Assembly (NCBI RefSeq): GCF_000784355.1
Contig: NZ_KN360940.1
Location: 114,551 to 178,550, forward strand
Reading direction: 5' to 3'
DNA length: 64,000 nucleotides
DNA from: Methanolacinia paynteri
GTDB lineage: Archaea > Halobacteriota > Methanomicrobia > Methanomicrobiales > Methanomicrobiaceae
Under the pieces are notes generated by a model. The model saw nothing but the letters and a program-made list of their open reading frames with translations, was not told where the DNA came from and did not search any database. The position numbers were made by a program, and so were the translations under genes. Below, piece by piece: positions 1-64,000 of this stretch (position 1 is its first letter; each line of letters begins with the position of its first letter).

Positions 1-1
1 T

Positions 2-391
2 CCCTTCGGCTGCACCGCTTATACCCTGAGTGGTGTGTCGCATAACGGGGTCGAGATCAACCGCGAGAGTTATACCGCGAAGATCGTCTTCGAGGATAAT
101 GCGGCAGAAAAGGTCGGAACTCTTTCCGTCAAGTGCCCCACTGTCTCTTCAATGAACAGTGCTGCCGGCGCAATCCTCGCAGACGCGGATCTTGCCGTTG
201 CCGTTGGCGGTGATCCCGTCCGCGATGCAGACAGCGATACTTATTCCTGCCAGCTCAAGTGCCATGACGCAAACAGCGAGACCTACTATGTCACTTTCAG
301 TCGTGACAAGGTCAGGGTCAGTTCCTACGAGGACGACGCCATCCTGACCGTTGTCGAGACCTGGGCCGACACTGTGGCCGCTCTTGCCTGA
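2..391 (+). CDS. Hypothetical protein, 5' end outside window
   Basis: The frame is open from the first bases of the window to a stop at 389-391, so only the C-terminal ~129 residues are seen. A GTG at 35 is possible as a start, but the open frame runs on upstream of it and the true start is probably outside. The visible part is acidic, with beta-rich stretches such as YTAKIVFED and YYVTFSRDKVRV, and no signal peptide, membrane segment or catalytic motif. The base composition is GC-rich compared with the AT-rich DNA that follows. I do not recognise the family. A virion or surface-associated role would be a guess. Confidence 0.55.
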   Translation, partial: PFGCTAYTLSGVSHNGVEINRESYTAKIVFEDNAAEKVGTLSVKCPTVSSMNSAAGAILADADLAVAVGGDPVRDADSDTYSCQLKCHDANSETYYVTFSRDKVRVSSYEDDAILTVVETWADTVAALA

Positions 392-408
392 ACAGAATTT
401 CGAACACC

Positions 409-450
409 GGGGAGGGAGACTCTTTTCGACTCCCTTTCCGGGGATTAAAA
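409..450 (+). terminator. Hairpin terminator after the first gene
   Basis: AGGGAG at 413-418 pairs with CTCCCT at 430-435. The outer GG/CC pairs extend the stem across a small TT bulge. An A-rich and T-rich run follows from about 446. It sits 20 bp after the stop of the partial gene. Confidence 0.5.
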
Positions 451-620
451 AAATAAATCTTCTAAATTTAGATAATTATCCATCCGGCTTTTTCGTTATC
501 AATTTCAATATGAATTATAAGGGCAATTATCCAAACTGCCGCAAATCCTCTTAAAAACCTTCAATTCTCTAAATCTGGTTTTTTAACATAACAATTAAAT
601 AGAATGTTCCTTAATCAAAA

Positions 621-711
621 TCTGAGGTAGAAAGTTATAACTGAAGTAAAAAAGGTGAAGGCAGGCGAACTGGTCTGCTGCGGTGAACCAATGACTCTTC
701 AGGAGGAATGA
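621..711 (+). pseudogene. Remnant of a desulforedoxin-like (Dfx N-domain) small protein
   Basis: Read from 637 the frame gives ITEVKKVKAGELVCCGEPM and then TLQEE before a TGA at 709-711. The GELVCCGEPM block is the second metal-binding half of the desulforedoxin/desulfoferrodoxin N-terminal domain, which normally follows a CxxC half about 20 residues earlier. That half is absent. Another frame just upstream (621-632) reads SEVE, as expected of the residues before this block, so a 1-nt shift plus loss of the first CxxC is likely. A GAGGT at 624-628 stands 8 nt before an ATA codon, so translation of a 24-residue peptide is not excluded. The neighbours are an AhpD-like protein and a peroxiredoxin, which fits an oxidative-stress cluster. 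Confidence 0.45.
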
Positions 712-714
712 AAA

Positions 715-1053
715 ATGTCAGGAATAAAAGATTTGGAAAAAAAGATTGGAAAGGTGCCTGTAATATTCAAAGAGCTTGCAGAGACAGACCCCGAGCTTCA
801 TGACAAGATACTGTCGCTTGATAATATGATCTGGGCAGACGGGGCACTTTCAAAACAGACGAAGAAAGTGATTGCGATCTCTATTGCAGCAGCGCTTCGT
901 GATGAACATGCTGTCTACGCCCAGATGGCAGGAGCAAAGAAACTCGGTGTAAAGAAAGAGGAGATCGAGGAAGGTCTTCGGGTTGCTTTCATTCTCTCGG
1001 GAATGCCTGCATATGTCTATGGCAAAACAAAACTCGAAGAGGCCTATAGGTAA
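715..1053 (+). CDS. Carboxymuconolactone decarboxylase (AhpD-like) family protein
   Basis: A 112-residue all-helical protein of the AhpD/CMD family, the usual size for single-domain members. ATG at 715 is preceded by AGGAGG at 702-707. Peroxidase-supporting AhpD proteins carry a CxxC with a nearby His (type EHCxxC). Here the matching stretch reads RDEHAVYAQM (about residues 61-70), so the acidic residue and His remain but both cysteines are missing. Classical disulfide reductase activity is therefore unlikely. The peroxiredoxin gene starts 35 bp downstream and the two are probably co-transcribed. The role of this protein is unknown: redox helper, scaffold or an unrelated lyase-like activity. 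Confidence 0.75.
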   Translation: MSGIKDLEKKIGKVPVIFKELAETDPELHDKILSLDNMIWADGALSKQTKKVIAISIAAALRDEHAVYAQMAGAKKLGVKKEEIEEGLRVAFILSGMPAYVYGKTKLEEAYR

Positions 1054-1088
1054 GAATTATTATAATGTATGAAGATGGAGGTAGTATC

Positions 1089-1745
1089 ATGTACGAAGAA
1101 GCAGACAACGAAAAAATCCCAAGAATGCCTGTTCTCGGAGAAAAAGCTCCTGATTTTCAGGCAGTAACAACCCACGGTCCACTGAACCTTTCCGATCTTG
1201 AAGGTTCCTGGGTCATCCTGTTCTCCCATCCTGCAGACTTTACCCCGGTATGTACTACAGAGTTTATTGCCTTTTCAGAGATTTACGATGACTTAAGGGC
1301 ATTAAATACGAATCTCATCGGCCTCTCGATAGACAGTGTCCACTCGCATCTTGCATGGGTGAGAAATGTCAGGGAAAAGATGGGTGTAGAGATCAAGTTC
1401 CCGATAATTGCCGATCTTGATATGAAGGTCGCAGGGTTATACGGGATGGTTCATCCGGGACAGAGCACCACTGCGGCGGTAAGAGCTGTATTCTTTATCG
1501 ATCCACTGGGAATTCTCAGGGGAATGCTGTACTACCCGCTTTCAAACGGCAGGAACATGCAGGAGATACTGAGATTATTGAAGGCTTTCCAGACCAGCGA
1601 CGAGCATCATGTTGCAACACCTGCCAACTGGCAGCCGGGCGACAAGGTCATAATCCCGGCACCTTCAAACCAGGAAGAGATGGAAAAGAGGCTCTCTGAA
1701 GGCTACGATTGCAAGGAATTCTATCTCTGTTTCAAAGACATCTAA
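1089..1745 (+). CDS. Peroxiredoxin (Prx6/archaeal 1-Cys-like type)
   Basis: A thiol peroxidase of 218 residues that reduces hydrogen peroxide and organic peroxides. The peroxidatic site is in DFTPVCTTEF at about residues 46-55, and the conserved Arg lies in AAVRAVFFIDP. A C-terminal extension ends YDCKEFYLCF, giving two cysteines that could resolve the sulfenic acid as in archaeal Prx6-type enzymes. I chose ATG 1089 because GGAGGT at 1077-1082 lies at the right distance. An in-frame ATG at 1065 would precede that ribosome site. It follows the AhpD-like gene by 35 bp, probably as one oxidative-stress transcript. An electron donor is not identifiable from this window. Confidence 0.9.
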   Translation: MYEEADNEKIPRMPVLGEKAPDFQAVTTHGPLNLSDLEGSWVILFSHPADFTPVCTTEFIAFSEIYDDLRALNTNLIGLSIDSVHSHLAWVRNVREKMGVEIKFPIIADLDMKVAGLYGMVHPGQSTTAAVRAVFFIDPLGILRGMLYYPLSNGRNMQEILRLLKAFQTSDEHHVATPANWQPGDKVIIPAPSNQEEMEKRLSEGYDCKEFYLCFKDI

Positions 1746-1761
1746 CCCCCATCTTTAAAAT

Positions 1762-1782
1762 TCCCTAATTTAGGGATTTTTC
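1762..1782 (+). terminator. Hairpin and T-run after the peroxiredoxin
   Basis: The palindrome CCCTAATTTAGGG at 1763-1775 is followed by a short T-run, 17 bp after the peroxiredoxin stop. Confidence 0.5.
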
Positions 1783-2162
1783 CTGAATTAACCCACTAAT
1801 TATTCATTTTTAGCAGAGCCAAATAGAAGCCCTCAAATTTTTCAGACGATGTTTACCCCTTCCGGGCATGAAATAATCCATTCTGAGGCTTCTGTGTGGA
1901 CCCAAAAAATGGTGATCCGGGCTTTTTTTGGATATATTTAAGATTTGCTGTAATTTCAATCGCAATATCCGTGACTGTCCCGGTCTGAAAAAACGAGAAC
2001 AGTCAGATTTTAACAAAGATCCATAATGCCCGCATAACAGATTCATTATTGCAGAAATCGTAATAGTACATTACCGGGAAAAGCTATTTCAGGTTTTATC
2101 CTCCCCGAAGATTTCTCCCCGTCGGCAAGTGCCGACAGTAATCTCCTGACAGGATCTTCCTG

Positions 2163-2258
2163 CTGGGTCGCCAACTGGGTCGGTAACTGAGTCGGTAACT
2201 GGGTCGGTAACTGGGTCGGTAACTGGGTCGGTAACTGGGTCGGTAACTGGGTCGGTGG
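2163..2258. repeat. 12-bp tandem repeat (minisatellite), 8 units
   Basis: Eight head-to-tail copies of CTGGGTCGGTAA. Units two and four to seven are identical, unit three has one change (CTGAGTC), and the first and last units are degenerate at their ends. Each unit contains one GTAAC (or GTTAC on the other strand). GTAAC also recurs just before the next gene, at about 2347-2351 and at 2391-2395. The unit length is a multiple of three, but every plus-strand reading soon hits TAA, so it is probably non-coding. It lies 140 bp upstream of a regulator gene, so it may be a binding array or simple replication slippage. Confidence 0.9.
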
Positions 2259-2322
2259 CAGGGCATCCAGGCCGTAACAATAAAAAAGAAAATCCTATTC
2301 ATCACACTATCTACCGTTCACT

Positions 2323-2348
2323 ACTGTTCACTTCAAAAATGGAACAGT
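2323..2348. promoter_or_regulatory. Inverted repeat upstream of the AlbA_2 gene
   Basis: ACTGTTC at 2323-2329 and GAACAGT at 2342-2348 form a perfect 7-bp inverted repeat with a 12-bp spacer, about 50 bp before the ATG at 2397. A possible operator for the regulator encoded downstream (inference). Confidence 0.35.
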
Positions 2349-2396
2349 AACTTACCTGCCGTTACATTTCTCTACAAATGTGGTGCAACAGTAACC

Positions 2397-3684
2397 ATGG
2401 ATCTGGAGGAGCTCATCTATCTGATACAATCCGGAGAATCCGAAGTCCTTGAATTCAGGGAATCGGCAGGGAAGAATATCCACCACGAGATCGCCGCCTT
2501 TGCCAACTCCGACGGCGGAAAGATAATCGTCGGAGTATCGGATACGGGAAAGATCGTCGGTACAGATGTAAAAGATGCGATCGAGAAGGTTACAAACCCG
2601 GTTCAGTCGGTACTCCTCCGCAATAAAGGCACAGAAGATATCGGTAGATGACAAAGACCTCCTCGTAATCACCGTCGACAAAAGTTCCAACCTCTGCTCG
2701 ATTGGCGGAATCGTATATATCAGAACAGGCACAGGAGTCAGACCCCTCTCACTCCAGGAGATTGTAATGCTCTCATCGGAGATGGGAACCATCAACTGGG
2801 ACGAGATCTCCATGCTCCCGAAGGAAGACGCCCGCTCCGATTACATCGACTGGTTCTTTGAGAGGGTGAAAGAAACCAGAGGGAAAACAATCGCAGACGA
2901 CAACAGATCCAGATACCTCAGGAGTGCCGGGGCTATAAGAAACGACAAACTCACAAACGCAGGAATATTGTTCTTCACTGAAGCCACCGGGAATATCGCC
3001 TATGCGAAGATAAGAAGGGTGGGCATGAGTGAAGACGGGCCCATGTGGAGCGAGGAGTATGAAGGGCCGGCTTGGAAGGTTATCGAAGAGGCATACGAGA
3101 ACCTGATGAGAGAGATCAAAAAGATCGACGTAGTGGCAGGGACAAGAAGAATAAAAGTCGAGGAATATCCCCCGCGGGCGATTCGTGAAGCCCTCATAAA
3201 CGCCGTCTGCCATAGGAACTATACGATCAGTGCGGATGTGAAGATCCTCGTATATCCTGACAGGTTCGAGATAAAAAATCCCGGCGGCCTCATGCCCGGA
3301 GTGGATATCAAAGATCCCGAACACATCCCGAGAAATCCGTCATTGTCAAACCTCCTCTATGATTCGGGCTACATCGAAAGATACGGATTCGGAATAAAGA
3401 TGATCGAAGAGGAGGTTGAGAACCACCCGATGTGCTCGGTTGAATTTAAGCCGGGCCCCTCCACATTTTCAGTGATATTCAAAAAAGTGCTGTCTTCATC
3501 AATTGACGATACGGACAATCAGATCCTCAAGATTATAAATGTTCCAATGAAGAGCGGAGATATCGCAGCGAGACTGAAGATCTCCAAAAATACGGTTCTC
3601 AGGAGGATCGAAAAACTGGAAAAGCTCGGTCTCGCCGAGAAGAAAGGTTCGGGTTCACATACATATTATACAATAAAGAAGTAA
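2397..3684 (+). pseudogene. AlbA_2 (Schlafen AlbA-like) transcriptional regulator, frameshifted
   Basis: Two overlapping frames together give one protein of about 428 residues. 2397-2651 encodes the N-terminal AlbA_2 domain (ESEVLEFRESAG, then IAAFANSDGGKIIVGVSDTG). The other frame, open from 2575 to 3684, resumes with ISVDDKDLLVITVDKS, continues into the C-terminal ATPase-like domain (REALINAVCHRNY, RYGFGIKMIEEEV), and ends in a winged helix (SGDIAARLKISKNTVLRRIEKLEKLGL). The switch between frames must fall near 2610-2640. Causes could be a real mutation, an assembly error or recoding. An internal ATG at 2575 could make a shortened protein without most of AlbA_2. Family members are DNA-binding regulators common in accessory regions. 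Confidence 0.75.
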
Positions 3685-3697
3685 ATGGTCAATCCCT

Positions 3698-3752
3698 CGC
3701 GGAGCATGCCCGGCCGGTATAAAAAAAGAGAATTCATTCTTCCCCACCCCAG
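3698..3752. repeat. Dispersed repeat, uninterrupted copy
   Basis: The segment starting CGCGGAGCATGCCCGGCC at 3698-3715, followed by GGTA, an A-run and GAGAATTCATTC, matches two separated pieces at 5821-5838 and 6057-6100 nearly base for base. In the second locus the right-hand piece runs into the 3' end of ardC. Here the corresponding minus-strand end would read GGEE and stop, so this may be a leftover of an ardC 3' end. It lies between convergent genes. Confidence 0.6.
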
Positions 3753-3797
3753 TGAGATATTGGAGAATGGTCCCTCAGATTCCGGGGTGGCTGAGAT

Positions 3798-4688
3798 TTA
3801 AACTTCAGCTTTATTATCCCCGATTAATTTCCTGTTTCTAAATAGTTCCCCAAACGCAGCCCCGCCAATAATCAGCACAGCACCGATCTCCTGAAGGGAA
3901 CTCAGGCACTCCCCCAAGACTATAGCCGACAGAACCACTGCCGATAGCGGTTCGAGATATCCGCATATCGCTACAGTCTGAACAGGCAGTCCACCGATAG
4001 ACGAGAAATACAGATAGCAGCCAAAACCGGTATTTACGACCCCCAAAATAAGGAGTGGTAAAATGCTCTCCGCAGGTATCGAGATCGGAATTCCCTGAGT
4101 AATCAAAGTGAATACGGCAACAGTAACGAAACTCGTCGATAACTGAAAGAGAGAATTTTCAAGACCTTGTATCTTCGTCGCCTTTTTGTTGAAGATGAGC
4201 ATCACCGCATACATGACGGCGGACATTATTCCGCAAAGAAGTCCGAAAGACAATCCGGCGTCCGATATGAAAGGACTGTTCACACAGATCATGCCAATAA
4301 AAACGCTGATGAATCCAAGTATTATTGAAATGTGTATCTTTTCACGGAAGATAATCGGAGATACCAGCATCACAATAACCGGGCCGCAATAATAGGCAAG
4401 TGAGGCAATACCGACACCTACCTGGTTATAGGCTTCAAAAAGGAACATCCAGCTGATACCCATCGCAATTCCCGAAATGACGATATAGAAAAAGTCCTGC
4501 GGATATCTACGGACATGCACCTCTCCATGCAGGGATAGGAAAATCAGAAGCAGAAATAAAGAACCAGTCAGTGTACGCAGCAGAACAATTTCATTGCTGT
4601 TTAAGGAGATGTAACTCGCCACAATACCGTTGGAGCCGAACAGCAGTAATGCGGCTATGTATTTGAAGTAATTACTGTTCAGGTACAA
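3798..4688 (-). CDS. EamA/DMT-family transporter
   Basis: A 296-residue inner-membrane protein with about ten hydrophobic segments in two EamA halves, the normal size of drug/metabolite transporters. The substrate cannot be read from sequence. It is divergent from a LysR-type regulator with 131 bp between the two starts, the arrangement in which the regulator controls the transporter. Both genes are richer in A and T than the surrounding core genes. LysR-type regulators are mainly bacterial, so transfer of the pair is plausible. Confidence 0.85.
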   Translation of the reverse strand: MYLNSNYFKYIAALLLFGSNGIVASYISLNSNEIVLLRTLTGSLFLLLIFLSLHGEVHVRRYPQDFFYIVISGIAMGISWMFLFEAYNQVGVGIASLAYYCGPVIVMLVSPIIFREKIHISIILGFISVFIGMICVNSPFISDAGLSFGLLCGIMSAVMYAVMLIFNKKATKIQGLENSLFQLSTSFVTVAVFTLITQGIPISIPAESILPLLILGVVNTGFGCYLYFSSIGGLPVQTVAICGYLEPLSAVVLSAIVLGECLSSLQEIGAVLIIGGAAFGELFRNRKLIGDNKAEV

Positions 4689-4767
4689 TTTCAGCTATCT
4701 CCGCCCGATTTTCACATTAGTTTTTTGATGATGTGTCCCAGTAATATCTTATTATTACAATATCAAA

Positions 4768-4792
4768 TATGTCTCATAGATATCATGACATA
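4768..4792. promoter_or_regulatory. Candidate LysR operator
   Basis: TATGTC at 4768-4773 and GACATA at 4787-4792 form a 6-bp inverted repeat with a 13-bp spacer in the divergent promoter region. It fits the interrupted dyads (T-N11-A type) bound by LysR-family proteins. Confidence 0.4.
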
Positions 4793-4819
4793 ATCGGATA
4801 ATTGGCGGAGGACAGAAAC

Positions 4820-5698
4820 GTGAATATACAAAAATATCTTGCATTTGTTAAAACGGTGGAATGCGGGAGCTTTACCAAAGCTGCAAAAATCATGGGTTAT
4901 TCCCAGTCGGGAATAAGTCGTATGATCAACGATCTGGAAACAGAATGGAATATTTCACTTCTTGAGCGTGGACGTTCCGGAGGAAATCTCACTTCCGACG
5001 GTCTTAAACTTCTGCCTTATGTCGAAAGCGTATGCACCGAATATCAGAATCTTCAGACACAAATAAATGAATTAAAAGGACTCCAGTCGGGATTGATTAG
5101 AATCGGAACTTTTTCCAGTGTGGCTACACACTGGCTGCCGCGTATCATTAAAGAATTTCAGAAAAAGTATCCTGATATTGAGTACGAGCTTTTACTCGGG
5201 GATTATACAGAGATTGAAAAGTGGATTCTTGAGGGACGTGTGGACTGCGGTTTTATCAGGCTTCCTACAAATCCCAACCTTGAGACGATCTTTTTAGAGC
5301 GGGACCAGTTAAAAGTGGTACTTCCCGAAAACCACCCGCTGGCGGACTGTGTTCATTTTCCTGTTGAAGCATTATGCAATGATCCGTTTATGCTTCTGGA
5401 AAAAGGAGCAAAAGCTGAGATTTCAGAAATTTTTGAACGACATAATATTTCACCAAAGGTTCATTTCATAACCTGGGACGATTACGCCGTTATGTCAATG
5501 GTTGAAAGCGGACTTGGAATCAGCATTCTGCCTGAACTGATTTTGCAGAGGATACCTTACCATGTTGTTGTCAGGGAACTCGATGTCCCCGCCTATCGCG
5601 ACATTGGTCTTGCTATGAAAGATATGAAATCCGCATCACTTGCAGTCAGGCGTTTTCTGGAATATCTGCCATACAGAAATAATCAGGATATGAAATAA
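4820..5698 (+). CDS. LysR-family transcriptional regulator
   Basis: About 292 residues. The N-terminal winged helix (YLAFVKTVECGSFTKAAKIMGYSQSGISRMI) is classical LysR, followed by the two-lobed periplasmic-binding-like effector domain (SGLIRIGTFSSVATHWLPRII onward). GTG 4820 is preferred because GGAGG at 4807-4811 stands 8 nt before it. An in-frame TTG at 4802 would lie before that site. It is divergent from the EamA transporter, which it probably regulates together with itself. The effector is unknown. Confidence 0.88.
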   Translation: MNIQKYLAFVKTVECGSFTKAAKIMGYSQSGISRMINDLETEWNISLLERGRSGGNLTSDGLKLLPYVESVCTEYQNLQTQINELKGLQSGLIRIGTFSSVATHWLPRIIKEFQKKYPDIEYELLLGDYTEIEKWILEGRVDCGFIRLPTNPNLETIFLERDQLKVVLPENHPLADCVHFPVEALCNDPFMLLEKGAKAEISEIFERHNISPKVHFITWDDYAVMSMVESGLGISILPELILQRIPYHVVVRELDVPAYRDIGLAMKDMKSASLAVRRFLEYLPYRNNQDMK

Positions 5699-5838
5699 GA
5701 AAGGAGCTCAATTGCGTTTTAGAGATTAAGTTAGAAAAATGTGTAAAAGTCATCACAAAATAAGTTGCAAAAATGTGTAAGAGATGCACATAATATACAA
5801 TACAGAAGGAAATACAACCCCGCGGAGCATGCCCGGCC

Positions 5839-6063
5839 ATGGGCCGGTGATGCGGAGCGGGGGCACACCACACACAGCCGGCAGGGGCCGAGACGAAAAG
5901 TCGAGGTTCCTGCGGGCGTAACACAAACCAGCTCAACCGGAGAAAAACAAGGCCGGTGTTGCGAAGCTCGCCGGAATCCGAATGGGTTCCGGCATTGAGC
6001 ATGAACTTGTTTCATGCGAAGCACTTACTCGAAGAGTTAGTGCGAGAGCGAGCAATCCCGGCC
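5839..6063. other. Hairpin cluster A, looks like a 225-bp insertion
   Basis: Non-coding GC-rich DNA between convergent genes (lysR and ardC). Hairpins at or beside it: CCGGCC/GGCCGG at 5833-5847; a stem at about 5881-5913 with GCAGG/CCTGC outside and GAC-GAAAA-GTC inside with tandem G-A mismatches; GCCGGAA/TTCCGGC at 5970-5993; GCATGAA/TTCATGC at 5999-6017; and a 10-bp stem with one mismatch at 6021-6043. The segment is bounded by direct repeats CCCGGCC (5832-5838 and 6057-6063). The uninterrupted copy at 3698-3752 has a single CCCGGCC, so this looks like an insertion with a 7-bp duplication, or the other copy is a deletion between repeats. Confidence 0.55.
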
Positions 6064-6083
6064 GGTACACAAAAAAAGAGAAT

Positions 6084-6914
6084 TCATTCCTCCCCGCCCC
6101 CGGTGAGGAAGTCGGCCGCCCGCTGTGCATCGCCCGCGGCCCGGATTACATCGACGGCCGTGCCGTTCCGGATGTGCCGGAGCCACCCCGCGACATAGGC
6201 CGCCTGGTTGTCGATGACGGGCATATCGATCCCGGTCATCGCACACAGGAAGGCAGACCCCATCTCGGCCGTCAGCTCCTCACGCGAATACCGTTCGCTC
6301 CCGAATCGGATCGGCCCGGTTATCCCCGGACGCTTCAACCGGGATTCGTGCCCGGTCCAGTGAGTCAATTCATGGAAGTAGGTCGAGTAGTATTCTTCCG
6401 GAGATTCGAACCGCTCCATATCGGGCATGTGGATGATATCCGGAGTTGGGAGATAAGCCGGCGGTCCCTGCGTGACTTTCGGGCAGTTCCTTTCGATTAC
6501 TTCATCGCAGGACGTGATCGCCCGGATCTCGCCGACCTCCTCCTTCTCGATCCCTTCGCACTGCGAGAGGTTGAAGACCCAGTAATACCTGACAAGCGGC
6601 TTTTCCCGTTGAGACATCACGAGGACCTCGTCGCCCTGGTCATTCACAATCGGCCTTGCCTCTTCGAAGGACCAGAAGACAACAAGCCCGGATGCCTTCT
6701 CGCCTTTTCGTACATACCCGCCGAGCTGCTTGATCTGCCGGTACGTCCCCCACCATTCATGCCCGGAGAGCAGGAGACGATTAATGCCCCGGTAGGGCCT
6801 TCCCGTCAGGAGGTTGCACGGTGATAAGTTCTTCCACGACTGATGCCAGGGGATCGTTCCGGAGGAAAGAGAGGAGATGATCCTTTCCCGGACCATCTCG
6901 TAGACATTCACCAT
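6084..6914 (-). CDS. ArdC-like antirestriction protein / zinc metallopeptidase
   Basis: 276 residues. The N-terminal ArdC single-strand DNA-binding domain (IPWHQSWKNLSPCNLLTGRPYRGIN, residues ~22-46) is followed by a metallopeptidase domain with HELTHWTGHE at 181-190, where the HExxH histidines bind zinc. Family members protect incoming plasmids and integrative elements against restriction. The ATG at 6914 overlaps the stop of the upstream gene (TGATG), with GGGGTG placed as a ribosome site, so the two are translationally coupled. The context (two small orphan genes, tRNA-Leu and a tRNA half next door) points to the remnant of an integrated element. A TTG at 6920 is a less likely start. Confidence 0.85.
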   Translation of the reverse strand: MVNVYEMVRERIISSLSSGTIPWHQSWKNLSPCNLLTGRPYRGINRLLLSGHEWWGTYRQIKQLGGYVRKGEKASGLVVFWSFEEARPIVNDQGDEVLVMSQREKPLVRYYWVFNLSQCEGIEKEEVGEIRAITSCDEVIERNCPKVTQGPPAYLPTPDIIHMPDMERFESPEEYYSTYFHELTHWTGHESRLKRPGITGPIRFGSERYSREELTAEMGSAFLCAMTGIDMPVIDNQAAYVAGWLRHIRNGTAVDVIRAAGDAQRAADFLTGGGEE

Positions 6915-7162
6915 CAGCAAACACCCCTTGCCCTTGCGGTGTAGCAGTTGTCATCGGCCTGGGCCCGGCGAACACATTCATCGTATCCGTGCTTCTCAAC
7001 CTCGTCGCGGTAGTGTTCACGGATGTAATCTCCACGCCGGCGGAGGTCTTCGGCCTCGTAGAGCATCGAGTGTGCCCTTCGTTCAAGCTCGATTGCACGC
7101 TCATCGAGGAGTGCAATGTCTTCAAGGGCCTGCAGAGGAATCGCGTCACTCAGCCGGGACAT
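6914..7162 (-). CDS. Small hypothetical protein upstream of ardC
   Basis: 82 residues, strongly charged and predicted helical (ALLDERAIELERRAHSMLYEAEDLRRRGDYIREHYRDEVEKH), with two cysteines and no recognised motif. The stop overlaps the ardC ATG by one base and the gene starts one base before the stop of the small gene upstream, so three tightly packed genes form one operon. It may be an accessory protein of the same mobile element. The function is unknown. Confidence 0.65.
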   Translation of the reverse strand: MSRLSDAIPLQALEDIALLDERAIELERRAHSMLYEAEDLRRRGDYIREHYRDEVEKHGYDECVRRAQADDNCYTARARGVC

Positions 7163-7163
7163 T

Positions 7164-7301
7164 TCAGTCCACCTCGGCGGGCAGGTCAGCGAAAAGCTGA
7201 TATGTTTTCTGGTCGAAATCGATACTTAGCTCGACGAGAGCTGTAAGGGCAGCCAACTTTTGCGGGGAAGCTGCCCCGTTTCTATTCATTTTTGTAGTCA
7301 T
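7164..7301 (-). CDS. 45-residue hypothetical protein, first gene of the ardC operon
   Basis: A short open frame starting ATG at 7301 and ending TGA at 7164-7166. It begins MTTKMNRNGAASPQKLAAL and ends QLFADLPAEVD. A GAGGT ribosome site (complement of 7310-7314) stands 8 nt upstream. The next gene starts one base after the stop. Good spacing, a ribosome site and operon position support it despite the length. No family is recognised. Confidence 0.55.
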   Translation of the reverse strand: MTTKMNRNGAASPQKLAALTALVELSIDFDQKTYQLFADLPAEVD

Positions 7302-7627
7302 TTAGATCTACCTCAGCCGGTGCTCAACCGCGACCGACTGAATGCGGGGGTAAAACGGCAAACGGAGTATGGCTGTCGCTCATCAGAGCGACCGGCTTAC
7401 CCGTTTGACGGAGACCCGCGTTTGCAAGAGGAGGTTTACAGTGCCGTGCAGGGGAGCGACGAAAAGAATTGAGGAGCGGATTCGCACGGCTGTTTGGGCG
7501 GTTATTCAATAGAGGCTTTCGGGCGGTTTTTTCCTGGGACAAGATTTCCAGATGTGAGATTTCAACTTAGAATTTTTTTATAGAAATGTAAACATCTGCC
7601 TTTTAAGAATCTCGAAAAAGTAAAAGT
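7302..7627. other. Intergenic region with nested inverted repeats, upstream of the ardC operon
   Basis: Nested arms centre on about 7383: GTCGCTC/GAGCGAC (7375-7381 and 7386-7392, loop ATCA), CAAACGG/CCGTTTG (7359-7365 and 7401-7407), and an outer GCGGG/CCCGC near 7344 and 7414. The plus strand also has GGAGG before a GTG at about 7441 opening only 24 codons, probably not a gene. The region could be a promoter/operator or a replication or transfer signal of the former element. I see no other gene. Confidence 0.45.
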
Positions 7628-7711
7628 GCGAGAGGCAGGATTCGAACCTGCGAACTTCTACAAGATCAGGCCCTGAACCTGACGCCTTTGACCAAGCTCG
7701 GCAACTCTCGC
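7628..7711 (-). tRNA. tRNA-Leu (anticodon CAG)
   Basis: 84 nt on the minus strand. The acceptor arm GCGAGAG pairs with CTCTCGC. The D-arm is GCCGAG...GGC, the anticodon stem-loop is TCAGG-TTCAGGG-CCTGA with anticodon CAG, a long class-II variable arm follows, and the T-arm is GCAGGTTCGAATCCTGC. There is no encoded CCA. All arms pair. Confidence 0.95.
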
Positions 7712-7770
7712 TTTCAATATGATTTTGTTTTTTTTCAGTTATAAGGGTGCACTAGTAACCTATTTATGTA

Positions 7771-7816
7771 ATAGGCCCTGAACCTAGCGCCTTTGGCCAA
7801 GCTCGGCAACCCTCGC
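7771..7816 (-). pseudogene. 5' half of a second tRNA-Leu (CAG)
   Basis: On the minus strand 7816-7771 reads GCGAGGG, then a full D-arm and the anticodon loop TTCAGGG between TAGG and CCTA. After the anticodon stem the sequence no longer resembles a tRNA. It is not a plain decayed copy of the intact neighbour 60 bp away: the anticodon stem differs by a compensated pair (TAGG/CCTA against CAGG/CCTG). This suggests the half comes from a different tRNA-Leu, as left behind when an integrating element replaces part of its tRNA target. Confidence 0.7.
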
Positions 7817-7865
7817 ACCGATATTCCTCTATGTTATTGTTGTTCCTTTAAAATAAAGATTGGTT

Positions 7866-9710
7866 TTAGTCTTCCGCTTCCCTGAGATGCTTCTTCTCCT
7901 TTTCGCGAAGTTCGTTCCTCCGGATCTTGCCGGAAATCGTCTTCGGGAGTTCCTCGACGAATTCTATCTCTCTTGGGTACTTATACGGTGCAGTCACGGT
8001 CTTGACATGCTTCTGGATGTCGCGGACGAGTTTTTCGGACGGCTCGAATCCTCCTTTGAGGACAACAAAAGCCTTTACGATCATGCCCCTTATCGGGTCG
8101 GGAGTGCCGATAACCGCGGACTCCTGGACGGCGGGGTGTTCGAGAAGCGCCGATTCGACCTCGAACGGACCGATCCTGTACCCCGAACTCTTTATGACAT
8201 CATCGTCGCGGCCGACGAACCAGAAGTATCCGTCGTCGTCCATGTATGCCTTGTCGCCGGTATAATAAAATCCGCCGTAGAAAGATTCGGCGGTTGTCTC
8301 CGGACTTCCGAGGTACTCGACGAACATCCCGACAGGCCTCGGGTTCGTTCTTACCGCAATCCGCCCCACATCTCCGGTCGGGACAGGTTTTCCGTCCTCG
8401 TCGTGAAGCTCGATATGCCAGCCGGGGGAGGGTTTGCCCATCGAACCCGGCTTCACTTTCATCGTAGGGAATGTGCCGAGAACAAGAGTCAGTTCCGTTT
8501 GGCCGTAACCTTCGTAGATCTTAAGGCCGGTTCCCTCCTCCCAGATCTTGATGACCTCAGGGTTCAACGGCTCGCCGGCACTCACGCAGTGGCGAAGAGC
8601 AGTCAGGTCGAACTTATCGAGATCCGCCATTATCAGCATACGGTATATCGTCGGCGGACAGCAGAATGTTGTAACCCCATACTTCTCAAGAACAGGCAGA
8701 ACCTCGGTCGCGTTGAACTTCCCGCGGGAATCATACACCACGCTGCAGCATCCCTGGATCCACGGACCGAAGAACTTGCCCCATGAAGATTTCGCCCAGC
8801 CTGTGTCGGAGATCGTCAGGTGAATGTCGTTCTTCTTCAGGTCGAGCCAGTACGCACCGGTGGTGATGTGGCCTATTGGCAATGCATGGTTGTGAAGAAC
8901 CATCTTTGCCTCGCCGGTCGTCCCGGATGTAAAGTATATGACCATCGGGTCCGAGGAGCGGGTCTTTTCGAGGCCGCTTACCGCGAGTTTGCTCGAAACC
9001 GGGGCGGGATAATCGAGCTCAACGAGGTAACTGACCCAGCCCTCCATGTCTCCATTGACGACAAGCCTGGACTTGAGAGACTGACACTGGCTGCATATCT
9101 GGTTGATCTTCGGGGCGTTCTCCATGTCGGTTACGATCATCTTGATATTCGCGGCGTTGATCCTGTAGACAAGATCCTTTGTCGTCAGCATCGTCGGGCA
9201 CGGGACGAAGATCGCACCAAGTTTGATGCATGCAATCGCAAAGAACCACCATTCAGGGACACGGTGGAGCATAATCGCCACCAGATCGCCTTTCTTGATC
9301 CCGTATTTGAGCAGCATGTTCGCCGCCTCGTTCGAACGGTTCCTCAGATCGCGGAAGGTGAATATCTTCTCCTCGCCGGCCAGGTTGGACCATATCATCG
9401 CGATCTTATTCCTGTCGATCTTCGCCCAGGCATCGATTACATCGAAACCGAAGTTAAAAAAGTCCGGGACTGTGACATGGAAATTATTATACAGATCATC
9501 ATAATCTGTTACATTAGGAATATTTTCAGGAATCCTGTCCCGCAGGGAGAGCAGATCGGACAGTCCCTGGCCGTCCGGAAGAACGCTCTCGTCCGCCGAA
9601 TTCAGGCAGGAGCGGCCGATCCATTCGGAACGTGATATCCCTTTTTTTTCAGACAGTTCGTCGATTTTTCCGACGAGACCATCATCCATTGTTACGGAGA
9701 AGCGCACCAT
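7866..9710 (-). CDS. AMP-forming acyl-CoA synthetase with N-terminal ribbon-helix-helix domain
   Basis: 614 residues. Residues 1-42 (MVRFSVTMDDGLVGKIDEL, SEKKGISRSEWIGRSC) are a CopG-type ribbon-helix-helix DNA-binding domain. After a ~25-residue linker comes a full acyl-adenylate synthetase: YFTSGTTGEAKMV at ~259-271, GYGQTE, YYTGDKAYMDDDGYFWFVGR, and the C-terminal catalytic lysine in SGKIRRNEL (~596). The enzyme part resembles medium/branched-chain acyl-CoA synthetases of methanogens, making acyl-CoA from acid, ATP and CoA. The frame is intact through the junction and ATG 9710 is the start of the DNA-binding motif itself, so the fusion is genuine in this sequence. It lies downstream of a paralog with a different DNA-binding domain. 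A perfect inverted repeat overlaps its start codon. Confidence 0.9.
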   Translation of the reverse strand: MVRFSVTMDDGLVGKIDELSEKKGISRSEWIGRSCLNSADESVLPDGQGLSDLLSLRDRIPENIPNVTDYDDLYNNFHVTVPDFFNFGFDVIDAWAKIDRNKIAMIWSNLAGEEKIFTFRDLRNRSNEAANMLLKYGIKKGDLVAIMLHRVPEWWFFAIACIKLGAIFVPCPTMLTTKDLVYRINAANIKMIVTDMENAPKINQICSQCQSLKSRLVVNGDMEGWVSYLVELDYPAPVSSKLAVSGLEKTRSSDPMVIYFTSGTTGEAKMVLHNHALPIGHITTGAYWLDLKKNDIHLTISDTGWAKSSWGKFFGPWIQGCCSVVYDSRGKFNATEVLPVLEKYGVTTFCCPPTIYRMLIMADLDKFDLTALRHCVSAGEPLNPEVIKIWEEGTGLKIYEGYGQTELTLVLGTFPTMKVKPGSMGKPSPGWHIELHDEDGKPVPTGDVGRIAVRTNPRPVGMFVEYLGSPETTAESFYGGFYYTGDKAYMDDDGYFWFVGRDDDVIKSSGYRIGPFEVESALLEHPAVQESAVIGTPDPIRGMIVKAFVVLKGGFEPSEKLVRDIQKHVKTVTAPYKYPREIEFVEELPKTISGKIRRNELREKEKKHLREAED

Positions 9711-9763
9711 ATCAATAAAATTTATGGTGCATAGTATTTAGGTTTAATCAGTCTGACGCACCA
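9704..9763 (-). promoter_or_regulatory. Promoter and operator of the RHH-acyl-CoA synthetase gene
   Basis: On the minus strand a TATA-like TAAATACTA (complement of 9732-9740) lies ~25 bp before ATG 9710, suggesting a leaderless message. GCACCAT at 9704-9710, covering the start codon, and ATGGTGC at 9724-9730 form a perfect 7-bp inverted repeat with a 13-bp spacer. A third GCACCA lies at 9758-9763 upstream of the TATA box. Ribbon-helix-helix proteins bind such repeats, so autoregulation is likely (inference). Confidence 0.5.
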
Positions 9764-9795
9764 GAACAGCAAAAATTGAATTGGAAAAAAGAAGT

Positions 9796-11664
9796 TTATT
9801 CACTTTTCTTGAATGTCTTGAGCTCCCTGTCCCTCAGTTCGTTCCTTTTGATCTTTCCGGAGAGGGTCTTGGGCAGTTCATCGACAAATTCGATCGCTCT
9901 TGGGTATTTGTACGGTGCCGTCACTGTCTTAACGTATTTCTGGATGTCCCTCACGAGATCTTCCGACGGTGTGTATCCTTTGTTGAGTACGACAAACGCC
10001 TTGACGATAAGACCGCGTATCCTGTCGGGAGATCCTACGACGGCTGACTCCTGGACAGCAGGGTGCTCGAGGAGAGCTGATTCGACCTCAAACGGACCAA
10101 TCCTGTAGCCCGAACTCTTTATAACATCGTCGTTGCGGCCGACAAACCAGAAATATCCGTCCTCGTCCCTGTACGCCTTATCGCCGGTATAATAAAATCC
10201 GTTCCGGAAAGATTCCGCGTTCGCCTCGGGGTTGTCGATATACTCGACGACAAGCCCAACCGGCCTCGGGTTGAGAGAGATGGCAATCCTTCCTTCCTCG
10301 TGAATTCCGACAGGTTTCCCGTCGTCATCGTGAAGCTCGATATGCCATCCGGGGGAGGGTTTGCCCATCGAACCCGGTTTGTTCCTGATGCAGGGGAACG
10401 ACGAGATCGCACAGCATGTCTCAGTCTGCCCGTATCCTTCATAGATTGTGCAGCCCGTTCCCTCCTTCCAGACCTTGATGACCTCCGGGTTCAGCGGTTC
10501 GCCGGCACTGGTGCAATGACGGAGCTCGCGGAGATCGAACTTGCTCAGGTCTGCAAGAATGAGCATCCTGTATACGGTCGGCGGTGCACAGAAGCTCGTC
10601 ACCTCGTATTTTTCTATAAACGGAAGCAGTTTCGTGGCCTCGAAATGCCCCCTTACGTCGATGATGAGCTGGCAGGCGCCTGCAATCCACTGGCCGAAGA
10701 TCTTGCCCCAGGCACATTTCGCCCAGCCGGTGTCTGAGTATGTAAAGTGGACGTCGTTCGGGGTCAGGTCGTGCCACAGTTCGGCTGTCACCCTGTGCCC
10801 GAGAGGATATGCATTATTATGAAGAACCATCTTCGGCTCGCCGGTAGTCCCGGATGTGAAATAGATCAGCATCGGGTCGTCGGCATATGTGGTGAAACTT
10901 TCCGGCATGCTGACCGATTTGTGGGAAACCGGTGCAGGATAGAGCAGTTCGAGAGGATAACTCGCCCAGCCTTCGAGCTCGCCGTCGACTACGAATCTCG
11001 AACGAAGAGACGGACACTCCTTGCAGATCTCATTGATCTTCGGAGCATTCTCGAGATCGGTGATGACCATCTTGAACTTTCCTACATTTATCCTGTACCT
11101 GAGGTCCTTTGGTGTAAGAAGAACAGGGCACGGGCAGACGACCGCACCGAGTTTGATAATTCCTATGACGAAGATCCACCACTCGGGGATACGTGGCAGC
11201 ATTATAAGAATGCGGTCCCCTTTGTTGATATCGTATTTCAGGAGAATATTCGCCGCCTGGTTAGAGAGATTCTTCAGGTCGCGGAACGAGTACTTCTTCT
11301 CGCTGCCCAGGGTATTCACCCAGATCATAGCGAGTTTGTTTCTCTCCCTGTCGGCCCACTGATCTATGACATCATACCCGAAGTTGAATTTCTCGGGGAC
11401 TTCGATCCTGAAATTTTTGTATGCATAGTCGTAGTCGGTCATATTCTGCGGCTTGTAGCGTATATCAAGACCCAGATCACCATTTACAGGACCGATATTA
11501 TTCCTGACACGATCGATCTCGGTCTCCGGGATTCTCCAAAGCCGGCCGACTTTCATACCTTTCATTGTACCGTCACGCAGCCATGCATGAACAGTTCTCG
11601 TCTCAACTCTGAGCCTGTCTGCAACCTCCTGCGGGGTGTAGAAAGGAGCCTTTGACGTACTCAT
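9796..11664 (-). CDS. AMP-forming acyl-CoA synthetase with N-terminal excisionase-type HTH domain
   Basis: 622 residues. Residues ~8-55 (FYTPQEVADRLRVETRTVHAWL, then MKVGRLWRIPETEIDR) form an excisionase/MerR-like helix-turn-helix. The rest is a complete acyl-CoA synthetase closely related to the neighbouring 7866-9710 gene: YFTSGTTGEPKMV, GYGQTE, YYTGDKAYRDEDGYFWFVGR and the catalytic lysine in SGKIKRNEL. So two paralogous enzymes carry two unrelated DNA-binding domains at the same place. ATG 11664 has no ribosome site. A TATA-like TTATAGG about 25-30 bp upstream suggests a leaderless message. It is divergent from the TBP gene. The acyl substrate cannot be read from sequence. Confidence 0.9.
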   Translation of the reverse strand: MSTSKAPFYTPQEVADRLRVETRTVHAWLRDGTMKGMKVGRLWRIPETEIDRVRNNIGPVNGDLGLDIRYKPQNMTDYDYAYKNFRIEVPEKFNFGYDVIDQWADRERNKLAMIWVNTLGSEKKYSFRDLKNLSNQAANILLKYDINKGDRILIMLPRIPEWWIFVIGIIKLGAVVCPCPVLLTPKDLRYRINVGKFKMVITDLENAPKINEICKECPSLRSRFVVDGELEGWASYPLELLYPAPVSHKSVSMPESFTTYADDPMLIYFTSGTTGEPKMVLHNNAYPLGHRVTAELWHDLTPNDVHFTYSDTGWAKCAWGKIFGQWIAGACQLIIDVRGHFEATKLLPFIEKYEVTSFCAPPTVYRMLILADLSKFDLRELRHCTSAGEPLNPEVIKVWKEGTGCTIYEGYGQTETCCAISSFPCIRNKPGSMGKPSPGWHIELHDDDGKPVGIHEEGRIAISLNPRPVGLVVEYIDNPEANAESFRNGFYYTGDKAYRDEDGYFWFVGRNDDVIKSSGYRIGPFEVESALLEHPAVQESAVVGSPDRIRGLIVKAFVVLNKGYTPSEDLVRDIQKYVKTVTAPYKYPRAIEFVDELPKTLSGKIKRNELRDRELKTFKKSE

Positions 11665-11721
11665 ACATCAATGTTAGTTAAAATCACCTATAATCTTTTT
11701 CAGATCCGGGAACATACATCA
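11662..11721 (-). promoter_or_regulatory. Promoter region of the HTH-acyl-CoA synthetase with direct repeats
   Basis: CATACATCA occurs at 11662-11670, touching the start codon, and again at 11713-11721, on either side of the TATA-like element near 11685-11692. The placement fits an operator pair for the encoded helix-turn-helix domain (inference). Confidence 0.35.
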
Positions 11722-11872
11722 TTCAACAAAACTTCCGACAAACAGGCACATCGCGTACACGCGGACAGTGTATGAAAATGAGCGAACAGCCGACCGCCAA
11801 CCGATCCCACAAGACAAAATCCCGACCCGGATTAGTTAGTCTTATGGTCAAATGCCCTAATATGAATAAGAG

Positions 11873-12427
11873 ATGTCTGATAACAAATACAAGAATTTGA
11901 AGATAGAAAATATCGTAGCATCCGGTGTGATTGCCGATTCCATAGATCTCGAGGATATCGCAGAAAAAATTGACAACTGCGAACTCAATAAGAAGAAGTT
12001 CCCGGGCGCGGTCTTCAGGATTGAAAACCCGAAGGTTGCCGTATTGGTTTTTTCATCGGGAAAGATCGTAATGACAGGAATCAGGAGAGAAGAAGACCTC
12101 AAGCTCGGCCTCGACTACCTCATGAAGGAACTGAAAGCGGCCGGAGTTTCAACATTCGATGTACCCGACGTTGCGATAACGAACATGGTCTGCTCCTACG
12201 ATACCGAAAAGCAGATCAACCTCAACAGGATCGTAGTCGCCCTGAATCTTGAAAACATCGAATACGAGCCCGAGCAGTTCCCGGGACTCGTATACCGTCT
12301 CGACGATCCCAAGATTGTAGCACTTCTCTTCTCATCAGGAAAGGTCATCCTTACGGGCGGAAGAAACCTCGACGATGTCAGGGCAGGACTCGACAAACTC
12401 GAAAAACAGCTGGAAAGCATACTCTGA
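11873..12427 (+). CDS. tbp: TATA-box-binding protein (TBP)
   Basis: 184 residues, the standard archaeal size. Two repeats of the saddle fold are visible: IENIVASGVIADSIDLEDIA...FPGAVFRIENPKVAVLVFSSGKIVMTG and ITNMVCSYDTEKQINLNRIV...FPGLVYRLDDPKIVALLFSSGKVILTG. TBP binds promoter TATA boxes and recruits TFB and RNA polymerase. The gene stands alone, divergent from the HTH-synthetase gene with 208 bp between starts. Methanogens of this order may have more than one TBP, so whether this is the main one cannot be told here. Confidence 0.97.
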   Translation: MSDNKYKNLKIENIVASGVIADSIDLEDIAEKIDNCELNKKKFPGAVFRIENPKVAVLVFSSGKIVMTGIRREEDLKLGLDYLMKELKAAGVSTFDVPDVAITNMVCSYDTEKQINLNRIVVALNLENIEYEPEQFPGLVYRLDDPKIVALLFSSGKVILTGGRNLDDVRAGLDKLEKQLESIL

Positions 12428-12565
12428 TTTCAATTTAATTAAATTCATTCAGACTTTTTTCTTTGAAGTTAAATTTCCTGAATTTTGCTGCTATCGCGGG
12501 GACAAGGGTTCCATGTCATCTTCCTGAAAGTTTTAAATCGCCGAAATGTGAATTTAAGGTAAGAT

Positions 12566-13081
12566 ATGAAGAAAGAAGAATCTCCTGCGGAATTCTACGA
12601 GGCCCAGTACATGGCGAAGGACCAGCCCCTGATGGCCATCGTCGTATGGGCCATCACAATATTTTCATGGGGCGTATTCGCCGTCCAGGTAATCCTCGGC
12701 ATCCCCGTCGGGAATAATCCCGCTCCTGACAGTGCCGTGTGGGTGATAATGATCGTTTTCGGAATCCTCTTTCCGTTGTTCATGTTCACCCTCCGTCTCG
12801 AAACGAAAGTAATGAACGGGGTGTTCGGCTACCGCTACTTCCCGGTGCACCTGAAATGGAGAAACATAAAATCCCGCGAGATCAAAAAGGCGGAAGTCGT
12901 GGATTACAGCGGGCTCCGTGAGTTCGGTGGGTGGGGAATCAGGTGGAACAGGCGCGGAAAGGCGTACACCGTTGCAGGCCGGGGAGGTGTCCGGTTCACT
13001 CTTAAGGGAAAGAAAGAGATCCTTTTCGGTTCGAAGAGGCCGGAAGAGCTCCTGACGGCTTTAAACCGGCGAAGCGAATGA
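12566..13081 (+). CDS. Two-segment membrane protein of unknown function (DUF6141-like)
   Basis: 171 residues. Two hydrophobic segments at about residues 20-45 (PLMAIVVWAITIFSWGVFAVQVIL) and 56-77 precede a soluble C-terminal part with beta-strand character (GWGIRWNRRGKAYTVAGRGGVRFTLKGKKEILFGSKRPEEL), resembling a pleckstrin-like bacterial membrane-protein fold. No catalytic residues are evident. It lies between TBP and the leucine operon on the same strand, 138 bp after TBP, and need not be functionally linked to either. Confidence 0.7.
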   Translation: MKKEESPAEFYEAQYMAKDQPLMAIVVWAITIFSWGVFAVQVILGIPVGNNPAPDSAVWVIMIVFGILFPLFMFTLRLETKVMNGVFGYRYFPVHLKWRNIKSREIKKAEVVDYSGLREFGGWGIRWNRRGKAYTVAGRGGVRFTLKGKKEILFGSKRPEELLTALNRRSE

Positions 13082-13090
13082 TCTAGAGAT

Positions 13091-13227
13091 ATGGTGCAGT
13101 AAAAATTACAACCCACACTTTCTGGTGCACCAAAGTTGTTCAGATATTGAGTTTCGGTGCGAATTGCAACACTCTTAAATATTATATGGAGCTAATGTAA
13201 TCTGCATGTCATCAAAACGTTTTGATG
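13091..13227 (+). promoter_or_regulatory. Promoter and possible operators of the leuACDB operon
   Basis: A TATA-like TTAAATATTATA lies at about 13174-13185. Upstream are three GGTGC elements: ATGGTGC at 13091, TGGTGCACCA starting at 13123, and CGGTGC at 13155, about 32-33 bp apart (three helical turns). The same core flanks the start of the RHH-acyl-CoA synthetase. Downstream of the TATA box an 18-bp perfect palindrome, CATCAAAACGTTTTGATG at 13210-13227, lies in the leader just before the leuA ribosome site. Confidence 0.45.
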
Positions 13228-13245
13228 CAGGAGTAGTCGCAACAG

Positions 13246-14781
13246 ATGCGGCAGGTCGCTTTCTTTGGCGATAAGAATAGTTCTACGAAGAAAATTTCTG
13301 TTTTTGATACGACTTTAAGAGACGGGGAGCAAACGCCCGGTGTCTCGTTCACTCTCGACCAGAAGCTCGATATTGCAAGAGCTGTATCCGGGATGGGCGT
13401 ATCCGTAATTGAGGCAGGTTTTCCGGCATCTTCGGAATCCGAGTTCGAGACCGTGAAGATGGTAAGCTCGCTCGGACTGGAAGCGGATATCTGCGGCCTG
13501 GCAAGATCCGTTGTTTCCGATGTCGACAGGTGCATCGAGTGTGATGTCGATATGGTGCACGTGTTCATACCCACCTCCGACGTCCAGCGGGAGAATACCA
13601 TTAAGAAGACCCGCGAAGAGGTTCTCGAGATCACGTCGAGGATCGTCGGTTATGCACGGGAGAACGTCGACAAGGTTCTCTTCTCTGCGATGGATGCGAC
13701 GAGGACCGAAGTTCCGTACCTGATCGAGGTCTTTAAGGCCGCGGTCGATGCCGGAGCGACGACGATAAACGTGCCCGACACCGTGGGAGTCGCGACTCCT
13801 TCGTCGATGAGCGCCCTGATATCGGTCATCCGCGGGGATGTGAAATGCCCGATCGACGTTCACTGCCACAACGATTTTTCGATGGCGGTCGCGAACTCGG
13901 TCTCCGCCGTAGAGGCCGGGGCTTCGCAGGTGCAGGTCACGGTCAACGGAATAGGCGAGAGAGCAGGCAATGCCGACTTCGCCTCGACTGTCATGGCGCT
14001 TGAATCGATCCTCGGATTCGATACGGGTGTTAAGACCGAGAACCTGGTGAAGGTCTCGCGTATGGTATCGAGATACTCGGGAATTTCCGTTCTGCCCGTT
14101 CACCCCGTCGTCGGCGACAATGCTTTTGCACATGAGAGCGGAATCCACTCGCACGGAGTTATTGCAAACTCCAGCACATTCGAGCCCGGGATCATGACCC
14201 CCGAGATGGTCGGCCACAGGAGAAGGCTGAAGCTCGGCAAGCACGTCGGCAAGCACGCCGTCCGCCAGATGCTCGACCAGGTGGGGATGAATCCTTCGGA
14301 GAACGAACTGGATGCAATCGTCGCAAAGATCAAGGAGATCGCATCGCACGGAAAGAAGATCGAGGAGAACGACCTTTACGAGATCGCCGATAACGTCTGC
14401 GGGACAGGCGTGGTGGTGAAGGATATAACCCTGGACGGCTTCGCGGTGATGACAGGAAGCCATGTTCTGCCGTCCGCGACGGTCAAGGCGATCGTCAACG
14501 GCGAGGAGAAGGTCTCGTGCATGACCGGCAACGGCTCGGTCGATGCCGCGATGAAGGCCCTGCTGAACGTGGTCCCGAAGGAGGTCATATTAAAGGACTT
14601 CAACGTGGCCGCGATATCGGGCGGAAGCGACGCGATCGGCCACGTCTCTATCGCGGTCGAGGACGAGAACGGCCGTGTGTTCGACGCCGGGGCTTCGAGT
14701 TCCGATATTGTGATGGCTTCGGTAGAGGCGATGGTCAACGCACTGAATATGGTGTACAGATATGACAAAAACGATAACTGA
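13246..14781 (+). CDS. leuA: 2-isopropylmalate synthase (LeuA-type; homocitrate synthase family)
   Basis: 511 residues. It condenses acetyl-CoA with 2-oxoisovalerate, the first committed step of leucine synthesis. The TIM barrel shows VFDTTLRDGEQTPGV at the start and the metal-binding HCHNDFSMAVANS. The region after ~residue 390 is the LeuA C-terminal regulatory (dimer) domain, which normally binds leucine. That domain and the length separate it from the shorter AksA homocitrate synthase (~400 residues) of coenzyme B synthesis. CimA (citramalate synthase) is the remaining alternative. It heads a four-gene run whose genes overlap. An in-frame stop just upstream makes ATG 13246 the first possible start. 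Confidence 0.85.
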   Translation: MRQVAFFGDKNSSTKKISVFDTTLRDGEQTPGVSFTLDQKLDIARAVSGMGVSVIEAGFPASSESEFETVKMVSSLGLEADICGLARSVVSDVDRCIECDVDMVHVFIPTSDVQRENTIKKTREEVLEITSRIVGYARENVDKVLFSAMDATRTEVPYLIEVFKAAVDAGATTINVPDTVGVATPSSMSALISVIRGDVKCPIDVHCHNDFSMAVANSVSAVEAGASQVQVTVNGIGERAGNADFASTVMALESILGFDTGVKTENLVKVSRMVSRYSGISVLPVHPVVGDNAFAHESGIHSHGVIANSSTFEPGIMTPEMVGHRRRLKLGKHVGKHAVRQMLDQVGMNPSENELDAIVAKIKEIASHGKKIEENDLYEIADNVCGTGVVVKDITLDGFAVMTGSHVLPSATVKAIVNGEEKVSCMTGNGSVDAAMKALLNVVPKEVILKDFNVAAISGGSDAIGHVSIAVEDENGRVFDAGASSSDIVMASVEAMVNALNMVYRYDKNDN

Positions 14782-16027
14782 AAAGATATTTTCCCGTAAA
14801 TGCGGGTGTGACGTATCGGCTGGAGAAATGAGGGTTGTGCCCGTTGACGCGGCGATGGTCCACGATATTACCGGCCCGCTCGCCGTCAACATGTTCCACA
14901 GGATGAAGGGCGAGAAGGTCTTCGACCCGGAGAAGATTATCATGATCTTCGACCATCAGGTCCCGGCCGACTCGATTACCGCGGCCGAGAACCACATCAT
15001 GATGAGGGAGTTTGCGAAGGAGCAGGGGATCTATAATTATGACGTAAAGGAGGGTATCTGCCACCAGGTCGCGCTCGAGACGGGAAAGATCATGCCCGGG
15101 GATATCGTTGTGGGAGTCGATTCGCACACATGTACATATGGTGCGGTCGGTGCATTTTCGACCGGAATCGGTTCGACGGATATGGGTTTCGTCCTCCGTT
15201 TTGGGGCTCTGTATTTCAGGATTCCCGAGAGCGTCCGCATCGAAGCCGACGGGAAATTCGCACCCCGTGTCGGAGCGAAAGACCTCATTATGAAGACTAT
15301 CGGGGATATCGGTGCCGACGGTGCGACATACCGTGCGGTTGAGTTCACCGGGCAGGCGTTCGAGGAGATGGAGATTCCCGGGAGGATGACATGCTGCAAT
15401 ATGGCAATAGAGATGGGCGGAAAGGCAGGCATCGTTCCGCCGGACGAGAAGACCAGAAAGTGGCTCTCCAAATACGGGGATGTCGATGCCGCGAAGCCGG
15501 GTTCTTTCGACCTGAAGGCCGATGAGGGTGCTGCATATGCGGGCAAGGTGGAGTATGATGTAGGCGATCTGGTTCCGCAGGTCGCGGTCCCGCATAATGT
15601 CGACAACGTCGTAGATATAGACGAGGTCGAGGGGACGCATCTCGACCAGGTCTTCATCGGCTCCTGCACGAACGGAAGGTTCGAGGATTTCGCCGAGGCC
15701 GCAGAGGTCATGGGCGACATGAATTTCTCGCCGGATGTCAGGGTGATCGCAATCCCCGCATCGAGGACGGAATACCTGAAGTGTCTTCGTGCCGGAATCA
15801 TCGAGAAGTTCGTCGAGGCGGGAGCCCTGTTCGAGGCCCCGTGCTGCGGGCCGTGCATGGGAGGCGCCTTCGGCCTGATCGGTGTCGAGGAGGTCTCGCT
15901 TTCGACGTCCAACCGCAACTTCCGCGGAAGGCAGGGCAGCACGAAGGGCGAGGTCTACCTCTGTTCCCCGGCGACTGCGGCGGCAAGTGCGATCAAAGGC
16001 GAGATTGCCGACCCGAGGGAGATGTGA
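14762..16027 (+). CDS. leuC: 3-isopropylmalate dehydratase large subunit
   Basis: 421 residues, the archaeal LeuC/AksD length. It isomerises 2- to 3-isopropylmalate with an aconitase-type 4Fe-4S cluster. The cluster cysteines are in [19 protein letters not shown] and CCGPCMGG. It overlaps the end of leuA by 20 bp and is followed two bases later by the small subunit. Methanogens also have AksD (homoaconitase, coenzyme B pathway) of the same fold. The linkage to a full-length LeuA and a LeuB favours leucine synthesis. Confidence 0.87.
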
Positions 16028-16029
16028 AT

Positions 16030-16536
16030 ATGAGCGATATGAAAGATGCCAGAATTTGGAAGTTCGGGGACGACATAGATACGGACGCGATAATTCCGGG
16101 AAGGTTCCTGACGATATACGACCCGAAGGAGCTTGCATCCCATGCCTTCGAGGGGACCCGCGATGAGTTTTCCAGGGATGCAAAGCAGGGCGACGTGATA
16201 GTCGGCGGAAGGAACTTCGGATGCGGGTCGTCGAGAGAACATGCACCGATCGCCCTGAAGGGAGCGGGGATCGAGATGGTCATCGCGAAGTCCTTTGCGA
16301 GAATATTCTACAGGAACTGCATCAACACGGGTCTCCTCCCCGTGGTCTGCCCGGAGGCGGACAAGATATCAGAGGATGACACGATAACGCCCCACCTCGA
16401 CGAGGGATATATTGAGGTTTCGGGGAAGAAATTCGCGACCGAGCCTGTGCCGGAATTCCTCTCGAAGATAATCGAGGCCGGCGGTCTGGTCGAATATGCA
16501 AAAGGAATAGACGAGGTCGAGACATGTATAAAGTAG
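16030..16536 (+). CDS. leuD: 3-isopropylmalate dehydratase small subunit
   Basis: 168 residues, standard for archaeal LeuD/AksE. The swivel-domain motifs [16 protein letters not shown] and [19 protein letters not shown] (substrate-recognition loop) are present. It starts at ATG 16030, two bases after the leuC stop, and its end overlaps leuB by 13 bp. It forms the heterodimer with the upstream LeuC. Confidence 0.88.
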
Positions 16537-17642
16537 CCTCAATAGGCGGAGACGGTATAGGGCCGGAGATCCTCGCGACCGGAATCCAGGTCCTGGATGC
16601 AGCAGGTGAGAAGTTCGGGTTCGATATAGACTGGACTGATTACGATATCGGTGCTGACAGGTACTTAAAGACCGGCGAGCTGATCTCGGAGGACGAGCTG
16701 AAGGAGCTCTCCGGTTTTCCGGCGATCTACTTCGGTGCGATCGGCGACGAGCGTGTGAAGCCCGGAATCCTTGAGAAAGGGATTCTGCTTGCACTCAGGT
16801 TCTACTTCGACCAGTACGTGAACCTCAGGCCGATCAAGCTCCTGAAGGGAGTCGATACCCCGCTTGCGAACAAGAAGCCGGAGGACATCGATTTCGTAGT
16901 GGTCCGCGAGAATACCGAGGACTTCTATGTAGGAATAGGCTCACGTGCGAAGGCAGGGAAGCAGAGGGACGAGCTTTCGGTCGTCCGCGATCTGTATAAT
17001 GTAAAGTTCGGGATCGATGTCGAGACGGATGCCGACGAGCTTGCATACCAGATCGGTGTCCTGAGCAGGCAGGGCTCGAAGCGTGTGATGGAGTACGCGT
17101 TCGATCTTGCACAGTCCCGCGACAAAAAGCTCACTTCGGTCGACAAAGCGAACGTTCTGACGGATGTCTACGGCCTTTGGCGTGAGGTCTTCGAGGAGAC
17201 CGCGAAGGGCTACCCTGATGTGAAAACCGAATACAACTTCGTCGATGCGGTAACGATGTGGTTCGTCAAGAACCCGGAGTGGTTCGACGTCGTCGTCACC
17301 CCGAATATGTTCGGCGACATCATAACCGATCTCGGTGCGATGATCCAGGGCGGACTGGGCCTTGCACCGGGCGGAAACATCAACCCGAAGGGAACGTCGA
17401 TGTTCGAACCGATACACGGGTCTGCCCCGAAGTACAAGGGCAAGAATGTTGCGAACCCGCTTGCGACGATCTGGGCCGGTGCTCTTCTTCTCGACACGCT
17501 CGGGGAGAAAGAAGCGGCGGATGCGATCGTCTCTTCGATCGAAAGATCGATTACCAGCGGAGCGGTTACCAAAGACATGGGAGGATCATTGAGCACCTCA
17601 GATGTCGGCGACTGGATCGCGAAGGATGTTTTGAACGGGTGA
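16524..17642 (+). CDS. leuB: 3-isopropylmalate dehydrogenase-like oxidoreductase
   Basis: 372 residues of the isocitrate/isopropylmalate dehydrogenase family. It shows the N-terminal [10 protein letters not shown], the substrate-loop arginines near [27 protein letters not shown], metal-binding aspartates in [12 protein letters not shown], and [14 protein letters not shown] of the cofactor site. As the last gene of leuACDB it should oxidatively decarboxylate 3-isopropylmalate. The paralog AksF (homoisocitrate dehydrogenase) is the alternative. It is somewhat longer than typical methanogen LeuB (~330-350), with extra sequence in the first half resembling tartrate-dehydrogenase-like members. Confidence 0.82.
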
Positions 17643-17667
17643 ATGCCCGTAAAACCTCTATTTTTTA
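17635..17667 (+). terminator. Terminator of the leu operon
   Basis: ACGGG at 17635-17639 pairs with CCCGT at 17646-17650 and a T-rich run follows. The loop contains the leuB stop codon. Confidence 0.45.
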
Positions 17668-18090
17668 AATATCCCGTTTGTGTTTATTTTCAACAAACCC
17701 AAGAAAATCCTGTGCAAATTCGATTGAAAAAGACGCCTCATCCTCTCCTGTCAGGGATCCGCCGTATTGGATATTGTGTCTTGAGAGCCTTAGTTTGTCG
17801 AAGGTCTTCAGGTATGATATCAGTTCTTTGTCCGAAGAGATCTCCTTTAAGGCTGTTATCAGGCAGGCATGGCTTCTCTCGGTATATCCCATGCTGAAAA
17901 GGATCGACCTTGCGCTGTGAAAGGCACTGTTGTATGCGGCAATCTCTGTCATCTCCAGTTCGCCGATATCCAAATTTTTCCTCGCCGCATTCAGGAATCT
18001 TTTTGATGATTCAAGAGAAGCCGGAATCCTGCTTTTTGCGGAATCGTCCTTCCTGATCAATCCTTTTGCCATGCATTCTTCGAGTTTCAT
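17665..18090 (-). CDS. HEPN-domain toxin of an HEPN/MNT module
   Basis: 141 residues, all-helical. It shows the HEPN signature [19 protein letters not shown] (~51-69) and a basic [11 protein letters not shown] (101-111) where HEPN ribonucleases carry their R...H active-site motif. HEPN toxins cut RNA or are silenced by a partner nucleotidyltransferase. The start overlaps the end of the MNT gene by 4 bp, so they are co-translated. Whether the spacing within the R..H motif (R-x3-H or R-LSR-H) is catalytically competent is uncertain. Confidence 0.8.
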
Positions 18091-18632
18091 AATTCAGCCC
18101 CCGATAATAGTATGTGATCTTCGATTACGCTCCTGATGAAAGGATCGTTTTCTTTCTTCATCCTCTCGAATTTGTGCCAGGGGATGACGGTTAACTGGAT
18201 CTCTCTCCCAATTTTCTCCTGTATTTCAAGAACCTTATCCCTGTCAACCTGACTTTCTTCCCCGATGACCAGTATATCCAGGTCGCTTGCTCCGGTGAAT
18301 TTTCCTGATGCAGCACTCCCGTATAATGCGATCGAAACAACTTCACCGGCGATATCACAGATACCGTAATCGTTCAGGAGAAGGATAACGGCACATTTCT
18401 TCAGCTCGATGACGACCGCTCTTTCATTGTTAAGCCTGATGAGATGTGCGGTTCCGGCTTTTTCTATCGTAACAAGCCCTGAGCCTGAAAAAATATTTGA
18501 ATAACGCATTACGGTAGCCGGGGATGCGGCGAGTTCTCTCGCGAGTTCATTGATACCGATATTGGCATCCGGGTTCATCAGCAGCCACCCGAGAATTTTG
18601 TTTCCTGCAAACTTATTGAATTCCGGGATCAT
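18087..18632 (-). CDS. MNT nucleotidyltransferase antitoxin with N-terminal winged HTH
   Basis: 181 residues. Residues ~1-70 form a winged helix (IGINELARELAASPATVMRYSNIF). The C-terminal part is a minimal nucleotidyltransferase with GSAASG at 105-110 and SDLDILV at 116-122. MNT proteins neutralise HEPN toxins by binding or by modifying them with AMP. The fused DNA-binding domain makes the antitoxin its own likely repressor. Two palindromes and a half-site around the TATA box at 18631-18686 match this. Confidence 0.85.
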   Translation of the reverse strand: MIPEFNKFAGNKILGWLLMNPDANIGINELARELAASPATVMRYSNIFSGSGLVTIEKAGTAHLIRLNNERAVVIELKKCAVILLLNDYGICDIAGEVVSIALYGSAASGKFTGASDLDILVIGEESQVDRDKVLEIQEKIGREIQLTVIPWHKFERMKKENDPFIRSVIEDHILLSGAEL

Positions 18633-18686
18633 TCAATACATTGAATGGTTGTTCAATGTATAAAATGATTATTCAATATGTTGAAT
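18631..18686 (-). promoter_or_regulatory. Promoter with operator array of the HEPN/MNT pair
   Basis: ATTCAATACATTGAAT at 18631-18646 overlaps the start codon, TTCAAT recurs at 18652-18657, and ATTCAATATGTTGAAT at 18671-18686 lies upstream. A TATA-like TTTTATA on the minus strand (complement of ~18659-18665) sits between them, ~27 bp from the ATG, suggesting a leaderless message repressed by the HTH-MNT protein. Confidence 0.6.
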
Positions 18687-18885
18687 GAAATGCCGGTTCA
18701 GGACTATGCAGGAAACCAGGAAAAAAGTAGTCAGGATCTGATTTACAGGTCCTTTTCATTCTCCGGTTATTCCGGCCGCCCGGGAATTTCATAGCCGATT
18801 TTGAATTCCCTCTCCGCATATTGTTTCTATTTGGTTACGGCAATTTTCCCGGAACTATAACCATAAATACATTTACCGGGAAATA

Positions 18886-19485
18886 ATGCGTATGTCTCAG
18901 GAATATTCCAGCCTACGTGAAGAGAAGAACAAAATCCGCGATATTATGAGAAACAGGCGTGATTCGCTTACTACTGAGGAGAAAAAAACAAAAGGAGAAG
19001 CCATCTGCAGGCACTTTTTCGCACTTATTAAACCCGGCCAGACAGTCATGGGTTTTTCATCAAAGGATATTGAAGTTAATACAACTCCTATCCTCCAGAG
19101 GCTTCTTGACGAGGGATATGATCTGGTTGTTCCTATCATTGTAAAAGAGGATTACAGCCTCAGGCTTTCGTATTTAAGGGATCTTTCGCATCTGGTTCCC
19201 AGCACGTTCAATGTTCCCGAACCTATCGGAAACGAGATCCCCGTTCCTGAAGGTGCAGTGGATGTTGTAATGCTGCCGATGCTCGGTTTCGACAGGCGTG
19301 GCGGAAGACTCGGATACGGATCGGGATACTATGACAGGTTCCTTGAGAAAAATCCCGATGTAATTAAAATTGCACTTGCATTTGCCTGCCAGGAGGCGGA
19401 TGAACTGCCGCTTGAGGATAATGATGTGATGATGGATTACATTGTAACTGAAGACGGTGTAATCAAAACCGAAAAACAGGAGTGA
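18886..19485 (+). CDS. 5-formyltetrahydrofolate cyclo-ligase family protein
   Basis: 199 residues. It shows the ATP-binding N-terminus (EKNKIRDIMRNRRDSLT) and the family block GFDRRGGRLGYGSGYYDRFL (~residues 126-145). The bacterial enzyme converts 5-formyl-THF to methenyl-THF. In a methanogen using tetrahydromethanopterin the natural substrate is unclear. It lies 4 bp before ftr, the formyl-transfer enzyme of methanogenesis, so a role in one-carbon or pterin metabolism is reasonable. A second ATG six bases on (18892) is also possible as start. Confidence 0.85.
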   Translation: MRMSQEYSSLREEKNKIRDIMRNRRDSLTTEEKKTKGEAICRHFFALIKPGQTVMGFSSKDIEVNTTPILQRLLDEGYDLVVPIIVKEDYSLRLSYLRDLSHLVPSTFNVPEPIGNEIPVPEGAVDVVMLPMLGFDRRGGRLGYGSGYYDRFLEKNPDVIKIALAFACQEADELPLEDNDVMMDYIVTEDGVIKTEKQE

Positions 19486-19489
19486 AACA

Positions 19490-20398
19490 ATGCAGATAAA
19501 CGGCACTGAAATTGTCGATACATATGCAGAGGCATTTCCGATCTGGCTCTCGAGAGTGATAATAACAGCCGATACACATGAGCTTGCAATGGTTGCGGCG
19601 ACGGAGGCCACCGGCTTTGCAACCTCGACCATCATGTGCCCGTGCGAAGCGGGGATCGAGAGATATTACTCCCCGGAAGAGACACCGGACAAACGTCCGG
19701 GGGTATCGATATTCATCTGCACTGCCAGAAAGAGCATGAAGGAGAATGTCGCTGCAAGAATATCCCAGTGCGTTCTTACGGCTGCAACCGCATCTGCATT
19801 TGACGGATTTCCTGATGTAGCGGGCACAAGGTTCCATATTAAGATGCACTATTTCGGTGACTCGCACGAGAGCCGCTGCACTGTCAGTGGCAGAAAATGC
19901 TGGAAGATTCCTGTGATGGAAGGAGATTATATCGGGGAAGAGTCCTTTGGTGCGGTCAAAGGAATTGCAGGCGGAAATTTTCTTATCATGGGTAAGGATA
20001 AGCAGTCTGCACTCTCGGCTGCACAGGCGGCAATTGAGGCAATCAGAAACCGGGAGGGAATTATAACAGGGTTTCCGGGCGGGATTGTTGCAAGCGGGTC
20101 AAAGGTTGCAAGCAAAAATTACAGGTTCCCTATGTCCGCGAGCACAAATCACAGGCTCTGCCCGACACTAAAAGGTAAGATCGAAGATTCCCTCGTCCCC
20201 GACGGCGTGAATTCAATCTATGAGATTGTCATAAACGGAACCGATACAGGAGTTATCGAAGCTGCCATGAGAGACGGGATACTTGCCGCGACGAAAAAAG
20301 AGGGAGTCCTGTATATCGGTGCCGGAAATTACGACGGGAAACTCGGCACAAATAATTTTTATCTTTATGAAATCCTTAAAAATGTTTATGAAACATAG
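19490..20398 (+). CDS. ftr: Formylmethanofuran-tetrahydromethanopterin formyltransferase
   Basis: 302 residues, the size of characterised Ftr. It transfers the formyl group from formylmethanofuran to H4MPT, the second step of CO2-reducing methanogenesis, in the cytoplasm. Family sequence such as IMCPCEAGIER, SRCTVSGRKCWKIPVMEGDY and GFPGGIVASGSKVASKNYRFP is plain. GGAG stands 9 nt before ATG 19490. It is co-directional with the cyclo-ligase gene. A 47-bp dispersed repeat begins at its stop codon. Confidence 0.96.
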   Translation: MQINGTEIVDTYAEAFPIWLSRVIITADTHELAMVAATEATGFATSTIMCPCEAGIERYYSPEETPDKRPGVSIFICTARKSMKENVAARISQCVLTAATASAFDGFPDVAGTRFHIKMHYFGDSHESRCTVSGRKCWKIPVMEGDYIGEESFGAVKGIAGGNFLIMGKDKQSALSAAQAAIEAIRNREGIITGFPGGIVASGSKVASKNYRFPMSASTNHRLCPTLKGKIEDSLVPDGVNSIYEIVINGTDTGVIEAAMRDGILAATKKEGVLYIGAGNYDGKLGTNNFYLYEILKNVYET

Positions 20399-20445
20399 GT
20401 TTCATGGACTGTTTCATGTAAATCACAACGTGATTTTCATGTAAA
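20398..20445 (+). repeat. 47-bp dispersed repeat, copy 1
   Basis: This segment is identical to 30554-30600 except for one extra T near its start. It contains the hairpin AAATCAC-AAC-GTGATTT flanked by CATGTAAA-type ends, and repeats TTTCATG several times. It begins at the last base of the ftr stop codon, between convergent ftr and pyrF. Confidence 0.85.
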
Positions 20446-20523
20446 TTCAATATAATTATTTTCCAGATTATCTATAAAATTCTAATAATCTCCGGAAGGT
20501 ATATTCTCCGGTAAAGAGGAACG

Positions 20524-21345
20524 TTACTTTTTGCCGGTTCTCTTAAGGTAAGCTTCCCACGCGATCCTGCGGTACTTCCCGGCCTCGGACACCGGGTCTT
20601 CGGACGCATATATCCCCCTGCCGACGATTATGCAGTCTGAACCTGCAGATATCGCATCCCCGGGAGTTGCATACTTCTGGCCGAAACCGTCGGAATCGAC
20701 TGAAATGCTGACGCCCGGCGTCATTATGAGGTGCCCGTCATCCGAGATGGCCGCGAGCTCTGCGATCATCGCCGGGTCGGAACCTGCACCGATATGGCCT
20801 GCGCAGTCTTCCCTGTATTGGTTTGCCATCGAGACTGCAGCCCGGGTGTATTCGCCTGTCGCAAGAGTCCCTTTTGATGACATCTGTGAGATCATCAGTA
20901 TACCACGTGCGATCCCGTCGTCAAGGTTCCTGTTGACTTCGGTTATGCCTTCGACGACACCTTTTCCGGGAACTGCGTGAACATTGACCAGATCCGCCCA
21001 CTCGCATATCCTGTAGATACCCTTTGAGTACTGAAGCCGCACGGTATTTCCGATATCCGCGAATTTGCGGTCTTCGAATATCATGAAATTATATTTCTCT
21101 GCGATCTCGCGCAGCCTGGACGGAAAGCTTTGATCGAAATCTTCTATTATGTCCACATGGGTCTTGAAAACTGCAATATCCGGTCCCAACGCCTCGGCGA
21201 GTTCAAGAATGCGGTTCGCACACGTATCGTCTGCAGCAACACACAGGTTGGTCTTTTTTTCCTCCATGAGCAGAAGCAGCCTTTTTGCTGCAGGATTATC
21301 TGCGTGATCCGCCCGCTCCGTATATGTCTTCTGAAGCCGTCCCAT
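20524..21345 (-). CDS. pyrF: Orotidine 5'-phosphate decarboxylase, eukaryote (URA3)-like type
   Basis: 273 residues. It decarboxylates OMP to UMP. The catalytic Asp-Lys-Asp set lies in FEDRKFADIGNTV (D92, K94, D97), with HVDIIEDF and IIVGRGIYA. The N-terminal KTYTERADHADNPAAKRLL, KTNLCVAADDT and the C-terminal RIAWEAYLKR resemble fungal URA3 domain by domain, whereas most methanogens have a shorter (~215-230) archaeal OMPDC. Acquisition by transfer is likely. It is convergent with ftr. Confidence 0.93.
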   Translation of the reverse strand: MGRLQKTYTERADHADNPAAKRLLLLMEEKKTNLCVAADDTCANRILELAEALGPDIAVFKTHVDIIEDFDQSFPSRLREIAEKYNFMIFEDRKFADIGNTVRLQYSKGIYRICEWADLVNVHAVPGKGVVEGITEVNRNLDDGIARGILMISQMSSKGTLATGEYTRAAVSMANQYREDCAGHIGAGSDPAMIAELAAISDDGHLIMTPGVSISVDSDGFGQKYATPGDAISAGSDCIIVGRGIYASEDPVSEAGKYRRIAWEAYLKRTGKK

Positions 21346-21496
21346 AAGATCTCATATCTAATTGAATTTTTTTGGTTTTTATAGGATCTACTCTTATTAT
21401 TTTGTAACCGGAAACAGGGGCTCATATGAAATCCTGATCCGGAAGATGATGTTCCTGTTACTGAATCAATGCAAAAAAGTAGTTAGAACGGATCTC

Positions 21497-21844
21497 TCAG
21501 ATCCTTCTGTGCGCCGGCTCATCGGGGTGCTCGAGTATCGCGTAGCCGGTTTCAAACTCTCTCTCGGTCTCCCCGAGGAAGTAGTCGACCCTCTGGCGCC
21601 TTTCCGCCCATTCGTTCTCGGAAGCATGCTCGATCATCTCGATCTCGACCGCAGCCTGGCTCTTGTTGCTCTCTACCTTCTCGAACCATTCCTCGATCAA
21701 TTTGCACCTCTCCAAAGAGCATGTCTTCATCCTTGTCCTGATGTCCTTCTCCATTCCCCTGATGTCTTTCATGCGTTTTTTTGCCTGATCGACGAATTCC
21801 TTCTGGGCAGGTGTAAGTTTCCTGGCCCCTTCTGCGACTGCCAT
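21497..21844 (-). CDS. Hypothetical coiled-coil protein
   Basis: 115 residues, highly charged and helical throughout (TPAQKEFVDQAKKRMKDIRGMEKDIRTRM, then EEWFEKVESNKSQAAVEIEMIEHASE), no membrane segment. ATG 21844 is preceded by AGGAGG at the right spacing. The open frame extends further upstream, but that part lacks a ribosome site. It is downstream of the MFS transporter on the same strand, 89 bp apart. I do not recognise the family. Confidence 0.65.
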   Translation of the reverse strand: MAVAEGARKLTPAQKEFVDQAKKRMKDIRGMEKDIRTRMKTCSLERCKLIEEWFEKVESNKSQAAVEIEMIEHASENEWAERRQRVDYFLGETEREFETGYAILEHPDEPAHRRI

Positions 21845-21933
21845 TTTTGAATCCTCCTGTTTTGCGATGGCGGGAAATCTGGCACAATGGTATTTATAAT
21901 TTTTTGAGGGGGAAGTTTTTCGCCGGAAATCTT

Positions 21934-23313
21934 CTATTCCCCGGCCCTCAGCTTTCCCCTGATCAGCGAAAAGAAAACGCCTACGATGCACAGCACTGTG
22001 AAGAGGGCGAAAGCGGCATGCATACCCGATATGAACTGGACGTGATTGTCGGGCGTGATCACTACCCTGCCGATGAAGAAGGCGAGGATCATGGTGGCCA
22101 TTCCCATGGAGAGCATCTGCCCGATGAGCCTCATCGTGCCCTGCATCCCCGAAGCGACTCCGTAATACTTCTTCTCCACCGATGTCATGATCGCATTCAG
22201 GTTGGGTGAGGAGAACAGACCGAAGCCGAGACCCAGTACGGCGAGCACCGCAGCGAAAAGAACGAACGGGGTGCTGTCGGATATGAATACCAGCAGAAAA
22301 AGGCCGAATGCATTCAAGGCCATACCGGCCGAAGCGATAATTCCCGGTTCTACGCGGTCGGAAAGCTTTCCGGCGAACGGCGAGATCACCGCCTGTGTCA
22401 CCGGTTGTATTATGAGAATCAGCCCTGCGAATTCAGGCGAAAGCCCCCTCACATACTGGAGATAGAGACTCATGAAGAAAGTCACCGCGAACGTGGCGCT
22501 GTAATTGATCAGTGCGGCAAGGTTGGAGAAGGCGAACACCCTGTTTTCGATGAACAGCTTCATCTCCAAAAGCGGGCTCTTCTCGTGAATCTCCCACCAT
22601 ACAAAGACGGCCAGGAGGACGGCGCCGGTAAGTGCGATGATGTAGCCTGCCGCGTCCGGAAGGAGTGAGAGCCCGTACATGACCCCGACAAGTGAAAAGC
22701 CATAAAGCAGCGAGCCGGCAAGATCGAAACGCTCCCCTTTTGCATCCGCCCATTCCTCCTTCATCATCAGGTGGATCATCGCCAGCGTGAAGAGGCCGAT
22801 CGGGACGTTGATCAGGAATATCGACCTCCACCCGAAATAACCGGTGAGCAGACCGCCGAGGAACGGTCCGATAGCGAGGCCGAGGTAAACCGACGTTATG
22901 TATATGCCGAGCGATTTTCCTCTCTCGGCCGGGGCCACCGTCGAAGTTAGTATAGCGACGGCGGTTCCGAAGATCAGCGCCGACCCTGCTCCCTGTATAA
23001 CGCGGAGGACTATGATCATCACCTCGGATACCGAGAAGACCATCAGAAACGAAGCGATCGTGAAGACAGAAAGCCCGATCTTGAAGACTTTCTTCCTCCC
23101 GACTATGTCCGCGATTCTCCCTGCCGGTACAAGGAATACGGCGGATGTAAGCAGGTAAGCGGTAGCAACCCAGCTCAGGGTTATAGCATCCATCGAATAT
23201 TCGGCCCCGATCGTCGGGAGGGCGATATTTACCGCCGAAGAATCGAACGGCGTCAGGAATCCGGCCAGAACCGCGATGAAGAGTGCGACCCTGGCAGTGA
23301 ACCGGCTTTTCAT
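21934..23313 (-). CDS. MFS drug/metabolite exporter (DHA2-like)
   Basis: 459 residues with about 12-14 membrane segments. The N-terminal region has FLTPFDSSAVNIALPTIGAEY, WVATAYLLTSAVFLVPAGRIADIVGRKKVF (the loop 2-3 MFS motif GRxADxxGRKxxF) and RVIQGAGSALIFG (motif C area), typical of the DHA2/EmrB group. Such proteins export drugs or small metabolites by proton antiport. The substrate is unknown. The product ends in a short charged tail. Confidence 0.88.
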   Translation of the reverse strand: MKSRFTARVALFIAVLAGFLTPFDSSAVNIALPTIGAEYSMDAITLSWVATAYLLTSAVFLVPAGRIADIVGRKKVFKIGLSVFTIASFLMVFSVSEVMIIVLRVIQGAGSALIFGTAVAILTSTVAPAERGKSLGIYITSVYLGLAIGPFLGGLLTGYFGWRSIFLINVPIGLFTLAMIHLMMKEEWADAKGERFDLAGSLLYGFSLVGVMYGLSLLPDAAGYIIALTGAVLLAVFVWWEIHEKSPLLEMKLFIENRVFAFSNLAALINYSATFAVTFFMSLYLQYVRGLSPEFAGLILIIQPVTQAVISPFAGKLSDRVEPGIIASAGMALNAFGLFLLVFISDSTPFVLFAAVLAVLGLGFGLFSSPNLNAIMTSVEKKYYGVASGMQGTMRLIGQMLSMGMATMILAFFIGRVVITPDNHVQFISGMHAAFALFTVLCIVGVFFSLIRGKLRAGE

Positions 23314-23364
23314 AAATTATAGAGATCTGTGCGGTACCCGTGGAAATTAAGGTGTTGGTTTTGA

Positions 23365-24516
23365 TTATCTTCTTTTAAGTTCGCCGATGTCACGGGCCGC
23401 CTTACTGATCCCCTTCCATCTTTTCCGCTCAAGTCTTGCAGAGCCTATCTCCGCCTTTTCCTGCTGGAATTCAAGCTCTCTTGAGAGCCTGATAAAGTTG
23501 TCGAGCCGCTCCTGCGGGAGGATGCCGTCTGCAACCGCCTGTCGAACCGCACAGCCCGGCTCGTTCTCGTGCCTGCAGTCCGAGAACCTGCACCCTGCTG
23601 CAAGTTCAATGATGTCAGGGAATGCCTCGCTCATTCCCGACCCCGAAGTACCCAGTCCGACCTCTCTCAGTCCCGGGTTGTCGATGACGAGCGCTCCGTT
23701 GTCGAGAATGAACAGCTGGCGGACGGTGGTTTTGTGGCGTCCTTTCCCGTCGGATTCGCGGTTAACTCCTGTGGCCTGGATCTCTTTTTCCAGGAGGGCG
23801 TTTATCAGCGTGGATTTGCCGACTCCCGAAGACCCGATGAGTGCGACAGTCGTGCCGGGTGCGAGGAACGGCTCGAGCTGTGATAATCCCGAGTGCGTGA
23901 GAGCACTGATCGCGATTACCGGTACCCCGGATGTGGACCGGGAAAGCGATTCGATAACCGAGTCCGGGTCTTCCGAAAGGTCGGCCTTGTTGACGAGAAT
24001 AACAGGCTTCGCACCGGAGGAGTGGGCGATGGCGAGATACCTCTCAATTCGCCGGGAGTTGAAGTCGGGTCCGATCGCCGTAACTATAAAGACAGTATCG
24101 ATATTTGCGGCGATCACCTGGTCGCTCCCGTCCTTTCCGGGAACTCCGCGTGTGAACACCGTCTTCCTGGGGAGGATATCCACTATAGTATATGTTCCCG
24201 CTTCAGGCACCGGGAGAAGAACCACGAAATCGCCGACCGCCGGGAGCTTTCCGATCCTGTGGAGTGCTCCCGAGGCACCCGCCTGCACAAGTCCGGAAGA
24301 CGTCAATACATCAGAGACCGTCTTGTGCCGGCTCGATACTCTTCCCGGAATATAGGGATCTCCGTATTTTTTAAATGCCGAAGCAAGCGAATCGTCCCAC
24401 CCCAGGTCTTCTAATTTATATTTTGGCGGAAGCCCGCCATCCTGTCCGGAACCGGTGCTCATAATATCACAATCTTGTACCATATTGATCGGCCGTGAAG
24501 CATTAAAAAAATACAA
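23365..24516 (-). CDS. rsgA: Ribosome small-subunit-dependent GTPase A (RsgA/YjeQ-like)
   Basis: 383 residues from the first ATG. An internal ATG at 24462 would give 365 and fits homologs as well. It shows an N-terminal OB-fold (AVGDFVVLLPV), then a circularly permuted GTPase with G4 NKAD (176-179) before G1 GSSGVGKST (228-236) and G3 DNPG (279-282). A C-terminal zinc knuckle CRFSDCRHENEPGC follows. In bacteria RsgA matures the 30S subunit. It is sporadic in archaea, so a transferred gene with a possibly different ribosomal role is likely. No linked operon partner. Confidence 0.88.
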   Translation of the reverse strand: MYFFNASRPINMVQDCDIMSTGSGQDGGLPPKYKLEDLGWDDSLASAFKKYGDPYIPGRVSSRHKTVSDVLTSSGLVQAGASGALHRIGKLPAVGDFVVLLPVPEAGTYTIVDILPRKTVFTRGVPGKDGSDQVIAANIDTVFIVTAIGPDFNSRRIERYLAIAHSSGAKPVILVNKADLSEDPDSVIESLSRSTSGVPVIAISALTHSGLSQLEPFLAPGTTVALIGSSGVGKSTLINALLEKEIQATGVNRESDGKGRHKTTVRQLFILDNGALVIDNPGLREVGLGTSGSGMSEAFPDIIELAAGCRFSDCRHENEPGCAVRQAVADGILPQERLDNFIRLSRELEFQQEKAEIGSARLERKRWKGISKAARDIGELKRR

Positions 24517-24620
24517 TATGCCGGACGCGGAAAGATTACCTGATTTCCCGGGCTATGCCTCAACTTATGATTTAAGCTACCTTCTAATAATCCCGGAAGC
24601 AATCTCTATACAGTGAATTC

Positions 24621-25925
24621 ATGAATCCCGAAAGAGCCCCTGCCCCGCCTTTTGACATATTCAATATATACTTCGACAAGATCTACGACCCGACAATGCA
24701 TCTCTGCTTCAGCCTCGACAGCCGGATCGACGAGGAGAGATTCAGGTCCGCCTTCATGCTCGCCCTCGATTCAGATCCGTATCTTTCGTCGCGTTACGTG
24801 GAGAAGAACGGTGCCGCGTACTGGGAGAGAATCTCGCGGGAAAAATACGAAAAGGCGTTCAGCTTCCATGTTGTGGGCGAGGGCGACCTGGCACCGCCTG
24901 ACGTTCCGCCGGGATTCGTGGATGTATACTCCGGCCCTCCGGCTGCTGCTGCGGTATTCCGGGCGGAAGGGAAAGGTGATGTCGTCACTGTAAGTATCCA
25001 CCACGGGTGCAGCGATGTTCGCGGGCTTATCGATCTCGCATCTTTCCTCTTTACGGTCTACCGGAAGCTCGGTGAAGATCCTGCTTACGTCCCTGAATTC
25101 AGGGGATGGTACGACAGGGATGCAAAAAAGATCCTGGAAAAGTTTTCTGAAGAGGATATAGAGAAAGAGGCCGGAAGGGAGAAGAGGATTGTCGACCGGT
25201 GGGCGTTTCCGTTCGAGTACAGGGGACGCGGGACTCCCCGGTACGCGTTCAGGATCTTTCCCGAAGAGAGGCTGTCGGCGGTGAAGGAGTTCGGAAAGAG
25301 ATATGGTGCGACTGTAAATGATGTCCTGATCGCGGCATACATCCTCGCTCTCATTGAAATCAGGGACGATCCGTCCGACAGGAATAATCAGAGGGGCGTT
25401 CTTTCTTCCGCCGATATGAGGCGGCATCTCCGGGAAAAAGGGGAGTATTCGGTCGAAAATCTTTCGATCGCCGAGATGATCGAGATCGTGGCAGTGGAAG
25501 GTGAAGGACTGGGAGATGCCGTACGGAAGGTCGCGGAGATAACAAAGGAGAGGAAAGCCGGGGCGTTCGGTGCATTCGATATAAAATTCTACGAAGACCT
25601 CTATGCCAGCGGGTTAGGTGCCATAAGGGACTTTTTCAACGAGATAATCTCCGGTTATGATACGATCCCGCTCAAGAACCCTGTCTTTTCAAACATCGGC
25701 ATAATCGACGACGGGAGGTTCGACCCCGGACCGGGACGGGACGGATCTGCCCTGAATATAGAATATGCAATGTTTCTCCCGGTGATATGCTGGCCGCTCG
25801 GTTTTCTGCTGTGTGCGTCCACGTGGAAGGGATCGCTTTCCCTTCAGTGCGGATATGAGGACGGGCCGTATTCAGCTGAAAAGATCGGGATGTTTCTCGA
25901 CCTTATCGACAGGCTTCTTCCCTGA
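24621..25925 (+). CDS. Condensation-domain-superfamily acyltransferase
   Basis: 434 residues resembling the CoA-dependent acyltransferase/condensation superfamily (alcohol acetyltransferase and PapA-type). The active-site motif HHxxxD is seen as HHGCSD at 127-132, and the C-terminal half has the second subdomain (RYGATVNDVLIAAYILAL at ~227-244; FSNIGIIDDGRF). The substrate and product are unknown: an ester or amide of a lipid or amino compound is possible. No non-ribosomal synthetase modules lie nearby. The divergent neighbour is rsgA and the downstream gene is a HEAT-repeat protein. Confidence 0.7.
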   Translation: MNPERAPAPPFDIFNIYFDKIYDPTMHLCFSLDSRIDEERFRSAFMLALDSDPYLSSRYVEKNGAAYWERISREKYEKAFSFHVVGEGDLAPPDVPPGFVDVYSGPPAAAAVFRAEGKGDVVTVSIHHGCSDVRGLIDLASFLFTVYRKLGEDPAYVPEFRGWYDRDAKKILEKFSEEDIEKEAGREKRIVDRWAFPFEYRGRGTPRYAFRIFPEERLSAVKEFGKRYGATVNDVLIAAYILALIEIRDDPSDRNNQRGVLSSADMRRHLREKGEYSVENLSIAEMIEIVAVEGEGLGDAVRKVAEITKERKAGAFGAFDIKFYEDLYASGLGAIRDFFNEIISGYDTIPLKNPVFSNIGIIDDGRFDPGPGRDGSALNIEYAMFLPVICWPLGFLLCASTWKGSLSLQCGYEDGPYSAEKIGMFLDLIDRLLP

Positions 25926-25973
25926 ACTCCTGATCTTACAATTATATCTCCTGTTCGCACCAAGTATTATCCA

Positions 25974-26450
25974 ATGTGTAAAAGCGAGAGAGTCAGTCTC
26001 CTGATCGAAGGGCTTTACGGGCCGGACAAAGCCGAGAGGGCAAAATGCATGGACGGGCTTGTCGAATGCGGGAAGACCGCCGTCATACCCCTGATTAATC
26101 TCCTCGACAATAATTCTTGGGTTATCAGGTACAGGGCTGCGGAGGCCCTCGGCCTGATCGGAGACGAACGGGCGGTGACTGCACTTACAGGATCGCTCCA
26201 TGACGAAAAGGACCATGTCCGTTACATGGCGGCAAAGGGCCTCGGGATGTTCGGAAAGAAGGAGTCGTCGATCTCGCTTCTCCCCCTCCTCAGGGATGAA
26301 AACGAATATGTCCGGAGGATAACCGCGGTCTCACTCGGTAATATTGGAACTTCGTCAAGCGCAAAGGCAGCTCTTGAAACGGCCGTAAAGATCGAAAAAG
26401 ACTCTTCAGCGCTTGATGCAATGAAACAGGCTCTTGAGAAAATTTCATAG
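25974..26450 (+). CDS. HEAT-repeat protein
   Basis: 158 residues made of about four HEAT (PBS-lyase type) repeats with the recurring pattern xxAVxxLxxxLxDxxxxVRxxAAxALGxIG: NSWVIRYRAAEALGLIGDERAVTAL, KDHVRYMAAKGLGMFGKKESSISLL, NEYVRRITAVSLGNIGTSSSAKAAL. Such solenoids act as protein-binding scaffolds. It starts 48 bp after the acyltransferase on the same strand. No specific partner is evident. Confidence 0.85.
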   Translation: MCKSERVSLLIEGLYGPDKAERAKCMDGLVECGKTAVIPLINLLDNNSWVIRYRAAEALGLIGDERAVTALTGSLHDEKDHVRYMAAKGLGMFGKKESSISLLPLLRDENEYVRRITAVSLGNIGTSSSAKAALETAVKIEKDSSALDAMKQALEKIS

Positions 26451-26564
26451 AATTCCTTCCGGATTTTTACGACATCATTCCCATTTTGGATCAATTTTGA
26501 AATAATCAGGTCGTAATTACCAGAAAAGATTTATAATTGGATTTTCTATGAACCTGTGGGGCAC

Positions 26565-28055
26565 ATGATGCAGGTACTGGTCATAGATAATCAGAACCCG
26601 GTTCTTGATGCAACTAAAGCATATCTTGAAAATAATCCCGGCTTCTCTGTTGATGCCGTAGAGTCGGCATATGATGGCCTGAAGCTGATGAAAAACTCCA
26701 GATATGATGTTGTACTCTCCGGTTGCCGAATGCCCGGGACAGACGAACCTGATTTTTTAAAGACAATTCGCAACAGCGGATTCGATATGCCCCTTGTTAT
26801 ATTAACCGGAAGAAGCAGGGAGGACCTCGGCCTGGATGCCCTTAACGAGATAGCCGATTTCTCTCCCGGGACAGAAGGAGATCCTAAGGCCCGGATTGCG
26901 ATGCTTACAGGACTAATTCGCCATGTTGTAAATATGAAGATGATAGAAAAAGAATTGCCGGAAGTCAGCCGGCAGTTCCGAAACGTCACTGAATTCCTTC
27001 CCGACGCAACCTTTGTTATCGATAGCGGAGGGAGAATAATCGTCTCAAACAGCGAAATGGAGAAGATGACAGGAATTCCCGGGCACCGGACACTGGGAAA
27101 AGATCACAATATTTATTCAGAGGCTATTTACGGCGAAAAGAGGCCTATGCTTGTCGATCTGATCGATAGCATAGGTGATTACGCAGAGTTTGGTTATAAA
27201 AATATACAAAGGGATAAAGGGACAATAAGCGGCGAGGTTCATCTTCCGATTATAAAAGGCGGTACAGGAGGCTATTTTTGGGGAAAGGCTTCCCTTCTTT
27301 ACGGTCCGGACGGAAATATGACGGGAGCCATCGAATCCATTCGTGACATTACCGAACTCAGGAAAAACGAGGCCTGCCTGTCTGAGGCTCTTGAGGAGAA
27401 AAATGTAATGATCAAAGAGATTCATCACAGGGTCAGAAACAACCTCCAGATCATATCAGCCCTGATTCAGCTCCAGCAGTCAGAATCCGAGGATGAAAAT
27501 CTAAAAACCGAACTGGATAAACTGAATAACCGTATATTTACAATGGCAACGGCCTACGAGATGCTCCTGGATAACAAAGATACAAATTATTGCCGTATAA
27601 ATGTCAAAAACCTGGTGAACAGCCTCTTACCCGGTTTGTCCTTTCTCCAACCGGTCCCATACCAATTATCCTTTGATATGAATATATTCGATGAATACTT
27701 TGATCTGGATACATCGGTTTCAGTCGGCCTTATACTGAATGAATTGCTTTCCTTTATCCTAATGTGTCCGGCCGGCGCCGCAAAAGAGGTGACTATTCGA
27801 ATTTCAATGGAATGGGATGGAGAGAAAATAGTTAAACTGGTTGTCTCTTCCGAAGACCTGGAATTTTCCGATGATTTTGACATATCCTGTTCAAACGAGC
27901 TGGGAGCCAGGCTTCTATCATTAATCGTGGAAAAGGGCCTCAAAGGCAATATCGGGATGAACAGGGATTCCGGAATAGCCGTTATCATCAGGTTTGCGTA
28001 CAGCGGATCTGATTTTACGGCTTCGAATGCCATACATGGCTCTGTTCCCGGCTAA
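26565..28055 (+). CDS. Hybrid sensor protein: degenerate receiver, PAS, HisKA_2 kinase-like
   Basis: About 496 residues from ATG 26565. Order: receiver-like domain (~1-120), PAS (~135-265) and a HisKA_2 histidine kinase region with IKEIHHRVRNNLQIISALIQLQQ (candidate phospho-His ~287), then an ATPase domain. The receiver reads VVLSGCRMPG where a phospho-acceptor Asp is expected (Gly instead), and the conserved Lys region reads FSPGTEG. The ATPase N-box keeps NEL but reads LLSFILMCP, and the DxGxG of the G1 box is not visible. The protein may signal without catalysis or be decaying, though the frame is intact. No response regulator is adjacent. Confidence 0.75.
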   Translation: MMQVLVIDNQNPVLDATKAYLENNPGFSVDAVESAYDGLKLMKNSRYDVVLSGCRMPGTDEPDFLKTIRNSGFDMPLVILTGRSREDLGLDALNEIADFSPGTEGDPKARIAMLTGLIRHVVNMKMIEKELPEVSRQFRNVTEFLPDATFVIDSGGRIIVSNSEMEKMTGIPGHRTLGKDHNIYSEAIYGEKRPMLVDLIDSIGDYAEFGYKNIQRDKGTISGEVHLPIIKGGTGGYFWGKASLLYGPDGNMTGAIESIRDITELRKNEACLSEALEEKNVMIKEIHHRVRNNLQIISALIQLQQSESEDENLKTELDKLNNRIFTMATAYEMLLDNKDTNYCRINVKNLVNSLLPGLSFLQPVPYQLSFDMNIFDEYFDLDTSVSVGLILNELLSFILMCPAGAAKEVTIRISMEWDGEKIVKLVVSSEDLEFSDDFDISCSNELGARLLSLIVEKGLKGNIGMNRDSGIAVIIRFAYSGSDFTASNAIHGSVPG

Positions 28056-28125
28056 TCCTAAAAATTAATATGATGACCGGATTAACGGACACCAAAGCCG
28101 TTCATTCTTCCGGGACAGGATTAAC

Positions 28126-28908
28126 TTATTCCCTGAGCAGTTTTTTCAGCGGCTCCATTCCTTTAAAAGCAGTTGAATCAAGAGTAATCGGTGTTACCGA
28201 AACCCTGCCGTTTGCAACGGCATTGACATCAGTTCCCTCTTCAGCTTCATCGTAGAGAGGCCCGTTGATCCAGTAATAAGGCTTCCCACGCGGGTCGAGG
28301 CGTTTCTCGACACCTGTCTCAAAGAGCTTCTCTGCAAGTCTCGTGATCTCTATTCCTTCGGTAACTGTTTTCGGGATATTTACATTGATGAGATCCATGT
28401 TCTCCGGGAAACCGCATTCAAAAATATTTCCGCAGATCTTCCTGACAATCTCTTTTGACTCGTCGAAACTGCTGTCGAAATAAAACGGATCGTCGAATTT
28501 ATCAGCCTGGTCCTCGACCTGGAGCGAAAAGGCGGCTGCAGGATACCCGTGGTTTGCTGCTTCGAGCGCCGCTCCTATCGTGCCCGAGGTCATAATGGAT
28601 TCGAACGAGAGGTTTTCGCCTATGTTTATGCCTGAAACGACAAGGTCCGGCTTTATTCCAAGCGCATATATTCCGATTATCACCGAATCGGTCGGTTTTC
28701 CCCCGACGGAATATGCTTCTACACCGTTTATCCTGATCTTCGTCGCCCTTATCGGCTCGAATATGGATATCGAGCGGCCGACGGCGCTCTGCTGCGTGGA
28801 GGGAGCCACGACCGTGACATCGGCGATTGAGGAGAGTGCGTCATATGCGGCCCACAGGCCGGCGGATGTTACTCCGTCGTCGTTTGTAAGCAGGACTTTG
28901 GGTTTCAT
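28126..28908 (-). CDS. surE: 5'/3'-nucleotidase SurE
   Basis: 260 residues. The metal-binding NDDG is at 9-12 (VLLTNDDGVTSAGL), followed by APSTQQSAVGRS, the SGINIGENL metal/nucleotide loop and GTIGAALEAANHGYPAAAFS. SurE removes phosphate from nucleoside monophosphates in the cytoplasm and is linked to survival under stress. Monocistronic and convergent with the sensor-like gene. Confidence 0.94.
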   Translation of the reverse strand: MKPKVLLTNDDGVTSAGLWAAYDALSSIADVTVVAPSTQQSAVGRSISIFEPIRATKIRINGVEAYSVGGKPTDSVIIGIYALGIKPDLVVSGINIGENLSFESIMTSGTIGAALEAANHGYPAAAFSLQVEDQADKFDDPFYFDSSFDESKEIVRKICGNIFECGFPENMDLINVNIPKTVTEGIEITRLAEKLFETGVEKRLDPRGKPYYWINGPLYDEAEEGTDVNAVANGRVSVTPITLDSTAFKGMEPLKKLLRE

Positions 28909-29043
28909 TTTAGTTTAACTTAGTTCTGTTAGAATAAAAGTGGATTGATAAGGCCGAAGACTTTCTCATACACTTAAGAATCCGGTTTTGGGAAAGGTTA
29001 TATGCAGACCCGATAAATATTTCTTAATTTCGGAGGATTGTAG

Positions 29044-30315
29044 ATGTTTAAAGTGAATAAAAAAATTTCATTCGTTTTAATTATTTTTTTAATGGTTTTT
29101 GTTCTCCCGTGCATTTCTGCCGCAGAGACCGTCCAGTATTCCCAATCCGGAGAGAATATGTCGTCGGACCGGTTTGTGGCGAGTGATTTTACAATAACAT
29201 CCGAAAGACCTGAGATCTATCCCGGCGACACTCTTGAAATGTCCTATGTAATTACATCGGAAGGGTTTTACGACAGCATGATCAGTCTTCCGAAAGGCCT
29301 TTACTTTACCGCACTTGATCCCGACGGCAATCTTGTGGAGGCAGGGAAGGCGTTTACCGGCCAGTTCATCTCTCCCGGCGATTCGATTATAATGAAGGCA
29401 AGGCTGACGGTTGACAAACCCGGAACCTGGAAGATCTGGCCTTCATACACTATCCAGAACAACAATGGCATAGTCAAGTATAATCCTGATGAATGGGCTG
29501 CTGCCGATATATACGTCGAGGAGGAAGAAATACCGCTCGCGGATCTCACGATTATTGAGGCAGGAACAGCAGGGAGCAGTGAGAACGGCGACGATCTGAG
29601 ATTTTATTACATTGTAAAAAACACCGGACCCTTTGATGCAAATACTACGGTGAGCGGAATACTGCTTAACGATGAGGATCTGGGCATCGAGAATCCTGTA
29701 GGAATCCTGCCTGCCGGTGAATCGCAGAAGGTTTTCTTTACGCTCTCCAATGTCTCGAAAGGCGATAAGATAACTATATTTCTTGATGCTGCAGGGACCG
29801 AGGACGAACTTGACGAGGATAATAACGACTGGTCGTTTGCTGTAAATCTCAAGAACGATGTCTCCAAGACATCCGACGCCGTGGATTCTTCGGATTTAGT
29901 TTCCGAAGAGCCTGAGCAGAGTTCGAACGAGACAAGTAGTGTTGTCTACTATCCTGCCACAACTGCGGTGTGCTGCGATGTCACGGCCCAGTTCATTATT
30001 CTCGGTATAATCGCAGTTCTTATGAGCGTGTTCTCGTTCGCACTCGGCTATTATTACTGCCAGTCGAAGAAATGCGAGAACGAACTCGGGTGGATGTACG
30101 CGAAGATCAAGAGGCTGGAGGCCGGAGAGACGATCGATCACAGTTATATTAAGGCCGAGGAGGTTCTCCCTGACGAGGATATAGCTGAGGCGGAAATGGT
30201 CCTGAAAGGGAAATCCGGAAAGGAGGATTCAGGCGATAAGGAGAAGCCGGCAGAAAAAAAGACCGAAGAATCCGCTGACGCGGAAAGCGGCGATAAAAAA
30301 GAGAAGAAAGAATAA
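29044..30315 (+). CDS. Exported membrane-anchored protein with CARDB-like domain
   Basis: 423 residues. A signal peptide lies at 1-27 (FVLIIFLMVFVLPCISAA). Two extracellular beta domains follow, the first around residues 45-165 and the second (~168-275, DLTIIEAGTAGSS...YYIVKNTGPFDANTTVSGILL) of the CARDB adhesion type. A membrane segment lies at ~320-340 (FIILGIIAVLMSVFSFALGYYYC), then a charged Lys/Glu/Asp-rich cytoplasmic tail. GGAGG stands 8 nt before ATG 29044. A cell-surface role (envelope, adhesion or assembly) is likely and the ligand is unknown. Confidence 0.75.
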   Translation: MFKVNKKISFVLIIFLMVFVLPCISAAETVQYSQSGENMSSDRFVASDFTITSERPEIYPGDTLEMSYVITSEGFYDSMISLPKGLYFTALDPDGNLVEAGKAFTGQFISPGDSIIMKARLTVDKPGTWKIWPSYTIQNNNGIVKYNPDEWAAADIYVEEEEIPLADLTIIEAGTAGSSENGDDLRFYYIVKNTGPFDANTTVSGILLNDEDLGIENPVGILPAGESQKVFFTLSNVSKGDKITIFLDAAGTEDELDEDNNDWSFAVNLKNDVSKTSDAVDSSDLVSEEPEQSSNETSSVVYYPATTAVCCDVTAQFIILGIIAVLMSVFSFALGYYYCQSKKCENELGWMYAKIKRLEAGETIDHSYIKAEEVLPDEDIAEAEMVLKGKSGKEDSGDKEKPAEKKTEESADAESGDKKEKKE

Positions 30316-30630
30316 ATTATATTTTATCACTCTCTTTTCTGAACAAAAACCCGGTTTTTTGATATGGAATCTTAAAGGAACCTTTTTTTTATATTCTTTT
30401 GTTTTATTCTAATTATGGTGAATACGATCGCGATCAACTTCGGCGGAGGCGGAATCCACTGTTCGACACAGCAGGAACCAAAAGCCCGATAACACTTTTT
30501 TAAAATGTTCTGCCTGAAACAGCCTGTTTAATTAAAAAAGTTTATTAAACAAAGGTTCATGGACTGTTTCATGTAAATCACAACGTGATTTTCATGTAAA
30601 ATAAGGGCTAATTTAAATTCAGGAATTTTC
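30316..30630. other. Intergenic region with a possible 25-codon leaderless ORF and repeat copy 2
   Basis: A TATA-like TTTATATTC at ~30388-30396 lies 26 bp before an ATG at 30415 that opens 25 codons (MVNTIAINFGGGGIHC and so on, stop 30490-30492). Spacing fits leaderless expression but the peptide is very short. The 47-bp repeat lies at 30554-30600, just upstream of the nucleotidase-like gene. Confidence 0.4.
30554..30600 (+). repeat. 47-bp dispersed repeat, copy 2
   Basis: It matches 20398-20445 with a single-base deletion, including the AAATCAC-AAC-GTGATTT hairpin. It ends 30 bp before the start of the nucleotidase-like gene, so here it lies in a 5' leader rather than after a gene. Confidence 0.85.
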
Positions 30631-32301
30631 ATGAAAGAGTCATCCGGTTTAAAATTTGTTACTGCACTTAGCCTGTTGCTTGTTGTCATTCTGCTGATCT
30701 TGTCGGTATTTGTTCTGGAAACTGCATTCAGTGGTAGTGATGAAGGGAATGATGAGGAAATCGCAGGGTATTCCGGCGATCTGAGAGTCCTGACAACCCC
30801 GGATATTCACAGTCATCTGTTTTCCATGAGCGATAATGACACGGGAACAAAGATCGGGCGTATAGGTGCACTCGCCGAAACTCTCGGGGAGAAGAACGAA
30901 GATACTATCTACCTTTTTGCGGGCGATCTCGGGGAAGGGGGATTTTATCATATGTACTCGGGGGTTCCTGAAGCTGAGGCCTATTCTATGGCCGGGATTG
31001 ACGCCGCTGTTTTGGGGAATCACGCGTTTGATTTCAATAATTCTCTTCTTAAAGTATGGGCTACGAATGCATCATTTCCAATATTGTGTGCGAATATCGA
31101 TTTCAGCGATGCCGTCCTGAATGAAACGGTGGAGGATTACGTAATTCTTGATTCCGGGGATGCAAAGATTGGCGTGTTCGGGATTCTGCTCCCCCAGCTT
31201 GGAGAGTTCGTCGAAATTCCGGGTGGAGTGGTAATTTATGAAAACACTACGGCCATTGCAAAATCCGTAATAAAGGAGCTTGAAGACCAGGATGTCGATG
31301 TGATTATTGCACTCACCCACCAGTATGAGGATGAAGATGTCGAACTTGCAGAGTCCGTTTCAGGAATCGATCTGATAATCGGCGGCCACGATCATCTTGT
31401 CTGGAACAGGACTGTGACTGCCCCTGACGGCAGCAGCGTGCTGATAGTTCATGCAGGCAAATACGGTGAGGAGACGGATTCCGTCGATCTTGTGTTCGAG
31501 AACGGTGAGGTGGCCGGTACATCGATAGAACGGTATCAAATAACGGAGGATATGCCGGTCGACCCGGAGATTACTTCGTTTATAATGCCTTATTACGAGA
31601 ATTATACTGCCGGCCTCTCGGAGCCTATCGGAAGAACTCTTGTCCCTCTCGATGCTACGTATGAAACTGTAAGAACAAACGAGTCAAATGCCGGCGATCT
31701 TATCACGGATGCAATACGCACGAATGTGCCCGGTGTCGATATTGCACTCATCAACTCGGGTTCCATACGAGGGGACTGCACTATTCCCGCAGGAGAGATG
31801 TCATACCTTACGCTCGAGACCCTTCTCCCCTTCGAGAACATGATCGTGACTGTTCAGATGACCGGGGACGAGGTTAAGGATACTCTTGAACGCTCGGCGT
31901 CGGCGATTGTTTTTCCAGGGGAAGAGGAAGGCAATGTGCATAAATTATCTACTGGGGGATTTTTGCAGGTTTCAGGCGTCAGGTTTGATATTAATTCAAG
32001 CGGGGAGTCTTTTACTGCCGATTTTAATAATGATACGATAATCTCGAAGGGAGACCGTATCGAGAATCTGACTGTCGTAACTACGGACGGGATTGTCCCC
32101 ATAGATCCAGATGCCGTATACACAGTCGCCGTAAATGATTACCTGGCCGGCGGCGGCAACGGCTACTCGAATATCGGGGCGATCTCCGATGACGAAAAAG
32201 TGAATACCGAGATCAACGTGATCGGTCTTCTTGCAAGCGATATCCAGGAAAATTCTCCGATTTCCCCTGAGTGTGACGGAAGGATTCGGGTTTTGGGATA
32301 A
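30631..32301 (+). CDS. Membrane-anchored 5'-nucleotidase / UshA-like phosphoesterase, copy 1
   Basis: 556 residues. An N-terminal membrane anchor (~8-33) is followed by a metallophosphoesterase domain with metal-binding motifs DIHSH, AGDLGEGG, GNHAFDF, ALTHQYEDE and GGHDHLVW. A C-terminal 5'-nucleotidase domain (SNAGDLITDAI, INSGSIRGDC, AGGGNGYSN) comes after. It would hydrolyse nucleotides or cyclic nucleotides outside the cell. The next gene is a tandem paralog (551 residues) with nearly the same architecture. A 47-bp dispersed repeat lies just upstream. Confidence 0.87.
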   Translation: MKESSGLKFVTALSLLLVVILLILSVFVLETAFSGSDEGNDEEIAGYSGDLRVLTTPDIHSHLFSMSDNDTGTKIGRIGALAETLGEKNEDTIYLFAGDLGEGGFYHMYSGVPEAEAYSMAGIDAAVLGNHAFDFNNSLLKVWATNASFPILCANIDFSDAVLNETVEDYVILDSGDAKIGVFGILLPQLGEFVEIPGGVVIYENTTAIAKSVIKELEDQDVDVIIALTHQYEDEDVELAESVSGIDLIIGGHDHLVWNRTVTAPDGSSVLIVHAGKYGEETDSVDLVFENGEVAGTSIERYQITEDMPVDPEITSFIMPYYENYTAGLSEPIGRTLVPLDATYETVRTNESNAGDLITDAIRTNVPGVDIALINSGSIRGDCTIPAGEMSYLTLETLLPFENMIVTVQMTGDEVKDTLERSASAIVFPGEEEGNVHKLSTGGFLQVSGVRFDINSSGESFTADFNNDTIISKGDRIENLTVVTTDGIVPIDPDAVYTVAVNDYLAGGGNGYSNIGAISDDEKVNTEINVIGLLASDIQENSPISPECDGRIRVLG

Positions 32302-32397
32302 TTTATGGCTCTGCAGAAATCCTGTTACTTCTTTTTGTTTCAGGGTCAAACCGTCATGTTAATCAAATCAGACGGCAATCTTCATTTTTGAGATAAT

Positions 32398-34053
32398 ATG
32401 CAGAAATCGTCCGGCCTGAAATCCGTAATTGTCGTAACTTTTGTACTGGTAATAGTAGCAGTTTTCCTCTCGTCATTTGTCCCGGGTGTCGCGTTCAACG
32501 GGAATACCGGTTCATCCGGATCGGGTTATTCGGGGGATTTACGCGTGCTCACGACTCCGGATATTCATTCCCATCTATTCCCGATGAGCGATAACGATAC
32601 GGGAACAAGGATCGGCAGGATTGCCGCACTTGCCGGTACTCTCGGGGAAGAAAACGACGATACCCTGTATCTGTTTGCAGGAGATCTTGGTGAGGGAGGG
32701 TTCTACAATATGTACTCCGGCGTCCCGGAGGCGAAGTCATACTCTATGGCGGGAATCGACGCAGCGGTTCTCGGGAATCATGCATTCGACTTCCCGGTTT
32801 CAGTTCTGAAGCAATGGGTTACGAATGCGTCGTATCCTGTGCTCTGCGCCAATATGGATTTCACTGATGCGGAGCTGAACGAGAGCATAAAAGATTACTT
32901 GATTCTCGATACCGCAGGCACGAAGGTCGGGGTTTTCGGGATCATTACCCCGCAGCTCGGGAAAGTCACTGAAATTCCCGAAGGCGTGATCCTGTATGAA
33001 AACACCTCGGCGATCGCGGAATCGGTAATAGATGATCTTGAAGAGCAGGGTGTCGATGTGATTATCGCCCTTACCCACCAGTATGGCGACGAGGATATCG
33101 AACTCGCCGAATCAGTTGCGGGAATCGATCTGATAATCGGCGGCCACGATCACCTTGTCTGGAACGAGACAGTCATTGCGCCCGACGGCGGGAAGACCCT
33201 TATAGTTCATGCAGGGAAGTACGGCGAGGAGACCGATTCCGTTGATCTCACATTCAGTGACGGTAAAGTTACCGGGACATCCATAGGCAGGTATGAAATA
33301 ACCGAAGACCTGCCTGATGATTCAGGGATCACTTCGTTCGTAATGCCTTATTATGTGAATTATACCGCAGGTCTCTCCGGGCCGATCGGTGAAACCCTTG
33401 TCCCGCTCGATGCTACGGAGAACATAAAAACCGGTGAGACTAATCTCGGTGATCTTGTTACCGGCATAATGAGGGAAGATGTTCCCGGTGTCGATATTGC
33501 GTTTATCAATTCCGGTTCATTCCGCGGGGACTGCATAATCCCGGCAGGGAATATATCGTATCTTACTCTGGAGACCCTTCTCCCGTTTGAGGATATTATC
33601 ATAAAGATCAGGATGACAGGGCAGGAGATTAAGGATACCCTTGAAAGATCCGCATCGGCGCTTGTTGCCGCCGGTGATGAGAGTGATAGTGAAAGCAGGG
33701 TTCCGTCGGGGGGATTTCTGCAGGTCTCCGGGGTAAGATTCGATCTCAACACGAGCGGCGAGCCTTTTTCCGCCGATTTTGATACGGGTACAGTGCTTTA
33801 CGCAGGAAACAGGATCGAAAATCTCACGTTTGTAACCGAATCCGGTTTGGTGCCGGTTGATCCGGATGCGGTCTATGTAGTTGCCGTAAACGACTATATT
33901 GCCGGCGGGGGCGACGGTTATTCGAATCTTAAGGATATTCCCAACGACAGGAAAACGAATACCGAGATCAACCTGATCAATCTTCTTGCCACCGATATCG
34001 AAGAGAATTCTCCGATCTCCCCGGGGACTGACGGGAGGATTCGGGTTTTTTGA
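32398..34053 (+). CDS. Membrane-anchored 5'-nucleotidase / UshA-like phosphoesterase, copy 2
   Basis: 551 residues, clearly a tandem duplicate of the upstream gene, with the same blocks: DIHSH, AGDLGEGG, GNHAFDF, GGHDHLVW, INSGSFRGDC and AGGGDGYSN. The N-terminal hydrophobic anchor differs more than the enzyme domains. The 96-bp gap has no obvious promoter, so the pair may be co-transcribed. Both copies keep the metal ligands, so both are probably active, possibly with different substrates. It is convergent with the polymerase-like gene. Confidence 0.87.
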   Translation: MQKSSGLKSVIVVTFVLVIVAVFLSSFVPGVAFNGNTGSSGSGYSGDLRVLTTPDIHSHLFPMSDNDTGTRIGRIAALAGTLGEENDDTLYLFAGDLGEGGFYNMYSGVPEAKSYSMAGIDAAVLGNHAFDFPVSVLKQWVTNASYPVLCANMDFTDAELNESIKDYLILDTAGTKVGVFGIITPQLGKVTEIPEGVILYENTSAIAESVIDDLEEQGVDVIIALTHQYGDEDIELAESVAGIDLIIGGHDHLVWNETVIAPDGGKTLIVHAGKYGEETDSVDLTFSDGKVTGTSIGRYEITEDLPDDSGITSFVMPYYVNYTAGLSGPIGETLVPLDATENIKTGETNLGDLVTGIMREDVPGVDIAFINSGSFRGDCIIPAGNISYLTLETLLPFEDIIIKIRMTGQEIKDTLERSASALVAAGDESDSESRVPSGGFLQVSGVRFDLNTSGEPFSADFDTGTVLYAGNRIENLTFVTESGLVPVDPDAVYVVAVNDYIAGGGDGYSNLKDIPNDRKTNTEINLINLLATDIEENSPISPGTDGRIRVF

Positions 34054-34067
34054 TATAATAATCATCT

Positions 34068-35918
34068 CTATTCCGGATTCAGGGAAATACCCCTTTTCTT
34101 TATCGAAGAGAATACGAATTCGATCTCCCCGTATGCCTTGTCGATGAGCCCCCTGTAGTATTTCATATCGGCTGTCTTCAGGTTCCATTCGGGATCTGCG
34201 GCCCGCCTGCCGGCGTCCCTGACAACGTAGCGAATGTCCATCCCGGGAGATACGGAGATACCGTCCTCCCGGCAAACCTCAAGGAGCGTTCCGGCAATGC
34301 AACGTTTCTCGTAACTTTCACGCCCGATCCTTCGCCTGAGAAGAAATTCCGCCGCCGGTGCCTCTGTTGCGCCTTCGTAATACCTGTCGTAGATCTCCCT
34401 GGCGGCATCCTCAAGCCCGAGGAGTTCGCCGGCGGTCTTCCCGGTGCATAGCAGTGCAATCATCTCGTCCTGCATACGGCGGACATACGGCGGCATGTCC
34501 TTTCGCCTCGCCGCCGCACCCCTGATCTTCGGTTTTCCGCCGGCAAGTCTCCCGAAATACCCTGTATACGATCCTGATCCGTCCTTCTGCGGGAGGAAGC
34601 AGATCCAGTCGTAGGACTCATACTCCGTCGGGATCGAATACTTCTCTTCGACCCGCCGTTTGAATTCGACGATATCTCCGCCCTGCACCCAAACGCAGTC
34701 GACGATCCCGTGGAGAACCGGCATCCCCATCGATTCAGCGAGATCGGCGACTCCGCCCAGTATATCGGTCGCGATCGTCGTGATCTCCTCGTGCACTTCA
34801 ATTCTCCCGAACTTGGCGTTCTTGTAGCCGGTATACCCGAAGCACGTGACGAGCATCCATTTCAGGAGTCCATCCATCCCGGCATAATCGGGATTGGTCT
34901 TTTTCAGGGCTTTCGTCTTCAGGCGAAACTCCAGGAGGGGGTCAAGCACGGACGGGAGAAATCCGACGATGTTCCTGTTCTCCATCGTCTCCGGCGAGAG
35001 ATTGTAATTCACTATTATCGCGGGATAGAATGAAGTGAAGTCGAGCTGGTGGACGTTCTCGTATACCGACGGCTCCGGCTGGAATATGAGCCCGCCCCTG
35101 TATTCGATCCTGATCTTGTCCGAAGGGCGGATCATCTCGGCGTCCCGTTTCCTGTATGGAACCACAATCCCGCGTTTGAATGCCTCAAACTCTTCGTATT
35201 TCGATATGACCGTTCCGGGTGTGAACCTGCTCGTGAGGTTGGGCGAAACGCCGGAGAGTGCCGACGCAAGGAAGACACCCCTGAGACCTCCTTCGTGGTA
35301 TATGAAGCTCTGGGCACTGTCGATTATGATCCTACCCTCTGGGATCATCGCCGGCGGTTTGTACTCGGTCCTTCCATACGAGAAGTACGACCTGCTCTTA
35401 AGCTCCCGGAACCGCCCGGTCCTGCTGAGTGAGTTGAAGATTCCCGCGTTATTTGCGATCCTGCAGATCCTGTGCATCCAGCCGTCCGCGTTCTCGAACA
35501 GGATGACATCCGGCTCGCTATCCGAGACACGGTTGATCAGCCATTCGGAAAGCTCGGCATTGTCCCCGAAGCATTTCCATTCCTTCCCTTCAGACTCCAC
35601 CGAGAGCGAACGCATCTCAGTCTCCCTGTGCGGAGCAGCTCCTGCCTTAATATCCATTATGGAGAGTGGGATCTCCGGCGTGGCCGAAAAGACGTCTTCT
35701 CCGGAGTTCAGGCAGAGCCTGAGTCCGTTCTCCGCAAGATACCTCTGCTCGTTTCGTATGTCGACATTGTATAGATCGGCCGTGTATCGCGTCTGCTTCT
35801 CGATCGTATCCGCGATCTCCCGGCCCCCGAAGACTCTCCAGCCTCGTTTTTCCCCGTAGATGGTCTTAAATTTGCATTCTTCGGCGAAGCCGCGGTCTTC
35901 CAGTTCGCCTGTCATCAT
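34068..35918 (-). CDS. Family-B DNA polymerase homolog with degraded motifs (PolB2-like)
   Basis: 616 residues from ATG 35918, short for PolB (~780). Motif A is kept as DFTSFYPAI (~293-301), motif B resembles KWMLVTCFGYTGYKNAKFG (~353-371), but motif C reads HGIVDCVWV with one Asp in place of DTDS. The exonuclease I site reads MDIKAG instead of DIE. This pattern fits the PolB2 group, whose activity is reduced or lost. In-frame homologous sequence continues upstream of 35918 (GWIFDAYYRRDTVLLWVKDRDG) to about 36065. A TTG at 36068-36070 would give the full gene if the A7 run at 36061-36067 had eight bases. Either a 1-nt deletion truncates the protein or the sequence has an error. The partner gene ends there. 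Confidence 0.75.
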   Translation of the reverse strand: MMTGELEDRGFAEECKFKTIYGEKRGWRVFGGREIADTIEKQTRYTADLYNVDIRNEQRYLAENGLRLCLNSGEDVFSATPEIPLSIMDIKAGAAPHRETEMRSLSVESEGKEWKCFGDNAELSEWLINRVSDSEPDVILFENADGWMHRICRIANNAGIFNSLSRTGRFRELKSRSYFSYGRTEYKPPAMIPEGRIIIDSAQSFIYHEGGLRGVFLASALSGVSPNLTSRFTPGTVISKYEEFEAFKRGIVVPYRKRDAEMIRPSDKIRIEYRGGLIFQPEPSVYENVHQLDFTSFYPAIIVNYNLSPETMENRNIVGFLPSVLDPLLEFRLKTKALKKTNPDYAGMDGLLKWMLVTCFGYTGYKNAKFGRIEVHEEITTIATDILGGVADLAESMGMPVLHGIVDCVWVQGGDIVEFKRRVEEKYSIPTEYESYDWICFLPQKDGSGSYTGYFGRLAGGKPKIRGAAARRKDMPPYVRRMQDEMIALLCTGKTAGELLGLEDAAREIYDRYYEGATEAPAAEFLLRRRIGRESYEKRCIAGTLLEVCREDGISVSPGMDIRYVVRDAGRRAADPEWNLKTADMKYYRGLIDKAYGEIEFVFSSIKKRGISLNPE

Positions 35919-36066
35919 GTAGTGAAGGTCGGGATCGGGGAGGTGGAAGCAGAATGACGGCGGGAACTTTTTCGTGTGGCACCTGACGCCGTCCCTGTCT
36001 TTTACCCATAGTAAGACTGTGTCTCTCCTGTAGTATGCGTCGAAGATCCAGCCCCCCGTGTTTTTT

Positions 36067-36579
36067 TCAACCGTTCTCCCAGCTCCCGAGAGTAGTCTGC
36101 CCGGACAGGACTGTTCTGCCCTTCTCCGCGGGCCGCGGTGCGTCAGCCTCCCCTATCACCACCACCCTGTCTGCATATTTCTCCATCATCGTGAGGGCCG
36201 AATCGAACCGCCTGTGAAAGAGGACGACCGCGGCCTTCTCTGCAGTCTCCCTGCACTTCATTCCTACAGCCTCCGCGAGTTCCGGTTCGCCGTCGTAAAG
36301 GCTCGGGTCGTGCTCGAAAAGGATCAGCGAATGGCTGGATTCGTCGAGTATCTCGAAGACCTGGAAAGGATTGATCGCCCGCCTGACATGGAATATCCTT
36401 CTCCTCCGGTCGAGTTTCGGGAGGAGCACGGGGTAGTTGCCGCAGAGATAGAGGCAGAGGTTTGTCTCGTGGGGCGGGATAGCCGACGCTATCGCGGGGA
36501 CAAGAGTTCCGTGCGGGGCGGCAAGGATGCTGAATGTGCCGGCTGAAAATTCGGGTATTCCGTTCCGGTCTTTGATCAT
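36067..36579 (-). CDS. Hypothetical protein upstream of the PolB-like gene
   Basis: 170 residues, no membrane segment. The stretch FSAGTFSILAAPHGTLVPAIAS sits where a RecA-fold protein would have a nucleotide loop but lacks GxxxxGK[ST]. A strand with acid end, SLILFEHDPSLYDG (~83-96), and the tail RTVLSGQTTLGSW fit a degenerate RecA/Rad55-like fold (weak inference). Its stop (TGA, 36067-36069) overlaps the TTG where the polymerase-like gene would begin, so the two belong together. This resembles bacterial mutasome gene pairs of an inactive RecA-like protein with an inactive polymerase. Confidence 0.6.
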   Translation of the reverse strand: MIKDRNGIPEFSAGTFSILAAPHGTLVPAIASAIPPHETNLCLYLCGNYPVLLPKLDRRRRIFHVRRAINPFQVFEILDESSHSLILFEHDPSLYDGEPELAEAVGMKCRETAEKAAVVLFHRRFDSALTMMEKYADRVVVIGEADAPRPAEKGRTVLSGQTTLGSWENG

Positions 36580-36713
36580 CGAGGATCTGTTCCGGTGTAT
36601 TCAGGTATAACCGCGGGTCGTGTGCGGTGCGAAAGTATAATCCGTCTGGTGGCAGTCTCCCTGCACCACCCCAATCGTCACGCTCATGTGTGTTAATGAT
36701 CAATCCTAAAGGA

Positions 36714-37601
36714 ATGAAGGCGCTCATTGCCGAATATACCGTTTTCAACGATCCCGGCCTTGCACCGGAGGGAAGAGCGATGCTTAGGGTGCTCAGCGAG
36801 AGTTTCGAACGCTGCGGGTATGAAGTTTTATCCCCAGAGAAAGGTGACTTTGCAGAGGAGATCGGGCGTCTGGCTCCCCAGTGCGATGTCGGGCTTGTAA
36901 TCGCACCGGACGACATACTATGGCGGTTCACGAAGATCGTGGAGGACAATACGAGAAATATCGGCTGCGGCAGCCTGAATATTGCGCTCTGTTCGAACAA
37001 GCGCCGGACCGGGGAAATGCTTTCGTCGCAGGAGATCGCGGTCCCGAAAGAGATAGACGAAGGTATCAGGCTCATCAAAAAGATCAACGGCGTCGACGGG
37101 CAGAATATGAGGCTGGCGGACGAGGAACCCGAAAAGGGTGAGTTCGGGCAGGAGTTCATCGAAGGCGACAATATCAGCGTAAGCTTAGTCGGCGGGCGTG
37201 TGACGGGAGATACCTGCCTCTCGTACTCTGGAAAGGGGCCGGTCGTCCTCTCGGTCAACAGGCAGTATATCGAAAGGGAAGGGAACAGGTTCTATTACCG
37301 CGGCGGTGAGACACCGGTCGATCACCCGCGTAGGGATGAGATCGTCGAAACCGCGATTAAGTCCATGAACATCCTCGGATGCCAGGGCTACACGGGCGTC
37401 GATGTTATAGTGGCCGACGATATATATGTCGTTGACGTGAACCCCCGGCCGACAACAAGCCTTGTCGGGATCTGTGCGATCATGGAGGAGGAGATCGCCG
37501 ATATTCTCGTGGAGTCGTCAAAGGGCAATGTACCTGATTGCGTTCACCTGAACGGCCGGGTCTCGTTCGATACGAAAGGCGTGGTGAAGAGACTTGAGTG
37601 A
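36714..37601 (+). CDS. mfnD: Tyramine-L-glutamate ligase (ATP-grasp), methanofuran biosynthesis
   Basis: About 295 residues from ATG 36714 (ATG 36696 in frame is the alternative; an open frame from 36627 is less likely). ATP-grasp features: the PEKGEFGQEFIEGDNISVSL core and the metal site VDVNPRPTTSLVG near the C-terminus. It joins glutamate to tyramine in building the methanofuran side chain. The next gene, overlapping by 8 bp, is the mfnF-like gene of the same pathway, which supports the call. Methanofuran is the C1 carrier used by the Ftr encoded at 19490. Confidence 0.85.
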   Translation: MKALIAEYTVFNDPGLAPEGRAMLRVLSESFERCGYEVLSPEKGDFAEEIGRLAPQCDVGLVIAPDDILWRFTKIVEDNTRNIGCGSLNIALCSNKRRTGEMLSSQEIAVPKEIDEGIRLIKKINGVDGQNMRLADEEPEKGEFGQEFIEGDNISVSLVGGRVTGDTCLSYSGKGPVVLSVNRQYIEREGNRFYYRGGETPVDHPRRDEIVETAIKSMNILGCQGYTGVDVIVADDIYVVDVNPRPTTSLVGICAIMEEEIADILVESSKGNVPDCVHLNGRVSFDTKGVVKRLE

Positions 37602-38529
37602 TATTATAGGCATAGATGTGGGCGGTGCCAACCTGAAGGTATTCGAAAACGATACTGTCACGATTCATTATTGTCCGATGTGGCAGAAGGCCCCGATTAC
37701 AGAGATCCTCAAGTCTTATTCTGGAAAGAAGGCGGCGGTTGTCATGAGCGGTGAGCTTGCCGACGGTTTTGCGAATAAAAAAGAGGGTATAAAATTCATT
37801 GTCGAATCTGTGAAGAGAGCGATTCCGGAGTCTTTATTCTACGGGACCGATGGAGGGTTCCACGAAGGGCCGACATCCCTTCTTGCAGCCGCGAACTGGC
37901 TGGCATCGGCCGATTTCCTCAGGGAGAGATACCCGGATCAGGTCCTTGTCGATCTCGGGAGCACGACTACCGACATTATCCCGCTCAACTCTTTCGAAGC
38001 CCTGAAGGGCATGAGAGATCTCGACCGCCTGAGGAAAGGGTATCTCGTGTATACCGGAACCCTGCGGTCTACGGTTCCCTCGCTCCTGAGATCGGTATCC
38101 GTCAACGGTTACGACACTCTTGTAAGCAGCGAATATTTCGCCCAGAGTGCGGACGTTCATCTGGTCCTCGGCAATATCGATGAAGCCGATTACACCGTCC
38201 CTACTCCCGACGGTGCTACGACATCCTACGAAGCTTCGCTCCAGAGGCTTTCGCGGGTTGTATGTTCGGATCTCGAGGAGATCGGGGAGTCTGGCGCACT
38301 TGAGATCGCAAGGGCATTTTACAGTGAGCAGATGAATCTCATAAAAGAGCAGGTGGAAAGAGTCATGGATGAAACCAGATCCTCGGGAGTTATTGCAGCC
38401 GGGATCGGATCGAATATCATATCCGGACTGTTCGACTGCATCGATCTATCCTGCGAACCGGGAATCTACCCCGATGCCCTCCCTGCACAGGCCGTATGCG
38501 AGGTGGCTGAACGAACCGGTATATTCTGA
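37594..38529 (+). CDS. mfnF: Methanofuran biosynthesis protein MfnF-like (hydantoinase/oxoprolinase fold)
   Basis: 311 residues. The ASKHA-type phosphate motif IGIDVGGANLKVF stands at the N-terminus, with a second motif DLGSTTTDIIPL (~119-130) and a C-terminal GVIAAGIGSNII. The family (H4MPT-linked C1 pathway protein, MJ0840-like) couples the furan moiety to gamma-glutamyltyramine. It starts with TTG inside the end of mfnD, so it is translationally coupled. The same family is annotated near methylotrophy genes in bacteria, but the methanogen context and mfnD favour mfnF. Confidence 0.8.
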   Translation: MSDIIGIDVGGANLKVFENDTVTIHYCPMWQKAPITEILKSYSGKKAAVVMSGELADGFANKKEGIKFIVESVKRAIPESLFYGTDGGFHEGPTSLLAAANWLASADFLRERYPDQVLVDLGSTTTDIIPLNSFEALKGMRDLDRLRKGYLVYTGTLRSTVPSLLRSVSVNGYDTLVSSEYFAQSADVHLVLGNIDEADYTVPTPDGATTSYEASLQRLSRVVCSDLEEIGESGALEIARAFYSEQMNLIKEQVERVMDETRSSGVIAAGIGSNIISGLFDCIDLSCEPGIYPDALPAQAVCEVAERTGIF

Positions 38530-38534
38530 GCCTG

Positions 38535-38735
38535 TTGCTCCTCGCCGGCTCCCTCGCAATCTCGGCAGTCTTCTTCATGGCCGGACTGCCGTTCTTCTTC
38601 ATGTTCCTGTTCATACCGTTAATCCCGCTCTTCGGCCGGCAACGGAGGGCCAAAAAGTGTCCGCTGTGCGGGTGGGAGACCTACGGCGACGAGATATACT
38701 GTCCGTATGACGGAACAGCACTTGAAGAGGAATAA
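38535..38735 (+). CDS. Small membrane protein with C-terminal zinc ribbon
   Basis: 66 residues. A hydrophobic N-terminal half (LAGSLAISAVFFMAGLPFFFMFLFIPLIPLF, one long or two short segments) is followed by RRAKKCPLCGWETYGDEIYCPYDGTAL, two CPxC/CPxD knuckles typical of a zinc ribbon. TTG 38535 comes five bases after the mfnF stop and has no strong ribosome site, so coupled translation is likely. It could be a membrane-tethered metal-binding or adaptor protein. No specific function is known to me. Confidence 0.65.
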   Translation: MLLAGSLAISAVFFMAGLPFFFMFLFIPLIPLFGRQRRAKKCPLCGWETYGDEIYCPYDGTALEEE

Positions 38736-38765
38736 AATCAGGCTCTTCGCTGATTTCACTACTTT

Positions 38766-39110
38766 CGGCAACCCATCGCCGTGAGCCGCACAGCAGGCTC
38801 ACGGATCGGCCCCGACCTCGGGGCCTCTCTATCATGATAGGCCGCTCAGGGGATAGACAAGTATCCCCTGAGTGGCAAGACGCGGTAAACTCATGGCGTG
38901 TACGGAATGAAATATGCTCCAAAAACTAAATTCAACAGCTCCGGGGACCCTTGCCGGTCCCCGAGCGTGCCGTGAGATGAGTATCTTATGGCAAGGCCCC
39001 TGGGTAGGGGCCGTCCGGCGGCATGGCCGCCGGTGCCGAGGTCGCCTGGGTAAGATATGTACACAATATCCAAACGTATGCAAGGATGAGAAAATGCTTC
39101 GCATTTTCTG
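38766..39110 (+). other. Hairpin cluster B, candidate structured RNA
   Basis: At least nine stems in ~340 bp between convergent genes. Among them: CCGTGAGCC/GGCTCACGG (38779-38804), GGCCCCGA/TCGGGGCC (38808-38825), palindrome CTATCATGATAG (38829-38840), a 14-bp stem 38842-38875 with one G-T pair and loop GACAAG, CGGGGACC/GGTCCCCG (38942-38963), an 11-bp stem 38968-38993 with two G-T pairs, GGCCCCT/AGGGGCC (38995-39012), CCGGCGGC/GCCGCCGG (39015-39033) and AGAAAATGC/GCATTTTCT (39089-39109). All three G-T pairs are wobbles on the plus strand, as expected of a plus-strand RNA. No open frame is plausible. 38766-39201 has no gene. Confidence 0.6.
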
Positions 39111-39201
39111 GCAATTGTTTGCTGCCCAAAAATTATTTGCCCACATGAAACAGCGAAGAACCGAAAATTGCATGAACCGTGATATCAAAAAAGGGTTATA
39201 T

Positions 39202-39411
39202 TTAGTCGACGCCAAGAATGACGTTGCTTGCTTTGATTATAGCGTAGGCTTCCTTTCCGACTTTAAGTCCGAGGTTGTCGACGGACTCTTTTGTGATCAT
39301 GGAGACCACCTGTGCTCCGCCCGGAAGCTCGATTACTACTTCAGCTGCAACCTGTCCAATCTCGATCTCTTTTACTTTGCCTTTTAAGGCATTTCTTGCA
39401 CTGTATTTCAT
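39202..39411 (-). CDS. Molybdate/tungstate-binding Mop protein (molbindin)
   Basis: 69 residues, one TOBE/Mop domain (KYSARNALKGKVKEIEIG, VVIELPGGAQVVSMITKESVDNLGLKVGKEAYAIIKASNVILG). Molbindins form hexamers that store or buffer molybdate and tungstate in the cytoplasm. The fdhAB genes just downstream on the other strand need Mo or W pterin, so supply for formate dehydrogenase is a natural role. Complete at both ends. Confidence 0.88.
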   Translation of the reverse strand: MKYSARNALKGKVKEIEIGQVAAEVVIELPGGAQVVSMITKESVDNLGLKVGKEAYAIIKASNVILGVD

Positions 39412-39477
39412 TTTCGATACCTCGTTTGCATATACACTCTCATCTGATAAATATTTTGAGTTAAAAAAAGTTCTTTG

Positions 39478-40011
39478 TCAGCGGCGTTTTTGTAACATAT
39501 AAAGCAGAATATTGTTCCTTTCAGAGCCTTCCTGCTTCATCACCGCCTCGGATATGTTGAGCAGGGACGTGGGGAAGAGAACCTCGTGAAATTCGACCGA
39601 CGGGACCTCGCCCGGGTTGAAATCCGAAAGGCTCCTGATAGTCGACGGGTTTACTATGATATTCATCTTCCGGAGGATCTTCGAGATATGGTTTGCAGGG
39701 TGGAGTCTCAGGTTCAGGAGACAGAAATCTACAAGCGGAGCCCCCATCCTGATGTCATTATAGAAGGGGGAGTCGGCATACACGAGTCTCCCGCATTCTG
39801 TGCACCTGAACCGCCTGACATTTACCGTGATGTTCCGCCTCGAGTCCCCCTCCATAATCGTTGCGAACTTTTTCTTCTTTACATCGTGTGCCCTGAGCTC
39901 TCCGTCGCAGAACGGGCACCTGTCCGCATCTTCAAACAGGAACCCCTCGAGGCTTAATATCCCGCTTATTGTGATGTCCGCTATCATCGGAGGTATTGCA
40001 ACTTTTTTCAT
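39478..40011 (-). CDS. Zinc-ribbon protein of unknown function
   Basis: 177 residues. One zinc ribbon is formed by CPFC (~32-35) and CTEC (~70-73) around a basic strand (KKKKFATIMEGDSRRNITVNVRRFRCTECGRLVYADSPF). The C-terminal part is helical with LRKMNIIVNPSTIRSLSDF, which could be a helix-turn-helix. The layout recalls transposase N-termini or a small regulator. It is divergent from fdhA1 (124 bp between starts), so regulation of the formate dehydrogenase genes is possible (inference). No catalytic residues are seen. Confidence 0.6.
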   Translation of the reverse strand: MKKVAIPPMIADITISGILSLEGFLFEDADRCPFCDGELRAHDVKKKKFATIMEGDSRRNITVNVRRFRCTECGRLVYADSPFYNDIRMGAPLVDFCLLNLRLHPANHISKILRKMNIIVNPSTIRSLSDFNPGEVPSVEFHEVLFPTSLLNISEAVMKQEGSERNNILLYMLQKRR

Positions 40012-40085
40012 ATCCTGATTAGGGATTGATCCTCATATATGATAAATTCCACCGATATTGTGCATATTTAGGTTTACCAAACAAG

Positions 40086-40135
40086 GTTCTTAAATATATC
40101 AAAATCCAAAACTTCTGTGTTCTGAGGTATAGACT
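40086..40135 (+). promoter_or_regulatory. Promoter of the first fdhAB pair
   Basis: TTCTTAAATATATC at 40087-40100 is a TATA-like element. GAGGT at 40124-40128 is the ribosome site, 7 nt before ATG 40136. The 5' leader would be short (about 10-15 nt). Confidence 0.55.
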
Positions 40136-41695
40136 ATGGAATTAAAATACGTACCTACAGTATGTCCATTCTGTGGAACAGGCTGTTCCTTCAGCCTCGT
40201 CGTCAAAGACGGCAAAGTTGTCGGATCCGCACCGTTCCACCGTTCACCCGTATGTGACGGAAAGACCTGCCAGAAAGGTCACTATGCATACGAGCTCGTG
40301 AACAGCGAAGCAAGAATCACCACCCCGATGATCAAAAAGGGCGACGAACTCGTCGAAGCATCATGGGACGAAGCACTCGCAGCAGTTGCAGACGGCCTTA
40401 AGGGCGTCTCCGGTGCGGATATCGCAGTTTTCGCATCTGCAAACGCAACAAACGAGGACATCTACGCTCTCAAGAAGCTTGCATCCGATGTGTTCAAGAC
40501 CGAGAACTTCACAAGCTGTGCAGCACTCGGCATCGATGCATCCGCAGGAACAATCAGGGATATTGCGAAGGCCGACTGCATCGTCGCCGTCGGAAACATC
40601 TTCGAGTCGCACCCGCTGATTGCCCGCAGGATCGTAAACGCGAAGGACAAGGGAGCAAAGGTAATTGCAATCGACTCGGTCAACAGCTCGATGGCAAAAC
40701 TTGCAGACCAGTTCGTCAAGGCCGCACCCGGCGGAGAGATCGAGGCAATCAAAGAAGCAGCAGCATTTGTCGAAGGCAGCGCTGCAGTAGTTCTCTACGC
40801 AGTCAGCGCAACAAAGAGTGAGGCAGCAGTCGCAGCAGCCGCAAAGGCTCTTGCAGATGAGAAGAAGGCCGCATTCTGTGCACTTCCCGCCCAGGCAAAC
40901 GGCCGCGGAGCACTCGATATCGGTGTCGCACCTTTCGATGACGTATTCGGAAAGGAATACAAAGCCTGCTACGTGATGGGCGAGGACCTCGGACCCGTCG
41001 AAGGCGGATTCATAGTAGTCCAGGACTCGTTCCTGTCAGGAACCGCAAAGTCTGCAAACGTCGTTCTTCCCGCAGCAGTATATGCAGAGGTCGACGGAAC
41101 CATGACCAACGCAGAGCGCCGCATCCAGCTCGTACGCAAGGCACAGGAGCCTGCAGAGGGCGTAAAGGCAAACTGGCAGATCGTCTCCGAAGTCGCAGGA
41201 AAGCTCGGCGGATCGATTGCATACGAATCTGCAGAAGCAATCTTCAACGAAATGTACGGCGACCTCTCCTACGATGCACTCCAGAAGGACGGATTCGTTA
41301 AAGAGGCAACAGCCGCAGTAGTCGCAGAAGGCGTTGCACCCGCAGCAGTCTCGGCCGGCGGCGACTATCCGTTCGCACTTGTTACAGGACCCTCGATCTG
41401 GCACGGCTACGGCGCAGCAGGCACACTCTCGGAGAACTGCCACTCACTCGTTAAGGAAGTCCCCTCGATGTTCGTGAAGATCAACCCCGCCGACGCAAAG
41501 GCACTCGATGTCAAGAAGGGCGAGACGGTCACTGTCTCAAGCGAGAAGGGAAGCATCAAAGCGACGGTCAGAATCTCTAAGGATCTCGACGAGGGAGTAA
41601 TCTTCGTCCCGACCATGAGCATGGGCGAAGAATGCATCTGCAAGATTGCAGGCGGAGAAAAGGCAGTAGCTGCAAAGATTGAGAAGGAGGCCTGA
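40136..41695 (+). CDS. FdhA-like molybdopterin oxidoreductase without catalytic Cys
   Basis: 519 residues, about 170 shorter than the canonical FdhA at 53648. The N-terminal 4Fe-4S ligands are kept (C10, C13, C17, C45 in CPFCGTGC and CDGKTC). Where formate dehydrogenase has DHCARLCHAS, with the catalytic Cys, this protein reads TSCAALGIDAS, so the catalytic Cys and its His are gone. A block of the cofactor-binding centre between the two (ending about YQKV in the other FdhA) is replaced by a short Ala-rich stretch. It cannot be an ordinary formate dehydrogenase. Like NuoG it may only pass electrons. It is co-transcribed with an intact fdhB (2-bp gap). The Ala/Glu/Lys-rich composition and strong TATA and ribosome sites suggest good expression. 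Confidence 0.85.
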   Translation: MELKYVPTVCPFCGTGCSFSLVVKDGKVVGSAPFHRSPVCDGKTCQKGHYAYELVNSEARITTPMIKKGDELVEASWDEALAAVADGLKGVSGADIAVFASANATNEDIYALKKLASDVFKTENFTSCAALGIDASAGTIRDIAKADCIVAVGNIFESHPLIARRIVNAKDKGAKVIAIDSVNSSMAKLADQFVKAAPGGEIEAIKEAAAFVEGSAAVVLYAVSATKSEAAVAAAAKALADEKKAAFCALPAQANGRGALDIGVAPFDDVFGKEYKACYVMGEDLGPVEGGFIVVQDSFLSGTAKSANVVLPAAVYAEVDGTMTNAERRIQLVRKAQEPAEGVKANWQIVSEVAGKLGGSIAYESAEAIFNEMYGDLSYDALQKDGFVKEATAAVVAEGVAPAAVSAGGDYPFALVTGPSIWHGYGAAGTLSENCHSLVKEVPSMFVKINPADAKALDVKKGETVTVSSEKGSIKATVRISKDLDEGVIFVPTMSMGEECICKIAGGEKAVAAKIEKEA

Positions 41696-41697
41696 AA

Positions 41698-42942
41698 ATG
41701 GTAGCAAAAGGCGACATGCTCTGGGCATGGGCAAAAGATTCCGCTGCTCTCGAGAGAGGAGAGTGCGGTGGTGCAGTAACCGCTCTTCTGAAATACGCTC
41801 TTGAAAGCGGAGAAGTCGACGGTGTTCTCACAGTCGAGAAGGGTGTCGATCTCTACGATGCAAAACCCGTGTTCATCACGAACCCCGAGGATATTGCAAA
41901 GGCGGCAGGATCGCTCCACTGCGGTACGCTTCTCATGCCTAAACTCATCAAGAAGTACCTCAACGGTGCACGCGACATGAAGATCGCGGTAACCATGAAG
42001 GGCTGCGATGCAAAGGCATTCTACGAACTCGTCAAGAGGCAGCAGATCAATATCGACAACGTCCTCACGATCGGTCTCAACTGCGGAGGATCGGTAAGCC
42101 CGATCGAAGCACGCGTAATGATCGAGGAGAAATTCGGCCTCAACCCCGACGACATCGTCAAGGAAGAGATCGACAAGGGTCAGTTCATCGTTCTCACAAA
42201 GGACGGCGAGCACAAGGGCATCAAGATCGACGAACTTGAAGAGGAAGGATACGGACGCCGTGCAAACTGCCAGCGCTGCAAGACAAAGATCCCGCGCCAG
42301 TGCGATCTTGCATGCGGTAACTGGGGAGTTATCGGCGACAAGGCCGGAAAGGCGACATTCGTCGAAGTCTGCTCGGACAAGGGTGCAGCCCTCGTTACGA
42401 AGGCGGAAGGCAAGGCAATCGAGACAGCAAAGCCCGCAGGACCTGCACTGGATATCCGCGGAAAGGTCGAGGGCGCGATGTTCAAGCTCGGAGACAAGTG
42501 CCGCAAGGAGCAGTTCGAAAAGCTCGGCGAAGGCAAAGAACGTCTCAACTACATCATGGACCAGACCTCAAGGTGCATCAAGTGCTACCAGTGCATTGAG
42601 AACTGCCCGATCTGCTACTGTGTCGAGTGTTCGACCAAGAAATCGCACCTTGTAGATCCCGGCGATGTTACCCCGCCATTCATGTTCCACTTAATCCGCT
42701 ATTCGCATATTGCAGATTCCTGTGTAAACTGCGGCCAGTGCCAGGAACTCTGTGCAATGGACATACCCAATGCATTATTCATGCACGCACTTCAGCTCGA
42801 GATGCAGGACATGTTCGGATACGAGCCTGGTGTCAACCTAGATCTCCCGGTACTCTCGCTTGTCGAGGAACCGGCCGAGAGAAAGCGCCTTAACGACACA
42901 GGCACCGACCAGATCTTCAACATCTTCGGCCAGAAAGAATAA
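41698..42942 (+). CDS. fdhB: F420-reducing formate dehydrogenase subunit beta, copy 1
   Basis: 414 residues. FdhB/FrhB family: an N-terminal part with GECGGAVTALLKYAL, the F420/FAD-binding middle (MKGCDAKAF, GLNCGGSVSP), CQRCKTKIPRQCDLACGNWG, and two C-terminal ferredoxin motifs CIKCYQCIENCPICYC and CVNCGQCQELC. It normally passes electrons from FdhA iron-sulfur centres to coenzyme F420 and can dock to heterodisulfide reductase. All cysteines are kept although its partner FdhA is non-catalytic. Very similar to the copy at 55711. Confidence 0.92.
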   Translation: MVAKGDMLWAWAKDSAALERGECGGAVTALLKYALESGEVDGVLTVEKGVDLYDAKPVFITNPEDIAKAAGSLHCGTLLMPKLIKKYLNGARDMKIAVTMKGCDAKAFYELVKRQQINIDNVLTIGLNCGGSVSPIEARVMIEEKFGLNPDDIVKEEIDKGQFIVLTKDGEHKGIKIDELEEEGYGRRANCQRCKTKIPRQCDLACGNWGVIGDKAGKATFVEVCSDKGAALVTKAEGKAIETAKPAGPALDIRGKVEGAMFKLGDKCRKEQFEKLGEGKERLNYIMDQTSRCIKCYQCIENCPICYCVECSTKKSHLVDPGDVTPPFMFHLIRYSHIADSCVNCGQCQELCAMDIPNALFMHALQLEMQDMFGYEPGVNLDLPVLSLVEEPAERKRLNDTGTDQIFNIFGQKE

Positions 42943-42952
42943 TCATACCGCA

Positions 42953-42985
42953 CCTGTTATATCAACAGGCCCAATATTTTTTAGC
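42953..42985 (+). terminator. Terminator after fdhB copy 1
   Basis: CCTGTT at 42953-42958 pairs with AACAGG at 42964-42969, followed by T-rich sequence. Confidence 0.5.
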
Positions 42986-43099
42986 TTTTTTTCTCCAGTG
43001 ATTCTTTTAATACGCTGCAATCTGTCTTTTTTCTTATTGCCGGGCAATAATGATAAGCTATAAATCATATTTTGGTAATAAAAGATTTTGAGAGATGTT

Positions 43100-43663
43100 A
43101 TGATTGATGCTTTTATCGAAGGTAACAAAAAATTTGTAGAGAAGGAGTTCAGGCAGAAGAAGGATCACTATTCTTCATTATCAAAAGGGCAGAGCCCTAA
43201 ATCGCTCTGGATTACGTGTTCCGACTCGAGAGTTAATCCTGAAAGAATTACCTCGGCCGAGGCCGGCGAGATCTTCGTTCACAGGAATATCGGCAATATC
43301 GTTCCTGAAGATGACCTGAATATTGCAACGGTACTCGAATACGCGGTGAACCACCTGAAGGTCGGGCAGATTGTAATATGCGGGCATTCAAACTGCGGGG
43401 CCATGAAGGCGCTCGTATCCAAAGGCGGCACAGGCGATCAGTATATTCCGCAGTGGCTTGAGGAAGCGAAGCCGGCCGCCGAGAATGCAGTGTCACGCGG
43501 GTGCCCTGAAAAGATGAAAACCCTTGAGATCGAGAATATAAAACACCAGCTCGAAAACCTGAAAAAATATTACATGGTCCGTGATGCAATCGACAGGGGC
43601 AGACTTGAGGTCCACGGGATGTATTACGATCTCGAAACGGGCCTGATCGAAGAAGTGGCCTGA
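43100..43663 (+). CDS. Beta-class carbonic anhydrase
   Basis: 187 residues from ATG 43100. Zinc ligands and active-site residues are present: CSDSR (C40, D42, R44) and HSNC (H96, C99). The rest follows the bacterial/archaeal beta family (GEIFVHRNIGNIV, TVLEYAVNHLKVGQIVICGH). It interconverts CO2 and bicarbonate in the cytoplasm. It stands between the fdh genes and, tail to tail, the Hyf-like membrane complex, sharing one hairpin terminator with it. An in-frame TTG at 43088 is a less likely start. Confidence 0.93.
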   Translation: MIDAFIEGNKKFVEKEFRQKKDHYSSLSKGQSPKSLWITCSDSRVNPERITSAEAGEIFVHRNIGNIVPEDDLNIATVLEYAVNHLKVGQIVICGHSNCGAMKALVSKGGTGDQYIPQWLEEAKPAAENAVSRGCPEKMKTLEIENIKHQLENLKKYYMVRDAIDRGRLEVHGMYYDLETGLIEEVA

Positions 43664-43680
43664 AAGATAATCTTTCAGGC
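43658..43680. terminator. Bidirectional terminator between carbonic anhydrase and Hyf-like operon
   Basis: A perfect 11-bp stem (GCCTGAAAGAT at 43658-43668, ATCTTTCAGGC at 43670-43680) overlaps the carbonic anhydrase stop and lies next to the end of the minus-strand operon. Confidence 0.7.
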
Positions 43681-43681
43681 T

Positions 43682-44197
43682 TTAATCTGTTTTTGCCTTC
43701 TTCATGAGGGTCAGAAGGCCTTTAATCATTTCCACGGGTTCGGGAGGGTTCCCGGGGATCTCAAGGTCCACCTGAACGACCGAACTCACCGGGCCGCAGA
43801 TAGCATAGCTGTCTTTGAATATGCCGCCTGTACATGCCTCGTCTCCGATTGCAACGACGAATTTAGGGGACGGGGTTGCATCGTAGGTCTTCTTCAGGGC
43901 GTATCTCATATTGTGGGTCACGGCACCGGTTACGAAAAGGACGTCGGCATGACGCGGGGATGCAACGAATGTCACCCCGAAGCGTTCGATGTCGTAGTAA
44001 GGCGAGCTGAGGTTGTTGATCTCGATCTCGGCGGCATTGTCGCTCCCGCAGTCGACCTCCCTTATAGCAATGCTCCTCTTGAAGACCGAATTTATTTCGG
44101 CCTTCAGCATCGATCCGTATCTTTCGAAGTCCGAATCGGTTACTTCGATCCTCTCTGTCAGAGGTTTTTGTATAAGTTTACCAAAGAATCCCTTCAT
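43682..44197 (-). CDS. HyfI/NuoB-like subunit lacking the cluster ligands
   Basis: 171 residues from ATG 44197, 8 bp after the preceding gene. The fold resembles the small subunit of group-4 hydrogenases (NuoB/EchC/HyfI). The usual DxGSCNxCD motif reads DCGSDNAAEIE (49-59), so both Cys of CNxC are absent. VPGCPP reads IPGNPP (148-153), Asn for Cys. Of the remaining cysteines C122 (ACTGG) could match a ligand, while C50 and C134 are off register. The N2-type 4Fe-4S cluster is therefore most likely lost. Last gene of the six-gene complex operon. Confidence 0.8.
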   Translation of the reverse strand: MKGFFGKLIQKPLTERIEVTDSDFERYGSMLKAEINSVFKRSIAIREVDCGSDNAAEIEINNLSSPYYDIERFGVTFVASPRHADVLFVTGAVTHNMRYALKKTYDATPSPKFVVAIGDEACTGGIFKDSYAICGPVSSVVQVDLEIPGNPPEPVEMIKGLLTLMKKAKTD

Positions 44198-44205
44198 TTT
44201 CCGCC

Positions 44206-45756
44206 TCACAGATCGTTCCCCGCATAGGAAAGGTTCAGGCTCTTGTTGATCACCGGAAAGTCCGGAACGATGTTTCCGATAACGGCATGCTCGATCGAAA
44301 GCCAGTTCGTGAAAGATGCGGTCCGAACCTTGTATCTCCAGATCTTTCCGTCGCGAATTTCCAGGTAATGCAGGTTCTGGCCCCGTGCACCTTCGACCAT
44401 CGCGAATGCACATCCGTCGTGGATATCCGTTCCGGAGGTTTTGATCTCTCCTGCCGGCATCTCCCCGGTGATGCTTTTTATGAACCGTGCCGATGCCTGG
44501 ATCTCTTCTGCCTTCTGCATGAAACGGGACAGCACATCGCCGGTATCGTGTGAAGGGATCTCAGGAGTGTGGTGATTGTAGATCCCGTAGGGGTAGTCTG
44601 TTCTCACGTCTCTTCTGCCTCCCGAAGATCTTGCAACGGGTCCGGTCAGGTTTAATGGTCTGATAAGCGACTGCCTGACGATTCCTGTTGTGGCGAGCCT
44701 GTCGATGACCGACGAGGAGGTTACCGCGGAATCGTATGCCTCTTTTACGGATTCGCCGATCCTGTCTGCAAAGGACTCCAGCAGCAGGAGATCGGTAGAT
44801 CCGATATCGGCCGACACGCCGCCGATGGTGATATAACCCCTTATGAACCTGTGGCCGAAGAGCTTTTTGTTCATTCTCATGCACTCCTCCTTCAGGGCCA
44901 TGAACCGGCTTGCTCCTACAGGGTAGGCCACATCGGTCAGCATCCCTGCACAGTCGCTTAACAGCGAGCAGATTCTCTCCATCTCGAGTGCGATGCCTCT
45001 CAGCGTCTCCGCACGAAGGGACGGCCTGATGCCTGCGATCTTTTCGGCCGCAAGGCAGAAGCAGACGGAGTTTGCAACGCTCTCGTCTCCGGATATCGAT
45101 TCGGCAATCTTCAGGCATTCTGCCGGTTTTTTACCCTCGGCGAGTTTTTCGATCCCCCTGTGGAGATAATAGAGGCGGGTTTCGAGGTTGAATATCGCCT
45201 CACCGATTACGCTGAACCTGAAGTGCCCCGGCTCGATGACTCCTGCGTGAACAGGCCCTACGGCGACCTCGTAGACTCCTTTTCCCTCGAGCCTCCTGAA
45301 TTTATAAAGCTCCTCTTCCGGGACATACTCCCTGACGTTTACGGGTCCGTTGCGGAACGATTTTTTCAGAGGGTGGAAATCCTTCGGATAGGCGGCATGG
45401 AGGATCAGCCTCCTCGTGTCGAAAGAGCCGCTGAAAGGAATGCCGAAACCGTCGGTGATCTCTCTTTCATACAGGGATGCCGTCGGGAACAGTTCTGCAA
45501 TCGAGACCGCATTACAGGATGTCCCGTATTCCATCTCGTAAATATGCCTGTTCTCCTGGCTCTCGAAGATGTATGTCAGCCTGAAAAGATCTCTTGTTGC
45601 ATAGTCCTCCCGGCAGAAGAGGCAGAGCAGGACATAGCCAGATCTTTTCAGGTATTCTATCCGTTCACCGAAATCCGTGTCATTTTCGGCAAGGCGGAAT
45701 TCATGATCCATTACGCCGTTGTTTGCAATCATTGTTGGTTTGCAGGAATCTGCCAT
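44206..45756 (-). CDS. HyfG/HycE-like large subunit without NiFe ligands
   Basis: 516 residues, a fusion of NuoC-like (~1-150) and NuoD-like hydrogenase large-subunit domains, as in HycE/HyfG. The NiFe-site motif RxCGxC is replaced by SISGDESVANS (~220-230), and the C-terminal DPCxxC is replaced by a tail ending VINKSLNLSYAGNDL with no Cys. It therefore cannot bind the NiFe centre. This is the hallmark of Ehr (energy-converting hydrogenase related) complexes, whose role is unsettled. TAATG overlap with the upstream HyfF-like gene shows coupling. Confidence 0.83.
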   Translation of the reverse strand: MADSCKPTMIANNGVMDHEFRLAENDTDFGERIEYLKRSGYVLLCLFCREDYATRDLFRLTYIFESQENRHIYEMEYGTSCNAVSIAELFPTASLYEREITDGFGIPFSGSFDTRRLILHAAYPKDFHPLKKSFRNGPVNVREYVPEEELYKFRRLEGKGVYEVAVGPVHAGVIEPGHFRFSVIGEAIFNLETRLYYLHRGIEKLAEGKKPAECLKIAESISGDESVANSVCFCLAAEKIAGIRPSLRAETLRGIALEMERICSLLSDCAGMLTDVAYPVGASRFMALKEECMRMNKKLFGHRFIRGYITIGGVSADIGSTDLLLLESFADRIGESVKEAYDSAVTSSSVIDRLATTGIVRQSLIRPLNLTGPVARSSGGRRDVRTDYPYGIYNHHTPEIPSHDTGDVLSRFMQKAEEIQASARFIKSITGEMPAGEIKTSGTDIHDGCAFAMVEGARGQNLHYLEIRDGKIWRYKVRTASFTNWLSIEHAVIGNIVPDFPVINKSLNLSYAGNDL

Positions 45757-47231
45757 TACAATGCACCTCCCAGTCCGAGCTCAGAGATTATCATGTTTAA
45801 GTAATTGTAGAACCAGTCCGGGACCATGATCCCGAAATAAAGCATGAGCACCAGCAGGAACACAATGCCGATGTGCATGCCTTTTGCGACCGGATAATGA
45901 TCGGGCTTTTTGATGCCGGCACCGTCGGACCTGCATGAGAGGGCGTTCCAGATGAACCTGAACAGGGCGAAGGAGGCGATTGCGATAAAGAGCAGTATTA
46001 GAAGTCCCATCAGGGGATCGAATCTTATCGCTTCGAGCAGTATGAACAGTTTCGGGAGGAAGACCGGGAAGAGGGGAGTTCCGGTTATCGCAAGGGCGCC
46101 TGCAACAAGGAATACCGAAGCGGCGGGCTGCATATCGAAGGCGTCGCAGATCACGTCCTCCTCTGCCGGGTTTTCCGATTTGTACTGCCTGTGAATGATT
46201 CCTGCCGAAAGGAAGAGCTCAGCCTTTGTCAGTGAGTGCGCAAGGGTTTGGAACAATACCCAGAATACTGCAAAAGGCGTCCAGAACGAGAGGCCGATCA
46301 AGATCAGGCCCATATTCTCTATGCTCGAACATGCGATCAGCTTCTTCAGGTTGTGCTGCCTGAGCATCATCATCGATGCGACGAATACAGTCAGGATTCC
46401 GAAAAAGAGGACGAACATACCTGCGGTCTCTGTCTCAGGGACCTGCCTTATTATCGCATATACGCGGATAATTCCGTATATCCCTATATTGAGCAGAACG
46501 CCCGAGAGTACTGCACTAACTGCGGACGGGGCCTTTGAATGCGCATCCGGGAGCCAGGTATGGAACGGAACGATACCGCTCTTTGCCGAGAATCCGATGA
46601 ACACGAAGAAAAACGCCGCCAGCGACACTGCGGGATCAAAGCCCTGCGACATGGTCATAAGCTCCGACCAGTTCAGGGTTCCCGCTCCCCCTCCGGTTCT
46701 CGACATCTCGAATAGGAAGATGAGCCCGATAAATGCGAACAGCATCGCGGTTGATGCGATGAAGATGTACTTCAGGGCCGCGTCGATATTCTCCCTCGCC
46801 GCGAGGCTTGCAACGAGCATCGCCGAGACGACGGTGGTTATCTCTGCGAGTATCCAGAACAATGCGAGGTTGTCGGAGAGGAAGACCAGCGGCGTTACGG
46901 TCATCAATATGGAGAATCCGCCGTAGAAGAGCCTGAGGCTTTTCGGGTTCAGCTCGCCGGTTTCAATCAGGCGTGTGACATATCCTCCCGCGTAGAGGGA
47001 TGCCGCGAAGAACACGACGGACGAGAGCCCCGCCTCGAATGCGGAGAGATGGTCGACCCTGAAGAATCCCGAGGTCTCCGGGATGGCGCAGGCGAACATG
47101 ATGTACCCTGATATCGCGATGTTTGCCGCGGAGTGAAGGATGAGGATGACTTTCTTCGATCTGTGGCCTTTCAGGATCATTATGAGGGAGAACGCGATGA
47201 TTCCCGCGATGAGATAGAGAATGGCGGTCAT
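45756..47231 (-). CDS. HyfF/NuoN-like antiporter subunit
   Basis: 491 residues with ~14 membrane segments, proton-conducting membrane-transporter family. The key charged residues are visible: Glu in [17 protein letters not shown] (TM5), Lys in [32 protein letters not shown]-type sequence (TM7, SAKSG then HTWLPDAH), and the later lysine/histidine helices. It should form one proton or sodium channel of the complex. It starts within the end of the HyfE-like gene (4-bp overlap) and ends at the start of the large subunit. Confidence 0.85.
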   Translation of the reverse strand: [491 protein letters not shown]

Positions 47232-47917
47232 TGTTCATCCTCCCCCGACGGCCAGATGTGATACCTGACCAGGCGTTCCTGGAACTCCTCGAGTGAAGAG
47301 TCGATTCCTATCGTCAGGATTGTCGTAAGAATTACGAGGATGATGAGATCTACGAGGATCATCACTTCGACGATGAAGGGGAGTTCAGTGGCGAAGCACC
47401 CGAATACGAGCACTCCGTTCTCCATCGAAAGGTATCCCATGACCTTCGTGATCGTCTTTTTGCGGCTGAATGTTACAAGCATCCCCATCAGCATCAGCGA
47501 TACTCCGACTATCGAACCCAGGAAGAAGAGGGGGTTTTCCGTCGCGAAGCTGCCGAAGACTCCTGAAAACACCACGTATACCAGGAGCATGAGCATCAGC
47601 GACACGACAATCGAACCGGCCGGTTTGAGGTAGCTGAATTCGAGGTCTCTCCTGATATGGATCTTTTTCTGGATTCCTGTAATGAACGACGGAATAAGAA
47701 TTACTTTTGCCGCGAATGTGATTGCGGCGATCAGGAGAAGCGTGTCCTCTCTTGTCATAAACCAGAGAATGCATGCCAAAATCGTGATGAGCAGGGACTG
47801 TATCGAATATACCCTGACAAGTGCGGAAAGAGTCCTCGTGGATATGATCAGCGCCGCTGTTATCAGTATCAGGACGAGTATTACCCTGACCGTATCTGAC
47901 ATGACTGCGTCGATCAT
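47228..47917 (-). CDS. HyfE-like membrane subunit
   Basis: 229 residues with about seven hydrophobic segments, matching hydrogenase-4 component E (a fused NuoK-like family with a NuoJ-like extension). It has GVSLMLMGMLVTFSRKKTITKVMGYLSMENGVLVFG, where the Glu in the helix resembles the NuoK ion-path residue. Overlaps both neighbours by 4 bp in the Hyf gene order B-C-E-F-G-I. Confidence 0.8.
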   Translation of the reverse strand: MIDAVMSDTVRVILVLILITAALIISTRTLSALVRVYSIQSLLITILACILWFMTREDTLLLIAAITFAAKVILIPSFITGIQKKIHIRRDLEFSYLKPAGSIVVSLMLMLLVYVVFSGVFGSFATENPLFFLGSIVGVSLMLMGMLVTFSRKKTITKVMGYLSMENGVLVFGCFATELPFIVEVMILVDLIILVILTTILTIGIDSSLEEFQERLVRYHIWPSGEDEQ

Positions 47918-48864
47918 GCGAACACCTCGATGATGATGGTCAGCGCCGAAAAGAAGAATGCGGTCATGAAGAGCGTGGGTATGCTGAAGAAACGCATTTT
48001 GGCCATCGACGACTCGAAAAGGCCTATGATCGCCGCAAGGATCAGCCCCTTCCCTAGGAACAGGAGTGCAGCGATAAAAATTCCGGGCACCAGCAGGTCC
48101 CCGCTGCCCAGAATCCCGAATGGAACGATGATCCCGATCAAAAGTCCCATGTATACCGCCTGTTTGACTGCATGCGAGAGCTCCATCAGTGCGAGGTTCC
48201 TTCCCGAGTATTCGAGGATCATTCCCTCGTGAATCATCGTGAGTTCGAGATGGGTTTCGGGATTGTCGACCGGAACACGTGATGTCTCGATAATGAGTAT
48301 AAGGAACACGGATATCGAGATCAGGAGGAGGGTCGGCATCGTTGCAATGTCGAGTGCGGTCGTCTTTTCAAACATCTCGAATATGTCGAGCGTTCCGAGG
48401 ACTGTTGCAAGTGCCGCCGCTACGATTATGATCGTGGGTTCGATTACGGTCGAAAGGCTCATCTCTCTTGAGCTTCCCATCCCGCCGAAGGTGCTCCCGG
48501 CATCGAGTCCGGCAAGGGAGATCATGAACCGCCCTATCGCCAGGATGTAGAGGAACAGGATTATGTTTCCGATTCCCCCGAATGAATCAGGGATGAATAT
48601 TACAGGCACGAAGAGGGCCGCAAGAATCATTACCGCCAGTGAAACTACGGGGACAGCACGCGTTACCCATGAAGACGTGTCCGAGTAGACGGCCTCCTTT
48701 GAAAGAAGCTTGGCGATATTGTAGTACATCTGGAACAGCGGTGGCCCCTGCCTTCCCTGCATTTTCGCCTTGACTTTTTTGACGACTGTCATGAAGAGCG
48801 GTGCGAGTAGAATCACCACGCCTGCGTTCAACAGGCAGTAGATAACGCTTTCAAAGGTGATCAT
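47914..48864 (-). CDS. HyfC/NuoH-like membrane subunit
   Basis: 316 residues, about eight membrane segments. NuoH/HycD family: the N-terminal KVKAKMQGRQGPPLFQMYYNIAKLLSKEAVYSD and the middle ETSRVPVDNPETHLELTMIHEGMILEYSGRNLAL are the conserved loops that contact the small and large subunits. It anchors the peripheral module to the membrane arm. Its conserved acidic loop is intact although the peripheral subunits have lost their cofactors. 4-bp overlaps on both sides. Confidence 0.88.
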   Translation of the reverse strand: MITFESVIYCLLNAGVVILLAPLFMTVVKKVKAKMQGRQGPPLFQMYYNIAKLLSKEAVYSDTSSWVTRAVPVVSLAVMILAALFVPVIFIPDSFGGIGNIILFLYILAIGRFMISLAGLDAGSTFGGMGSSREMSLSTVIEPTIIIVAAALATVLGTLDIFEMFEKTTALDIATMPTLLLISISVFLILIIETSRVPVDNPETHLELTMIHEGMILEYSGRNLALMELSHAVKQAVYMGLLIGIIVPFGILGSGDLLVPGIFIAALLFLGKGLILAAIIGLFESSMAKMRFFSIPTLFMTAFFFSALTIIIEVFA

Positions 48865-50819
48865 TGCATCAGCCCCAGGTATATTATAACCGAAACGACG
48901 GTGATGAAAAGGTACAGGAGATATGTATCGAGACTGCCGTTCTGGTGCCTTGATATGAGTTCTGCGAATCTTTCGACGGCACGTCCGGCAGGGATGTATA
49001 TGTACTCTTCAAAAAACCGGATGAGCCTGATCCCGCCGGTGCCGGATTTGAAGATGCATCCTTCAGAATCGCAATATTCTTTTTCAAGGCACTGCCTTGT
49101 CCTGAACATCGACGAAAATATTGTTACGAGGGGCTGTGAAAATCCCTCGGATGTATATTCGATTCGTGATGCCGGCCTTCGTATTCCGCAGTCCCATGTC
49201 ACCGAGATCCTGTCGGAAGGATGCCTAATGGTCTTAAGCGAAGCGTAGACCAATAAAACAACCAGGAGCAGCAGGAGGCTGACTGAGAGCATGTCCGGAA
49301 GGAATCCGGGGTAGCCTGCAAAATCCATAATCATCCCGGAGAACACTCCGGTAAGGATGCACACGCCTGCAAGGATCGCGGGGCCGGCTACCGCTCCGGA
49401 ATGGACCTCTTCCGCCTCTTCGGCACATCTTGACCGTGGGAGCCCCAGGAAGGAGATCCCGAATGCCTTCACGAAGCATGCGGCTGACATCGCACTCGTG
49501 AGGGCGAAGAGGGAGAGGATTACCAGGATTAAAAGCCGCATATATGCTCCGACCTCCTGGAACGAGTAGATCAGTGATTCGAATATCATCAGTTCCCCGG
49601 CGAAACAGCATAGAGGGGGAATTGCAGATATCGCGATCGCCCCGACAAAAAAGATGAGACCTGTCTTCGGCATTCTTTTTATGAGCCCTCCCATCTCGTC
49701 GATATCTCTCGTATGAACGGAATGAACCACGGACCCGGCTGTCATGAACAGGAGCGACTTGACGATTCCATGGCTGAATGCATGGAAGATGGCTCCTGCA
49801 AGTGCGAGCATCCCGAGAAATTCATAGGAGGAGGCGGTAAAGAGGACGAACAATCCGATTCCGAGGAATATGATCCCGATATTTTCGATGCTGCTGTATG
49901 CCAGAAGTGCTTTTATATCGGATTCCTTCATCGCGTACATGACTCCGAGAACGGCGGAAAGCAGGCCGAGCACGATTATTACTCCGCCCCACCAGATCTC
50001 GATTTCAGTGATGTCAAGGAGAATTCTCAGGAGACCGTAGACCGCAATATTCAGCATTACGCCGGACATCAGTGCGGATATTGCCGAAGGTGCAGCCGGG
50101 TGTGCATACGGAAGCCATTTGTGCAGCGGTATCACACCGGCCTTTATCGAAAAACCGACCAGAAGAAGGCAGAAGATCAGGCTACCGGGATCTCCCGATA
50201 CGGGAGCGATCCCGCTGAAGGTATAACTCCCCGATTCACTTACCAGCGCCAGGAACCCGGAAATTATGAACACGGTCGAAAGCTGGGTCATAGCAAAATA
50301 ATACATCCCGGCCCTCTGCGTTTTTTTGTCCTCGTATTCGAACATTACAAGAAGAAACGAGGATACCGCCATGAGCTCCCAGCTGAGTATGAACCCGACG
50401 ATGTCCCTCGATATGAGGACCAGCGCCATGGATATTATGAATCCGTACATCAGGGCGTTTCGCGTACTGATGCGGTTTTGAAGATTCTTATTTTCTCCTG
50501 CTCCCAGGTCGCCGAGTATATAGAGAGATACTGCGCACGACACAATTCCAAGCAGGAGAAGGAAAATTCCCGACAGTCTGTCTATCCCGAAATACAGGTC
50601 GAGTCCCGGAGCAAGCGGATAAGTGCCGAGAATAATCTCCCTGTCTCCTGCAAAAGCCAGAAAAGACCCCGATGCAGTCAGCAGCGAACCGCAGATCCCC
50701 GTGAATGAGGAGAATTTGTTTAATGACTCTTTGCCTTCTCCGGCGAATGTTGCGATAGTCGCAGAGACACAGGCCAAAGCCAGAAAAGCCAGACCTGTGA
50801 TTATTAATTCCGATTCCAT
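48861..50819 (-). CDS. HyfB/NuoL-like antiporter subunit
   Basis: 652 residues, first gene of the operon, about 16 membrane segments. The proton-translocation residues are in place: Glu in FILSWELMAVSSFLLV (TM5), Lys in GFSIKAGVIPLHKWLPYAHPAAPSAISALMSG (TM7) and IKALLAYSSIENIGII (TM8 area). The C-terminal ~150 residues hold two more helices and the extramembrane part found in HyfB. Together with the HyfF-like protein it gives the complex two antiporter-type channels. A 755-bp intergenic region upstream separates it from divergent fdhC. Confidence 0.87.
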   Translation of the reverse strand: MESELIITGLAFLALACVSATIATFAGEGKESLNKFSSFTGICGSLLTASGSFLAFAGDREIILGTYPLAPGLDLYFGIDRLSGIFLLLLGIVSCAVSLYILGDLGAGENKNLQNRISTRNALMYGFIISMALVLISRDIVGFILSWELMAVSSFLLVMFEYEDKKTQRAGMYYFAMTQLSTVFIISGFLALVSESGSYTFSGIAPVSGDPGSLIFCLLLVGFSIKAGVIPLHKWLPYAHPAAPSAISALMSGVMLNIAVYGLLRILLDITEIEIWWGGVIIVLGLLSAVLGVMYAMKESDIKALLAYSSIENIGIIFLGIGLFVLFTASSYEFLGMLALAGAIFHAFSHGIVKSLLFMTAGSVVHSVHTRDIDEMGGLIKRMPKTGLIFFVGAIAISAIPPLCCFAGELMIFESLIYSFQEVGAYMRLLILVILSLFALTSAMSAACFVKAFGISFLGLPRSRCAEEAEEVHSGAVAGPAILAGVCILTGVFSGMIMDFAGYPGFLPDMLSVSLLLLLVVLLVYASLKTIRHPSDRISVTWDCGIRRPASRIEYTSEGFSQPLVTIFSSMFRTRQCLEKEYCDSEGCIFKSGTGGIRLIRFFEEYIYIPAGRAVERFAELISRHQNGSLDTYLLYLFITVVSVIIYLGLMQ

Positions 50820-51574
50820 CTTTTATGATCCCCTGAAAATACTCCCCTGCATTATGCCGGGATAATGAGCATGATATAATATAATTTTCTCAAGTGTTGT
50901 ACTGAAAAAAATCCGGCTGAATATGGTGTCTCATCCCTGATGTTTGTTAAGAATAATTACTGTCGGATACGCCGGTTAATTTAAAAATATTGCTGAAAAG
51001 TAGATTATTTCTGTCACAAGATAAATCTATTTGAGACAGGTGTTGTGTACTGTCGAAAGGGCCAGTCTTGTGAAATTAATTTTCTCCCGGACGAATGACG
51101 CGCACTAAAAAATAAAAGATCTTTCCCGTTCGGCAGCCCTAAAAGATATAATAATATTTTAATCTTTTACTTTTGAAATTTAGGCATCCTGTTCGGCCCC
51201 TATAATTTTTCAGGGATTATATAGTGATACCATTTTTCTAATTTTGAAGTCCCGTTATTTTATGTTTATTCCGGACGTGATTTGGAAACAGATCTCCCTT
51301 TTATTAGGCACAATTGCATATCACTATGGTATTCATAGGCGTGTTGCCAATATGCGTGCCAGATGAAAAGGTATCTTATATAACTTAACTTTTAAATTTT
51401 GTAAATTAGAATTAAAATCAAAACTCTTCAAAAAAAGGCATTTTTTGGAAATAAATCGCATTTTTCACGTAAAAATTTAAAAAGATTTATATATGGAGAT
51501 TTTATGAATTTTAATTGCCTATATTTGTTCATGGGTTTCACGAAGCAGATAAAGGCATTTAGAGGTTGTATAGT
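50820..51574. other. Long divergent regulatory region between the Hyf-like operon and fdhC
   Basis: AT-rich, no convincing gene. For fdhC a TATA-like TTTATATATG lies at ~51487-51496, and AGAGGT at 51560-51565 is the ribosome site before ATG 51575, giving a leader of ~60 nt. Other features: ATACCAT at 51227-51233 and ATGGTAT at 51326-51332 (inverted, 92 bp apart), and CTGTC/GACAG at 51011-51039. The length suggests complex control of both operons. I cannot assign regulators. Confidence 0.5.
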
Positions 51575-52444
51575 ATGGTATTTCATGCCCCTGTTACTAT
51601 TGTAGCTAAAACTGGAGATGCAGGCAAGTATAAAGTAGGCCTGCCTGCATGGAATATGCTCCTCCGCGGATTCATGGCCGGAGCATATATCGCAATAGGA
51701 GGTGCCCTGGCGACAGTCTGTTCGACGGGAGTCTCGGCAACGCTTGGTGCGGGTATTGCAAAACTTGTTTTGGGTGCTGTCTTCCCTGTCGGGCTTATTA
51801 TCATCGTTCTTACCGGTGCTGAACTCTTTACCGGAGATGCGATGTTTGCCCCGATGGCAGCTTTCATCCATAAGGTGAGCTGGGCTTCTGTCCTGAATTT
51901 GTGGGTCTGGGTTTATATCGGAAACCTGATCGGATCGCTGGTCTACGCGTTCTTCATGGCCTACGGCCCGCTCACAAGCTGGTCTGGAAGCACGGGTACG
52001 GCAACTGTTTTCGGCTTAACGGCCGTCAATATTGCTGTCGGAAAAGTATCTTATGCAGGTTTCTTCGGGATGTTCTCTGCATTCCTAAAGGCGATCTGTT
52101 GTAACTGGCTCGTTAACCTCGCAATTCTTCTTGGAATTTGTGCGGACGATGCGATCGGCAAGATTGTCGGAATATGGTTCCCGATCATGGCTTTCGTATC
52201 GTCAGGATTCGAGCACTGTGTAGCGAACATGTACTTCATCCCTGCAGGGATAATGACCGCCCCCTACCTTACGGCCGATCAGGCTGCTTCAATAGGTCTT
52301 GCAAAAATCCAGGGCCTTAACTGGGTCACGATGTGGACTAACAACATCATCATCGTAACCATAGGAAACATCGTAGGCGGACTGTTCTTCGTAGGAGTCC
52401 TGTATTACTACGCATTCAAGAAAGAGATTGAAGCGAGCAAATAA
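51575..52444 (+). CDS. fdhC: Formate transporter FdhC
   Basis: 289 residues from ATG 51575 with six membrane segments, FNT family. It shows a first half with WNMLLRGFMAGAYIAIGGALATVCSTG, TGAELFTGDAM (the pore loop), WVYIGNLIGSLVYAFF, then KAICCNWLVNLAILLG and GFEHCVANMYFIPAG. It moves formate (and related anions) across the cytoplasmic membrane. The canonical fdhA follows 1.2 kb downstream on the same strand, with two small membrane genes in between, so the formate gene set is contiguous. Confidence 0.94.
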   Translation: MVFHAPVTIVAKTGDAGKYKVGLPAWNMLLRGFMAGAYIAIGGALATVCSTGVSATLGAGIAKLVLGAVFPVGLIIIVLTGAELFTGDAMFAPMAAFIHKVSWASVLNLWVWVYIGNLIGSLVYAFFMAYGPLTSWSGSTGTATVFGLTAVNIAVGKVSYAGFFGMFSAFLKAICCNWLVNLAILLGICADDAIGKIVGIWFPIMAFVSSGFEHCVANMYFIPAGIMTAPYLTADQAASIGLAKIQGLNWVTMWTNNIIIVTIGNIVGGLFFVGVLYYYAFKKEIEASK

Positions 52445-52472
52445 TTAGGTTTCAGAATAAATACTGATTCAG

Positions 52473-52985
52473 ATGAAAATCAAAGGGACGCGGGTGAGGA
52501 TCTCTTTCGTCAGCCTGATTGTGGCTGCAATCCTCATCTTTCTTCTTGCCCTTTACTTTGTGGCAAGCAGGGATTATTTCGTTTTAATATGGGGCATTGT
52601 CTCCATCATTATTCTGGTTCTGATCCCGATCGGACTGAACCATATGAGCCAGAGCCAGTACGCAGGGCTCGAACCCATATACGAGGCCGAGGCGAAAAAC
52701 ACGAAGATAAAGATGATCAACCCTTCGTCGATCGGAAATGTAGTGAGGATAGAGGGCGTGGTTGAAAGAGCGTTGTTCAAATTCCTGAACCGGCCGCAGT
52801 ATGTTGTTGCCGACAGGACCGGCGAGATATCTGTAAAGATGTTCACTTCACCGAAAGAAGATGTCGATGCCGAGGACTATGTCGAAGTATATGGCCAGGT
52901 CATAAGGCGTTATGTCCTTGTCGGAGATCCCGTAATCAATGCGGTAATCATACGTAAAACGGATCGCAAAAAGAAGCCGGAGTGA
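52473..52985 (+). CDS. Membrane protein with OB-fold domain
   Basis: 170 residues. Two membrane segments at ~9-30 and ~33-53 are followed by a soluble C-terminal domain with OB-fold pattern (VVRIEGVVERALFKFLNRPQYVVADRTGEISVKMF, VEVYGQVIRRYVLVGDPVINAVII), as in the tRNA_anti/nucleic-acid-binding OB group. It lies 28 bp after fdhC, between it and fdhA2, so it may be co-transcribed. Its link to formate metabolism is by position only. Confidence 0.7.
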   Translation: MKIKGTRVRISFVSLIVAAILIFLLALYFVASRDYFVLIWGIVSIIILVLIPIGLNHMSQSQYAGLEPIYEAEAKNTKIKMINPSSIGNVVRIEGVVERALFKFLNRPQYVVADRTGEISVKMFTSPKEDVDAEDYVEVYGQVIRRYVLVGDPVINAVIIRKTDRKKKPE

Positions 52986-53041
52986 CTTCCGGTTAATTTG
53001 TATCAGTTTAAATTACTTCAATGCAATTTTAATTATTAATT

Positions 53042-53383
53042 ATGGTTTCTTCAGTATTGCAGGATCTCTCTGCCAAAAAAAAGATTTGGGTCGTAGTGCC
53101 CCTGGTCTCTTTTGCCGGCATCATTATCGGTTTTATCTTTAATGAAAATCCGGTTCTGGGATATCTCGGTGTTGCAGGATGCATCATATCTTCATTCATT
53201 CTCGGAGGAATGGCTTTCGTCAACGAGAAGAAAGATATCGTGGCTCTTCTTGCACCCTTGTACGCCGTCATAATATTCAATCCGTGGAGTGAATACAACA
53301 CCGGTTATTTGATGCAGATACTTTATTCCCTGACGATTTTGGTTGTAACCGTGAGGTTCGTATTGAGATTTCAATCTGAGTGA
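53042..53383 (+). CDS. Small integral membrane protein of unknown function
   Basis: 113 residues with about four hydrophobic segments (IWVVVPLVSFAGIIIGFIF, LGYLGVAGCIISSFILGGMAFV, IVALLAPLYAVIIF, MQILYSLTILVVTVRFVL). No conserved motif is recognised. It lies between the OB-fold membrane protein and fdhA2 on the same strand, 56 bp after the former. Function unknown. Confidence 0.65.
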   Translation: MVSSVLQDLSAKKKIWVVVPLVSFAGIIIGFIFNENPVLGYLGVAGCIISSFILGGMAFVNEKKDIVALLAPLYAVIIFNPWSEYNTGYLMQILYSLTILVVTVRFVLRFQSE

Positions 53384-53559
53384 CACTATTGCATATCAAA
53401 TAAGTAGTGCAGTAAAGCCGCGCAAATACAAATCACGGGGAATTTGGGGCTTAATTCTCTTTTTAAGTCACTACAATACAGTTCTGTTAATGATATTGAA
53501 TTTACAAACAAAAAATGTAAACTTGTTTAAAAATTGTCAAAATTATTAACAAAAGCTAA

Positions 53560-53647
53560 AAAATCGAAATTCATTCGATTTTCATAAGTTCATTTAACAA
53601 TGTTTATAAGCAATTTTTTTTCAAAACTCTATTGTAGAGAGGTACAA
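53560..53647 (+). promoter_or_regulatory. Promoter and inverted repeat upstream of the canonical fdhAB
   Basis: AAAATCGAA at 53560-53568 and TTCGATTTT at 53574-53582 form a perfect 9-bp inverted repeat, ~20 bp upstream of a TATA-like TTTATAAG at 53603-53610. GAGAGGT at ~53637-53643 is the ribosome site before ATG 53648. The repeat is placed as a TATA-proximal operator or activator site. Confidence 0.55.
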
Positions 53648-55708
53648 ATGACTATGGATTTCAAGTATGTCCCGACCACCTGCCCCTACTGTGGTACGGG
53701 ATGTTCATTCAACCTGGTAGTCGTTGACGGAAAAGTAGTAGGAACGGCCCCGTTCCAGCGCTCTCCCGTCAACGAGGGCAGGGTATGCCCGAAAGGGTCA
53801 TATGCCCATGAATTTGTAAATGCCCCGGACCGGCTTAAAACGCCTATGATCAAGAAAGACGGCAAATTTGTCGAAGCTTCCTGGGATGAGGCACTTGATC
53901 TCGTTGCTGAGAAATTTGCACAGTACAAGGGGGAGCAGTCATCTGTGATATGCTGTGCACGTGCATCCAACGAGGACAATTATGCACTCCAGAAGTTCGG
54001 GCGCTGTGTTATGCAGACTCCTAACATCGATCACTGTGCAAGGCTCTGCCATGCATCGACGGTTGCGGGACTCGCCCAGATCTTCGGATCGGGAGCTATG
54101 ACGAATTCGGTCTCGGATCTCGCCGATACGAACTGTGCGTTCATCATAGGCAGCAACAACTTCGAAGCCCACCCGCTTGCAGGACGCAGGCTGATGCAGG
54201 CAAAGAAGAAGGGAGCAAAGATTATCGTCTGCGATCCACGCAGAACTCCCACCGCCAAGCAGGCTCATCTTCACATCCAGCACTACTCCGGAACCGATAT
54301 CGCCCTCCTGAACGGTATGATGCAGTATATCATCCAGAACGGCTGGGAGAACAAGGACTTCATCGAGAAGAGAACCGTCGGGTATGAAGAGTTCAAGAAG
54401 AACGTCATGCAGGAGAAGTACAGCCTTGAGAACGTCTCGAAGATCACCGGCGTTCCGGTCGAAGACATAAAGACTGCATGCCAGTGGATACACGAAGCGG
54501 AGAAGACAACAGCAGTATACACGCTTGGTATCACACAGCACACCGTCGGCGTCGACAACGTCCGTTCTGTCGGTTTCCTCCAGATGCTCACAGGAAACAT
54601 GGGCAAACCCGGCACAGGTGTCAACCCTCTGAGAGGACAGAACAATGTCCAGGGCGCCTGTGATATGGGTGCACTCCCGAACGTATTTCCCGGTTACCAG
54701 AAGGTTACCGACGAGGCAGCCGTAAAGAAGTTCGAGGATGCATGGGGCTGCAAGATGCCGGCAAAGATCGGTCTTACGATCCCCGAAATGCTCGACACAT
54801 TCGCGGACGAACCCGAGAAGCTGAAATGCCTGTATCTTATGGGTGAGAACCCGATCATCTCAGATCCGGATATCGCACACGTCGACAAGGCACTGAAGAA
54901 CATCGAGTTCCTCGTTGTCCAGGATATCTTCCTGACAGAGACGGCAGAATACGCCGATGTCGTTCTTCCTGCGGTCTGCTATGCCGAAAAGGACGGCACG
55001 CAGACGAACACGGAGCGCCGCGTTCAGCGCTGGAGGAAGGCCCAGGACGGTCCCGGCGAGTCGAAGTATGACTGGCAGATCATCGCAGAGCTCGCCGCCA
55101 AGATGGGAATGGGCGACAAGTTCCCGTGGCAGAATGCATCCGAGGTCTTCGACGAAATGGCCGCACTTACGCCCCAGTACTGCGGTATGAACTACGAGCG
55201 TATCGAGAAGGAAGGTCTCCAGTGGCCCTGTCCGACATGCGACCACCCCGGAACCAAGGTTCTCCACTGCGAGACATTCAACGGCATGCCCGAAGGAAAG
55301 TCGGTATTCGCACCGATCGAACACAGGCCCCCGGCCGAGCAGACGGACGCCGATTACCCGTTCATCCTGACTACAGGAGCAACAATCTGGCACTGGCCGT
55401 CCGGAACGATGACACGCAGGAGCGAAAGTCTGAACAGGGACTGCCCGACAGGATGGATCGAGATAAACGAAGAGGATGCGGCAGAGATGGGCATCGAGAC
55501 CGGTGACATTGTCACTGCATACTCCCGCAGGGGAGAGGTCGACGTGCCTGCAAGAAAGACGCCGGATATCAAGAAGGGTGTCATGTTCATGCCGTTCCAC
55601 TTCTGGGAATGCAGGGCGAACTGGATTACCAACACACCGTATGACCCTGTCTCGAAGACACCGGAGTACAAGGCCTGTGCTATAAATGTTAAGAAGAAGG
55701 AGGCCTGA
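53648..55708 (+). CDS. fdhA: Formate dehydrogenase subunit alpha (F420-type), canonical copy
   Basis: 686 residues. 4Fe-4S ligands are C12, C15, C19 and C47. The active site DHCARLCHAS carries Cys at 134 (Cys rather than selenocysteine), with the partner His next to it. The molybdopterin contacts GTGVNPLRGQNNVQGACDMG, MGENPIISDPD and TNTERRVQRW are intact. It oxidises formate to CO2 with a Mo or W pterin and passes electrons to FdhB for F420 or heterodisulfide reductase. ATG 53648 has a ribosome site. An in-frame codon at 53600 lies before the TATA box and is not the start. Followed by fdhB with a 2-bp gap. Confidence 0.96.
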   Translation: MTMDFKYVPTTCPYCGTGCSFNLVVVDGKVVGTAPFQRSPVNEGRVCPKGSYAHEFVNAPDRLKTPMIKKDGKFVEASWDEALDLVAEKFAQYKGEQSSVICCARASNEDNYALQKFGRCVMQTPNIDHCARLCHASTVAGLAQIFGSGAMTNSVSDLADTNCAFIIGSNNFEAHPLAGRRLMQAKKKGAKIIVCDPRRTPTAKQAHLHIQHYSGTDIALLNGMMQYIIQNGWENKDFIEKRTVGYEEFKKNVMQEKYSLENVSKITGVPVEDIKTACQWIHEAEKTTAVYTLGITQHTVGVDNVRSVGFLQMLTGNMGKPGTGVNPLRGQNNVQGACDMGALPNVFPGYQKVTDEAAVKKFEDAWGCKMPAKIGLTIPEMLDTFADEPEKLKCLYLMGENPIISDPDIAHVDKALKNIEFLVVQDIFLTETAEYADVVLPAVCYAEKDGTQTNTERRVQRWRKAQDGPGESKYDWQIIAELAAKMGMGDKFPWQNASEVFDEMAALTPQYCGMNYERIEKEGLQWPCPTCDHPGTKVLHCETFNGMPEGKSVFAPIEHRPPAEQTDADYPFILTTGATIWHWPSGTMTRRSESLNRDCPTGWIEINEEDAAEMGIETGDIVTAYSRRGEVDVPARKTPDIKKGVMFMPFHFWECRANWITNTPYDPVSKTPEYKACAINVKKKEA

Positions 55709-55710
55709 AG

Positions 55711-56955
55711 ATGGCAGCAAAAGGCGATATGATATATGCATGGGCTTCAAACCCAGAATGCCTGAAGAGCGGCGAATGCGGAGGAGCGGTTACATCGCTC
55801 CTGAAGTACGCACTTGAAAGCAAGATGGTCGACGGTGTCCTTACAGTTGCAAAAGGTGTCGATCTCTACGATGCAAAGCCCGTGTTCATCACCGACCCCG
55901 AGGACATTGCAAAGGCGGCAGGTTCGCTTCACTGCGGAACTCTCCTCCTCCCGAAGCTCATAAAGAAGTACTTCAACGGTGCACGCGACATGAAGATCGC
56001 GATCACGCTCAAGGGCTGTGATGCAAAGGCGATGTACGAGCTTGCAAAGAGGCAGCAGATCAATCTCGACAATGTTATCATGATCGGTCTGAACTGCGGT
56101 GGATCGGTCGCCCCCGGTGTAGGACGAAGGATGATCGCAGAGAAGTACGACGTCGACCCCGACACCGTACACAAGGAAGAGATCGACAAAGGCAAGTTCA
56201 TCATCGAGTATGAAGGCGGCGAGAAGGGAATCTCGATCGACGAGCTCGAAGAGGAAGGATTTGGCCGTCGTTCCAACTGCCAGCGCTGTAAGACGAAAGT
56301 CCCCCGCCAGTGCGATCTTGCATGCGGTAACTGGGGAGTTATCGGGGACAAGGCCGGAAAGGCGACATTCGTCGAGATTTGCTCCGACAAGGGTGCGGAT
56401 CTTGTTACGAAAGCGAAGAGTGCAGGTGCAATCGAGACTGCAGCTCCGAACCCCGCGGGAATCGACATCCGTGCAAAGATCGAGAACTCGATGTATAAAC
56501 TCGCCGACAAGTCTAGGGCGAAGCAGTTCGGAGAGCTTGGAGAAGGCAAGGAGCGCCTGGACTATATCATGTCCGAGACCTCCCGCTGTATCAAGTGCTA
56601 CCAGTGTATAGAGAACTGCCCGATCTGCTACTGCGTGGAATGTTCGACCAGGAAGCCTCATCTTGTTCCGCCGGGACAGGTTCCGCCGCCCTTCATGTTC
56701 CACCTGATTCGCTACACACACATTGCCGACTCATGTATAAACTGCGGGCAGTGCGAAGAGCTCTGTGCGATGGATATCCCCAACGCTCTCTTCATGCACG
56801 CAATCCAGCTTGAGATGCAGGATATGTTCGGCTACGAACCTGGTGTCAACATGGATCTTCCTGTGCTTGCACTTGTTGAGGAGCCGGCCGAAAGGAAGCG
56901 CCTTAACGACACAGGTACCGACCAGATCTTCGACATCTTCGGGCAGAAAGAATAA
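55711..56955 (+). CDS. fdhB: F420-reducing formate dehydrogenase subunit beta, copy 2
   Basis: 414 residues, same length as copy 1. It shows GECGGAVTSLLKYAL, CDAKAMYELAKRQQINLDNV, CQRCKTKVPRQCDLACGNWG, CIKCYQCIENCPICYC and CINCGQCEELC. It is the partner of the catalytic FdhA 2 bp upstream and transfers electrons to coenzyme F420. The two fdhB genes are much more alike than the two fdhA genes, which means the pairs diverged mainly in the alpha subunit. Confidence 0.95.
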   Translation: MAAKGDMIYAWASNPECLKSGECGGAVTSLLKYALESKMVDGVLTVAKGVDLYDAKPVFITDPEDIAKAAGSLHCGTLLLPKLIKKYFNGARDMKIAITLKGCDAKAMYELAKRQQINLDNVIMIGLNCGGSVAPGVGRRMIAEKYDVDPDTVHKEEIDKGKFIIEYEGGEKGISIDELEEEGFGRRSNCQRCKTKVPRQCDLACGNWGVIGDKAGKATFVEICSDKGADLVTKAKSAGAIETAAPNPAGIDIRAKIENSMYKLADKSRAKQFGELGEGKERLDYIMSETSRCIKCYQCIENCPICYCVECSTRKPHLVPPGQVPPPFMFHLIRYTHIADSCINCGQCEELCAMDIPNALFMHAIQLEMQDMFGYEPGVNMDLPVLALVEEPAERKRLNDTGTDQIFDIFGQKE

Positions 56956-57489
56956 ACTAAATATAACTACCTGAAGATCCTCCACAACTTTTTCAGGTAA
57001 ACCTCAGAACACGAAAACTCAGGACAAAGGCTCATAATAAAGCGAAGGAGGAAAGGGAAACCACCTTCTCTTTTTTACCCAAATTTAGGATTGTTTTTTC
57101 TTTGAATTTTGTTTTGATTTTTGAAATTCTTGAATGGGGTGTTAAAACAGACGTTATACAAGGGAGGGGGAGGTATCCCCCTCCCTGTGACCCTCCCTCT
57201 CATGACGATAGGTCGCCGTCGGGATGGGCAAGCATCCCTCCGGCTCCAGGTCTTTTCCCGACTTGTTTTTTTAAATTCTTTGCGACTCAGATCACTGGTT
57301 CATAATTATGACTTTTTTCCCCGGCCGAGGTTACCCGAAAGGGTAGCGTCCAGGCCGGGCTATCGCGATAGCGCAAGCCCTGAGGTCAGGGCGTGTTCAC
57401 GGAGCGGATGCGGAGCGAACTGCGCAAAGGTTGCCTCCAGAAAAAAATCACCGAGTAAAAAATCTTGAATTGATAAAAAAGAATCCAAA
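56956..57489. other. Intergenic region holding terminators and hairpin cluster C
   Basis: TACCTGAA (56968-56975) pairs with TTCAGGTA (56992-56999), and a second GAAGG/CCTTC stem at ~57042-57066 is followed by T6, both as terminators of fdhAB. Hairpin cluster C follows from 57160. No gene is visible. Confidence 0.55.
57160..57421 (+). other. Hairpin cluster C, candidate structured RNA related to cluster B
   Basis: Stems: an 11-bp AGGGAGGGGGA/TCCCCCTCCCT (57161-57186); GGGATG-GGCAAG-CATCCC (57221-57238) extended by GCCG/CGGC (57215-57244); an outer CCCGGCC/GGCCGGG (57320-57359) enclosing TACCC-GAAA-GGGTA (57332-57345, a GNRA tetraloop); palindrome GCTATCGCGATAGC (57359-57372); and GCCCTGA/TCAGGGC (57377-57392). 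The GGGATG stem and its flank align with cluster B at 38827-38868. It lies between convergent fdhB2 and the ClC gene. Confidence 0.6.
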
Positions 57490-59277
57490 TTACTTATTCA
57501 TCCTCTTTGTATAAGCCCGCATGATATCAGTAGATGTAATGAATCCTTCCAGTTTCTCAGGATCGTTGTCGTCCACTACAGGAAGGTGGTGAATTGCGTT
57601 GGACATCATGACGGACAGGGCTTTTTCAAGAGAGGAACCGGCGTTGATGGTTATTAGTTCCTTAACCATGATCTCCCCGATCTCGACATCTTCTGAATTG
57701 TCCATCTCCTTCCGGATATTTCTCATGGTAACTATTCCCACGAGTTTTCCGTCTTCAATAACAGGAAAGCCCGTGTGGAGACTTTCGTCCATAATCTTAA
57801 TGACCTCTTTTGCCGAGTCCGACGGACTGATGCAGATTAGATCTTCCTTTTTAGTCATGGCCTCCCTTGCAGTGATGTCTTCAAGAATCTCGACATTGTA
57901 TTCGCCCCTGTGGGCACCGGATTGTGCCTTTGTCGGGACCTGCTCCCTGAATATCGTGCTGTCTCCGGTGAGTATGGTGGAGATCGCGACAGCACCCATC
58001 GCAGGAACAAGGAGCGAGAAGTCGCCGCTCATCTCGACTACCATTATCATCACCGCTATCGGTGCATTGGATATGCCGCCGAAGAGAGAGATCATTCCAA
58101 CAATCACGAATGCTGGAACCGTTGCAAGCGGTATGATCTCCGGGATAAAGAAATGGAACAGCATTCCCAGAGCCCCGCCGACTGCTCCCCCTATAACAAG
58201 TCCGGGGGCGAACACACCGCCGCTCCCGCCTGATCCTATTGTAAGCGATGTCGTAATGATTTTGATGAACGGCAGGAGGAGAAGCACGGTCAGGGGCAGC
58301 ATATTGTATACCGAAAGCTGGATGAAGCCGTAACCTGCACCGAGACCTCCGAGAGCCGCAATCATGGTATCATGGGAGATGTGTGCAAGTGCGATAACGA
58401 AAAGCCCGATAATTACTGCGCCCGCGAGCGGTTTGAAATGATTGGGGATATGATGTTTTGTAAAAAATCCTGAAAAAAGATCTTTTGTGGAATAGAATGT
58501 TTTGATATAGAGAAGGCCGAATGCAGAGCAAAACACTCCCAGAACAAGGAAGAACGGGATCTGTGTCACGTTCCACGAAATTTCGGCACCTGAAAATATC
58601 GGGTCGTATCCTTCGAAGTAACCGAATATCGAATAGCCTATTATCGAAGCAAGGAAAGCCGGAACGACCGCTTCAGATTCGAAATCACGGTAATAGAGAA
58701 TCTCTGCGGCGAGCAGTGCGCCGCCGAGCGGAGCCTTGAAGATCGTTGCGATTCCTGCACCTATACCGGTTGCGATCGCGATTCTTCTTTCGTGTTCGGA
58801 CAACTTGAAGACGTCGCTCATCACCGACCCGAATCCCGCGGAGATCTGTGCGGTCGGCCCTTCCCTGCCTGCACTTCCTCCGGTGGATATCGTAAGAATC
58901 GAAGAGACTGCCTTTACGATAACAACCCGGGGGCGGATTCTTCCTTCCTTGTGGAATGCACGTATTGCCGCATCCGTCCCGTGGCCTTCTGCTTCGGGTG
59001 CAAAAGTGTATACAAGAAGCCCGGAGAGAAGTGCACCGAAGGATATTACGGGAAGAATAAGCCAGATGTTGACAGGCGGAGTCCACCCGGCGATCTGGGC
59101 GGCGGTCTGGCCCTCCCTCGGGACTGTGTAATTGACAATCCAGTCCATGAAGAATAGTGAACCGTATTTAAGTCCCCAGAAGAAAAACAGGGCTCCGAAC
59201 CCGGAGATCAGGCCGATCATTATGCCGAGAAGCATAGTCTTTTTAAAATAGCTTGTATCCCCGGTGAAGTACCTCAT
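57490..59277 (-). CDS. ClC-family chloride channel/transporter with CBS domains
   Basis: 595 residues. It shows ~10-12 membrane helices with GGSAGREGPTAQISAG (the GREGP selectivity motif with the gating Glu, ~133-148) and TIGSGGSGGVFAPGLVIGG (the second selectivity loop). Two C-terminal CBS domains (EAMTKKEDLICISPSDSAKEVIKIM; IMVKELITINAGSSLEKALSVM) probably sense nucleotides. It may be a chloride/proton exchanger or channel in the membrane. Not obviously linked to its neighbours. Confidence 0.92.
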   Translation of the reverse strand: MRYFTGDTSYFKKTMLLGIMIGLISGFGALFFFWGLKYGSLFFMDWIVNYTVPREGQTAAQIAGWTPPVNIWLILPVISFGALLSGLLVYTFAPEAEGHGTDAAIRAFHKEGRIRPRVVIVKAVSSILTISTGGSAGREGPTAQISAGFGSVMSDVFKLSEHERRIAIATGIGAGIATIFKAPLGGALLAAEILYYRDFESEAVVPAFLASIIGYSIFGYFEGYDPIFSGAEISWNVTQIPFFLVLGVFCSAFGLLYIKTFYSTKDLFSGFFTKHHIPNHFKPLAGAVIIGLFVIALAHISHDTMIAALGGLGAGYGFIQLSVYNMLPLTVLLLLPFIKIITTSLTIGSGGSGGVFAPGLVIGGAVGGALGMLFHFFIPEIIPLATVPAFVIVGMISLFGGISNAPIAVMIMVVEMSGDFSLLVPAMGAVAISTILTGDSTIFREQVPTKAQSGAHRGEYNVEILEDITAREAMTKKEDLICISPSDSAKEVIKIMDESLHTGFPVIEDGKLVGIVTMRNIRKEMDNSEDVEIGEIMVKELITINAGSSLEKALSVMMSNAIHHLPVVDDNDPEKLEGFITSTDIMRAYTKRMNK

Positions 59278-59343
59278 TTTATATATTTTTGGGTGTGGAA
59301 ATGGTTTAAATTTTCTTTTTTACTTCGGAAAAATTTGCAGAAA

Positions 59344-60960
59344 TCAGAATCCGATTTTCTCCGGAGTGGGGGATTTGGGTGTTTTCTTATTAAGGGATGC
59401 TACATATGTTTCGAATTTGTGAATTTTGGTGCTGACCGGGAACGGGATCTTCGGCGAACTTATGATCGCCTCACCTGTATCGAGCGTCTGGATCTCGGTA
59501 TCCATCTCCGAGAGATCCTGTTTTGCACTCGCCGAGACTATCTGCCTGTCGTTTCTGTCTCCAAGCCCCATGATTACGAATGTATTGAGCTGGGCGAGCA
59601 CCTTGGGATCGATATTCTTCGGCTGCTGGGTGATAACACAAAGTCCGATACCGAATTTACGGCCCTCCATTGCACATTCTCTGAAGATCTGTGTTTTTCC
59701 CGCTCCGGACCCGAGGACTCTCTGTGCCTCCTCTATAGTAATGAGGACATTCTCTATATCGTCCGAACCCGTGTCCGTGAATTTCTCTTCGTTCTGGTGA
59801 ATTCTTAGAAGTTTTCTTGTGATTATCGAGAGTACGAGGAGCTCGCTCTGTTCGTTCATCCCGGGGATGTCGATCAGGACGACTTTCCTGTTGTGGAGTG
59901 CGGTGACTATTTCGTCAATTGCAGAGGTCCTTTGCTTCAGGAACTTCGAGTTTCTACTGACGAGAGATACTACTCTTCTCTGGATGACTTCAAGTGTGCT
60001 CGGGCTGAAGTTCCTGACTCTTGATGCCATATGGGTGTGGGGCCCTGTGTAAGTCTCGGGAACCTGCGGGTCGAACTCCGAGAAATCGGTATTCATGAAG
60101 AAGTCAATCAGATTTCCGCCGTCGAGATCGTCGAGGATCTCTACAAGCTCTCTTTGGGCCTGCGAATGTTCGTAGAGAAGGAAGAGATCGGACGCCCTGA
60201 AATCGTCGTAAGAGAGAGTAAGCCTGTTCAGGCTGTATCTTTTAATGTTCAGATCGCTTATCGTGAATACGGTCAGGCCGTCTCTTCCATTGCTGTAATT
60301 AAGAAGGCCCGTTACCTTATCGCCTGTCGAAGACCTTCCGCCGGCAACATATTCACCGTGGGGATCGACCATGAGCAGGCCGAATTTTCTCTCCTTCATG
60401 CAGGATGCACAGAAGGTCTTCATGAAGTTGCTCTTTCCCATTCCCGTTGTGGCGAAAACCCCCATGTGCTGCGGCAGGATTGAACTGTGCAGGGAGACAG
60501 GAACGTCCTTCAGGACTTCCTGCCCGGTTCGCATCATGCCTACCTCGATGTCGCCCATCACAGATTTCAGGAACCTGAAGTCCTCGTCGTCGGGCTTTGA
60601 GACTTCCGAGAACTTGGTCGGGATAGTTCTGGCCTTCCTGAAGGTTCCTTCTGATCCAATGCTCTTATCAATGCACCCGAGGGGTGTGGCTTCCGCGGTG
60701 ATGTATACGTCCTCGCCGAGATTGTAGAAGTGATTCGTGTGAGGCCTCGTGTCCCACTTGGAATCCGCGAAGTTGCTGTCATGAAGGAGGTCGGTTATCT
60801 TTGCAAAGAAGACGAGGTCCTTTTCGCTGTCCGTTATTTTGAGGATGTCGCCCACGAATATCATTTCATTGTGCGGAACAGTGAACCTGTAGGAGAGCAC
60901 GCTGTTTCCGACAAGCCTGTACTTGGAATAGTCGTTCGTTTCAATATCTTGCAAATTCAT
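59344..60960 (-). CDS. herA: HerA-type DNA translocase/helicase
   Basis: 538 residues. An N-terminal HAS-barrel (~1-110) is followed by a FtsK/HerA ATPase with Walker A ATTGMGKS (170-177), a Walker B region ENVLITIEEAQRVLG and RKFGIGLCVITQQPKNI. HerA forms a hexamer that with NurA resects DNA ends for homologous recombination. The start overlaps the end of nurA by 20 bp, and nurA overlaps rad50 by 4 bp, the conserved archaeal order mre11-rad50-nurA-herA read on the minus strand. Confidence 0.92.
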   Translation of the reverse strand: MNLQDIETNDYSKYRLVGNSVLSYRFTVPHNEMIFVGDILKITDSEKDLVFFAKITDLLHDSNFADSKWDTRPHTNHFYNLGEDVYITAEATPLGCIDKSIGSEGTFRKARTIPTKFSEVSKPDDEDFRFLKSVMGDIEVGMMRTGQEVLKDVPVSLHSSILPQHMGVFATTGMGKSNFMKTFCASCMKERKFGLLMVDPHGEYVAGGRSSTGDKVTGLLNYSNGRDGLTVFTISDLNIKRYSLNRLTLSYDDFRASDLFLLYEHSQAQRELVEILDDLDGGNLIDFFMNTDFSEFDPQVPETYTGPHTHMASRVRNFSPSTLEVIQRRVVSLVSRNSKFLKQRTSAIDEIVTALHNRKVVLIDIPGMNEQSELLVLSIITRKLLRIHQNEEKFTDTGSDDIENVLITIEEAQRVLGSGAGKTQIFRECAMEGRKFGIGLCVITQQPKNIDPKVLAQLNTFVIMGLGDRNDRQIVSASAKQDLSEMDTEIQTLDTGEAIISSPKIPFPVSTKIHKFETYVASLNKKTPKSPTPEKIGF

Positions 60961-61963
60961 CGTGAAGGTCTCCGAAGAGCTGGTTGTATCTTGTCCGGTC
61001 TATGCCGTTTTCGTCGATCCTGCCGATAACATCCTGCCTGATGATATCGGTTATCTCCTGCGTGATGCAGCATCCCCTGTGCGCCTCCATTAGAGGATAT
61101 GGGTAACCCGGGATTCTCCCGTCGCCTGAATACTCAGCACAGGCGGAAAGAGCCGCTTCTGCGTACGCATTGTCGGCGTATTTCGGGATTTCGGCCTTCA
61201 ATACGATCCCGGATGCGGGATGCAGCTTTATAATGTAGGTCTTGCCCCTGTGCCATTGTTCGTGCCTCTTCTGGTCGGTGATTCCTTTGGGAATCTCGAT
61301 AAACCACGGGGGTTTGATCCCGAATTCGGATGCCGCTGCATTTATTGCGATGTCGAGGGGAAATCCGTTCCATGTCAGTGAATTTCTCTTCGAAACAGAA
61401 ACAAGATAAATCCCCAAGTTTCCACAGTCTCGTACGATGTCCGCAAGGATAGGATTATGGCTGGCATGGCTGGTCCTGAGGCTTCCGTCAAGCAGCAGGC
61501 AGTCGCCGGGTTTCAGTTTTTCCAGCGTTTCCTTTGCAGTCCAGTATTCGAGAGTGTCCCTGAATACCGAGGCTGCTCTTGATGGGTCGTCGTCGATCGG
61601 ATTCTCAGGCTCAGTCCCGAAACATTCCATATAGAGACGCCTGTATTCATCAGAAGCATGGAGCTTTGAGATCCTTGGAAGCCTAAGGGGAGTCGTTTTT
61701 GTAAAGAGCCGTTCTCCTCCCCTGAATGCGACCGAGACTGCACGTATTGCAACGACTGAAAAGGAACCGGATTCAAGAATCATGGCATTGCTTCCGTCGA
61801 CTGCCGCAACGGTGGAATCAAACCTTTTTGCAGGGTTCCTGAAGTCTTCTGGATTTATCGGTGAATCGTCAATAATCCTCTTCAGGGGTTCGCCCGAGCA
61901 GATCCCGTTGATGTACCCGGCGACTGAGTCGAGATCGTCCCTGTATAGTTTGTTGTTCCTCAA
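60941..61963 (-). CDS. nurA: NurA 5'-3' nuclease
   Basis: 340 residues. The NurA RNase-H-like fold shows the first metal-binding Asp in AAVDGSNAM (D56), the strand DCLLLDGSLR (second acidic site), and a C-terminal AHRGCCITQEITDII block. It degrades the 5' strand at DNA breaks together with HerA after Mre11-Rad50 processing. Tight overlaps on both sides indicate one operon. Confidence 0.88.
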   Translation of the reverse strand: MRNNKLYRDDLDSVAGYINGICSGEPLKRIIDDSPINPEDFRNPAKRFDSTVAAVDGSNAMILESGSFSVVAIRAVSVAFRGGERLFTKTTPLRLPRISKLHASDEYRRLYMECFGTEPENPIDDDPSRAASVFRDTLEYWTAKETLEKLKPGDCLLLDGSLRTSHASHNPILADIVRDCGNLGIYLVSVSKRNSLTWNGFPLDIAINAAASEFGIKPPWFIEIPKGITDQKRHEQWHRGKTYIIKLHPASGIVLKAEIPKYADNAYAEAALSACAEYSGDGRIPGYPYPLMEAHRGCCITQEITDIIRQDVIGRIDENGIDRTRYNQLFGDLHDEFARY

Positions 61964-64000
61964 TCCGACACCTCGATTACCTCGCTACTCCAGTCGTCTT
62001 TTATCTTTACAAGGAGCGAAGTCGAGAACTCCCCCTGGATATCGCCGATATGGGATATCAGGAAGATCTGCGGGAAGTGCGACTCCTGTGTCCTTAGAGC
62101 AGATATCAGGTTGCTGCGCCGCTCCTCGTCCTGGCTGCCGAAGATCTCGTCGAAGATCATAAACGTACCTCCGTTCATGTGATGCATATCTGCAAGATAC
62201 CTGCTCAGTGCGATCCTGAGTGCGATTGCGATATCGTCCTGCTCTCCCCCGGAGAATCTTCTTGCTGGGAAGTTCTCGCCGAGGTCATTTACGAGGATAT
62301 CGAAATTTTCATCGATGAGGACGTTTTCGTACCTGCCGCCGGTGATCTCCGAGAGGACCTGTCCGACTTCCCCCTCGATCTTTGCCCTGATAACATTCAG
62401 GAGGTATACTATATACTCCTTCATGAGGCCGCGTGTCTTTTCGAAAACGACCATTCTCTCCTGGAGTTCCGAATATCTCTTCTTTCTCTCATTAATATCG
62501 GCAGTTTCTTTCTCCAGTCGTTCGAGATCCTCCCTGAGATGCCTTATATTGCTCTCAAGCCCGGCCGCTTCAATCTTCTTTCCGCTGATCTTTTTCCTGC
62601 ATTCCTCAACATCCGAGAGTGCGGATTTAACAATCTCCTCAGAGATCTCCATTGATTTCAGAGTTGCTTCAGTCGTGGTGAACTTTTTGGAGTTGAGATT
62701 CATTTCTTCTTCCAGTTTACCGATCTCGTCTTTCAGCGAAGGAATCTGGTCGATCTTCGGTTTAAGTTCGAGGTATCTCTGGTGGAGAGCTTCAGCTTCT
62801 TCAAAGGCGATTTCAACAGCCCGGTATTTCTCAGGATCAAACCTGAGTTCTGAGAGCTTTTTCTTTTCGTCTTCGATCTTCTGGGAGATATCCGAGATCT
62901 TTCCTTCGGTATCGGCCTTGCGGGAAGAGAGAGACTGCTCGTCCTTCAGTCTTATCTCAATATCACGGTATTCAAAAAAGATCCCGTCCAGCGATTTTAT
63001 CGATCTCTCCAGCTCCCTGATTGCTGAATCAGAAAAAGACATCCTGACGATCTCTTCGTTTAACTTGCTCTCATTCCCGATTGTCTCTTCGACCTTCAGG
63101 TAGAGTTCTTGTCTCTTTTTCTTATTTGCCTCAAGCACGGAGATAATCCCGAGGGATTCTCTCCTGACCGATTTCAGTCTGTCAAGCTCATGAAGTGCCT
63201 TTTCGTGATCAGCTTTAATCCCCAAGATCTTGCTTTTCAGTTCCGCGGATTCGTTTTCATTCGATTCGATCCCGGCCTTCAGCGAATCTTCGAGAATCCT
63301 ATATTGATCGCCGAGCCTCCTCTTGCAGGTAGGACACTCGCCGTCCTCCCCGAGTGCGATAATCTCATCAAGCTCCTTCGAGAGCTTTTTCTTCTCGCGA
63401 TCCAGGGTTTTAACCGATTCCGTAAGTTTGATCGATTCACCCGCCAGTTTCTTCTCCCCGTCTTCGAGTTCCTCGATCTTTGAATCAAGTTCGCCGGAAT
63501 ATCCGATCTCTTTCAGCCTTTCTTCGGCGCTTTCGATCTCATTCCTTAATGATTCCGCCTGCTTCGTATAGTGCTTTAACTGCTCCCGGAATTTGATCCT
63601 CCCGTTCTCAAGCCGCCTGAATTCATCTTCGCATTTTTTCAGCCTGTCATATTCTTCAATGAGCTTGTTCCGCTTCAAAATTTCGGGATGAATCTCGTCG
63701 TGCCACTTTTTGTCAACGGATAACGATTCGATCTTTTCGTTTATCTCATCCAGCCCCGATTTTTCCGAATTCAGTTTATATTCGAGATTTTCAATCAGAG
63801 AGGAGATCTTCAGGTGAGCCTTTTCTTTCTCCTTGTATTCGTTGTATTTGCTTTTTACAACGGGATAGTTCTTTTCGGAGGCTGATGGCTTCTCGAACTC
63901 TGGAAGCATCTTTTCATATTCAGCCAGTTTTTTGCCGAATGCTGATCTATATTCAGACTTCTGTCTGTTCGCTTCCCTGAGAAGATCGATATCCTTTTCG
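61960..64000 (-). CDS. rad50: Rad50 ATPase, 5' part outside the window
   Basis: About 680 residues of the C-terminal portion are visible and the frame is open to the window edge. Long coiled coils flank the zinc hook CPTC (near 63325-63336; GECPTCKRRLG). The C-terminal lobe has the ABC signature RRFSGGEQDDIAIALRIALSRYL and Walker B GGTFMIFDEIFGSQDE. With Mre11 it tethers and processes DNA double-strand ends. The N-terminal Walker A lobe and mre11 should lie beyond 64000. It overlaps nurA by 4 bp. Confidence 0.93.
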   Translation of the reverse strand, partial: EKDIDLLREANRQKSEYRSAFGKKLAEYEKMLPEFEKPSASEKNYPVVKSKYNEYKEKEKAHLKISSLIENLEYKLNSEKSGLDEINEKIESLSVDKKWHDEIHPEILKRNKLIEEYDRLKKCEDEFRRLENGRIKFREQLKHYTKQAESLRNEIESAEERLKEIGYSGELDSKIEELEDGEKKLAGESIKLTESVKTLDREKKKLSKELDEIIALGEDGECPTCKRRLGDQYRILEDSLKAGIESNENESAELKSKILGIKADHEKALHELDRLKSVRRESLGIISVLEANKKKRQELYLKVEETIGNESKLNEEIVRMSFSDSAIRELERSIKSLDGIFFEYRDIEIRLKDEQSLSSRKADTEGKISDISQKIEDEKKKLSELRFDPEKYRAVEIAFEEAEALHQRYLELKPKIDQIPSLKDEIGKLEEEMNLNSKKFTTTEATLKSMEISEEIVKSALSDVEECRKKISGKKIEAAGLESNIRHLREDLERLEKETADINERKKRYSELQERMVVFEKTRGLMKEYIVYLLNVIRAKIEGEVGQVLSEITGGRYENVLIDENFDILVNDLGENFPARRFSGGEQDDIAIALRIALSRYLADMHHMNGGTFMIFDEIFGSQDEERRSNLISALRTQESHFPQIFLISHIGDIQGEFSTSLLVKIKDDWSSEVIEVSD

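Follow-up and report, generated by a model that had tools for sequence, protein, structure and literature searches.

A 64,000-nucleotide stretch of the Methanolacinia paynteri genome (the window, that is, the whole of the DNA analysed here) contains two intergenic regions, clusters B and C, in which an earlier note had described a shared hairpin module with a compensatory change at its closing base pair. Does this likeness reflect common descent and selected structure, and what kind of element carries the hairpin? Reading the sequences directly, we found the two hairpins at 38827-38868 (B) and 57197-57238 (C), with small corrections: the letters TCA stand between GGCCGC and GGGGATA in B, and CGTC between GGTCGC and GGGATG in C. 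Two sequences could not, by themselves, show a compensatory change at the closing pair.

The B and C modules follow a common plan of a C-rich strand, GAUAGGUC, a 12-bp stem, a hexaloop and UCC, with the UCC following the hairpin in C. All window features given below lie on the + strand, except target-site duplications, to which no strand is assigned. In B, a conserved GATAGGCC (38836-38843), marked by conservation and by the model match described next, precedes a hairpin (38841-38876) with the stem GCTCAGGGGATA/TATCCCCTGAGT, a GCC/GGC extension and the loop GACAAG (38856-38861). In C, the conserved GATAGGTC (57207-57214) precedes a hairpin (57215-57244) with the stem GCCGTCGGGATG/CATCCCTCCGGC, a TC/TC internal mismatch and the loop GGCAAG (57227-57232); both hairpins are backed by pair counts and covariation. 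A covariance model trained on family C copies alone (R1) matched the window at 38824-38873 with 31.5 bits (E=1.1e-4 in 164 kb) and thus recovered the B hairpin, so that, judged by sequence, the modules are homologous and the hairpin is indeed common to both clusters. When the window was ranked without filters by a joint model of B and C (R2), the B and C places, both among the model's own training members, came out as the top two (70.2 and 58.7 bits; next 18.8).

Alignment of 36 diverse module members (A4) revealed changes on both sides in 10 of the 12 stem pairs and a covariation score of 0.513, compared to 0.200 +/- 0.016 for shuffled alignments; slid pairs did not exceed 0.176. At the closing pair, G-C occurred 23 times, A-U 12 times and G-U once, with no broken pair, bearing out the compensatory change family-wide. 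Covariation also rose above background among 126 distinct hairpins, in which stem pairs 14-33, 19-28 and 20-27 exceeded all values of a tree-aware null written in the manner of R-scape (60 null alignments); pair 20-27 is the closing pair in question (G-C 80, A-T 40, T-A 2, others 4). One neighbouring pair outside the stem, within the 5' flank, likewise exceeded all null values, which we attribute to register shifts in anchoring. Because a G was demanded at the first and last loop position when the 126 hairpins were anchored, it is the invariant positions in an alignment of thirty C modules (A2) that speak for the loop without such a constraint; family-wide, GACAAG and GGCAAG broaden to GRCRRG, in line with the loop conservation noted earlier.

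The covariation had been called direct evidence for selected structure. This wording is too strong, as template switching and exchange between copies also give paired double changes. Template switching is able to create and maintain hairpins (PMC8794818), and a mutational origin of the perfect stems and double changes, via fork template switching or conversion between copies, with one arm rewritten from its partner or entire copies swapped, is compatible with the transposon-borne origin developed below. Such an origin would fit the near absence of intermediates (724 Watson-Crick, 17 G-U and 10 A-C pairs at the inner six stem positions), as well as near-identical copies in another genus that vary largely at the hairpin tip. 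It would also fit the observation that orthologous copies are mostly no closer to each other than paralogues, a sign that copies have been exchanged or have inserted anew. However, it leaves unexplained that the loop, GAUAGGUC and UCC are kept across genera and that the module has a fixed place in its element. We regard this origin as possible but rather unlikely; template switching could lie behind part of the covariation, though not behind the conserved loop and flanks.

The module is by no means confined to these two places. R1 matched 19 of 60 relatives, three congeneric species having 53, 69 and 46 copies. Among 232 genomes from the class, 47 had R2 matches; copy counts there are lower bounds, as only 24 candidates were scored per genome. 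In a phylum sample of 197 genomes, matches were restricted to the same order; as traced by these models, the module ranges across the Methanomicrobiales and is absent from the rest of the phylum sample. Weak R1 hits in another family (f4/g12; E ~1e-5) covered mostly the G-rich 5' hairpin, and R2 gave E-values of 0.004 or worse there, or none. The exact hairpin had no match in viral contigs, and a phage or virus origin was rejected.

Cluster B turned out to be one of about 50 genomic copies of a structured repeat of about 280 nt: a BLAST search of 38766-39110 against its own genome gave 55 matches besides itself, at 78-89% identity. The structured core (38766-39046; ~281 nt), defined by alignment of forty full copies (A1), folding and pair counts, is closed by a CAACCC...GGTCG-type pairing and has fold z-scores of -8.5 on the + and -6.9 on the - strand. 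In its hairpin P1 (38779-38804; CCGTGAGCC / GGCTCACGG), four of nine pairs changed on both sides, and double changes were also seen between orthologous copies. The P2 helix could just as well consist of two local hairpins, with a single compensatory change speaking for the long-range form. An initial RNAalifold consensus mixed long-range pairing with local hairpins and was replaced by a hand-set structure backed by pair counts; a first iterative nhmmer model was dropped, as it matched both strands of the nearly palindromic core. B cores were also found clustered head-to-tail within one intergenic gap, with up to five units, some partial (L063; L101:12497-13955; L015).

The whole B element (38741-39162; 422 bp), delimited by its copies, terminal repeats and orthologous site, has ends of the form GGCTCTTCGC...GCGAAGAGCC. 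Its left terminal inverted repeat (38741-38759) reads GGCTCTTCGCTGATTTCAC, or GGCTCTTCGCTAATCTGTGTGGGTA in other copies, and its right repeat occupies the TTGCCCACATGAAACAGCGAAGAACC region (39138-39162), as judged from ISL3 ends and the orthologue; in a related genus, complete ISL3 transposase genes (L176, L177) are bounded by the same pair of dissimilar ends. The left repeat is preceded by the target-site duplication TAAAATCA (38733-38740), and the right one is followed by a decayed duplicate, GAAAATTG (39163-39170), which family copies also delimit. The orthologous site of Methanolacinia petrolearia, with TAAAATTA after the right end, restores the 8-bp duplication of the window copy to TAAAATCA/TAAAATTA. 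Among 17 B copies, a mean of 5.0 of the 8 duplication bases match, compared to 3.1 upon shuffling (maximum 4.2 in 2000), and two copies are perfect (8/8). The gap orthologous to one copy with a perfect duplication (L027) lacks the B element in the sister species and is too diverged to give a clean empty site. By its two terminal inverted repeats and decayed 8-bp target duplication, cluster B is classed as an ISL3-type miniature element (MITE). The earlier description of covariation in two otherwise different intergenic regions thus holds for the covariation; the regions themselves belong to two high-copy repeat families.

Cluster C (57156-57434) belongs to a separate family with at least 53 copies in its own genome, where the query 57140-57440 retrieved 59 matches belonging to this different, modular repeat. 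Together, the two families amount to well over a hundred copies in this genome. Module 1 (57156-57247; 92 nt), delineated by R1, R2 and its 53 copies and 97% identical to its sister-species orthologue, comprises a 5' hairpin, the C-rich strand, GATAGGTC, the shared hairpin and TCC. The 5' hairpin AGGGAGGGGGA / TCCCCCTCCCT (57161-57186) is supported by pair counts, and the C-rich strand ACCCTCCCTCT (57190-57200) is among the best-conserved parts of module 1 in A2. Family copies further delimit module 2, a hairpin of the CCCGGCCGAGGTTACCCG...CGGGTAG..GGCCGGG type (57320-57359), and module 3, a branched GCGCAA...TGCGCAAAGGTTGCC structure (57365-57434). Terminal inverted repeats were not found on C: none of 82 genus copies has an ISL3 right end (up to 3 mismatches), and no left end was seen by eye on family C copies. 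In this stretch and in further copies (57320-57434; L069-L105), C elements appear as mosaics with additional structured modules in varying order (CCCGGCCGAGG..., GCGCAA...TTGCGC, CGAAGGGCTTTCGCCC...CCTTCGGTCACC).

What carries the module emerged from other genera. One (G014) contains about 15 near-identical, sharp-ended MITE copies with the terminal repeats GGTTCTTCTCCATTTTTCTGA / GACTCTTCGCCATATTTCTGA and a whole C-type module inside, with perfect 8-bp duplications in the flanks read (L227, L228, L230, L231, L232). Across these copies (L227-L242), otherwise near-identical, the hairpin tip is the most variable part (GGCTAGG, GGCTAAG, GGCAAG, GACAAG), resembling a mutation hot spot. In two genera (G011 and G005), the module lies directly 3' of an ISL3 transposase sequence and 5' of the right terminal repeat; at L261, L262 and L263, the order is transposase sequence (PF01610, E=5e-60 at L261), module, then ...AGAAATATGG.GAAGAGNC. 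There are only three such module-bearing transposase loci, two of them fragments, and the distance from module to right repeat is about 45 nt in both genera. Among the module copies listed from other genomes and belonging to neither B nor C, 16 of 48 have this right end (up to 3 mismatches), mostly 44-56 nt downstream. Control windows, in part overlapping real ends, gave 2.5%. In many ISL3 elements of the order the stop codon falls within the right repeat, and the module is absent there. An ISL3 transposase was found neither in the window's own genome nor in its two congeners, so that mobilisation would lie in the past or occur in trans.

Based on the ISL3 ends, the target duplications and the location 3' of the transposase, we suggest, with a probability of roughly 0.6, that the shared hairpin is the best-conserved domain of a transposon-borne structured module carried by ISL3 3' ends and MITEs. 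The module would travel at the 3' end of Methanomicrobiales ISL3 elements, in the interval that separates the transposase stop codon from the right terminal inverted repeat, would also be carried by their non-autonomous derivatives, and would have seeded intergenic repeats that lie mostly between convergent genes. Family B would go back to a MITE that had ISL3 ends of one kind and that acquired or retained the module. Family C may likewise descend from this module, as an older form that is without ends and has other structured modules attached; since its copies lack the ISL3 right end, we only infer its origin from such an element. In an intact element, the module might act as an RNA structure in the 3' UTR of the transposase message, where candidate roles are 3'-end formation, protection or a block to read-through, with putative recognition via the GRCRRG loop and the preceding GAUAGGUC. 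MITEs would then have retained it and deposited it at host 3' ends.

The genomic placement of the families bears on this scenario. With genes called by a simple codon-usage score and a 100-kb background that itself includes some copies, 40 of 69 C and 25 of 44 B copies fall between convergent genes, compared to 10 of 53 background gaps (p=1e-5 and 1e-4, respectively). That the transposon derivative B and family C share this bias suggests safe-haven placement; both may persist there mainly because insertion between convergent genes is least harmful. In co-directional gaps, the copies are evenly distributed over the strands (C 11:8, B 5:9), and stem mismatches in B lack a clear G-U bias (24 kinds of G-U, 21 kinds of A-C), which is not as expected were every copy a maintained single-stranded RNA. 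Given the even strand placement and near-equal mismatches, an RNA role for every copy is not supported. An attempt to deduce the strand from G-U versus A-C counts was given up with the counts nearly equal. The module may serve as a 3'-end RNA structure or as a DNA-level signal.

Could the module instead be a free-standing regulatory or catalytic noncoding RNA in many copies, with the transposon link an incidental capture? The very stable folds (z -8.5), the covariation and the conserved loop and flanking single strands agree with this idea, as do the order-wide range, the lack of transposon ends on most C copies and the copies that two species share at orthologous sites, with both flanks in common (~14 C and ~6 B pairings). 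On the other hand, it does not account for target duplications, terminal repeats and a module 3' of the transposase, and the copies lack an orientation bias relative to genes, have symmetrical mismatches and are without an Rfam relative; we therefore consider it improbable. A broader proposal merges both lines: an order-wide structured RNA class that began as, or was captured into, ISL3 transposase 3' UTRs and was spread by MITEs to ~100 host 3' intergenic sites per genome, some copies now being 3'-end elements read by a dedicated RNA-binding factor via GRCRRG. We offer it tentatively, as a speculation that may well prove wrong.

A DNA-level repeat resembling enterobacterial REP/BIME units, which would act as a hairpin in DNA or as a palindrome bound by a protein (transposase, topoisomerase or nucleoid protein), likewise has a low probability. 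The repeats are, like REP/BIME, palindromic, multicopy and intergenic, with tandem clusters within one gap and an orientation-neutral placement at convergent 3' ends; G-U and A-C mismatches are about equal, and in three orthologous pairings (L072/L154, L102/L153, L097/L164) the C copy occupies the same gap of two species in inverted orientation. However, the Y1/HUH transposase of REP systems (RAYT, PF01797) was absent from the five genomes tested, with positive controls, so that a REP/RAYT origin was rejected; unlike REP/BIME, the module is longer, multi-domain, archaeal and ISL3-linked, being a fixed-polarity, sub-terminal part of ISL3 elements, and conservation of the loop and the unpaired GAUAGGUC would need another explanation. 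Chance likeness of two GC-rich hairpins has next to no probability: short palindromes are common, and about 0.9 chance matches to the exact B hairpin 20-mer GGGGATAGACRAGTATCCCC are expected in the genome collection, but all four matches found lie in Methanomicrobiales (three) or an unplaced euryarchaeal bin (one), and the C-only model's match to B together with the order-restricted range in the phylum sample refutes it.

MITEs, REP-like repeats and ISL3 elements have all been described before. B and its relatives agree with known ISL3 elements and MITEs in terminal repeats starting G(G/A)(C/T)TCTTC, 8-bp target duplications and a DDE_Tnp_ISL3 transposase with the same ends in related genera; they differ in having a multi-hairpin module, conserved and covarying, that lies after the transposase stop and before the right end and is retained in MITEs; our literature search found no description of it. 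HEARO/omega-RNA, GOLLD and ROOL are large structured RNAs associated with mobile elements; the partner here is an ISL3 transposase rather than IscB or TnpB, and an Rfam scan, our only comparison with these RNAs, gave nothing credible for the module at gathering or relaxed thresholds. Archaeal MITEs of Sulfolobus, Haloquadratum and others are likewise non-autonomous and intergenic, with terminal repeats and predicted structured transcripts (PMC10969869). Here, by contrast, covariation was measured, and one module is common to elements with different ends across genera. Neither Rfam nor the literature searched contained a covarying structured module that is common, across an archaeal order, to ISL3 elements, MITEs and host repeats without ends.

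What began as an isolated pair of hairpins is now a previously undescribed repeat system; its anatomy, polarity and carrier are known, and it recurs in many genomes within one order of methanogens. As the same module occurs in elements with a transposase as well as in fresh MITEs and in old copies of the host, these form a natural series that could be used to probe whether compensatory changes stem from selection on structure or from template switching, and whether transposon 3' ends become host 3' ends. For annotators and RNA-family curators, the model would explain ~100 intergenic gaps per genome.

Two minor observations concern the layout of the module and its slot. In C (57161-57200) and the A2 copies, the 5' hairpin AGGGAGGGGGA/TCCCCCTCCCT is followed by ACCCTCCCCCT, a near mirror image of its pyrimidine arm, an arrangement that would suit an intramolecular pyrimidine triplex, or else a competing 7-bp pairing; this third strand is better conserved than the 5' hairpin, and other genera have the same layout. 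In ISL3 elements from another family within the order (L276, L278), a different structured stretch follows the transposase stop (GGGGACTTCGTCCCC, GCGCAAAAGGTC..GACTTTTGCGC), as if the 3' slot took exchangeable hairpin modules.
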